Part shown: in pieces, positions 1 through 34,743 of the stretch | Layout: every line of letters begins with the position of its first letter | How positions within the stretch are numbered: the stretch's first letter is position 1 | Source of the DNA: TM7 phylum sp. oral taxon 350 | GTDB lineage: Bacteria > Patescibacteriota > Saccharimonadia > Saccharimonadales > Saccharimonadaceae | DNA length: 34,743 bases | Assembly: GCA_007845205.1 (NCBI GenBank) | Contig: SDRK01000002.1 | Location: forward strand, 1-34,743 | Reading direction: 5' to 3' | Program-made: the position numbers and the translations under genes | The notes under the pieces: model-generated | Told to the model about the DNA's origin: nothing | The model's database searches: none | Seen by the model: only the letters and a program-made list of their open reading frames with translations

Positions 1-1
1 G

Positions 2-640
2 TCCCTAAAAAAAGCTTCAGCTTCCTTAAAAAAACTACTTTTAAATGAACGAGAATACTACATGCCTTGGCAACTTTCTGGCGGACAAAAGCAACGTGTT
101 GCGATTGCTAGAGCCTTAGTGAACAACCCAGAAATCATCCTAGCAGATGAACCAACAGGAAATCTTGATTCTAAAGCGTCTCACATCATTATGGAAGAAC
201 TAGCCGATTTACATCGTCAAGGTAATACCATAATCATGGTGACACATAACGAAAAACTAACACCCTACGCTTCTAGGGTTATCACTATGTTAGACGGTCG
301 AATTTCTGAAGATATTGCCTCTCATGATTATTCTAGTGTAGATAAAGAGTTAGATAATGACCCAAGAGTTAGAACTGAGAAAAAAGAAGATGTTCTCTTA
401 CTTCCAAAAACACACATCTCTAAAGAAGTAGAAGAAGAATTAAAAGCAGAAGAGGAATTAGAATCAGAAATAAAAGAACAAGACTTATCGGAAGAATCGG
501 AACCAATTTCTGGTACTAACGTGCCTTCAGAAGACGAAGCAGAACTCTTAGAGGACCCAAATCTTGCTAAATTCTTAGACAAAAAGAAAAGCAAAAAACG
601 GGCAAAAGCTAAAAGAAAATCGAAGAAAAGAAAGAAATAA
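2..640 (+). CDS. ABC transporter ATP-binding protein (MacB/LolD type), 5' end missing
   Basis: This is the C-terminal part of the ATPase of an ABC exporter or lipoprotein-release-type transporter. The reading frame is open to the left edge, so the Walker A and Q-loop part lies outside the window. Visible in order are the signature [15 protein letters not shown] (about codons 24-38), the Walker B segment [12 protein letters not shown] and the H-loop MVTHN. After the ATPase domain comes an extension of about 100 residues, first Glu-rich and coiled-coil-like, ending in a run of Lys and Arg. Standard MacB/LolD ATPases lack such a tail. The permease gene starts 2 bases after the stop, so the two are one operon and probably one transporter. 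The substrate is unknown. An internal ATG at 62 is not the true start, because the signature motif alone cannot make a functional domain. Confidence 0.93.
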
Positions 641-642
641 AA

Positions 643-1869
643 ATGAGTTTTCTATTAATTAATCATATCCAGAATGCCTCAGAAGCAATGCGACGCAATA
701 AAACCAGAACCGTTCTTACGGTTACTGGTATCACTATTGGTGTTGCTGCTATTTCTTTTATTCTTGCTATGACCGAAGGAGCTATGAATCTAATTCATAA
801 CCAAGTAACCGTCAAGAATGATAATCTAGCTATTATCTATCCAGGTAAGTTTGATTCAAATCTAAACTTGCAAGGACTAAGTAACATTAAAACATACACT
901 ACAAGCAACCTAACCTTTAAGGATATTGAAGGGCTTAAGAAACTTAAAGATATTGAACTAATATCGCCAATTTCTATTCTTAGCGCATCGGTACATGGAA
1001 TAGATAAAAACTCCAAAGTCACTCAAGTTATAGCGACAAATTCTAACTTTTTTAATCTTAGCGATCTTAAGATTGCAAACGGAGAGACTATTTCCAACTT
1101 AGTCAACCAACAAACAGCTGTAATTGGTAAACAATTAGCAATTGATATCTTTGGCACTGAATCACCAATTGGACAAACTATGAAAATCCACGGCATTCCT
1201 GTAACCGTTATTGGAATCTTAGAGCGCGAAGAAAAACCAATTAACTACAATAATATCGATTACGATAAAGCGGTGTTTACTACACTAGATTGCGGTAGAA
1301 GCATCAACGATGGGATCTTGCAGATTCAACAAATCAACTTTAAAGCTAAAGATCCTAACAAATTAAATGAAGCTATTGAGCAGGCAAAAAAGATTGTTAA
1401 AAAGAACCATTCTAATGATGAAGATTTTACAATCCTATCTGGTAATGACATTTCAAGACCATCTAAAGATCTATTTTCTTCTATCGCGATTGCACTAACC
1501 TCTATTGCAGCCGTCTCTATAGTTGTTGGTGGCATTGGCGTCATGAATATTCTACTTGTTGCAGTCTCCGAACGAACTAGAGAGATTGGCATTAGAAAAG
1601 CTGTTGGAGCTACTAATGGTAATATCTTCATGCAATTCATGATTGAATCCATTTTAATTAGTAGTGCTGGCGGAGTAATGGGCTATTTACTTGGCTACGC
1701 ACTTTCTTACATGTCCACTATATTCCTACCATTTACGCCATCTATTAGTGTTAATATAGCGATCATTATTCTAGGCATTACGATTGGTGTAGGTTTTCTT
1801 TTTGGCATCTTCCCTGCTATTAAAGCAGCTCGAAAAGACCCTATTAGATCACTAAAGCAAACTAATTAA
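643..1869 (+). CDS. MacB/FtsX-family ABC transporter permease
   Basis: This is the membrane subunit paired with the ATPase just upstream. It has the family layout: a cytoplasmic N-terminus and TM1 at about residues 22-45, a large extracytoplasmic MacB-type domain (about 46-275), then three helices near 280-305, 330-352 and 365-390 forming the FtsX domain. The conserved cytoplasmic loop SERTREIGIRKAVGAT after TM2 and the terminal KAARKDPIRSLK are typical. The length of 408 aa matches the short MacB permeases found without a fused ATPase. Known relatives move lipoproteins, peptides or drugs by mechanotransmission; the substrate here cannot be told. Transcription probably ends at the hairpin at 1946-1988. 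Confidence 0.93.
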   Translation: MSFLLINHIQNASEAMRRNKTRTVLTVTGITIGVAAISFILAMTEGAMNLIHNQVTVKNDNLAIIYPGKFDSNLNLQGLSNIKTYTTSNLTFKDIEGLKKLKDIELISPISILSASVHGIDKNSKVTQVIATNSNFFNLSDLKIANGETISNLVNQQTAVIGKQLAIDIFGTESPIGQTMKIHGIPVTVIGILEREEKPINYNNIDYDKAVFTTLDCGRSINDGILQIQQINFKAKDPNKLNEAIEQAKKIVKKNHSNDEDFTILSGNDISRPSKDLFSSIAIALTSIAAVSIVVGGIGVMNILLVAVSERTREIGIRKAVGATNGNIFMQFMIESILISSAGGVMGYLLGYALSYMSTIFLPFTPSISVNIAIIILGITIGVGFLFGIFPAIKAARKDPIRSLKQTN

Positions 1870-1945
1870 TCTTTAGGTAAAAGTTATAAAAGTAAAAACA
1901 TAAGAGTATAAGAATAAAAAAATAGAAAAAAACAAATAGATAAAG

Positions 1946-1988
1946 AAAACATAAAAAGATGTCACGACGCGACATCTTTTTATGTTTT
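1946..1988. terminator. bidirectional intrinsic terminator
   Basis: A perfect 18-bp stem (1946-1963 with 1971-1988) has a 7-base loop (ACGACGC). The outer part of the stem is A-rich on the left and T-rich on the right, so either strand yields a hairpin followed by a U-rich tail. It lies between the convergent permease and PGI/PMI genes. Confidence 0.88.
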
Positions 1989-2002
1989 GTTCTAATTATC
2001 TA

Positions 2003-3040
2003 CTAAGCTAATTCTTGCTTTAGTTTTTCAATTAGCTCAACCTTAGATGGATCAACACCATTTAAGATGGCAAGATAAATACTGACAAAATCAGCAAAAA
2101 TCGATGCCCATAACATTTGAGCAATTACCGATTCTCCCTGTAATTCAATAACATTAGCTTTTGGTCCTTTGCCACTTAGTAAGCGATCCGATATTTCAAA
2201 ACGTTTAGTAATTTTTGGATGGTCAAAAGATGAACGAAGATCGAAAACTACATAAGGTTTTTCAACTGGATGTGAAGTCCAACCCATAAATTCATTATGG
2301 TTAAACTCAGGTAAAACATTCCAAAAGGCAACATTTTTAGCGTTTTCGTTCCAAGATATTTTCCATTTATAAGCAACACCACCCATAGCAGTAGATGAAT
2401 AGAAAATAGCCGTTTTACCAGCAGATAATAAAGCTAGTTGTTTAGCCTGATTTTCGCTAGTTGAAACATCTCTACCCCATTTTTTGGATTCTATGTTTAG
2501 CCAAGGGCCAAGATTTTTGACTTCATCGAAATCACTTTGCGATACAACACCGTAAGACACTAAGACTGCTAAAATTGCTCTTAGGTTTGCAATTACGCCC
2601 ATTCTTGGCTGGATGCCAGATGGTAAGACTACATATGGAAGTTCATTGTTTTTAGCGATTTCCACAAGTTTTCCACCAGAAGAAACACAACCAATATTTG
2701 CACCTTTTTTGAGCGCTTCATCTAAACAACTTAGAGTTTCTTCAGTATTTCCTGAATAACTAGATGCGATAACTAAAGTTTTATCGTCCACGTAATTTGG
2801 TAATTTATAGTCTCTTACAATCTCAAAAGTAATATTTAATTTACTTTCTTGCCAAGATTTGATTAAAAGAGCTGCTAAGGCACTACCACCCATACCAGTT
2901 ACAACAACTTTATTAATAGTAGCGTCACTATTTGGATTAATAACCTCAGAGACTAATTCAGCTTGTTTATATTGGTTTAAGGCAACTTCTAAAGCGCCAA
3001 AAGGATCTTTTTCACTTAATAGATTTTGATCATCTAACAT
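2003..3040 (-). CDS. bifunctional phosphoglucose/phosphomannose isomerase (SIS domains)
   Basis: The predicted cytoplasmic enzyme interconverts glucose-6-P, fructose-6-P and mannose-6-P, feeding glycolysis and nucleotide-sugar supply. It has two SIS sugar-isomerase domains. The first has TGMGGSALA (residues 48-56) and the phosphate-binding ASSYSGNTEE near 92-101. It is followed by the QPRMGV segment seen in bifunctional PGI/PMI proteins. The second half carries the PEFNHNEFMGW motif of the PGI_PMI C-terminal domain. The length of 345 aa fits the archaeal/CPR short form rather than the roughly 550-aa classical PGI. An AAGGAGGA Shine-Dalgarno sits 10 bases before the ATG. The gene is convergent with the ABC operon and divergent from the next gene. 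Confidence 0.9.
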   Translation of the reverse strand: MLDDQNLLSEKDPFGALEVALNQYKQAELVSEVINPNSDATINKVVVTGMGGSALAALLIKSWQESKLNITFEIVRDYKLPNYVDDKTLVIASSYSGNTEETLSCLDEALKKGANIGCVSSGGKLVEIAKNNELPYVVLPSGIQPRMGVIANLRAILAVLVSYGVVSQSDFDEVKNLGPWLNIESKKWGRDVSTSENQAKQLALLSAGKTAIFYSSTAMGGVAYKWKISWNENAKNVAFWNVLPEFNHNEFMGWTSHPVEKPYVVFDLRSSFDHPKITKRFEISDRLLSGKGPKANVIELQGESVIAQMLWASIFADFVSIYLAILNGVDPSKVELIEKLKQELA

Positions 3041-3059
3041 TTAATTTATTTCCTCCTTC

Positions 3060-3089
3060 TTGAAAAAGCTTATGAATACATGATACATT
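3060..3089 (+). promoter_or_regulatory. promoter for the acidic protein gene
   Basis: TTGAAA (3060-3065) is followed after 18 bases by an extended -10, TGATACATT (3081-3089). Transcription would start near 3096, giving a leader of about 28 bases. Confidence 0.5.
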
Positions 3090-3123
3090 AAAGAGAGTAA
3101 GAAACATAAATCTCGGGGTGGAA

Positions 3124-3666
3124 ATGGGAACAAAAAATATAAATCCAGCTGATTTAACTGATGATCAGGAACTAGCCAACGCACTAGCAGGAGTTAGCAA
3201 AGATGTAGAAGACTTCTCAACTAGCGGTTTTAATCCACTAGAGACTGGTGATTTAGATAACGTACCTCTAAATGATACTAATACCAATGTCGTAGAAAGC
3301 ACTGTAGAGCCAACAACAAGCGAAGTAAAACCTGCTACTTTAGATGAGGTAACTAGTCAAACAAATGCTTTAGCTGATGCTTTGCCAGTTACTAATGAAC
3401 CTTTGCCTGAAGAAGGAACATTAGATGTTTCTTTACTTGATATCAAAAACGAAGCTATTGAAGAATTAATGCCAATTCTAGATCACTTAAAGACTGATCC
3501 TGAAGAAAAATTTAATGCTTACTTATTACTTCTCCGTTCTACTGACAACAAAGATTTAATAAAGCCAGCTCTTTCAATGGCAAAACAAATTACCGATGAA
3601 GAAAAACGAGCATCTGCTCTCCTTGATATAATCAAGGAAATTGATTACTTAAGTAAAGAAGCTTAA
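3124..3666 (+). CDS. acidic protein of unknown function
   Basis: I do not recognise a family. The protein has about 180 residues, is strongly acidic and has no signal peptide or membrane segment. The N-terminal two thirds are low-complexity and probably disordered (Asp, Thr, Asn, Glu and Val rich). The C-terminal 70 residues look helical, with the character of a small helical-repeat or interaction domain (around ELMPILDHLKTDPEEKF and ITDEEKRASALLDIIKEI). The ATG at 3124 is chosen because GGGG (3115-3118) precedes it by 5 bases. A GTG two codons upstream at 3118 is also in frame but has no Shine-Dalgarno. It has its own promoter and terminator, so it is a single-gene unit. Amino-acid and codon use match its neighbours. 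Confidence 0.75.
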   Translation: MGTKNINPADLTDDQELANALAGVSKDVEDFSTSGFNPLETGDLDNVPLNDTNTNVVESTVEPTTSEVKPATLDEVTSQTNALADALPVTNEPLPEEGTLDVSLLDIKNEAIEELMPILDHLKTDPEEKFNAYLLLLRSTDNKDLIKPALSMAKQITDEEKRASALLDIIKEIDYLSKEA

Positions 3667-3713
3667 TAGACCATAATCTAATAGAGCGGATGTAGATAAA
3701 AGGAAATGAAAAT

Positions 3714-3742
3714 AAATATAGGATGCAGCGCATCCTATATTT
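3714..3742. terminator. bidirectional intrinsic terminator
   Basis: A 13-bp stem (3714-3726 with 3730-3742) has a 3-base AGC loop and a T-rich tail. It separates the acidic protein gene from the convergent groEL. Confidence 0.85.
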
Positions 3743-3766
3743 TTATTTCTCTATTTTATTGAGTCT

Positions 3767-5386
3767 TTATAGTCCATTATTTAGAGGAAGATCTTTTTCT
3801 TCTGGAAGATCTATTACTAAGGCTCCCATTGTCATGGCATTAGAAGCAATAGATACTGAATTTTTTACTACTTCTTTTAATACCTTTAAAGGATCAATAA
3901 TACCTTCTTTATAAAGGTCGACTAGCTCTCCGGTAGCTACGTTAACGCCATAACCTGATTTAGCGTTTTCTACCTTGTCTATTAAAGCTTCAGCATTCAA
4001 TCCAGAGTTATTAACTAACTGTTTAAAAGGTTGCTTTAGACTTTCTTTTAGGATCTGTTTACCAGCGTTATAGGAAGATACGCCGTCTATAGTGATATCC
4101 TTAGAAGCATTTAAAAGTGCTACGCCCCCACCAATAGCTACACCATCTAAGAGTGCAACTTTAGTAGCGCTAACAGCATCGTCTACTCGGTACTTTCTTT
4201 CATCTATATCCATTTCAGAAGAACCACCAACTGAGATTGTCGCAACTTTACCCATTAAAGAAGCAACTCGCTTCTTTAGTTGGTCTTTTTCAAAATCAGA
4301 CTGCGATGATTTAATCTGTTCTTTAATTAGATTAACTCTATTTTTAACAGCCAGACTAGAGCCTTTGCCAGAGACAATAATCGTTTCCATTTGTGATACG
4401 ATAATCTTTTTAGCTTCTCCTAAGACATCGATATTAATATCCTCTAATCTAGTTTTAGATACTTCAGTAATTAGTTTCGCACCTGTAAGGACTGCTAAAT
4501 CTTCCATCACAGCTTTTCTCTGATCGCCAAAAGCTGGAGCTTTAACAACAACTGAATTAAATGCTCCTTGAATTTTGTTTAGCAATAAAAAGCTAAGAGC
4601 GTCACCAGACACTTCATCCGCAATAATTACTAATTCTTTTCTTCCCTGCTTTAATAGATTCTCTAATATTGGCGCTAGTTGATTAGTAGTTGTAATCTTT
4701 TGATCTGTAATTAGAAACATTACATTTTTATAAACAGCTTCTTGCTTAGTACTGTCGTTTACGAAATATGGACTGGCATAGCCCCGATCTAACGAATATC
4801 CTTCTGTAATTATCGATAACGTCTCAAGCGATTGACCAGATTCAACTGTAACCGCTCCGTCCGTACCAATTGCCTTAAATACATCAGCGATCACCTGACC
4901 AATTTCTTTAGAACCAGAAGAGATAGAAGCAAGTTCAGCTAATTTTGGAGAATCTACTGTAATTTGCTTTGAATTTTTATCTAAATTAGCTAAAACTTCT
5001 GTTAAAGCATCGTGGAGGCCTCGTTTTATTTCTTGACTATTATGTCCACTATCTATCAGCTTATTAGCCTCTTTTAAAATTGCGTAAGTCAAAATGGTTA
5101 CCGATGTGGTGCCATCTCCTGCTACTTTATTTAGATTCTTTGTGGCTGTCTTAATAAGGTCGGCTCCTACCTTATAACCGTACTCCTTAGGGTCCGTCTC
5201 ATTTAATTCAATAGCATTAGCAACAGTTACTCCATCGTGGGTTACGATTGGTGTACCATATTTTTTACCAATAATGACATTTTCACCACGTGGCCCGTAA
5301 GTTACTTTAACTGCATCGTAAAGCTTTTTAGCGCCGCTTAGAATTCTTTCTCTAGCTTCTTTTCCATAGTAAATTTCTTTAGCCAT
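3767..5386 (-). CDS. groL: chaperonin GroEL (Cpn60)
   Basis: This is the ATP-dependent folding chamber in the cytoplasm, partner of the GroES encoded just upstream. Hallmarks are the start MAKEIYYGKEARERILSG, the nucleotide-site VTYGPRG (about residues 28-34), THDGVTVA with Asp51, AGDGTT with Asp91, RVDDAVSATKVAL and the late GVAIGGGVALL. Compared with E. coli the spacing between the two nucleotide-site Asp residues is about 5 residues longer. The usual TLGPKG is TYGPRG and TNDG is THDG. The C-terminus ends in DLPLNNGL without the flexible Gly-Gly-Met tail. The 539-aa length is normal. Its ATG overlaps the groES stop by one base (TAATG), so the two are translationally coupled. Confidence 0.97.
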   Translation of the reverse strand: MAKEIYYGKEARERILSGAKKLYDAVKVTYGPRGENVIIGKKYGTPIVTHDGVTVANAIELNETDPKEYGYKVGADLIKTATKNLNKVAGDGTTSVTILTYAILKEANKLIDSGHNSQEIKRGLHDALTEVLANLDKNSKQITVDSPKLAELASISSGSKEIGQVIADVFKAIGTDGAVTVESGQSLETLSIITEGYSLDRGYASPYFVNDSTKQEAVYKNVMFLITDQKITTTNQLAPILENLLKQGRKELVIIADEVSGDALSFLLLNKIQGAFNSVVVKAPAFGDQRKAVMEDLAVLTGAKLITEVSKTRLEDINIDVLGEAKKIIVSQMETIIVSGKGSSLAVKNRVNLIKEQIKSSQSDFEKDQLKKRVASLMGKVATISVGGSSEMDIDERKYRVDDAVSATKVALLDGVAIGGGVALLNASKDITIDGVSSYNAGKQILKESLKQPFKQLVNNSGLNAEALIDKVENAKSGYGVNVATGELVDLYKEGIIDPLKVLKEVVKNSVSIASNAMTMGALVIDLPEEKDLPLNNGL

Positions 5387-5640
5387 TATTTCTTTATCCT
5401 TACTAGAATGTTATCGATAGAAGTTACAAAATATTCCTTGTCATCTACAGTAAAACCGGTTAAAGAGTATTCCGATGCAACTACTAGATCCTTCTCTTTT
5501 AGTTGGTCTTCTTTATTTACTGCAAAAACTTCATAAAGATTTGATTTTTTATCGTCTTCGACCATGAATAAAGCACTATCTTTTTTTGTTTTAACTTTAG
5601 TCAAAATTACACTACCATTCATTGGAATAAGTGTACTCAT
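5386..5640 (-). CDS. groS: co-chaperonin GroES (Cpn10), short and divergent
   Basis: This is the lid protein for GroEL. It is assigned from its position directly before groEL and from a GroES-like barrel pattern: the MNGSVILTKVKT start, then YEVFAVNK, KEKDLVVASEYSLTGFTVDDKEY and a final FVTSIDNILVRIKK. It is only 84 aa against about 95 normally. The mobile loop that docks on GroEL usually reads like GGIVL; here the equivalent stretch is KDSALFMVEDDK. The roof loop appears shortened. GAGGAGGG lies just before the ATG. It could be described as a GroES-like protein if docking residues are judged lost, but synteny strongly favours GroES. Confidence 0.87.
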   Translation of the reverse strand: MSTLIPMNGSVILTKVKTKKDSALFMVEDDKKSNLYEVFAVNKEDQLKEKDLVVASEYSLTGFTVDDKEYFVTSIDNILVRIKK

Positions 5641-5663
5641 ATCCCTCCTCTTTTTCTTTCGTA

Positions 5664-5669
5664 ATTATA
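5664..5669 (-). promoter_or_regulatory. groS: -10 box of the groES-groEL promoter
   Basis: A TATAAT reads on the minus strand about 24 bases before the groES ATG, leaving room for a short leader that carries the Shine-Dalgarno. No good -35 is seen, and no CIRCE (HrcA) inverted repeat is present, so classical heat-shock control is not visible. Confidence 0.45.
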
Positions 5670-5686
5670 ACATTTTGAAAATATCC

Positions 5687-5692
5687 TATAAT
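5687..5692 (+). promoter_or_regulatory. leaderless promoter (-10) of the first FemAB gene
   Basis: TATAAT is separated from the ATG at 5702 by 9 bases, so transcription should start 2-3 bases before the start codon. No Shine-Dalgarno is present. Confidence 0.55.
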
Positions 5693-5701
5693 ATTAAGCA
5701 T

Positions 5702-6733
5702 ATGAGATTTGCCAATGAAAAAGAGACTAAAAAATTCAATGAATTATTAACCAAAAATGATAATAATGGTAGCATTTTTCAGTCTTATGATTACCTTCAG
5801 GTGAAAAAAGATAGCAATTGGCAAATTAAACATCTAATTAGTGATAACGACATTTATTTTACAGTCTTAGAGCGCTATATCTTTGGCCTTGGCAACTTAT
5901 GGTATGCCCTAAAAGGACCAGGAACTGCTAATCCTTCCAAGCTTAATAATTTATTAGACGAATTAAAAGATTTTGCAAAAAAACAGCATGTTTTTCTTTT
6001 TAAATGTGACCCTGAAATTCCTTTAAAAGAAAAAGCTAAATTATCTAAAGAACTAATTAAAACTACCGATATACAAACCAACATTCATACCGTATTAGTA
6101 GATTTAAATAAATCCGAAAGTACTATTTTAAAAGATCTACCACAAAAAGGGCGTTATGCTATTAACCGAGCAAAGAAGGACGGCGTTAAGGTAGTAGCTG
6201 TCGACGCCAATACTAAAAACTGTGAGATAATGTTTAACCTTTTAAACGAAACAGCAAATGGGGCTGGTTTTAGCTTAAAGCCCAAAAGCTACTATTTCTC
6301 TTATTGGAAAAGATTGTCTCATCTTAAAATGGGACAACTATTCTTTGCTAAGTTTGAAAATAAAGTTGTAGCTTCAGCTTTTGTCATGATTTTAGGTAAA
6401 AAAGCCACTTATAAGGATGGAGCTTCTAATCGTAAAAAGGAGACTTACGGCGCTTCTTATCTTCTTCAATGGGAAGCAATGCTATGGGCAAAAGAAAAAG
6501 GCGCTTTATCTTATGATCTATGCGGCTCCCCAGCTAGTTGGGAAATTAAAAACCAAGAGCACCCTTATTACAGAATCGGTAAATTTAAAACTCAGTTTAA
6601 TAAAGAAGTAACCGACTACGTCGGTACTTACGATTTTCCAATTAATAAGATTAAATATTTTATCTGGTCAAGATTCTTTGAAAAGTTAGTAAAGAGACTT
6701 TATTTTATGGTTAAACACATGTCTTTTTATTAA
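5702..6733 (+). CDS. FemAB-family lipid II aminoacyltransferase-like protein
   Basis: FemAB/FemX proteins add amino acids from aminoacyl-tRNA to the lysine side chain of lipid II to build peptidoglycan cross-bridges. This 343-aa protein has the two-GNAT-fold pattern: an N-terminal half with IFQSYDYLQVKKDSNW and YALKGPG, a central KGRYAINRAKKDGVKV that matches the FemAB motif, and a C-terminal part with TYKDGASNRKKETYGASYLLQWEAM and a YDLCGSP strand. The ATG at 5702 is preferred. An open frame extends upstream to 5564, but that part overlaps groES on the other strand and the -10 box lies inside it. The specific amino acid is not known. The gene is convergent with the Mur ligase gene, with only 15 bases between. 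Confidence 0.87.
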   Translation: MRFANEKETKKFNELLTKNDNNGSIFQSYDYLQVKKDSNWQIKHLISDNDIYFTVLERYIFGLGNLWYALKGPGTANPSKLNNLLDELKDFAKKQHVFLFKCDPEIPLKEKAKLSKELIKTTDIQTNIHTVLVDLNKSESTILKDLPQKGRYAINRAKKDGVKVVAVDANTKNCEIMFNLLNETANGAGFSLKPKSYYFSYWKRLSHLKMGQLFFAKFENKVVASAFVMILGKKATYKDGASNRKKETYGASYLLQWEAMLWAKEKGALSYDLCGSPASWEIKNQEHPYYRIGKFKTQFNKEVTDYVGTYDFPINKIKYFIWSRFFEKLVKRLYFMVKHMSFY

Positions 6734-6748
6734 CCGACTATGTTTAAA

Positions 6749-8053
6749 TTAACCCCTTAAACGTTTCCTAATTGCCTCTTTTGCAACTTCAGTCTCATTC
6801 CAAGAGATTGTCTTATCTTTACGTTCAATAGTCTTTTCATGGCCTTTGCCAAGTAGTAAAACTGTATCTTTTTCTTTGGAGACCCTTGTCATGGCAAATT
6901 CAATTGCCTTCTTTCGATCTAAGATCAAAAAGAGATCCTTTTTTGGCTTTTTACCTAATTTCATTGCTCCTCTGGCAATTTCTTTCATGATCATATTGCC
7001 GTCGACATCGCGGTCGTCTTCTTCAGTGATAATTATTTCATCTGCATATTTACCAGCGATCATCCCTTGGATAGCTCGTTTTTTCTCATCTCTTCTACCA
7101 GCTGATCCAAAAACAACTACTAATTTACCTTTTGTAGAATTTCTGACCGTTGGTAAGAGTTTTTCAAAAGCATCTGGAGTATGAGCAAAATCATTAATAA
7201 CACTAAAACGTTGCCCAACGTTAATAGTATTCATTCGACCTTCGACAGATTTAAGCGATGCAATGCCGACCTCAATCTGTTCTTTAGATAATCCAATTAG
7301 CCTACCAACAGATATTGCTGCTAGGGCATTAGATATATTAAATTCTCCTGGAATATTACAGGTAATATCATACTCATCTCGATCACAAACGGCCGTAAAA
7401 GTAGAATAAGTTGGATATAACTTCACATTCTTTGCCTTTAGCATGCCTTTCTTTAGACCATATGTAACGTAATTTTCAATTGAATGTTCGAAAGTGGCCG
7501 CTGTTTTATCGTCAGCATTAACTACACCTGTTCTAATACCATAACGATCGGCAATTTTAAAAAGCTTTGTTTTAGCTTTTACATATTTATCGAAAGTTTT
7601 GTGATAATCCAGATGCTCATGCGAGACATTTGTCAGTACAGCAATCTCGTATGGAATATTCTTTACTCTATTTTGTACTAAAGCATGTGAGGTAGTTTCA
7701 AGCACTACCCAAGAGACACCAGCTTTCTTCATTTCTTTTAATTTTCTCTGAATTGTCGATGCTCCAGCAGTTGTCATATGAGCGCTTTGAGCGACTATAT
7801 GGTCACCATAGCCATTAGCAACTGTTGTCATCAGTCCGGTATTAATACCTGCTTCATGAAGCATCTTATAGATCATAAATGAGGTTGTGGTTTTACCATT
7901 AGTACCAGTTACCCCGATAAAACGCATCTTTTTTGCCGGTTTACCATATCTTAAAGCTGAAAGGTCTGACTCTAAAGAATGAACAAATGGTGAGACAACA
8001 CTGTTTCTAAAATTCTCTGGAATCATTTTTTTAATTATTTTTTTCAAAGTCAT
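6749..8053 (-). CDS. MurE-like Mur ligase lacking the N-terminal domain
   Basis: This is an ATP-dependent amino-acid ligase of the Mur family, closest in motifs to UDP-MurNAc-tripeptide synthetases. It has the P-loop GVTGTNGKTTT, then MTTAGAS, VLETTSHAL, LTNVSHEHLDYH and the C-terminal domain with FAHTPDAFEKLL, VVFGSAGRRDEKKR and LLLGKGHE. At about 434 aa it starts roughly 45 residues before the P-loop, so the UDP-binding N-terminal domain of normal MurE (about 490-500 aa) is missing. Such short forms occur in CPR genomes; a lipid-linked or different substrate is possible. I chose the ATG at 8053. An in-frame TTG at 8062 precedes it. GGAG lies only one base before the ATG, so the start is uncertain. 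Confidence 0.85.
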   Translation of the reverse strand: MTLKKIIKKMIPENFRNSVVSPFVHSLESDLSALRYGKPAKKMRFIGVTGTNGKTTTSFMIYKMLHEAGINTGLMTTVANGYGDHIVAQSAHMTTAGASTIQRKLKEMKKAGVSWVVLETTSHALVQNRVKNIPYEIAVLTNVSHEHLDYHKTFDKYVKAKTKLFKIADRYGIRTGVVNADDKTAATFEHSIENYVTYGLKKGMLKAKNVKLYPTYSTFTAVCDRDEYDITCNIPGEFNISNALAAISVGRLIGLSKEQIEVGIASLKSVEGRMNTINVGQRFSVINDFAHTPDAFEKLLPTVRNSTKGKLVVVFGSAGRRDEKKRAIQGMIAGKYADEIIITEEDDRDVDGNMIMKEIARGAMKLGKKPKKDLFLILDRKKAIEFAMTRVSKEKDTVLLLGKGHEKTIERKDKTISWNETEVAKEAIRKRLRG

Positions 8054-8119
8054 TCTCCACAAATAAAAATCTAAGTAAATTCATCTTTAATTTTAACCCA
8101 AAATCAAATAAAAAAGACG

Positions 8120-8128
8120 TGATAAGAT
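8120..8128 (+). promoter_or_regulatory. tsaD: extended -10, leaderless promoter of tsaD
   Basis: TGATAAGAT fits an extended -10 element. Its last base is separated from the tsaD ATG by 7 bases, and there is no Shine-Dalgarno, so the message is probably leaderless. Confidence 0.5.
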
Positions 8129-8135
8129 AAATACC

Positions 8136-9182
8136 ATGAAGATTCTCGGTATTGAATCAAGTTGTGATGAGACGGCGGCTGCTATTGTCGAAGATGGTAA
8201 AAAATTACTATCTAATGTTGTCGTGTCACAGATTGATATTCATAAGGAATATGGAGGTGTAATCCCTGAGATAGCAGCAAGAAGCCATATTGAAGCAATT
8301 AATCCTGTTATTAATAAAGCTTTAGCTGAAGCTAATCTCACTATTGATGATATTGATGCGATTGCTGTAACCTATGCGCCAGGATTAATTGGTAGCTTAC
8401 TAATTGGAACATTAGCGGCTAGAACTTTGGCAATTTTGCACCACAAGCCCTTGGTTAAAGTTCAACACGTCGAAGGACATGTCTATGCTAATTTCTTAAA
8501 TGAAAAACAACCCGAATTTCCACTACTCGCCTTAATCGTTTCAGGAGGACATTCACAACTAGTACTTTTCAAAGACCACGGTAACTATGAACTACTTGGA
8601 CAAACCAATGACGATGCTATCGGTGAAGCTTTTGATAAAGTTGCAAAAATCCTAGGACTTCCCTACCCTGGTGGTCCAGCTATTGCACGAGCCGCAAAAG
8701 ATGGCGATAAATTTAAATATCACCTTCCCGACGCAAGGCTAAAGCATCCTTATGATTTTAGCTTCTCTGGGCTTAAGACAGCCGTTTTAAGGGCCGTGCA
8801 GAAAGAAGTAGGTGTTTCATATGATTTTCCATCCTTTAAGCTTAAGGACAAGCTTAAAACGTCTGAGATTAACGATTTTGCTGCTAGTTTCCAGTACACA
8901 GCTACTAAAACTCTTGTAACAAAGACAGTTAAAGCCTATAACGAATTTCAACCAAAATCTGTAGTAATCGCAGGGGGCGTAGCAGCCAACCAAGAGCTAC
9001 GCGAACAATTAAAGGTTGCTCTACCTATTGACATAGATTATGCTCCAATTAATCTCTGTACGGATAACGCCGCAATGATCGCAACTTTAGGATATTACAA
9101 ATTCATTAACGGTAAAGTTACCGATCCATACGAATTAGAAGTTATACCTAGTATCAGTATGGAAAAGACTAAGTGGAATTAA
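8136..9182 (+). CDS. tsaD: tRNA N6-threonylcarbamoyladenosine transferase TsaD
   Basis: TsaD transfers the threonylcarbamoyl group to A37 of tRNAs that read ANN codons. It normally works with TsaB, TsaE and TsaC, which are not in this window. The 348-aa protein begins MKILGIESSCDETAAAIV, the family signature. It has metal-binding His111 and His115 in HVEGHVYANF, the nucleotide-site SGGHSQLVL, DDAIGEAFDKVAKILGLPYPGG, and the late VVIAGGVAANQELR and TDNAAMIA. Length and motif spacing are normal. It stands alone on the plus strand with its own promoter and is followed by a terminator shared with the next, convergent gene. Confidence 0.96.
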   Translation: MKILGIESSCDETAAAIVEDGKKLLSNVVVSQIDIHKEYGGVIPEIAARSHIEAINPVINKALAEANLTIDDIDAIAVTYAPGLIGSLLIGTLAARTLAILHHKPLVKVQHVEGHVYANFLNEKQPEFPLLALIVSGGHSQLVLFKDHGNYELLGQTNDDAIGEAFDKVAKILGLPYPGGPAIARAAKDGDKFKYHLPDARLKHPYDFSFSGLKTAVLRAVQKEVGVSYDFPSFKLKDKLKTSEINDFAASFQYTATKTLVTKTVKAYNEFQPKSVVIAGGVAANQELREQLKVALPIDIDYAPINLCTDNAAMIATLGYYKFINGKVTDPYELEVIPSISMEKTKWN

Positions 9183-9217
9183 ATAAAGTTAAATTAAATT
9201 AACTAAGTTAAGCTAGA

Positions 9218-9241
9218 TAATATATCACATGTGATATATTA
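9218..9241. repeat. 24-bp perfect palindrome
   Basis: The left half is TAATATATCACA and the right half is its exact reverse complement, with no spacer. It lies 36 bases after the tsaD stop and before the terminator. It could be a protein-binding dyad or an extra hairpin; its role is unknown. Confidence 0.8.
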
Positions 9242-9278
9242 ATAAGACGATTACGTTAAATAAACCTATTTAGACAAT

Positions 9279-9304
9279 AAAAATAGCCATCTCAGGCTAT
9301 TTTT
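9279..9304. terminator. bidirectional intrinsic terminator
   Basis: A 10-bp stem (9279-9288 with 9295-9304) has a 6-base ATCTCA loop and A/T runs on both sides. It ends tsaD and the convergent second FemAB gene. Confidence 0.82.
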
Positions 9305-9327
9305 TATTATATTAGAGCTTTAAGTAT

Positions 9328-10500
9328 TTAATTCTTTTCTATTGCTGTTTTAGCTTCGTCCTTTATCTCTTCGACTTCTTCTGTTTTTCTATCATCAATA
9401 GTCTTTTCTAGATCGCTTACTGTTTGTTCCATCTTTTGTTCTTCAGGACTAAAAGACATTGGTTTTTCTTCTTTATTCTCTATTTCTTTTTTAGCTACTA
9501 CTTTACTTCCCTTGTTTAACTTAACAAATTTAATTAATCTCTTGCCTAATGGAAATAGCTTAGAAAATAGCAAATAGCTAAAACCTTTGCCATATTCATA
9601 AGTACCAGCGAGCATATTTACATGATTTGAAAATCCCTCTTTAAAGTTTGAGACTCCTTCCGATACAAGGCCGTTCATGTCATAACGCACAATTCCCCAA
9701 TCTTTACAGGTAGCAATAGCTTTCCACTTTAAGGAATAATTAGCTTTTTGTTTTTGACCAACGCTTGTAACACCACCATAAAGTTCAAAAGCTGTGTAAT
9801 TAGAGATTGCTAACCACAAAAAAGCTACCGGTTTTCCTTCATAGATAGCCATATAGACTGGAGAGGCTTCTCCTAGATACTTGAAAATATCGTGATAATA
9901 CTTATCTTCGTGGATCTTAAAACCAGCTCGTTTTGCAGTGTCCTTATAAATATCTAGACAAGCATTGATATCTTTACTTGTTTTTGCTCTTACGATACTA
10001 ACGCCATTCTTCTCTGCTTTACGAATATACTGGCGTGTCTTTTTTGCCATTTCAGATAGAAGACCTTTTTCTGACATGCCTAAATCTAAAATTAATGTCT
10101 GATTCATTAATGAGCCACTCTGAATTTTAGACCAGTTGTATGATAAATCTACCCGATCTAGGTCTGGCTCAATCTGTATTGCTATCGCTTTATATTTCCT
10201 ATAGATATAATCTGCGAAAGCATCCATTAATTCCATCTGATCCTCAGTTTCAGACATAAATGGTCCACGTGGAATATATACTAGATGTTTATTATTAAAA
10301 AATGGCACCTTACGGTATAAGATTTGGGCTCCAAAAATGATTTGTTTCTCACGTATGCCTTTTAAAACTATCCGATCGACATTCCAATTACTTTTAGCTT
10401 TTGCTTCACCCCAACCCCAAAGTTGTAATGGATGTCCATTATTTTCTAAAACTAAATCATCCCACTCTTCTTTGTTAGTAACTCGCCCAAATTCGTACAT
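9328..10500 (-). CDS. second FemAB-family aminoacyltransferase-like protein with charged tail
   Basis: This is a paralogue of the protein at 5702, with the same FemAB fold: HPLQLWGWGEAK near the N-terminus, YIPRGPFM, the central TRQYIRKAEKNGVSIVRAK, then TAFELYGGVTSVGQKQKANYSLKW and VRYDMNGLVSEGVSNFKEGF. Members transfer amino acids to the peptidoglycan stem peptide. The core ends near residue 330. After it come about 60 residues rich in Glu and Lys that look helical or disordered and are not part of the fold. A TATAAT 6 bases before the ATG and the absence of a Shine-Dalgarno indicate a leaderless message. Two FemAB copies suggest a two-residue bridge or different acceptors, as in FemA/FemB, but this is inference. 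Confidence 0.87.
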   Translation of the reverse strand: MYEFGRVTNKEEWDDLVLENNGHPLQLWGWGEAKAKSNWNVDRIVLKGIREKQIIFGAQILYRKVPFFNNKHLVYIPRGPFMSETEDQMELMDAFADYIYRKYKAIAIQIEPDLDRVDLSYNWSKIQSGSLMNQTLILDLGMSEKGLLSEMAKKTRQYIRKAEKNGVSIVRAKTSKDINACLDIYKDTAKRAGFKIHEDKYYHDIFKYLGEASPVYMAIYEGKPVAFLWLAISNYTAFELYGGVTSVGQKQKANYSLKWKAIATCKDWGIVRYDMNGLVSEGVSNFKEGFSNHVNMLAGTYEYGKGFSYLLFSKLFPLGKRLIKFVKLNKGSKVVAKKEIENKEEKPMSFSPEEQKMEQTVSDLEKTIDDRKTEEVEEIKDEAKTAIEKN

Positions 10501-10506
10501 ATTTCT

Positions 10507-10512
10507 ATTATA
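10507..10512 (-). promoter_or_regulatory. leaderless promoter (-10) of the second FemAB gene
   Basis: TATAAT on the minus strand is followed 6 bases later by the ATG at 10500. It faces away from the valS promoter, whose -10 is only 13 bases away, so the two promoters overlap. Confidence 0.55.
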
Positions 10513-10523
10513 CCCAAACTTAT

Positions 10524-10531
10524 GCTATAAT
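10524..10531 (+). promoter_or_regulatory. valS: valS promoter, extended -10
   Basis: The sequence TATGCTATAAT contains TGC directly before TATAAT (10526-10531), an extended -10. No good -35 is seen. The predicted start is near 10538, giving a valS leader of about 70 bases. Confidence 0.55.
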
Positions 10532-10543
10532 GAGAATAGATTC

Positions 10544-10612
10544 ATGGACGTAGGGAGGTGAATCCTCTTAAACATGACTTTTTTATTTTTCACGGGTAAA
10601 CACTTTTTATGA
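10544..10612 (+). promoter_or_regulatory. valS leader with two short reading frames
   Basis: Two tiny frames lie between the predicted transcription start and valS. The first, at 10544-10561, reads MDVGR and contains the Shine-Dalgarno GGGAGGTG (10553-10560). The second, at 10574-10612, reads MTFLFFTGKHFL and its TGA overlaps the valS ATG as ATGA. valS itself has no Shine-Dalgarno directly upstream, so its translation may be coupled to the second frame. GAGG (10555-10558) can pair with CCTC (10564-10567), a small hairpin that would hide the site. The 15-base gap from GGAGG to the second ATG is long. No T-box features are seen. Confidence 0.45.
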
Positions 10613-13200
10613 AATTATCTACAACTTACGATCCTAATAACTTTGAAACAACAATCTATGAAATGTGGGAAAAAGCCGGAGCTTTTAAACCAAAAGGTGA
10701 GGGTGAACCCTATTCCATAGTCATGCCACCACCAAACGCCAATGGTAATTTACATGTTGGACATGCATTATCTTTTCAACTAGAAGATATGTTGGTTAGA
10801 TATTATCGCCAACAGGGAAGAGATACTCTTTATATACCTGGTGCTGACCACGCAGGTTTTGAGACTTGGGTGGTTTTTGAACGTCAGCTAGCTAAAGAAG
10901 GTAAAAGTCGTTTCGATTACACTAGAGAAGAATTATATTCACAAGTTTGGGATTTTGTAGAGAAAAACAGAGGTATCAACACCGTACAATTAAAAGCTCT
11001 TGGTATTTCTGCAGATTGGGATTCACTTTGTTACACATTAGACAAAAAGGTTATTAATAACGTCTATGCTACTTTCCAAAAAATGTGGCAAGAAGGTTTA
11101 GTTTACAGGGGTGAAAGAATCATTAACTACTGTACAGAGCACCAAACAGGCTTTGCAGATATTGAAGTTGAATATAAAGATGAAGAAGGGTCGCTTTGGT
11201 ACATTAATTACCCGATAAAAGAGAAGGAAGGAAAGTATATCCAAATTGCTACCACCAGACCAGAGACCATGCTTGGTGATACAGCAATTGCAATTAACCC
11301 TGAAGATAGACGTTTTAAGGATTTAGTTGGATTACATGCAGTAGTACCAATAGTTAATCGAGAAGTTCCAATTATTGCCGATAAATATGTTGAAAAAGGC
11401 TTTGGCACAGGTGCTGTAAAAATTACACCAGCTCACGATCCTAATGACTTTGAAATTGGCCAAAGACATTGCTTAGAAAACATCACTGTAATCGGTTTTG
11501 ATGGCAAAATAACCAATACTTTAGATGAATACAACGGTTTATCTGTAAAAGAAGCTAGAAAAAAGATTATCGATCAGCTACAAAAAGATGGACTTTTGGT
11601 CAGAACCGAGAAGATTAATCACGCTGTTGGACATTGTTATAAGTGTGGCACAGTCATAGAGCCACTACTTAAAGAACAGTGGTTTGTTAAGATGAAACCA
11701 CTTGTTAATAAGGCTCTAAGCCATATTGAAGATGATGAAATTAAATTCTTTCCAGAATCTGCAAAGAGAAATGTCTTAAACTACTTAAAGAATCTAAAAG
11801 ATTGGAATGTATCACGTCAAATAGCCTGGGGAATACCAATACCAGCTTTTCAGAATAAAGAAGACCCTAAAGATTGGATTTTTAATACTAGAGTTACTGA
11901 ACCTGAGATTGAAATAGACGGTAAAACCTATATTCGCGAAGAGGATACTTTCGATACTTGGTTTAGCTCTTCTCAATGGCCATACATTACAACAGATTAT
12001 CTAGAACATGGTAAAAATGCTAAATTCTATCCTAATTCTGTTCTGGAGACCGGTAGTGATATCTTATATGGCTGGGTAAGTCGCATGATCCTTATGGGCG
12101 TCTATAGAACAGGTATGGTGCCATTCAAAGAAGTTTACTTACACGGCATGGTCTTAGATGAAAAAGGTCTAAAAATGTCTAAGAGTAAGGGTAATGTTAT
12201 AAACCCTATGGAAATGCTTGCTAAATACGGTTCAGATGCACTAAGAATTGGTATCTCAATGAGTAGATCTGCTGCTCAAAACCAGGCTTTTGCTACAGGA
12301 AATGTCTTAGCTGGACGTAATTTCTGTAATAAGCTATGGAATATCTCAAGATATATTTTGTCTCAATTAGGTGAAGACTATAAGAAGATAGATGCTATCG
12401 TTGCTGATACCACTGCAGATAACTGGATTGTATCAAGGCTAGATCAGACGAAAAAAGACTTAAAACAATTGTTTAAGGATTATCGTTTCTCTGAAGCAGT
12501 AGAGCTTGTTTATCACTTTGTTTGGGACGATCTTGCTGACTGGTATATTGAAGCTTCAAAAGCAGAGAAAAATTCTCACGTCTTAGCATATGTATTAGAA
12601 GAAAGCCTAAAATTATCTCATCCAATTGCGCCTTTTGCTACTGAAACAATCTGGCAAGCCCTTCCTTGGATTGAAGACGGTAATCTTTTGATTAATCAGG
12701 TTCAAAAGGAAACTATTAAATATGGCATTATTGAAGCTGGTTCTTTCGATCAGCTAAAAACCTTTATTACTGAAGTTAGATCCCTAAAAGCTAAGCTAAA
12801 AGTTACAAATAAGAAATTAGAGGTTAACTTCTTAAATGATTCTTTGATCAAAGATAATAAAAACCTCATTAAGATTATGTGTAGCTTATCAGACGTTGTT
12901 GAATCAGATAATCCAGAGGGAATTAGAATACCTTCGATCAGCCGCCAAGCATGGCTAAAAGTCAGTAATGATACCTTAAAAGCTTACAGAAAAGATCTAG
13001 AAGACAAGATTAACGAGACAACAAAGAGCATTACTATGTTAGAAAAACGTCTTGGTAATAAAAACTATCTAGAAAAAGCTCCAGAAGCTCTTGTGAACGA
13101 AACTAAAAACAATTTAGCCGAATCTAAACAATTGTTTAAAAAACTATCCGAAGAACTAGAACAAGCTACTAGTAATCAGCTAGAAGATAAGAATCAATAA
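10609..13200 (+). CDS. valS: valyl-tRNA synthetase
   Basis: This class I synthetase charges tRNA-Val. It contains the HIGH motif as HVGH (residues 49-52, in NANGNLHVGHAL), the editing (CP1) insertion around residues 190-340 with TTRPETMLGDTAIA, the zinc-knuckle-like GHCYKCGTVIEPLLKEQWF, the WDxxDTWFSS region and the KMSKS loop as written at residues 522-526. The C-terminal anticodon-binding domain is followed by a coiled-coil arm with KLEVNFLN and a terminal helical pair. At 863 aa it is on the short side of normal, with nothing essential missing. It is a single gene with an unusual leader and ends at the hairpin at 13251. Confidence 0.97.
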   Translation: MKLSTTYDPNNFETTIYEMWEKAGAFKPKGEGEPYSIVMPPPNANGNLHVGHALSFQLEDMLVRYYRQQGRDTLYIPGADHAGFETWVVFERQLAKEGKSRFDYTREELYSQVWDFVEKNRGINTVQLKALGISADWDSLCYTLDKKVINNVYATFQKMWQEGLVYRGERIINYCTEHQTGFADIEVEYKDEEGSLWYINYPIKEKEGKYIQIATTRPETMLGDTAIAINPEDRRFKDLVGLHAVVPIVNREVPIIADKYVEKGFGTGAVKITPAHDPNDFEIGQRHCLENITVIGFDGKITNTLDEYNGLSVKEARKKIIDQLQKDGLLVRTEKINHAVGHCYKCGTVIEPLLKEQWFVKMKPLVNKALSHIEDDEIKFFPESAKRNVLNYLKNLKDWNVSRQIAWGIPIPAFQNKEDPKDWIFNTRVTEPEIEIDGKTYIREEDTFDTWFSSSQWPYITTDYLEHGKNAKFYPNSVLETGSDILYGWVSRMILMGVYRTGMVPFKEVYLHGMVLDEKGLKMSKSKGNVINPMEMLAKYGSDALRIGISMSRSAAQNQAFATGNVLAGRNFCNKLWNISRYILSQLGEDYKKIDAIVADTTADNWIVSRLDQTKKDLKQLFKDYRFSEAVELVYHFVWDDLADWYIEASKAEKNSHVLAYVLEESLKLSHPIAPFATETIWQALPWIEDGNLLINQVQKETIKYGIIEAGSFDQLKTFITEVRSLKAKLKVTNKKLEVNFLNDSLIKDNKNLIKIMCSLSDVVESDNPEGIRIPSISRQAWLKVSNDTLKAYRKDLEDKINETTKSITMLEKRLGNKNYLEKAPEALVNETKNNLAESKQLFKKLSEELEQATSNQLEDKNQ

Positions 13201-13250
13201 ATTTAATAAGTAATCGATTAGATAGATAAAAAGCTAATATATAGATCATA

Positions 13251-13278
13251 AAATAGAGAGTCAACTGACTCTCTATTT
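13251..13278. terminator. bidirectional intrinsic terminator after valS
   Basis: The stem AAATAGAGAGTC (13251-13262) pairs with 13267-13278 around a 4-base loop and is followed by a T run. It ends valS and the convergent small exported protein gene. Confidence 0.85.
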
Positions 13279-13327
13279 TTTATGTTTAGTTCTTAATGTT
13301 AATTCTTAATTTTATTTATCTGATCTA

Positions 13328-13666
13328 TTAGTTAAATTTAACCTCAAATTCACAGATACCATCTTTACAATTAAGACCATTCGCATCTTTTTTATTGGCT
13401 TTAATTTTCTTTTTAATAAACATAATATCTTTAGGTCGAGACCTTAATTTGGTATTTGTTCTAACCTTAGTTTCCATTGATTTAAAATCAAGGATATCTG
13501 TATGAGTATGCGCACCTCTATTAGCTCTAGATGCTATTACTTGTTTATCTTCTACTCCTTTATCTTCGCCAGTAAAGTTATGTGGTACATATTCGTGAAT
13601 TAAGATACCAGATAAAGTAAACAGGGCGAGCAGGGAAGTAAGTATTGGTAGTGTTTTTATTTTCAT
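13328..13666 (-). CDS. small exported or membrane-anchored protein, unknown function
   Basis: I do not recognise a family. The 112-aa protein starts with Lys residues and a hydrophobic stretch (about residues 5-24, LPILTSLLALFTLSGILI) that is a signal peptide or single membrane anchor. The rest is very basic and contains GAHTHTD and two Cys residues near the end (NCKDGICEFEV) that could form a disulfide outside the cell. No Shine-Dalgarno precedes the ATG. A good promoter lies upstream, so expression looks real. It is not in an operon with rlmH because its own promoter sits in the gap. Confidence 0.65.
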   Translation of the reverse strand: MKIKTLPILTSLLALFTLSGILIHEYVPHNFTGEDKGVEDKQVIASRANRGAHTHTDILDFKSMETKVRTNTKLRSRPKDIMFIKKKIKANKKDANGLNCKDGICEFEVKFN

Positions 13667-13699
13667 GGTGTTTTTTATTTTATTTTTGTTAATAACACC

Positions 13700-13728
13700 A
13701 TTTAAGCATAATCTTTATCTTTTGTCAA
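13700..13728 (-). promoter_or_regulatory. promoter of the small exported protein, with flanking inverted repeat
   Basis: On the minus strand TTGACA (13728-13723) is followed after 17 bases by TTAAAT with a TGC extension (-10 at 13705-13700). The start would be near 13693. An 8-bp inverted repeat, ATGGTGTT (13665-13672) and AACACCAT (13694-13701), brackets the start site and the first bases of the gene and could be an operator. Confidence 0.55.
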
Positions 13729-13746
13729 TTAGCTTTGATAATATGT

Positions 13747-14205
13747 TTATTTATGGTGATACGGATGATTGCTTAGAATCATAATACTCCGGTAAATCTG
13801 CTCAGATAAGATTAATCTTACGATTTCATGCGGAAAGACAAGATCAGAGAGCTTTAAGATGTAGTTGACGTTTTTTCTTAAAGTATCGTCTACACCATAT
13901 GCGCCACCAATTATAAAGACTATTCGCTTATACTTACTGCTACTCTCTTTTATAATGCCCGCTAATTCTTCGTTAGAGACCATTTTACCTCTTTCGTCCA
14001 ACAAAATAGTATAATCATCCTTTTTTATTTTAGACGCTATACACGAGCTCTCCTGCGTTCTAGCAACCTTTTGTTCTAAGCCAGAATTAGCAATAAAGCA
14101 CCACTCGATATTCACTTGATGTTTAATTCGTTTTTTGTAGTCTAAAATCAGCTTTTTATAGTTATCGTCTATTTTCTTACCAACTGTAATTATTAAAATA
14201 TTCAT
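13747..14205 (-). CDS. rlmH: 23S rRNA (pseudouridine1915-N3)-methyltransferase RlmH
   Basis: This SPOUT-fold methyltransferase modifies pseudouridine 1915 in helix 69 of 23S rRNA using S-adenosylmethionine. The 152-aa length is typical. The family motifs are all present: MNILIITVGK at the start, LLDERGKMVSNEELA, the knot region VFIIGGAYGVDDTLR, LSDLVFPHEIVRLILSEQIYRS and the terminal NHPYHHK. An AAGGA Shine-Dalgarno lies before the ATG. It is downstream of the tRNA-Ser(CGA) gene, separated by a small hairpin, so it may be read through from the tRNA or have a weak promoter of its own. Confidence 0.96.
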   Translation of the reverse strand: MNILIITVGKKIDDNYKKLILDYKKRIKHQVNIEWCFIANSGLEQKVARTQESSCIASKIKKDDYTILLDERGKMVSNEELAGIIKESSSKYKRIVFIIGGAYGVDDTLRKNVNYILKLSDLVFPHEIVRLILSEQIYRSIMILSNHPYHHK

Positions 14206-14226
14206 AATATCCTTAAATACAAATAG

Positions 14227-14243
14227 AACCTCTCATAGAGGTT
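14227..14243 (-). terminator. small hairpin after tRNA-Ser(CGA)
   Basis: AACCTCT (14227-14233) pairs with AGAGGTT (14237-14243) around a 3-base loop. On the minus strand it lies directly after the tRNA and before rlmH. The T-tract is weak, so it is an incomplete terminator or a processing hairpin. Confidence 0.5.
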
Positions 14244-14254
14244 ATTTATCCATC

Positions 14255-14342
14255 TGGCGGAGAGAGAGGGATTCGAACCCTCGATGAGTCGCCCCATACC
14301 GCTTTTCGAGAGCGGCCAGTTCAACCACTCCTGCATCTCTCC
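14255..14342 (-). tRNA. tRNA-Ser (anticodon CGA)
   Basis: The minus strand folds as a long-variable-arm tRNA. The acceptor GGAGAGA pairs with TCTCTCC, followed by G73 and an encoded CCA. The anticodon stem CCGCT/AGCGG encloses the loop CTCGAAA; the anticodon is at 14306-14308. The T-arm is GGTTCGAATCC. It reads UCG. Confidence 0.95.
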
Positions 14343-14382
14343 AATTAGTTTAATTCTATATGTTTTAATTATTTTTTACTAT

Positions 14383-14403
14383 AAAAAAACCGCATAAAGC
14401 GGT
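14383..14403 (-). terminator. intrinsic terminator after tRNA-Arg
   Basis: On the minus strand ACCGC and GCGGT (14399-14403 with 14389-14393) flank a 5-base loop and are followed by a run of seven T, a classical terminator. Confidence 0.85.
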
Positions 14404-14410
14404 AAACACA

Positions 14411-14487
14411 TGGTACACCCGACAGGATTCGAACCTATGGCCTTTGGCTCCGCAAGCCAACGCTCTATCCAGCTGAGCTACGGGTGC
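14411..14487 (-). tRNA. tRNA-Arg (anticodon GCG)
   Basis: The 77-base cloverleaf on the minus strand has acceptor GCACCCG against CGGGTGT (G1-U72 wobble), A73 and encoded CCA, a D-arm AGCTCAGCTGGATAGAG and a T-arm GGTTCGAATCC. The anticodon stem TTGGC/GCCAA holds the loop TTGCGGA, so the anticodon is GCG (14451-14453), reading CGC and CGU. Most bacteria use ACG (inosine) here. Confidence 0.93.
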
Positions 14488-14501
14488 ATATCGTCTCTAG
14501 G

Positions 14502-14510
14502 ATTATATCA
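14502..14510 (-). promoter_or_regulatory. extended -10 promoter of tRNA-Arg
   Basis: The minus strand reads TGATATAAT, a perfect extended -10, ending 14 bases before the tRNA 5' end. The start would be near 14495. Confidence 0.55.
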
Positions 14511-14533
14511 TCAATATCAGGATCTATAAAGCA

Positions 14534-15139
14534 TTAGAGGCTTAAGAATCTTGCAATTTTATCTAATAAATCTAGCTCACTCTTAACTTGTGGTAAAAGA
14601 TCATTTAAGGATTGTTTTACAGGTTCTATATCACTATTAGAACAATATACTGTGGTACCTAACTTAAATCTCTTCTTTGAATGAAAAGTAACAGCATAAA
14701 GACCATTTTCATCTTTAATACTATAGCTTTTTAACTCACTAATAGGGAATAGAGAATCGTTAACATGTATAGCATTAGTAGATACAGCGTAATTCGCATA
14801 ACGTTCTGGCTTATATGCTAAGACAAGCACCACAACCATTACCATGACAAGGACTGCCACAAAAGACCATGATTTCATAAATACAACTGATACGACGCTT
14901 AGAGCAATAATTACTAAAACAAATAAGATGTACCAGATTGGCGATCTAGTCTTTTTAATGTAATCTACTTCACTCCAGGAATAGAGAATATTGTCTTCTA
15001 ATGCTTCGTTTGTAGGCATATCGGAAGCTTCAAAACCATTAGTATTAGTAGTATCACCGAGATTTGCAGTATCAAGATTTTCTGGCGCGTTTTCTGGCAT
15101 ATTCTCTAGCATTTCTCTTGGTTCTTTATTCTCATCCAT
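14534..15139 (-). CDS. two-helix membrane protein with C-terminal PH-like domain
   Basis: The function is unknown. The 201-aa protein has a disordered acidic N-terminus of about 60 residues (Asn, Glu and Pro rich), then two membrane helices near 68-88 and 92-109, and a soluble C-terminal domain of about 90 residues. The pattern of that domain (YAVSTNAIHVNDSLFPISELKSYSI and KRFKLGTTVYC) resembles bacterial PH-like (bPH) domains attached to membrane helices. The start at 15139 is preferred to the upstream in-frame start at 15175, because a TATAAT at 15151-15146 sits inside that extension, 6 bases before this ATG. The message would be leaderless. The nearest neighbours are tRNA genes, which say nothing about its role. 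Confidence 0.75.
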   Translation of the reverse strand: MDENKEPREMLENMPENAPENLDTANLGDTTNTNGFEASDMPTNEALEDNILYSWSEVDYIKKTRSPIWYILFVLVIIALSVVSVVFMKSWSFVAVLVMVMVVVLVLAYKPERYANYAVSTNAIHVNDSLFPISELKSYSIKDENGLYAVTFHSKKRFKLGTTVYCSNSDIEPVKQSLNDLLPQVKSELDLLDKIARFLSL

Positions 15140-15145
15140 AAGCTT

Positions 15146-15151
15146 ATTATA
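15146..15151 (-). promoter_or_regulatory. leaderless promoter (-10) of the PH-like membrane protein
   Basis: TATAAT on the minus strand ends 6 bases before the ATG at 15139, and no Shine-Dalgarno is present. Confidence 0.5.
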
Positions 15152-15166
15152 ATATATCGCTAAATT

Positions 15167-15189
15167 AAAAAACACACCAAAAGGTGCGT
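15167..15189 (-). terminator. intrinsic terminator after tRNA-Ser(GCT)
   Basis: On the minus strand ACGCACC and GGTGTGT flank a TTTT loop (one G-U pair) and are followed by six T. It abuts the promoter of the next gene. Confidence 0.8.
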
Positions 15190-15193
15190 GCTA

Positions 15194-15286
15194 TGGCGGA
15201 GGAGGGGAGATTCGAACTCCCGCTCCAGGTCTCCCCAGACTAACGATTTAGCAAACCGTCCCCTTCAGCCACTTGGGTACTCCTCC
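15194..15286 (-). tRNA. tRNA-Ser (anticodon GCT)
   Basis: This is a class II tRNA with a long variable arm. Acceptor GGAGGAG pairs with CTCCTCC, followed by G73 and encoded CCA. The anticodon stem ACGGT/ATCGT holds the loop TTGCTAA, with the anticodon at 15250-15252. It reads AGC and AGU. Confidence 0.94.
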
Positions 15287-15392
15287 AGATTCAGTTTAAA
15301 TACTACCATTATTCAGAGGTTAATACTAGACAAAACTTTACCAAATCTTTATAGTACATAATATAAAGTGAGTTTACTCAAGAGGAGAATGA

Positions 15393-15824
15393 ATGAAATC
15401 TAAAAGAGTCTTATTAGCCGTAATGCTTTTAGCAGCAATTCCTGCTGTTACTTCATTTATATTTTCTTCTGATGTTTTTGCTCAAGTCAGTGCCGTAAAA
15501 GAAGGTGTGCAAATTGCAACCGCTGAATCAGGCGTATCTAGTAACCTTGATATGTCGACAGCTGTTTCAAAATTTGTTCATCTAATGTTATATGCTGTCG
15601 GAATTTTAGCAGTTATCATGCTAATTTTTGGTGGAATTAAGTATGTTATTTCTGGCGGTGATTCAAAGAAAGTAGAAAGCGCTAAAGCTACAGTACTTTA
15701 TGCTTTAGCTGGATTAATTGTTGCTTTAGTATCCTTTGTTGTAGTTAACTTCATTATTAGCTTTGCAACAGGTAATGGTGTAGCTGGTGGATCAGGTTTT
15801 GATTCATCGATTTTTATCAAATAA
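15393..15824 (+). CDS. VirB2/TrbC-like small membrane protein, paralogue 1
   Basis: This is a candidate pilin-type subunit of a type IV secretion-like system. The 143-aa protein has a signal peptide (about residues 1-30, ending DVFAQ), a short extracytoplasmic part and two membrane helices (about 60-82 and 103-127). The helices are joined by a cytoplasmic loop with the motif FGGIKYVISGGDSKKVESAK that defines the family in this window. A short Gly/Ser-rich tail follows. It has no Cys. AGAGGAG lies upstream of the ATG. It stands alone between tRNA genes, about 8 kb from the tandem paralogues. Helix number and motif fit the TrbC/VirB2 family, but sequence identity to true conjugative pilins is expected to be low. 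Confidence 0.83.
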   Translation: MKSKRVLLAVMLLAAIPAVTSFIFSSDVFAQVSAVKEGVQIATAESGVSSNLDMSTAVSKFVHLMLYAVGILAVIMLIFGGIKYVISGGDSKKVESAKATVLYALAGLIVALVSFVVVNFIISFATGNGVAGGSGFDSSIFIK

Positions 15825-15868
15825 TATCGACTTATCCCCATATTTTTGTTATTATATCCAAAGTATTT

Positions 15869-15958
<90 letters not shown>

Positions 15959-15973
15959 AATAAAATAGTAAAT

Positions 15974-15996
15974 AAACGCTTAGGCGTTTTTATTTT
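15974..15996 (+). terminator. intrinsic terminator after tRNA-Ser(TGA)
   Basis: AAACGC (15974-15979) pairs with GCGTTT (15984-15989) around TTAG, followed by TTTTATTTTT-like sequence. Confidence 0.78.
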
Positions 15997-16192
15997 TGAA
16001 TAATAGAATTCTTACCAATAATTACAACACTGATTCTTACAAACAGTAGTAGTATTAAAGCTAAAAAATATATATTAGAAATTTCAAACTAAAAAATACG
16101 CTGTATTTTTTACAAAACGATTGTACTACATCAAAAAATTAGCTAATATTATAAGTAATAAAAAGGTGAGCCAACATAAGTGGAGGATAAAT
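15997..16192. other. AT-rich intergenic interval with one hairpin and the hsp20 promoter
   Basis: No gene is seen here. A perfect 9-bp inverted repeat with a GCT loop (AAAAAATAC at 16091-16099, GTATTTTTT at 16103-16111) resembles a weak terminator. TTGTAC (16121-16126), a 17-base spacer and TAATAT (16144-16149) form the likely hsp20 promoter. No CIRCE element is present. Confidence 0.5.
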
Positions 16193-16666
16193 ATGGCACG
16201 CAACAACGATGATTTATTCATTGAGGATGATTTGGACGCTGCTTTTCTAGGCGGTGATGATCTTGGTCTTGATACACCTGTTGAGCAAACTGTCGAACAA
16301 CAAGCACAAGAACAATGGGATGAGAATAGCGGAGAAGATTTTCCAGGACAATTAGCCGTAGATGTTTACGAAACAGCTGAAAAGTTAATTATTAAAGCCC
16401 GCACGGCTGGCGTTAATAAAGAAGATTTAGATGTTAGTATCTCAGATGGTATTTTAACCATTTCTGGAACACTTTCTTCTGGAGACGACGCTGAAGCTAT
16501 TAACTGGCACTTCCAAGAATGTTACTGGGGTGAATTTTCAAGAACTATTGCTTTACCAGTACAAGTAAAGGAAGATGAAGTAGATGCAGTCTTAAAGGAT
16601 GGTGTTCTAACAATTGCATTTAACAAAGTTCAACAGCAAAAAGCAACAATCATTCAAGTTAAGTGA
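16193..16666 (+). CDS. Hsp20 / alpha-crystallin small heat-shock protein
   Basis: This ATP-independent holdase chaperone binds unfolding proteins in the cytoplasm. The 157-aa protein has an acidic N-terminal arm of about 45 residues, then the alpha-crystallin domain: QLAVDVYETAEKLIIKARTAGV, DLDVSISDGILTISG and the end strand DAVLKDGVLTIAFNKV, with the A-x-x-x-x-G-V-L-x-I core motif near residue 140. A short IIQVK tail follows. The ATG at 16193 is chosen because GGAGG lies 7 bases before it; the frame continues upstream to 16121 without such a site. It ends in TGA, which shows UGA is a stop. It has its own promoter and terminator. Confidence 0.93.
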   Translation: MARNNDDLFIEDDLDAAFLGGDDLGLDTPVEQTVEQQAQEQWDENSGEDFPGQLAVDVYETAEKLIIKARTAGVNKEDLDVSISDGILTISGTLSSGDDAEAINWHFQECYWGEFSRTIALPVQVKEDEVDAVLKDGVLTIAFNKVQQQKATIIQVK

Positions 16667-16680
16667 TTTACATTGAAACT

Positions 16681-16712
16681 AAAAATAGGAGACTGCATAT
16701 CTCCTATTTTTT
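16681..16712. terminator. intrinsic terminator after hsp20
   Basis: A 12-bp stem (16681-16692 with 16700-16711) has a 7-base loop and T-rich flank, just after the Hsp20 stop. Confidence 0.83.
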
Positions 16713-16816
16713 ATTTGTTTATTTATTGGTTTATTAGTTATTACTCTAGTTATTAATCTTATTGTTTATCTTATTCTTTAATCTATCTATCTTGTTTTTA
16801 AAAATATTGACCATAA

Positions 16817-16846
16817 AAATAAATACGGGGTTTCCCGTATTTATTT
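16817..16846. terminator. bidirectional intrinsic terminator after pilin-like paralogue 2
   Basis: A 13-bp stem (AAATAAATACGGG at 16817-16829 with 16834-16846) has a 4-base GTTT loop and A/T runs on both sides. On the minus strand it ends the 16872 gene. Confidence 0.85.
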
Positions 16847-16871
16847 GGTACTATCTATTTTTAGTTCTTAA

Positions 16872-17243
16872 TTATTTAACACCAACAGTTGAGTTAACGA
16901 AGTTAATAATTACTACAGCGATTAGAGATACCACAAGACCAACAATAGCATATAGAATCGTGTTCTTAGCATCATTTACTTTGCTTGAGCTACCACCAGA
17001 AGTAATGTATTTAATACCTCCGTAAATTAGCATAATGACAGATAAGATACCAACAACCCAGAACATTGTGTTCATGACTGTACCAACTAAGTTTTCAACT
17101 TTTACATTTCCACCAGTTGGGTCATTTTTGCTTACATTATTAATAGCTTCTTTGTAACTTTGTGCATTTGCAGGAGATACTGTAGCAAGAGTAGCAACGG
17201 CAACCATTGGAACAACTGCTAATACCTTCTTTAAACTCTTCAT
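16872..17243 (-). CDS. VirB2/TrbC-like small membrane protein, paralogue 2
   Basis: The 123-aa protein belongs to the same family as the one at 15393. A signal peptide (residues 1-27, ending SPANAQ) is followed by a short extracytoplasmic segment (SYKEAINNVSKNDPTGGN). Two membrane helices (about 54-76 and 96-118) flank the loop YGGIKYITSGGSSSKVNDAK. It has no Cys. AGGA lies about 9 bases before the ATG, and a TATAAT (17296-17291, minus) about 48 bases upstream gives a leader of 40 bases, so this gene is not leaderless. It lies directly downstream of the PilMNO gene set on the same strand, so it may be transcribed partly with it. It could be a pilin or an inner-membrane scaffold protein. Confidence 0.83.
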   Translation of the reverse strand: MKSLKKVLAVVPMVAVATLATVSPANAQSYKEAINNVSKNDPTGGNVKVENLVGTVMNTMFWVVGILSVIMLIYGGIKYITSGGSSSKVNDAKNTILYAIVGLVVSLIAVVIINFVNSTVGVK

Positions 17244-17327
17244 TCTTTATTTTCCTTTCAAAAGACTTCTATTGAGTGTTTTCTATCTATATTATATAAC
17301 AATATTTTTCGTTTTTGTCACGTTTTC

Positions 17328-17651
17328 TTATTCATTAAATGGATTTGTTCTGCCTGGTGGCAAGACAATATTTGAATTTTCATCGCGACTAGACAATGAT
17401 TTGACCTTATCTATAACTTTCTGATTAAAGTCTTTCTTGTATGGCTTGCTAACAGCCTCAGCTTCTGATTTTTCTGGTTCAGAGTTAATCGTTGTCACAA
17501 TCGAGTAAGCTGAGTAGAGAACTAAAGATAACATTACAAGTAAGAATATTATCTTAGACTTTCTTACAAGCGATTTTATGACCTTTAAAGAAGTCTCCTT
17601 CAAAGATTTAAGATCCATTCCTTGTTTTTTACTAGGGTTATTCTTATCCAT
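17328..17651 (-). CDS. PilP-like small inner-membrane protein (type IV pilus locus)
   Basis: This 107-aa protein is the last gene of the pilM-pilN-pilO unit and sits where pilP normally is. It has a basic cytoplasmic N-terminus of about 33 residues, one membrane helix (about 34-53) and an extracytoplasmic tail ending LPPGRTNPFNE. A terminal GRxNPF or RDPF stretch is common in PilP and related pilus-alignment proteins. The beta-domain of PilP is absent and no lipobox is seen, so it is only PilP-like. Its ATG overlaps the pilO stop by one base (TAATG), indicating coupled translation. Confidence 0.6.
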   Translation of the reverse strand: MDKNNPSKKQGMDLKSLKETSLKVIKSLVRKSKIIFLLVMLSLVLYSAYSIVTTINSEPEKSEAEAVSKPYKKDFNQKVIDKVKSLSSRDENSNIVLPPGRTNPFNE

Positions 17652-18229
17652 TATTTTACATAGACCTCCAACTTTATAGATGACCCAGTAATAGAACCAG
17701 CTTCTTTTCCAAGATCGATACTTATTTGTAAGATTTTCATCTTAGAAATATTCTGTTCTATCTTATAGATAAAGTTAATGTATTTGTCGTAAGAAAACTC
17801 TTTATCTATCTCAATTACTGCCTGCATAGTCTTTACTGGCGCACTTTTGTCTTTAGAGCTAGAACTACTGGCACTAGTTGGAAATGTCACACTAAGTAGC
17901 TTTAAGCCTGTTTGCGCTGCATAAGTTACTATATCGTTAATAATATCGTCCTGATATTGATACTCTTTAGTGTCAGACACCACTTTTTTAACAAGATCAA
18001 TATCTTTTCTATTGTTTTTAATATATTGCTCTAGAGCTTGAGCAAGACCAATGCTTGATTCGTTAGCAACTACATCGTTTTCAACCTTAGATACTTCATC
18101 TTTCTTCTGTATTAAAAAGCCATTAAGGTAATAAGCTCCAACAAAAGCCCCGATAATAACGATTGCCATAAGGGCGCCTAAGATATAGGAAAAGATTGAA
18201 GCCTTTAAACTAAATGATTTATTTTTCAC
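17651..18229 (-). CDS. pilO: PilO-like type IV pilus assembly protein
   Basis: PilO forms with PilN the inner-membrane alignment complex between PilM and the pilus. The 192-aa protein has one membrane helix (about residues 14-36), a coiled-coil stretch (about 40-75) and a ferredoxin-like periplasmic domain with DIINDIVTYAAQTGLKLLSV and the end strand GSSIKLEVYVK. It starts with GTG in the sequence GTGA, which overlaps the pilN stop by 4 bases, and has GGAGG upstream. The assignment rests on size, topology and gene order; PilO sequences are poorly conserved. Confidence 0.8.
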   Translation of the reverse strand: MKNKSFSLKASIFSYILGALMAIVIIGAFVGAYYLNGFLIQKKDEVSKVENDVVANESSIGLAQALEQYIKNNRKDIDLVKKVVSDTKEYQYQDDIINDIVTYAAQTGLKLLSVTFPTSASSSSSKDKSAPVKTMQAVIEIDKEFSYDKYINFIYKIEQNISKMKILQISIDLGKEAGSITGSSIKLEVYVK

Positions 18230-18822
18230 TTACTTCCTCCTTTTAGAGCTTCTATCGTGATAGCTAAATCAGCTTCATAAGGGTAATCTTTTTTCGATCC
18301 TGTAGCTTTAGAAGAATCTTCTTGTGTAGATGCCCTGATAATACTAACATTAGAGAATTGATCCGATTTCTCATAAGATTCTTTAGTTCTTAAGATATCA
18401 TCATAACTTTTGCCTCGAATGGAAATATTATATTGTCCTGGTGTTTTACCACTGCTTGTTGACGAGACATCAATCGTTAGTTTTTCAACAATAACGTTGC
18501 CCGGAGTTACCTGAGCTAGTTTTGTCAAAAAATCATTAAATTCAAAGTTAGAACTAGTCACATATTTTGCCACTTCAATATCTTTTCTGTATTGTTCGGC
18601 TTCGTTCTTTGATTTATCATACTTCCTTAATTCTGTAGTTGCTTTTTCAAGCTTGCTATCTGCTACTTTTTTAGAGCTATAGATCATGTAAAAACCAACT
18701 ACATATACTAAAAATACGGCCATAACAACCAGTAGAGAAGATATTAGGTATTTTCTTAAAACAACATTTCTTCTAGCTGCTAAATATTGTTTCTTATCTT
18801 CAGAGCTGATTAAATTAATCAT
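18226..18822 (-). CDS. pilN: PilN-like type IV pilus assembly protein
   Basis: PilN binds PilM through a short N-terminal peptide and pairs with PilO in the membrane. The 198-aa protein begins MINLISSEDKKQYLAAR, close to the INLLP-type PilM-binding motif. It then has a membrane helix (about 27-49), a coiled coil and a periplasmic domain with NFEFNDFLTKLAQVTPGNVIVEKL. The ATG at 18822 is preferred because AAGGAG lies 8 bases upstream; a TTG two codons earlier is also in frame. The ATG overlaps the pilM TGA as ATGA. The gene itself ends in TGA. Confidence 0.86.
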   Translation of the reverse strand: MINLISSEDKKQYLAARRNVVLRKYLISSLLVVMAVFLVYVVGFYMIYSSKKVADSKLEKATTELRKYDKSKNEAEQYRKDIEVAKYVTSSNFEFNDFLTKLAQVTPGNVIVEKLTIDVSSTSSGKTPGQYNISIRGKSYDDILRTKESYEKSDQFSNVSIIRASTQEDSSKATGSKKDYPYEADLAITIEALKGGSK

Positions 18823-19874
18823 TTCCAAATCTCCTTAGGTTTTACACAAGATACACCAGCCACCGTTAGATATCTTGGTGCTAATCGACGATCTGGCTTT
18901 GGAAGACGTCCAAAATTCAGCATCTGCCATGGTGATGCAACTCGAGAAGCAATCATTAACTTATCTGTTAGATAATCACCAATACCAGGAACGTTAGAAC
19001 CACCACCCACGATCACGACCTGCTCTATAGCTTTAGAGTTAGCCAAACGTTCGTTGTAGTATCTAATAATCTTTTTAATCTCAGAGACTATCTTATTAAG
19101 ATCTGGTTCAAGAGCAGCTACAATCTGCCTTTGATTTGGACCAGCACTTAAACCAGACAAGACTTTTAGTTGTCTAGCTTTTTCAACCGTAACGTTCATT
19201 GATTCAGAGATGTCTCTAGTTAAGGTATTTCCACCAACCGGAAGACCACCCGTAACCTTCAAAGTACCGTCTACTATAGCAACGTCTGTGGATGCCGAAC
19301 CAATATCTACAATTACTGTTGGAAGCTCTCCTGATTCCGTATAATGAAGCAATCTAGATACAGATAACATTCCAGGTTCAACCAAAATAACCTTAAGTCC
19401 TGATTCAGCAGCAGCTCTAATACAGTTATCTACTATTTTCTTAGGAACTGCACACATTAACGCAGTAGTCGTCTTTTCGTCCCGACTAGTAACTTCATAG
19501 TCTATATATAGCTGAGAGACCGGTATTGGAATATATTGACTAGCTTCTAGTTTTACTGAATCTTCAATTGAACTTTCAATATTATTAGAAACCGTGATAC
19601 TTCTTGAATAAGTTAGAGAAGTTGGAATACTCATAGCTACATGGTTAGAGCTGAAAGTTCCTTGAATTTTATTCTGAATTAAATCTTTAATTTGTTCTGC
19701 CAAAAATTGTCCATCGCTATCTACAATAGAATTTTTCATTTTAGTAGGATCGACTTCAATTGAACCATATCCTTTAACTGCCCATTTATTAATATCGACA
19801 GACATAATCTTAATGCTAGTAGCAGAGATATCTAATCCAATTATTGGCTTATCCTTATGAAATAATTTACTCAT
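18819..19874 (-). CDS. pilM: PilM, cytoplasmic actin-like type IV pilus protein
   Basis: PilM is an ATP-binding, FtsA-like protein that links the pilus motor to PilN. The 351-aa protein has the FtsA/actin-fold signatures: IIGLDISATSIKIMSV near the N-terminus, LPTVIVDIGSASTDVAIVDG (phosphate site) in the middle and VVIVGGGSNVPGIGDYL (adenosine site) late. It ends in TGA overlapping pilN. The start is uncertain. The ATG at 19874 fits the family length but has no Shine-Dalgarno. An in-frame GTG at 19889 also lies upstream. A short out-of-frame reading frame overlaps the ATG (see the leader feature). It is the first gene of pilM-N-O-P-like. Confidence 0.93.
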   Translation of the reverse strand: MSKLFHKDKPIIGLDISATSIKIMSVDINKWAVKGYGSIEVDPTKMKNSIVDSDGQFLAEQIKDLIQNKIQGTFSSNHVAMSIPTSLTYSRSITVSNNIESSIEDSVKLEASQYIPIPVSQLYIDYEVTSRDEKTTTALMCAVPKKIVDNCIRAAAESGLKVILVEPGMLSVSRLLHYTESGELPTVIVDIGSASTDVAIVDGTLKVTGGLPVGGNTLTRDISESMNVTVEKARQLKVLSGLSAGPNQRQIVAALEPDLNKIVSEIKKIIRYYNERLANSKAIEQVVIVGGGSNVPGIGDYLTDKLMIASRVASPWQMLNFGRLPKPDRRLAPRYLTVAGVSCVKPKEIWK

Positions 19875-19913
19875 ATAAGTATTGCACACCCATTACTAAT
19901 ATCTATTGTAGCA
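19866..19913 (-). promoter_or_regulatory. pilM promoter and short leader frame
   Basis: On the minus strand an extended -10 TGCTACAAT (19913-19905) is followed after 11 bases by ATG (19893), opening a frame MGVQYLYE that stops at 19869-19867 and overlaps the pilM ATG region. With no Shine-Dalgarno for pilM, translation may pass through this frame. Confidence 0.4.
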
Positions 19914-19971
19914 AATAATCCTTGTGCTTAAAGTAAATAACCTAATTTTAATGGATAAAAATAGGGGAAAT

Positions 19972-20000
19972 AATAAATAGCCTCTAAGAGGCTATTTATT
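19972..20000. terminator. intrinsic terminator after pilA
   Basis: A 13-bp stem (AATAAATAGCCTC at 19972-19984 with 19988-20000) and a 3-base loop follow the pilin gene on the minus strand and separate it from pilM. Confidence 0.85.
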
Positions 20001-20021
20001 TAATCAAGAGATTATTATCAA

Positions 20022-20540
20022 CTAGTTAGCTGATCGGCGTGTGTAGTAAAGTACACCGTTTACAGTTTCAGCATCTTTTTCCTTAGTATTTTCCATGCGA
20101 ACTCTTAACATGAATCCCTTACATGGGTTAGCTGTACCTGTATTTTCTCCAGTGTCACTAGTTGCAGGTTCACAACCAGCTGGAGTAGCAGTGTAACCAT
20201 ATTGACCAACTGCTGGTTCAACTGCATCAGCTAGAGTAGCTGAATTTCCTTGTGGGTCTTTAAATGACTTATCACTGTCACCAGAGCTGATTTCGTTACC
20301 TTTACGCCAAGTAGCATCATTTAGCTTAGCGTTTGTTGGATAACCGTTAGCTTTTGCATAGTATGCTTCTAGCTGGTTAACGATACTGTTAACGTCAGTT
20401 TTACGCTCTGTGTCACGAGCTTTAGCATTTGCTCCAAGAATCTGTGTGATAACTAAACCGGCGAGGATACCGATAATAACGATCACGATAAGAATTTCTA
20501 CAAGAGTAAATCCTGATTGTTTTTGTTTAAGTGAGACCAT
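20022..20540 (-). CDS. pilA: type IV major pilin-like protein (PilA)
   Basis: This is the fibre subunit of a type IV pilus. The 172-aa prepilin has a short basic leader (MVSLKQKQSG) cut before Phe by prepilin peptidase, then FTLVEILIVIVIIGILAG, with Glu5 of the mature protein as in all type IV pilins. The globular head has a segment with two Cys (GCEPATSDTG and NPCKGFML) that could form the D-region disulfide. AGGAGGGTGG lies before the ATG. It has its own very strong promoter and terminator, so it can be made far in excess of the assembly proteins, as expected for a major pilin. A pseudopilin role is possible. Confidence 0.93.
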   Translation of the reverse strand: MVSLKQKQSGFTLVEILIVIVIIGILAGLVITQILGANAKARDTERKTDVNSIVNQLEAYYAKANGYPTNAKLNDATWRKGNEISSGDSDKSFKDPQGNSATLADAVEPAVGQYGYTATPAGCEPATSDTGENTGTANPCKGFMLRVRMENTKEKDAETVNGVLYYTRRSAN

Positions 20541-20616
20541 TTAGCCCACCCTCCTATTTTAAATTTTATTATTTTTATTCGATCTCTACGACATAGATCA
20601 AGAGTATCTAAGGTTT

Positions 20617-20644
20617 ATTATATGCATAAGCTTTTTGATGTCAA
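20617..20644 (-). promoter_or_regulatory. pilA: consensus promoter of pilA
   Basis: On the minus strand TTGACA (20644-20639), a 16-base spacer and TATAAT (20622-20617) match the sigma-70-type consensus in both boxes. The start near 20610 leaves a leader of about 70 bases that contains a GATCT/AGATC hairpin and the Shine-Dalgarno. It is the best promoter in the window. Confidence 0.8.
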
Positions 20645-20670
20645 CAAAATATATCTTATTAGACAATGAA

Positions 20671-21897
20671 TTAAAAGATTAGGCTAGTTAACACCATACC
20701 AACGCTGTTAGATATCGAGGCAATTGGACCCATAACAGCAGCAGCAATAACAGCAACGCCACCACCAATTACCACCATGATTAATGGTTCTATTAAAGAA
20801 CTCATGCTATCTACCATGGTGTTTACTTCTTCTTCGTAAAATTCTGCTACCTTAACGAGCACAACGTCCGTCTGACCAGTTTCTTCACCAACTGCTAACA
20901 TTTGTGAGACGATAGGTGGAAATAATTTACTTTCGCCAATTGCTTCTGACATTTGTTTACCGTTAATCACCTGAAGAGCAGCTTTTTCTAAATCTTCTTC
21001 ATATAGCTTATTACCTAAAGATCTACCAGTAATTCTTAAAGCTTCCACCACACTAACACCAGCACCAACTAAAGCAGAGAAGGTACGAGTAAAGCTTGCG
21101 ACTGTACTTTTTGTAGTCAAAAGTCCAACTATTGGTAGCTTTAGAATAATTTCATCTCTCTTACGCTTACCAGCTTCGGTCTTTAAAAACTTTCTAAGCA
21201 TAAAACCAGCACCGACAGCAGCACCAATAATTACTGGCCAGAATTTAATCAAGAAATCACTAATACCAAGAAGGGCAGCGGTAAGAGCAGGAAGCTCTGC
21301 ATCTGGACCACCAATACCTTTTAAGATCTCACCAATTTTTGGAATAATGAAGATCATGATACCAAAGAAGGCAATAATCATAATACAGAAGACCACTGTT
21401 GGATAAGTCATAGCACCTTTAATTTTCTTTCTTAAAGTCTGACTACTTTCCACCTGTGTTGCTAGACGCTTTAAAATATCGTCAACGATACCAGCGGCTT
21501 CACCAGCTCGCACCATATTAATATAAATCGGCGTAAAGACTTCTGGATGTTTTTCAAGAGCGTCGGCAAGCTGCGCACCACTTTCAACTTCCTTCACAAG
21601 ATCAGCAATCACAAGCTTCATTGTTGGATTTTCAGCCTGTGTCTGAAGAGTTGTAAGTGATCTCATTAAAGGCACGCCAGCCGATACCATTGTAGATAGC
21701 TGCCTTGTAAAAAGCACAAGATCTACTAGCTTTACCTTACCAAGATGTTTAGCTTTACCTTTAGATAACTCTATCTGAATAACTTTAATACCTTGTGCAC
21801 TTAAAGCCTCAGTTGCTGAGTCTTTAGAATTACCATCAATAGTGCCAGATATTGTCTTACCAGCATTAGTAATTGCTTTATATTCAAATGTTGCCAC
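20671..21897 (-). CDS. pilC: PilC, type IV pilus inner-membrane platform protein
   Basis: PilC anchors the assembly motor in the inner membrane. The 408-aa protein begins MATFEYKAITNAGKTISGTI, the usual start, and contains two copies of the T2SSF domain. The first has FTRQLSTMVSAGVPLMRSL and a helix near 170-190. The second has FTRTFSALVGAGVSVVEALR, EETGQTDVVLVKVAEFYEEEV and the C-terminal helix EPLIMVVIGGGVAVIAAAVMGPI. Length and spacing are normal. It starts 4 bases after the pilB stop, so pilB and pilC are one operon. Confidence 0.96.
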   Translation of the reverse strand: MATFEYKAITNAGKTISGTIDGNSKDSATEALSAQGIKVIQIELSKGKAKHLGKVKLVDLVLFTRQLSTMVSAGVPLMRSLTTLQTQAENPTMKLVIADLVKEVESGAQLADALEKHPEVFTPIYINMVRAGEAAGIVDDILKRLATQVESSQTLRKKIKGAMTYPTVVFCIMIIAFFGIMIFIIPKIGEILKGIGGPDAELPALTAALLGISDFLIKFWPVIIGAAVGAGFMLRKFLKTEAGKRKRDEIILKLPIVGLLTTKSTVASFTRTFSALVGAGVSVVEALRITGRSLGNKLYEEDLEKAALQVINGKQMSEAIGESKLFPPIVSQMLAVGEETGQTDVVLVKVAEFYEEEVNTMVDSMSSLIEPLIMVVIGGGVAVIAAAVMGPIASISNSVGMVLTSLIF

Positions 21898-21901
21898 CTA
21901 T

Positions 21902-23686
21902 TTACTCCCTTGTTGCCCTTAAAATTTCCTCGATTGATGTCTGGCCACGCAAAGCTTTGATAAAGCCGTCTATTGCCATTGTGACCATACCTTGTTTTAT
22001 TGCCTCATCCTGAATGTCATTACTTGTAGCATTTGCCACAATCAGCTTTTGAATCTCAATAGTGTTGTCCAAAACCTCATAAATACCCATACGTCCTTTA
22101 AAGCCAACGTGATTACATTCATCGCAGCCACCTGGATGTGGTCTAAATAATCTAGTAATTGTTGATTTAGTACTAGATAAGCTTTCACCGATATCCGAAC
22201 CAATACCTTCCGAGGTTGCTCGTTCTTCTAAAGCATTAATTCTTTTCATATCGGCAGACGAATGGATATTAAACATTGAACTAATAATTTTTAGCTCTTC
22301 TGACGAAGGAGTGTATTTTTCCTTACAGTTTTTACATAATCTTCTAACTAGTCGCTGACCAATTACCGCACGAACCGTTGAAGCAATAAGAAATGGCTCA
22401 ATACCCATATCTAGTAAACGTGGCAAACAAGTTGCAGCATTATTAGTGTGCAAAGTAGAGAAGACCAAGTGTCCAGTAAGAGCCGCCTGCACACCTAAGT
22501 TTGCAGTTTCACCATCACGAATCTCACCAACCATTATGATATTTGGGTCTTGACGCAGCAAAGCTCGAAGTCCAGCAATAAAAGTCATTCCCGCTGTCGG
22601 GTTAACCTGCGTCTGGTTTGCTCCAGGGATCTTATATTCAACTGGGTCTTCAACAGTAGAAATATTAACATCTGGTTTATTCAATAGAGTAAGGCAAGAA
22701 AATAAACTAGTAGACTTACCAGAACCAGTTGGTCCAGTAACTAGCATCATGCCATATGGCTGACTAATTGCATTATTAATCTTTTCTAAGGAATAGCCCC
22801 AATAGCCTAATTCTTCTAGCGTTAAGGCTTTGTTGGATTCGTCTAGGACACGCATTACTATTTTTTCACCTTCAGTAATTGGTAGGGTAGAGACACGTAA
22901 AGCGTATTTTTTACCAGCCACAGTAATCTTAAACCGTCCATCTTGTGGTACACGGCGCTCGTCGATCTTTAGATTGGACAAAATTTTAATTCTAGAAATT
23001 AAAGCCCCCATTACATTACGAGGTAATTTATTAGCTTCTTGAAGCACACCATCTATTCGGTATCTCACCTGAAGATTTTCTTCACGTGGCTCAATGTGGA
23101 TATCCGATGCTCCCGAACGAATTGCATATTCCAAAATTAGATTAACAGTCTTGGCAATTGGCGAATCTTCCGAGATATCCTCTTCACGAACTTCTTCTTT
23201 ATCCGCATCATCCTCTTCTTGAATCGCAATAACATCATCTAATTCTTCGGCAACACCATCCCGATAATTGTCTAAAACTTGTAAGATATTATCTTTGGTT
23301 GCAATGAATAATTGGTAGTTAGAACCCATTTGCTTTTGGATAAAATCTACAGCCTGAACATCGTCAGGGTCTTCCATAGCAAGCCACTTAACTTCACCTT
23401 TTTTACCGAAAACTACTGCGTTATATTGTCTAGCAATTTTTTCAGGTAAGGTAAGTAGGATTTCTTTGTCTACCTCTTTTGGATTAATTTCGACAAAAGG
23501 AATTTCTGCATAATCAGCATAAAGCTTGGTTAAATTTTTATCGGAAATAATATTATTTTTGACAACAATAGATTGCAAGGGACGATTTCCTTGCTTTTGT
23601 TCTTCCTTTAATTTGTCGAGATCCTCTTTTGAGATGACTTTCTTGTCCACCAAAAGACGCTCTACCGTACTATCCGAAAGCCTCAT
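21902..23686 (-). CDS. pilB: PilB, type IV pilus extension ATPase
   Basis: PilB is the hexameric motor that drives pilus polymerisation. The 594-aa protein has an N-terminal T2SSE_N domain (about residues 1-140), an acidic linker, then the ATPase domain: SGASDIHIEP, RYRIDGVLQ, Walker A GPTGSGKS (318-325), Asp box TVEDPVEY, Walker B IIMVGEIRDGETA (383-395), His box GHLVFSTLHTNNA. It ends with two CxxC pairs (CKNC at 451-454 and CDEC later) that bind zinc. A TATAAT 9 bases before the ATG, without Shine-Dalgarno, indicates a leaderless message. No retraction ATPase PilT is in the window. Confidence 0.97.
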   Translation of the reverse strand: MRLSDSTVERLLVDKKVISKEDLDKLKEEQKQGNRPLQSIVVKNNIISDKNLTKLYADYAEIPFVEINPKEVDKEILLTLPEKIARQYNAVVFGKKGEVKWLAMEDPDDVQAVDFIQKQMGSNYQLFIATKDNILQVLDNYRDGVAEELDDVIAIQEEDDADKEEVREEDISEDSPIAKTVNLILEYAIRSGASDIHIEPREENLQVRYRIDGVLQEANKLPRNVMGALISRIKILSNLKIDERRVPQDGRFKITVAGKKYALRVSTLPITEGEKIVMRVLDESNKALTLEELGYWGYSLEKINNAISQPYGMMLVTGPTGSGKSTSLFSCLTLLNKPDVNISTVEDPVEYKIPGANQTQVNPTAGMTFIAGLRALLRQDPNIIMVGEIRDGETANLGVQAALTGHLVFSTLHTNNAATCLPRLLDMGIEPFLIASTVRAVIGQRLVRRLCKNCKEKYTPSSEELKIISSMFNIHSSADMKRINALEERATSEGIGSDIGESLSSTKSTITRLFRPHPGGCDECNHVGFKGRMGIYEVLDNTIEIQKLIVANATSNDIQDEAIKQGMVTMAIDGFIKALRGQTSIEEILRATRE

Positions 23687-23695
23687 ATAATAACT

Positions 23696-23701
23696 ATTAT
23701 A
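23696..23701 (-). promoter_or_regulatory. pilB: leaderless promoter (-10) of pilB
   Basis: TATAAT on the minus strand is separated from the pilB ATG (23686) by 9 bases, and there is no Shine-Dalgarno. Confidence 0.52.
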
Positions 23702-23726
23702 CGATAATGCTAATGTTTATAACAGA

Positions 23727-24149
23727 TTACTTTATTCTAGTTGAAACAAATTGAACAATTGCTACTGCAAAAAGCGCAACTATTAGTCCAATTACTGCAT
23801 AGAGAATAGTAGCTTTAGCACTGGCTACTTTTTTAGGATCACCTGACGATGTCGTATATTTCATACCACCATAGATGATCATGACAATTGATACAATTCC
23901 TACAATGTAAAACATTGTATTCATAACTAGTTTCACTAAAGAATCACTTGTTGTTGTATTACCACTAGCTTTTTTCGAATTACAATATTCCTTTGCTGCA
24001 CCAGTCGCCTGATCACAAGCCGAAAAAAGATCTTGAGCACCAATATTCTTTATATTCTTTATAACGCTACTACTATTATCTTGAAAGGTAGTAGCTTCAA
24101 CCTTTGGAGTAGTTCCTAAAATAAATAAGCCAAATAATAAACTAAACAT
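23727..24149 (-). CDS. VirB2/TrbC-like small membrane protein, paralogue 3
   Basis: This is the last gene of the four-gene pilin-like operon. The 140-aa protein has an N-terminal hydrophobic segment (about 1-18) that acts as a signal or anchor. Its extracytoplasmic part has two Cys (LFSACDQ and KEYCNSK), and two membrane helices flank the loop YGGMKYTTSSGDPKKVASAK. The motif and helix spacing are those of the proteins at 15393 and 16872. Its ATG overlaps the preceding stop by one base (TAATG). Only about 40 bases separate its stop from pilB, which lies downstream on the same strand, so read-through into pilB is possible. Confidence 0.83.
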   Translation of the reverse strand: MFSLLFGLFILGTTPKVEATTFQDNSSSVIKNIKNIGAQDLFSACDQATGAAKEYCNSKKASGNTTTSDSLVKLVMNTMFYIVGIVSIVMIIYGGMKYTTSSGDPKKVASAKATILYAVIGLIVALFAVAIVQFVSTRIK

Positions 24150-24460
24150 TATGACACCTTATTAAATACAAACATCATTATCGTAATACTCAAGATTGCT
24201 AAGACAAAACCAATTACTCCAGACATTACCGTGCCTTTTGCTTTGGCAACTTTTTTAGGATCACCTTCTGAAGTGGCATAAGAAATACCACCATAGATAA
24301 TCATGATAATTGAAATAATAGTTGCTATATATAAAAGCGCATTTATAGCATTAGTAAGTAATCCAGAATTACCATCCTGATAACCATTAATTTTACTTTT
24401 ATCTAACTTAGTACTTTGAGCAGCTAGGTTATAAAAAACTGAATAAAACATTACTTTCAT
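24149..24460 (-). CDS. VirB2/TrbC-like small membrane protein, paralogue 4
   Basis: The 103-aa protein is the shortest member of the family. Unlike the others it has no clear signal peptide: the first 30 residues (MKVMFYSVFYNLAAQSTKL and onward) are only moderately hydrophobic and contain no Cys. Two membrane helices (about 37-58 and 78-100) flank YGGISYATSEGDPKKVAKAK, the family loop. Both of its ends overlap its neighbours as TAATG, so it is translated as part of the operon. It may insert without a signal peptide or serve as a regulatory subunit. Confidence 0.82.
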   Translation of the reverse strand: MKVMFYSVFYNLAAQSTKLDKSKINGYQDGNSGLLTNAINALLYIATIISIIMIIYGGISYATSEGDPKKVAKAKGTVMSGVIGFVLAILSITIMMFVFNKVS

Positions 24461-24939
24461 TATTTAGATAATACTCCGAAAATAAAATTCACTATTACAG
24501 CAGAGATTAGAGATATTACAAAACCGATAATGGCATTTGAAATAGTACTCTTAGCAGCACCGAGCTTCTTAGGATCACCTTGAGCTAACGAATAGAGCAT
24601 AGAACCATAGATCATATAAATAATAGTTGCATAAGCAACAATCGTTGCGAGTCCTTGAATTAGGTTTAAGGCAATCGTCCAAACAATTTTCGAAATTCCC
24701 GAACCTGTATTACTACCTTCATCGGCTTTTAGCTGAATATTACAATTACCGTCAGTTAAACCACGATACCAAGTTGGTATAAATAAAAAGTGAGTTCTAC
24801 ATTTTCCATCGGAAGAACTTGTACTTCCTCCCCCACCACCTTCAGTTACTGAAGGTACTTGCGCATAAGTATTAGTAGAGAATAAAGTAAAAAAACCGAT
24901 ACTAAATAGGGCAATAAGTACAGCTAACTTCTTATTCAT
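24460..24939 (-). CDS. VirB2/TrbC-like small membrane protein, paralogue 5
   Basis: The 159-aa protein has a signal peptide (1-27, ending NTYAQ), a Gly/Ser stretch, then a segment of about 25 residues bounded by two Cys (GKCRTHFLFIPTWYRGL and DGNCNIQ). Two membrane helices follow, joined by the loop YGSMLYSLAQGDPKKLGAAK. The Cys-bounded loop is unique to this member. The ATG at 24939 is chosen because GGAGGGG lies upstream and it forms a TAATG with the previous gene; an earlier in-frame start at 24966 would sit inside that gene without a site. Confidence 0.83.
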   Translation of the reverse strand: MNKKLAVLIALFSIGFFTLFSTNTYAQVPSVTEGGGGGSTSSSDGKCRTHFLFIPTWYRGLTDGNCNIQLKADEGSNTGSGISKIVWTIALNLIQGLATIVAYATIIYMIYGSMLYSLAQGDPKKLGAAKSTISNAIIGFVISLISAVIVNFIFGVLSK

Positions 24940-25307
24940 TAAAAGACCCCTCCTGGAATTAGCCATTCAATCACAGACCACATTATTAAATAAGCTATTA
25001 TACCAATAGTGACGTTAGTAAAAATATCTTTCGAAGCTTTAACTTTTTTAGGATCAGCTCCAGCTGTTGTATAAAGAAGGCCAGCATAAATATAACCAGC
25101 GATTGCCAAGATTCCAACGCCAGCACTTAATATATTAATAACACTAGTAAGCAGTTTAATAATTGCATTCTGGTCGCCATTATCATCACAATTAATAATA
25201 GATGTATTAGCACCACCACATTTAGCGGCATAGACATCATTTATAGGTGATAGCACCAACGCACCAAGTCCAATTAATATCAGAAAAGACAGCAATACTT
25301 TCTTCAT
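24939..25307 (-). CDS. VirB2/TrbC-like small membrane protein, paralogue 6
   Basis: This is the first gene of the four-gene operon. The 122-aa protein has a signal peptide (1-27, ending DVYAA), two Cys close behind it (AKCGGAN and IINCDDN), and two membrane helices around YAGLLYTTAGADPKKVKASK. It is the most divergent member in the second helix, which is Trp-containing (IAYLIMWSVIEWLIP). Its message is predicted to be leaderless, since TATAAT lies 7 bases before the ATG. The next gene starts within its stop codon. Confidence 0.83.
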   Translation of the reverse strand: MKKVLLSFLILIGLGALVLSPINDVYAAKCGGANTSIINCDDNGDQNAIIKLLTSVINILSAGVGILAIAGYIYAGLLYTTAGADPKKVKASKDIFTNVTIGIIAYLIMWSVIEWLIPGGVF

Positions 25308-25314
25308 ACCAATT

Positions 25315-25320
25315 ATTATA
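25315..25320 (-). promoter_or_regulatory. leaderless promoter (-10) of the pilin-like operon
   Basis: TATAAT on the minus strand is 7 bases from the ATG at 25307. It is divergent from the promoter of the VirB6-like gene 130 bases away. Confidence 0.55.
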
Positions 25321-25406
25321 ATATATCCGTACTACTTGATTAAACTTTTTATTTTTATTCAAAAATATTTAGTAATATTCTAAAATGGTTATATTAATCA
25401 ACAAAG

Positions 25407-25441
25407 TTGCTAAAATAGCCATTTTATGGTAGTATTATAAG
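25407..25441 (+). promoter_or_regulatory. promoter region of the VirB6-like gene
   Basis: TATAAG (25436-25441) ends 7 bases before the ATG at 25449; TATTAT three bases earlier is an alternative. A quasi-palindrome, TAAAAT (25411-25416) with ATTTTA (25421-25426), lies just upstream of the -10 and overlaps the likely -35 region, a possible operator. Confidence 0.45.
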
Positions 25442-25448
25442 TAGTTTT

Positions 25449-27263
25449 ATGTTTAGTAAAGATAAAAAACAGACTAATAAAAAACTCAATGTTTTTAAAC
25501 TATTGGTTATTTTTATTTTTGCTATTTTTTCTTTTAGTTTTATAACTTTTACTAACTCCTACGCCGAAGAACAATCTTTATCGCAAGTAGATAGCTCAAA
25601 CGGAGTCGATGCAGCTCGTTGTGAAATTAGCGGTGGCTTTGGTTGGGCGGTCTGTCCAATTACTAGATTTTTAGCTTCCGGTATGGACGTAGTTTATTCT
25701 GTAATCTCAAATTTCCTTGAAGTACAGCCTTTAAACCTTACTGAGACAAATAATCCAACCTACCAGATATGGGAAGCTGTTAGAAACATTGCTAACATGT
25801 TCTTTGTCATTGCTTTTATTATCATTGTTATCACATATCTAACCAGATACGATGGCAGTCTTGTAGCTATTAAAAGTGTTATTCCAAAATTAATCGTAGC
25901 AGCAATATTAGTAAATCTTTCTTATATAATCTCTGCTACTTCTATCGACATTTCTAACATCTTAGGTCATGGAACTTATGATGCTGTTACTGATATTAGA
26001 AAGAATTTATCGATTCAAAATAACACCGTTACAGCGTCCAGTTTATCCAATTTCATTCTTACTGGCGGTATAGCAGGTGCTGTAGGCTTTAAGGCTTTCA
26101 CAGCCGTTGGTGCAGCTGGTGGTATTAAAGGATTAATATTCCTTCTTTTGCCAGCTTTAGTAGGAGCTATAATTGCAATCTTAATTGCACTTTTAATTTT
26201 AGCAATCAGACAAGCACTAATTCCTTTACTTGTCATTCTATCTCCTTTAGCTTTTGCAATGATGCTATTTCCCAACACCGAAAAGTTCTTCGATAAATGG
26301 AAAGATTGGTTTATTAGTTTATTAGTATTCTATCCAATGTTTAGCCTGATATTTGCAGTTTCACAACTTGCAGGTCTTGCCATGATTGCAACCGCTGCAT
26401 CTACCGTCGGATTAATTATTGGTTTATTAGTACAAGTATTGCCACTTGCTATCACACCATTTATTTTGAAATTCAGCTCAGGCACCATGAATGCTGTTGC
26501 TACATTCTTAACCGATCCTAAAAGAGGTGGAAGAATCTTTAATGATCCTAACAAAGGACCTATTGATCGTACTAGAAACTTTGCTAATCGTCGAATTAAA
26601 GAAATTACTACAGACAACCTTACAAGAAAACCAAAATGGCAACAGTTTGCCGTTAGATATCAGCAGGCTATGGATCATCGAAATCGCTTACACGATGCAA
26701 CATTAAGCGCTAATAAACAGAAGGCTGAGGCCTACTGGAAATCTACAGACAAAGGTCAATTTGCAATGAATAGTGTCGAGGCTGCTAATATCGTGAACCA
26801 ACTGGCAGCTGAAAAAGCACAATATAAATATAACAATAGTCCTGAATATAAGGAGCTTCAAAAAGCTCGTACTTCAGAGGAGCTTCAAAAATACCAAAAT
26901 ATTAATGCAGCATTAACACAGGCAACAAATTCAAAAACTAGAGATTATGCCACAGCTCATCCTATTCCTAGAGATGTTAATAAATCTGAACTAAAAGCCG
27001 TTCTTAACAGAGCAAAAGTTCCAGAAGAAGAAATGGCAAAATTCTTTAGTCCTAAACAGAGCACCGAACAAAAAGCTAGTGCTAAAGAAGTAGCTAAAGA
27101 AATGAAAGAAACGGTCACTAAGACAGAATCCATTGAAGTGCCACTTCGAAACGACAAAAAAGAAATAATTTCTGAAAAATTATCCGGATCAACCAGCCTC
27201 TCCGATAAAAAGAAAATGGACGCAATAAATAAAGCTAAAAATCCTAAAAAACCAAATAATTAA
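25449..27263 (+). CDS. VirB6/TrbL-like polytopic membrane protein
   Basis: This is a candidate inner-membrane channel subunit of the secretion-like locus. The 604-aa protein has a signal peptide or first helix (about 16-40, ending NSYAE), two Cys at 58 and 69, then about six membrane helices (near 115-131, 145-165, 226-253, 258-273, 287-306 and 309-335). The arginine-containing helix region AIRQALIPLLVILSPLAFAMMLFP is typical of VirB6/TrbL-like proteins in CPR genomes. The C-terminal 250 residues are hydrophilic, Lys-rich and probably cytoplasmic, with helical repeats such as KARTSEELQKYQ. It heads a plus-strand unit. Confidence 0.75.
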   Translation: MFSKDKKQTNKKLNVFKLLVIFIFAIFSFSFITFTNSYAEEQSLSQVDSSNGVDAARCEISGGFGWAVCPITRFLASGMDVVYSVISNFLEVQPLNLTETNNPTYQIWEAVRNIANMFFVIAFIIIVITYLTRYDGSLVAIKSVIPKLIVAAILVNLSYIISATSIDISNILGHGTYDAVTDIRKNLSIQNNTVTASSLSNFILTGGIAGAVGFKAFTAVGAAGGIKGLIFLLLPALVGAIIAILIALLILAIRQALIPLLVILSPLAFAMMLFPNTEKFFDKWKDWFISLLVFYPMFSLIFAVSQLAGLAMIATAASTVGLIIGLLVQVLPLAITPFILKFSSGTMNAVATFLTDPKRGGRIFNDPNKGPIDRTRNFANRRIKEITTDNLTRKPKWQQFAVRYQQAMDHRNRLHDATLSANKQKAEAYWKSTDKGQFAMNSVEAANIVNQLAAEKAQYKYNNSPEYKELQKARTSEELQKYQNINAALTQATNSKTRDYATAHPIPRDVNKSELKAVLNRAKVPEEEMAKFFSPKQSTEQKASAKEVAKEMKETVTKTESIEVPLRNDKKEIISEKLSGSTSLSDKKKMDAINKAKNPKKPNN

Positions 27264-27283
27264 AATTTTTAAGAGCAATATCT

Positions 27284-27301
27284 TTAAGCACTAGTGCTTA
27301 A
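27284..27301. promoter_or_regulatory. 18-bp palindrome upstream of the PrgI gene
   Basis: TTAAGCACT is followed directly by its reverse complement AGTGCTTAA. The palindrome occupies the place of the -35 box, ending 2 bases before TATAAT (27304-27309), so it is a good candidate operator. It is unlikely to be a terminator because it has no loop and no T-run. Confidence 0.55.
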
Positions 27302-27303
27302 GT

Positions 27304-27309
27304 TATAAT
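27304..27309 (+). promoter_or_regulatory. leaderless promoter (-10) of the PrgI gene
   Basis: TATAAT is 8 bases from the ATG at 27318, and no Shine-Dalgarno is present. It starts the PrgI-VirB4 unit, although read-through from the VirB6-like gene is also possible. Confidence 0.55.
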
Positions 27310-27317
27310 ATTAATTA

Positions 27318-28250
27318 ATGGCGGTTTATAAAGTACCACAAAACGTTGAAGCCGAAGATAAGCTTTTAGGACCTTTTAGCTTTAGGCAATTTATCTACTT
27401 AGTTATCTCAGTAGTTGGGATTGCTATTGCTTGGGTAATGTTTAGTATTTTTCCTCCGCTTGTAGTAATTCCATTGCCATTTATTATTATTTTTGGAGTT
27501 TTAGCTTTACCTCTGAAAAAAGACCAACCAATGGAAGTCTATCTTGCAGCCATGGTTAGTTTCTTTTTTAAGCCAAAACAAAGGCCTTGGATCCAAGGTA
27601 GTGGAGAAACTTTGCTTACTATTACCGCACCAACTGAAGACACTAATAAAATCACTCTAAAAGATTTCTCACAGGAAGAGGCTCAAAAACGTATCGATTA
27701 TCTATCTAAGATTGCCGACACTCAAGGCTGGTCAGTTAAAGGTCTTGATTCTGCTAATTTTTCAACTATGCAACAATCTTTCTTGTCTAATTCCGCCGAT
27801 GAAATGGATATTCTAGATGAAAATAGTGCAACTAGTATTACTTTAGATCGGGTAATTCAAAAGAAAAATTTAGAACACAAACAACAACTTGTAAAAAATT
27901 TATCTTCAGCAGAAGAGAATCAAAAACCAGAAGTTTTTGTTCCAAAGAATGAAAAGGTGCTTAACGTAGATCCTAATTTAAATAAACAGCCTGTAATTCA
28001 AAGCCATGAAAAACGCAAAATCTTAACGAATACTAATAATATAGATAAAAATCAGAACAAAGTGCCGATCTTACCAAAGCCAATTATCGACAACACCATT
28101 CATAAGGAAAAGCAACCACAAGAAGTTAGTGATCCTGATATAATTAACTTAGCTAATAATCGAGATTTAAGTATTGCAACAATCGCTCGAGAAGCCGAGA
28201 GGATAAAAGAAAAGAAGGAGAATCAAGAAGTATTTATTGCTTTAAGGTAG
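27318..28250 (+). CDS. PrgI/VirB3-like membrane protein
   Basis: PrgI-family proteins sit beside VirB4 and act like VirB3, holding the ATPase at the membrane. The 310-aa protein begins MAVYKVPQNVEAEDKLLGPFSFRQ, the PrgI signature. Two adjacent helices (about 27-45 and 47-66) and FFFKPKQRPW follow. Beyond residue 100 the sequence is a long hydrophilic tail rich in Asn, Lys and Glu. Such tails in CPR PrgI homologues are variable. It is followed 3 bases after its stop by the VirB4-N-like gene, so they are one operon. Confidence 0.88.
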   Translation: MAVYKVPQNVEAEDKLLGPFSFRQFIYLVISVVGIAIAWVMFSIFPPLVVIPLPFIIIFGVLALPLKKDQPMEVYLAAMVSFFFKPKQRPWIQGSGETLLTITAPTEDTNKITLKDFSQEEAQKRIDYLSKIADTQGWSVKGLDSANFSTMQQSFLSNSADEMDILDENSATSITLDRVIQKKNLEHKQQLVKNLSSAEENQKPEVFVPKNEKVLNVDPNLNKQPVIQSHEKRKILTNTNNIDKNQNKVPILPKPIIDNTIHKEKQPQEVSDPDIINLANNRDLSIATIAREAERIKEKKENQEVFIALR

Positions 28251-28253
28251 GAT

Positions 28254-29303
28254 ATGCAACCAAATAATCCCAAACAATATGATCCAACCGTTATGAGAGG
28301 TGATAACAATCCTCAAGTTTTTAATATTCCTAATAATTCTTCACAAAATCCATCGAATCAACCTCCTCAAGTAGCTAATAACTTTAACGCTAATCCTGCT
28401 GTTACTTCTGTCAATCAGGCAAATACCTTTTCGCCACCACCAGCTGGTTTTGTGCAACAAAATCAATTTAATCAACCAATTGCTAGCAGTCCTTTACAAC
28501 AACCTCTTGGCCCAAATCAAGGTCAACCACCAGTAATGCCAATTGGTTCAAATACGCAAAAACCAGAAGAGAATAAGCAAGTAAAAGCTAGTGCTCAAAG
28601 CAGTCTATTAATCTCTGAAATTCGAGATGATTTAGTAGTAATGCAAGATGGTACATTTAGAGCAATTGTTGAATGTAAATCGATCAACTTTGATCTAATG
28701 AGCGAAAAAGAAAAAGAGGGGGTAGAATACGCCTACCAAAGCTTTATTAACTCCTTGAACTTCAATATTCAAATCCTAATTAGATCGCAAAAAGTAGATC
28801 TCGGTCCATATATTAATAAGCTTATAGACATTCAATCATCACAAGATAATTTATTATTAAATGAACTAATGAAGGATTACATTAACTTCATAGATGAACT
28901 ATCCACTCAAGCAAACATTATGAGTAAAACATTTTTTGTGATTGTGTCATACGAAGATCCAAGTAAAAGATCTAATGCTGTGGCTGAATCAAAAGGATTC
29001 TTTAGTAGCTTATTCTCATCTGGAGAAAAGCAAGAAATTAAAATTGATACTGTTACAATGGATCGAGCAAAAGAAGAACTTAGAAACCGTATTTCATTAA
29101 TTATGAGTGGTTTAATTCAACTCGGTATTCAATGCAATCGGTTATCTACTGCTCAATTAGGAGAGCTATTCTATAACTTCTATAATCCAGATACCGCTAT
29201 TCGCCAACCACTAAAACGTTTTAAAGACCAAGAAAGCTTATACGTTAGAAAGTCAGATAAACGTATAGATTTATACTCTAATAAAGATGAAGGAATGTTC
29301 TAA
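28254..29303 (+). CDS. TraC-like / VirB4 N-terminal-domain-like protein
   Basis: The 349-aa protein has a Pro/Asn/Gln-rich disordered N-terminus (about 1-115), then an alpha-beta domain (about 118-330) resembling the N-terminal part of VirB4/TraC proteins: LLISEIRDDLVVMQDGTFRAIVECKSINF, then QSFINSLNFNIQILIRSQKVDL. There is no Walker A, so it has no ATPase of its own. It ends in a stop overlapping the ATG of the VirB4 ATPase (TAATG). This suggests a separate protein carrying the substrate-engaging or partner-binding domain that elsewhere is fused to VirB4. Confidence 0.78.
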   Translation: MQPNNPKQYDPTVMRGDNNPQVFNIPNNSSQNPSNQPPQVANNFNANPAVTSVNQANTFSPPPAGFVQQNQFNQPIASSPLQQPLGPNQGQPPVMPIGSNTQKPEENKQVKASAQSSLLISEIRDDLVVMQDGTFRAIVECKSINFDLMSEKEKEGVEYAYQSFINSLNFNIQILIRSQKVDLGPYINKLIDIQSSQDNLLLNELMKDYINFIDELSTQANIMSKTFFVIVSYEDPSKRSNAVAESKGFFSSLFSSGEKQEIKIDTVTMDRAKEELRNRISLIMSGLIQLGIQCNRLSTAQLGELFYNFYNPDTAIRQPLKRFKDQESLYVRKSDKRIDLYSNKDEGMF

Positions 29304-31099
29304 TGTTTGGTAAGAAAAATCAACAAATCTCACCAGAAGATATTGCAGCTCGTCAAAAAGCGATGGAACTCGTGGAAGTAGAAAATACCTTTAAGAGGGG
29401 AATGATTTCGCTTCGTGACACTATTTCGCCAAGCTCACTAGATATTCAATCCGGACATTTCAGGCTTGGCACGAAATATGCAACTACTATTTATGTTTAT
29501 GGTTATCCTAGAGAATTATCTACAGGTTGGTTATCTTATCTGATTAATATCGATGAAGTTATCGATATTAGCATGTTTATTTACCCAGTCGATACACAAA
29601 TTGTTCTAAACAATCTTCGTAAAAAAGTATCCCAGCTAGAAGCTAGTATCGAGATTAATGCTGAAAAGGGTAAAGTTCGTGATCCAGCACTTGAGTCTGC
29701 TTACCAAGACGCTGAAGAACTTCGTGACCAATTACAAGTTGGACGTGAACGCTTCTTTAGGTTTGGTCTTTATGTCACTATTTATGCCGACAGTATGGAT
29801 GAACTAAAAGATATTAGACACAAGATTGAGTCGATTTTTGGTCAACAGATGGTCTATACCAAAGTTGCTTCTTCACAACAAGAACAAGGACTAAACAGTA
29901 CATTACCTCAAATGACCGACCAGCTACGTATTCAACGTAATATGAACACTGGTGCCATTTCGACCACTTTTCCATTTACTTCTGCCGATCTCTCTCAAGA
30001 AAGAGGAATTCTTTATGGAATCAACATGCACAACAATGGGCTAGTTATTTTTGATCGTTTTACCTTAGAAAATGCCAACATGGTCGTTTTTGCTAAATCT
30101 GGAGCTGGTAAATCCTTTACAGTTAAGCTAGAAGCTCTTCGTTCCATGATGATCGGCACAGAAATCATTATTATTGACCCAGAAAATGAATATGAAAAAT
30201 TAGCTGAAGCTGTTGGTGGTAGCTATATCTCACTTAGCCTAAATTCAGATATTAGAATCAATCCTTTTGATCTTCCACGAGTTATTGATGCCGACGATGG
30301 TGATGATTCCTTAAGAGCTAATTTAATAACATTGCATGGTTTGCTCCGCTTAATGTTAGGTGGTGGAGACAAATTAACACCAGAAGAAGATTCAGACCTT
30401 GATACCGCATTAATCGATACTTATTCAAGAGCAGGTATTACTTCAGATCCACTAACACATAATTCAAGACCTCCGGTAATGGAAGATCTTTATGACACCT
30501 TACTTCATATGGGAGGTACCGGTCCTCGACTTGCTCAACGATTACGTAAATACACTACTGGTACTTTTGCTGGTATTTTTTCACAGCAGAGTAATATAGA
30601 CATTAACAACCAAATGGTAGTCTTTAATATTCGAGACCTAGAGGATGAATTACGTCCAGTTGCGATGTATATCACCTTAAGCCACATTTGGAATATCACC
30701 AGAACAGATCAAAGAAGACGCATGCTAATTGTGGATGAAGCATGGCAACTAATGAAATACGAAGATTCTGCTAATTTCTTGTTCTCATTGGCTAAAAGAG
30801 CTCGTAAATATTACTTGGGTATTACTACAATTACTCAGGATGTTGAAGACTTTATGGGATCACGTATGGGAAGAGCAATTGTTGCTAACTCTTCTATGCA
30901 ATTACTTCTAAAGCAATCTGTGTCGGCCGTTGAGGTGCTAAGTGATGTCTTTAAGCTAACTGAAGCTGAAAAAACTAGGTTATCTGGATTCCCAGTTGGA
31001 CAAGGACTATTCTTTGCTGGACAAAATCACGTGCATATTGAAATTGCTAGTTCCGACACCGAATATGGTTTAATTACCACTAATCCAATGGAACGTTAA
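29303..31099 (+). CDS. virB4: VirB4-like ATPase
   Basis: This is the energy source of the secretion-like system, a RecA-fold ATPase of the VirB4/HerA group bound to the inner membrane. The 598-aa protein has an N-terminal domain of about 240 residues that contacts the membrane partner, then Walker A FAKSGAGKS (residues 263-271), IIDPENEYEKLAEAVGG, and Walker B RMLIVDEAWQLM (473-484). The C-terminal arginine-finger region ITQDVEDFMGS and SMQLLLKQS follow. It is shorter than canonical VirB4 (about 790 aa) because part of the N-terminal region seems to be encoded by the upstream gene. No VirD4 coupling protein or relaxase is seen. Confidence 0.94.
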   Translation: MFGKKNQQISPEDIAARQKAMELVEVENTFKRGMISLRDTISPSSLDIQSGHFRLGTKYATTIYVYGYPRELSTGWLSYLINIDEVIDISMFIYPVDTQIVLNNLRKKVSQLEASIEINAEKGKVRDPALESAYQDAEELRDQLQVGRERFFRFGLYVTIYADSMDELKDIRHKIESIFGQQMVYTKVASSQQEQGLNSTLPQMTDQLRIQRNMNTGAISTTFPFTSADLSQERGILYGINMHNNGLVIFDRFTLENANMVVFAKSGAGKSFTVKLEALRSMMIGTEIIIIDPENEYEKLAEAVGGSYISLSLNSDIRINPFDLPRVIDADDGDDSLRANLITLHGLLRLMLGGGDKLTPEEDSDLDTALIDTYSRAGITSDPLTHNSRPPVMEDLYDTLLHMGGTGPRLAQRLRKYTTGTFAGIFSQQSNIDINNQMVVFNIRDLEDELRPVAMYITLSHIWNITRTDQRRRMLIVDEAWQLMKYEDSANFLFSLAKRARKYYLGITTITQDVEDFMGSRMGRAIVANSSMQLLLKQSVSAVEVLSDVFKLTEAEKTRLSGFPVGQGLFFAGQNHVHIEIASSDTEYGLITTNPMER

Positions 31100-31134
31100 A
31101 AGTTCTAAATCCTTTCTGCTAAATAAGCATTACT

Positions 31135-31168
31135 TGATATAATCTATATATAAGTGTGGTGAGGATTA
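31135..31168 (+). promoter_or_regulatory. extended -10 promoter and Shine-Dalgarno of the CHAP gene
   Basis: TGATATAAT (31135-31143) is an extended -10. The start near 31150 gives a leader of 19 bases with GGTGAGG (31158-31164) before the ATG at 31169. Confidence 0.55.
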
Positions 31169-34100
31169 ATGAAAATAACTAATTTCACTCCGAATTCCGA
31201 AAAAGAGGCCGACGAATCCGTCAGTCCTTCTTTAAGTGCTTTAGAGAAGAAAACGGCTAGTGAAAATAATTCCTCGTCGAGTACCGCAGAAGATGTTAGA
31301 AACCAGGAAAATTTCTCTAGTAGGCTTAATTTTAAAAATAGTGTATCTGGTAAAGGCAAGTTATCTCTTGCTAAAAACGTACAACGTAAATCTCCAGTTG
31401 CTATTTTAGTGTCAATTATTTTTGGTCTAGTATTGGGGCTTGGAGCAACCTCTCAAACAATGTCCTTAGTTGCTGTTGGACACTACTTAATGGAAAAATT
31501 TAGCACCTCACAAGTTTTTTCTCATATTAGAGGTAGCAAGATTAGAAGCTCTAAAATTAATTCAGATGATATTGCTAAGTGTGGAAAGATAACCAGACGC
31601 TGTAGCTTTAAACATTTATCGGATAAAGAGATAAAATCCCTAAAAAGCCATGGTATTGAAGTTAAATCAAAAAAAGGTCTTCTTGGTCGCCATAAGATAG
31701 AAAGCATTAATTATAATGGTAAAAATTTTAATGCCACAGAGTTTGTTAAATTATCCAAGAACGATTCAACTTTACAAGGAGTCTTTAATAAGATAAACAA
31801 TCCTAAACGAAAAACTTTATATACAGGTAAAGCTTGGAAAACTCTGCAAAACCTGACCGGCAATGTTCTTGATAAGATCAACAAACTTCGTAAGCCAAAA
31901 AAGGGTGAAAAAGAGAATACTAGTTTTTCAAAAACGCTGAAAAATTCCAGTAAATCGAAAGAATCTGAAGTAAAATCCATTAATACTAAAACCGAAAAAG
32001 ACGGTGATGTGGATGGTCGTGGCAAAAAAGTTGGCAAACAAGGAAAAACTTTCCTAAAAGATTTAAAAACTAAATTTAAAGGTAAGCTTAAAGACGTATT
32101 TAGCAAAAGTACACGCAACATAACATCTGGTGCTGGAGCGGTCGTTAAGTTTATGTGTGGAGTGAGATCGACCTCTGCGATGGTAGTAAATGCCTATAAA
32201 GTAATGCAGGTTACTGCTTATATTGGTTATTTTTCAACCATTATGAAATTAATTTATGCCTTAATGTCTGGCACCGGAGCATCCGAAGCAATTAACGACC
32301 TTGGAAATCGCTTTATTCAACCAGATAAGACTACTGGTAAAAACTTATTTGATTCGGACGGATATAAATACGCAGCTTATGGCACGGTAAAAAATATCGA
32401 TAATCGTCCAGAAGATCTAAATCAGGCAATGAAAACCGTAGGCGTTGGTGAAGATAAAGTAGATAGAAGTATTGGTGATTTTAAATACGATGAATTATCC
32501 GATGGGCAAAAAAGTATTGTCGATGACGACGCTAAAGTGCCTAAAAAGACATCCAAGAACTACACAAAATACGTCATTGGTAGTGGAGTAGGGGCTGGAT
32601 TCGTTGCATCACTCACTATGGGTATTAAAGGCTTTTTTGATAAAACTCCTGCTGGATTAGTGGCTAATAAGACAACCTGTAAAGCAGCAGATTCAAGCCT
32701 TGCTGATATAGCTTCTATTCTTACAAACCCCGTTGCTTACTTTGGTGGTGCAATCGCTGGTAGTATTATTGGTTCTATTGTAGGCGCATTATTAGAACCC
32801 GTCTTAGATAGCGTTATGAACGGCATGAAAGAAGGATTAACAACTGGTAATGAAAATGGTGAACAGATTGGTAACATGATCACTGCAGGTGCTGGAGCAC
32901 AGGCTGCCGCCAGTTCACAATCTATTGGATTAAGACCGCAAAATATTGACGAAGCAGTGAAAACTGTTAGTTATATGGATAAGAAAAATGCTGAACTTGC
33001 AGCCATTGATCGGGCTAATCGCAGTCCTTTCGATATCACTTCTAAAAACACCCTTATGGGTAATCTAATGACTAATATGCTTCCATTCTCAACTAAGGTT
33101 AGTTCACTTTCTTCGGGTATTACAAGCCTTCTTGGAATGTTTAATACTTCCTTAAAACAAGCTTCTTTAACTTCTTTTGCTCTAGCAAAAGACGAGAACG
33201 ATTACCGTAAACAATTTGAAGTCTGTAACGACGATGACTACAAAGATGTTGGTGTCGCAGCCGACCCATTCTGCAATATGCAATATGGAAGCAATACTGA
33301 GACTCTAGATAAAGAGCCTACAAAGGTATTAGACGAACTAGTTCAAAAAGGTGACTTCATAGAAGCTGTTGGCGAAGATGGTAAAAGAGCTACTGGTAAC
33401 GACTACATGAATAAAGCGGTTGGTTATAGGGTAATTGGTGGAGAAGGCGATAAAAAAGAAATTCTAAATGGCTACAACTACAGAAAATACTGTATGGAAA
33501 ACACAGAGCCATTTTACACTAATGAATCCATGTCCGGTGACGATCCTCGACCAGAATATTGTTACAAAGACTCCATCGATGCTGAGACTAAAAACAATAC
33601 AAAAGGCGAAGAACTAAAGAAAGAGATAAATAACTATAGGATGTATCTAATTGATGATGCAACCTTAGACGGTATGGAAAACGACGAAGACGAAGAACAG
33701 CCATCTGAAATGAATCAAGAGGCGGGAGACGACTATCCATTCCGTGGCCCCGAATATTATAACTACGGTTGTAGCGATGATTCTCTTGCAACTGGTAATT
33801 GTACAGAATATGGGGGATTAGGAATTATCCGACAATGTGTATCTTTTGCTAAATGGCGTGCTAGCCAACAAATAGCGGGCAATAATACTGGTAAAAAAGA
33901 AGGTCAATCTGGATGGGCATACAATGTAGGCCTAACAGGTCACGGTATACAATTTGCAGGCAAACTAATTGATAATGGAGTTGCTGATGCTGTCAGCGTA
34001 AATGACCTAAAAACCGGAGACTTTATCAGTACTAGTCAAGGTAGTAGTACTTTTGGACATATTGCAGTGGTCACCAGAGTAATGGGCGATAAATTTGAAG

Positions 34101-34234
34101 TAGAACAATATAACGCTGCTTGGGTCAGGTGGAATGGTCTTGCAAAGGCTATTTATAGTAGATCTATTCACAGTAAAAGAGATAAAAACATTGTAAAAAT
34201 CGCTCGGATCAGAAGACCAGCAGGAGCTAGATAA
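31169..34234 (+). CDS. large membrane protein with C-terminal CHAP peptidoglycan hydrolase domain
   Basis: The 1021-aa protein has a Ser/Lys-rich cytoplasmic N-terminus, a helix near 76-105, a basic stretch, and three more helix-rich regions near 335-368, 468-490 and 521-550. A long extracytoplasmic part with several Cys follows. The last 130 residues are a CHAP domain: IIRQCVSFAKW with catalytic Cys890, SGWAYNVG, and FGHIAVVTRV with His964, then VEQYNAAW. CHAP enzymes cut peptidoglycan peptides (amidase or endopeptidase). Next to VirB4 it would serve the role of VirB1 or a T4SS hydrolase, opening the wall of the cell itself or of a contacted cell. The target is inference. Confidence 0.88.
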   Translation: MKITNFTPNSEKEADESVSPSLSALEKKTASENNSSSSTAEDVRNQENFSSRLNFKNSVSGKGKLSLAKNVQRKSPVAILVSIIFGLVLGLGATSQTMSLVAVGHYLMEKFSTSQVFSHIRGSKIRSSKINSDDIAKCGKITRRCSFKHLSDKEIKSLKSHGIEVKSKKGLLGRHKIESINYNGKNFNATEFVKLSKNDSTLQGVFNKINNPKRKTLYTGKAWKTLQNLTGNVLDKINKLRKPKKGEKENTSFSKTLKNSSKSKESEVKSINTKTEKDGDVDGRGKKVGKQGKTFLKDLKTKFKGKLKDVFSKSTRNITSGAGAVVKFMCGVRSTSAMVVNAYKVMQVTAYIGYFSTIMKLIYALMSGTGASEAINDLGNRFIQPDKTTGKNLFDSDGYKYAAYGTVKNIDNRPEDLNQAMKTVGVGEDKVDRSIGDFKYDELSDGQKSIVDDDAKVPKKTSKNYTKYVIGSGVGAGFVASLTMGIKGFFDKTPAGLVANKTTCKAADSSLADIASILTNPVAYFGGAIAGSIIGSIVGALLEPVLDSVMNGMKEGLTTGNENGEQIGNMITAGAGAQAAASSQSIGLRPQNIDEAVKTVSYMDKKNAELAAIDRANRSPFDITSKNTLMGNLMTNMLPFSTKVSSLSSGITSLLGMFNTSLKQASLTSFALAKDENDYRKQFEVCNDDDYKDVGVAADPFCNMQYGSNTETLDKEPTKVLDELVQKGDFIEAVGEDGKRATGNDYMNKAVGYRVIGGEGDKKEILNGYNYRKYCMENTEPFYTNESMSGDDPRPEYCYKDSIDAETKNNTKGEELKKEINNYRMYLIDDATLDGMENDEDEEQPSEMNQEAGDDYPFRGPEYYNYGCSDDSLATGNCTEYGGLGIIRQCVSFAKWRASQQIAGNNTGKKEGQSGWAYNVGLTGHGIQFAGKLIDNGVADAVSVNDLKTGDFISTSQGSSTFGHIAVVTRVMGDKFEVEQYNAAWVRWNGLAKAIYSRSIHSKRDKNIVKIARIRRPAGAR

Positions 34235-34548
34235 TGAACCTTTCTTCTAAACAAATCAAACTTGTCTTTACTGGCATAATTTTGTTGATCTTAGTTGGAT
34301 GCACTGCTTTTGCTTACTTTTCGATATTCACTCAAAGCAATCCTGAAAAAACCACCGAGGCTGAAAATTACACAGAAAAGAATCAGCTAGGTCTTAATAC
34401 CGATCTGAACGTATCGGATGATGACAATGCCAAAACATCCGAGCTTAGGGCAGAAACAGCTAAAAATAATGAAAAGATTGCAAATGAAACAACAATCGAT
34501 ATTGATTGGGGTAAGCTAGATAATAATTTCCATCGTTGTTATCTATAG
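34234..34548 (+). CDS. short single-helix membrane protein, end possibly artificial
   Basis: The visible protein has 104 residues. It has one hydrophobic helix (about residues 9-32, containing LVGC, which resembles a lipobox, but hydrophobicity continues past Cys23) and an acidic, disordered extracytoplasmic linker. Its ATG overlaps the CHAP stop (TAATG), so it is in the same operon. The last residues FHRCYL lie inside a hairpin at 34517-34545, where the sequence appears to fold back (see findings). The real gene may therefore be longer, perhaps with a lysozyme-like domain after the linker. Confidence 0.6.
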   Translation: MNLSSKQIKLVFTGIILLILVGCTAFAYFSIFTQSNPEKTTEAENYTEKNQLGLNTDLNVSDDDNAKTSELRAETAKNNEKIANETTIDIDWGKLDNNFHRCYL

Positions 34549-34741
34549 AGATTAACTTTTTAAAGAATTCGGCTTTCGAGCCTTCTGAATCATCATTAAC
34601 ACTAAATTTGTTATCGTTAGGAATCTGAATGCTTAAATCATATTGCTTGTATCTGCCACGGAAAACATCAAAAAGAAATTCGGTAATCAATTTAGTTCTT
34701 CTTCCAGTATCCCATTGGGCAAGGCCAAAACCTGCACTATA
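34460..34741 (-). CDS. phage-tail-lysozyme-like protein fragment, open to the right edge
   Basis: On the minus strand the frame is open from the window edge. Its first visible residues are YSAGFGLAQWDTGRRTKLI, the substrate-site motif GxxQWxxGRR of phage tail lysozyme-like peptidoglycan hydrolases. The sequence then continues plausibly to about ISIDNNDG near 34535. From there to the stop at 34460 it is the complement of the upstream plus-strand gene, so the tail is probably not genuine. Proteins with this domain are often encoded beside CHAP and VirB4 genes in CPR, normally on the same strand. The opposite orientation is odd and is discussed in the findings. Confidence 0.5.
   Translation of the reverse strand, partial: YSAGFGLAQWDTGRRTKLITEFLFDVFRGRYKQYDLSIQIPNDNKFSVNDDSEGSKAEFFKKLISIDNNDGNYYLAYPNQYRLLFHLQSFHYF
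34517..34545. repeat. imperfect inverted repeat at the head-on junction
   Basis: TAGATAATAA (34517-34526) pairs with TTGTTATCTA (34536-34545), 9 of 10 positions, around a 9-base loop. It lies where the plus-strand and minus-strand reading frames meet. Confidence 0.7.
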
Positions 34742-34743
34742 AG

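Follow-up and report, generated by a model that had tools for sequence, protein, structure and literature searches.

In MDA, chimeras form when displaced 3' ends re-anneal on nearby displaced strands, and most of them carry intervening deletions (PMC1855051). In the same report, 406 of 475 chimeras were inverted, and in 337 of these the two segments lay <10 kb apart. A 2024 study describes MDA chimeras as mostly inverted, the two segments in most cases lying about 500 bp from each other, and as rare, at <0.07% of unmapped reads (PMC10945365). A paper on the T7 replisome reports inverted repeats as template-switching sites with that enzyme (PMC9484634). For the gene family concerned here, a 2025 paper names the homologues of peptidase and lysozyme that lie immediately after virB4 as essential for Ca. 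S. epibionticum ML1 to grow as an epibiont, and states that other glycosidases may replace VirB1 in Patescibacteria (PMC12102498).

The window analysed here, i.e. the whole stretch of DNA, is the entire contig C31 of 34,743 bases. It belongs to a Saccharibacteria-like genome of 523,632 bases in 38 contigs that is 67.29% complete. The right edge of the window is the true terminus of C31, and no cut was introduced there. At this terminus a plus-strand ORF of 104 residues (34234-34548) meets a minus-strand frame of 93 residues (34460-34741), which is open at the contig end, reads YSAGFGLAQWDTGRR... and contains GFGLAQWDTGRR. The two frames share 89 bases (34460-34548), and the head-on overlap of the minus frame with a plus-strand single-helix gene, as described in the first-pass annotation, was thereby confirmed. 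The rest of the genome was searched for another copy of this end sequence, and none was found. The features are collected in the table. The virB4 name was assigned from family resemblance and position and the virB6 label from position and size, with no family match behind the latter name; the helix of piece A was judged by eye. Piece A is probably a small one-helix gene that is truncated at the junction, and the native orientation of piece B would be the plus strand.

Features at the right end of the window (contig C31) and the basis of each assignment
Feature	Coordinates	Strand	Basis
virB4-like ATPase gene, 598 aa	29303..31099	+	Pfam P-loop_TraG 4.5e-29; locus anchor
Large 1021-aa protein at the virB6 position; C-terminal CHAP	31169..34234	+	CHAP 4.3e-08, residues 887-982
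Gene A, genuine start: one hydrophobic helix and acidic linker	34234..34528	+	ATGA overlap with the upstream stop; position, layout
Probable chimeric junction, most likely interval (best 34528)	34493..34538		Codon-usage likelihood
Piece B, inverted internal hydrolase part, phage-tail-lysozyme-type core, GFGLAQWDTGRR	34529..34741	-	Hydrolase profile matches

The gene order was compared with related genomes, for which virB4 was chosen as the anchor because the CHAP part and the 1021-aa protein found no relatives. The CHAP part retrieved itself alone from 100 genomes and the search of the genome contigs with the 1021-aa protein found no relative, whereas virB4 had matches at E <=1e-100 in 87 of the 100 genomes, our own included. 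The 29 best virB4 matches besides that of the window were 76-81% identical. Forty loci downstream of virB4 were chosen by eye among the virB4-matching genomes, with room downstream required, and a second set consisted of the best 80 of 511 loci; some genomes are common to both sets. Letters read as N were present in part of 1 of the 40 and 4 of the 80 stretches. The usual order in the relatives was virB4, one large gene, to which the 1021-aa protein had low-identity matches, a hydrolase of mostly ~400-700 aa, and small membrane genes. Downstream of virB4, recF was found on the minus strand in 34 of the 40 loci, dnaN in 35 and both in 32.

A profile of 23 hydrolase sequences, seeded with plus-strand genes only, was then run on the six frames of both strands. 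It matched on the virB4 strand in 27 of the 40 loci (E <1e-3) and in 54 of the best 80 of 511, all of the latter again on the virB4 strand. No hydrolase was found on the strand opposite to virB4 in either set (0/40 and 0/80), and no profile match at all was seen in 13 and 26 loci, respectively. The expectation that the lysozyme gene of related loci lies downstream in the same orientation was therefore borne out, and this supports the view that the head-on arrangement is abnormal against the related loci. Among the 27 matching loci, the hydrolase was the second gene after virB4 in 19, with no small gene between, and followed one small gene in five (L045, L048, L050, L052 and L066). Of the other three, L068 had an opposite-strand frame in between that is probably spurious, in L062 the hydrolase came directly after virB4 and in L077 it lay far downstream. 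Altogether, the hydrolase was located directly or one gene past the large gene in 24 of the 27. Four intact hydrolases of the relatives matched Phage_lysozyme2 (PF18013) at 70.7-102.9 bits.

Some of the relatives differ in the content of this region. Two lysozyme-profile genes each were present in L058, L065 and L066 (3 of the 40 loci), each following a large gene of ~1,000 aa, as if the pair of large gene and hydrolase had been duplicated. In L066 a small gene stands between the large gene and one of its two hydrolases. The large gene after virB4 has varying modules: CHAP in the window (31169-34234), Peptidase_M23 in L045 and L046, an endonuclease/exonuclease/phosphatase domain in L047 and a sub-threshold NlpC/P60 in L066. 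Seven large genes of relatives were scanned, and nothing was found in L057 and L060 and a sub-threshold DUF5610 alone in L051. The 792-aa hydrolase of L048 (6861-9236, minus) combines glycosyl hydrolase family 3, phage tail lysozyme and C39-like peptidase modules, and the 999-aa hydrolase of L058 resembles this three-module protein by eye.

The remainder of the hydrolase was sought in the same genome with a profile of 15 whole hydrolases comprising 432 model positions. At E <=1 it found two places only, which were complementary and in order. One was C31:34634-34738 on the minus strand, corresponding to model positions 115-150 (E 0.0015), and the other was C17:20-457 on the plus strand, corresponding to positions 186-326 (E 1.7e-7). 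Contig C17 opens inside a hydrolase with a 263-aa open frame from base 2 to 793. Two further frames (212 and 236 aa) come next, both with matches to the small membrane proteins of the relatives, and then recF and dnaN on the minus strand, for which Pfam gave SMC_N at 1.3e-16 and DNA_pol3_beta domains down to 4.3e-23. The C17 frame matched PF18013 at positions 83-136 of 140 (E 1.7e-5), with 25.4 bits below the cut-off of 28.2, and piece B alone gave no match to this family. With the 23-sequence profile piece B was found at E 0.0026, and with a profile of 78 distinct sequences at E 1.5e-7 in a search of the two fragments only. The codon usage of B has remained coding-like. Neither a piece for the N-terminal model positions 1-114 nor the native sequence between A and B was found in the genome, parts of which read as N. 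A 64-aa minus-strand piece was also searched in the 100 genomes and gave nine matches at E <=1, its own and eight weak ones (0.029-0.3). Its Pfam match to BrxA at 0.026 was below the cut-off and was rejected as chance.

The spacing between the two pieces was read by eye alone, because MAFFT had put the first residues of the C17 fragment clearly wrongly. By eye, the right edge of B stops ~20 residues short of C17. In the 78-sequence profile the match of B ends at model position 97 and that of C17 starts at 101. The gap implied by 17 loci, calculated mostly from weak hits, fell into three ranges: 0 to +15 bases (3 loci), -60 to -96 bases (11 loci) and -450 to -830 bases (3 loci); the hydrolase family has an insertion of variable length right at the B/C17 boundary. 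No common 21-mer was observed between C17 and the window in the stretches compared. Since the 55-base overlap of other contig ends (see below) is missing here, C17 and C31 are without a physical link. From the profile positions, B and the C17 piece are most likely neighbours within one gene. It is less likely that they are parts of two hydrolase copies, from which they could stem because L058, L065 and L066 carry two hydrolase genes.

It had also been proposed that the helix-plus-linker protein and the lysozyme domain are one gene if the junction is an artefact. This was not upheld, as the 104-aa frame is without the N-terminal motif of the hydrolases and the small-gene layout exists in 5 of the 27 relatives. 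The hydrolases of the relatives have FYSxNDILFYxP early in the sequence, followed by an invariant cysteine (consensus of 15). The motif is absent from the 104-aa frame, and the native part of the frame has no cysteine after residue 23. The small proteins of the relatives mostly start with one helix and a polar stretch, as judged by eye. A comparison of the 104-aa frame with the small one-helix proteins of the five loci gave no significant match. Its best matches were weak (0.007, 0.008 and 0.016) and were to small proteins that are encoded after the hydrolase, not before it, which is no help for two genes. Against two genes also stand the 19 of 27 loci without a small gene ahead of the hydrolase. 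From the layout and the missing motif, we nevertheless consider it likely that the helix-plus-linker protein and the hydrolase are encoded by two separate genes.

The position of the junction was estimated by a codon-usage likelihood with the plus frame on the left and the minus frame on the right. The switch scored best at the tabulated position, and the interval given there lies within 4 nats; a simpler version placed the junction at 34508-34532 within 3 nats. The plus-strand gene is thus known to ~34528, and the stop codon at 34548 is part of the joined piece. The match to the 78-sequence profile stops near 34622, but this position was discarded as the junction, since between 34550 and 34622 the minus frame scores like real genes and looks coding (5.4, where 24-codon stretches of real genes have a mean of 5.3 and antisense stretches -2.6).

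The first-pass annotation had also pointed to a 10-bp inverted repeat at the meeting point. The repeat exists, with arms of 10 nt at 34517-34526 and 34536-34545 that form 9 of 10 pairs around a 9-nt spacer; the junction interval covers one arm (34517-34526) fully and the other partly. It is not distinctive, however, as repeats of the same grade (spacer 3-20) occur as 89 pairs at 38 merged sites in the 34.7-kb window, which makes it unremarkable in AT-rich DNA. In 2000 random 89-nt Markov sequences at least one such repeat was present in 3%. The single-strand DNA fold of 34490-34620 had a z of -1.65, and 9 of 200 shuffles were equal or better. By the Markov and fold results the repeat is hard to distinguish from chance, and it was dropped as the cause of the event. 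A 9-mer in inverted orientation is shared by 34547-34555 and C17:11-19, at the start of that contig (locus L098), and is the longest exact match between 34441-34600 and the first 300 bases of C17. It may be chance or mark the joint, and the possibility that it points to two paralogous copies was weighed too.

Exact 21-mers were compared between the window and the end stretches of the other 37 contigs; of the 68 end stretches, 2 were almost wholly and 5 partly N. Three pairs of contig ends had exactly 55 terminal bases in common, as is typical of de Bruijn assembly with a k-mer of this length. The end of C24 is a clear fold-back. It has an exact 50-nt inverted repeat at 12685-12734 and 12971-13020 (L135) with 236 nt between the arms and lies in a glycosyltransferase frame (Glycos_transf_1, 2.9e-31). 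In addition, C33:1-55 (L113) is the reverse complement of C34:7648-7702 (L145), and C34 extends for 197 bases more. By Pfam, rplK is located on C34 and rplA on C33. In 29 relative rplK loci (L153-L181), rplA was seen nearby in 14, colinear in 13 and divergent in 1 (L173), and was not seen within the examined stretch in the other 15. C34/C33 is a probable inverted-type branch with the C34 tail probably inverted, but a shared repeat is an alternative reading. The tail (C34:7648-7899) contains a 54-aa frame, MENGRPRPARSGWDP..., for which none of the 29 relative rplK loci gave a counterpart.

Taken together, our results suggest that C31 ends in an inverted chimera accompanied by a deletion, which arose by an amplification or assembly error (probability about 0.9), and that the window end probably holds no new biology. 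The second segment is inverted against its native orientation, as B is on the minus strand and the relatives and C17 point to the plus strand. The segments would be near each other with a stretch deleted, as judged from the 24 of 27 relatives and from model positions 1-114, which had no match, and other such joins exist in the assembly at C24 and, less certainly, at C34/C33. A chimera at the contig end had been put forward at the outset to explain the head-on piece, and it is supported because a piece that looks like the remainder of the hydrolase sits correctly oriented on C17; the C24 end folds back as well. The native order would then be virB4, the large CHAP protein, the small one-helix gene, the peptidoglycan hydrolase with its lysozyme core followed by a C-terminal module, and two small membrane genes, with recF and dnaN beyond them on the other strand. 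While the genome was being amplified, a 3' end displaced within the small gene would have re-annealed to a nearby displaced strand in the hydrolase gene and copied it backwards. The intervening stretch, roughly 0.5-1 kb as estimated from the gene lengths of the relatives, would thereby have been deleted, and the assembler would have followed the chimeric path for ~215 bases and then stopped. We infer that this genome was amplified; misassembly of unamplified DNA would give nearly the same picture.

A natural invertible segment would produce a similar picture. It would begin within the small gene, end midway through the hydrolase and flip in the population, turning the hydrolase off, and the contig would have caught the 'off' state. 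Such an inversion would likewise set B inverted after A and make a break just before C17, near the start of C17, and a 10-nt inverted repeat is present at the junction. The inverted state was, however, not found in any of the 40 loci or of the best 80 of 511, and the comparison of 34441-34600 with the first 300 bases of C17 gave no clear flanking repeat, the best being the inverted 9-mer. A PF00239 recombinase was not found at E <=0.001 in the 67%-complete genome, in a search limited to this serine recombinase family, which it detected in 10 of 14 control genomes. An invertible segment also leaves the C24 fold-back unexplained, and we regard it as very improbable. If it were true, the inversion would be a switch in the kind of wall-degrading gene that is reported to be essential for epibiotic growth in a relative (PMC12102498). 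Slightly less probable still is a genuine phase-variable inversion by which a Saccharibacteria epibiont would turn its T4SS-linked peptidoglycan hydrolase on and off; the parasite could then modulate how it attacks the wall of its host cell.

Two further readings take the sequence as it stands. In a fixed natural inversion or rearrangement, this lineage would have destroyed its hydrolase gene, and the gene is indeed broken in the present sequence. Against this, a hydrolase of this profile is kept in 27 of the 40 relative loci, the peptidase and lysozyme homologues just after virB4 are reported to be essential in Ca. S. epibionticum ML1 (PMC12102498), B has coding-like codon usage and C17 holds an open frame of 263 aa. 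The chance of such a fixed event is smaller again. Least probable is a genuine convergent pair, in which a short helix gene would face a divergent lysozyme gene on the minus strand. Both frames are open and each has coding-like codon usage on its own side, but they overlap by 89 bases, the minus-strand gene ends without the rest of the lysozyme fold, a piece of which is on C17, and an opposite-strand hydrolase occurs in no scanned relative. If the end of C31 is an inverted chimera, gene-order claims at this end would be wrong and the hydrolase of this genome would be overlooked as two orphan fragments. At least one further end of the same assembly bears the same type of error.

In comparison with known systems, the end of C31 resembles phase-variable invertible segments in that an inverted stretch runs through two genes and a short inverted repeat is present at the junction. 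It differs from them in that a pair of flanking repeats, a second orientation or a serine recombinase was not found in the incomplete genome. The hydrolase looks like an ordinary member of the known arrangement after virB4. Compared to the T4SS-associated Phage_lysozyme2 hydrolases of Saccharibacteria, it is split over two contigs with its middle piece inverted and its N-terminal part not found, whereas the PF18013 match on C17 and the gene order are as in the relatives. MDA chimeras, for which a complementarity of 2-21 nt is expected at the junction, differ from the present case in that amplification is presumed here and that the assembly lacks the native continuation of both A and B. In conclusion, the end of C31 is like the MDA chimeras described by Lasken and Stockwell in 2007 in that the second segment is inverted and nearby and the stretch between the two segments is missing (PMC1855051).
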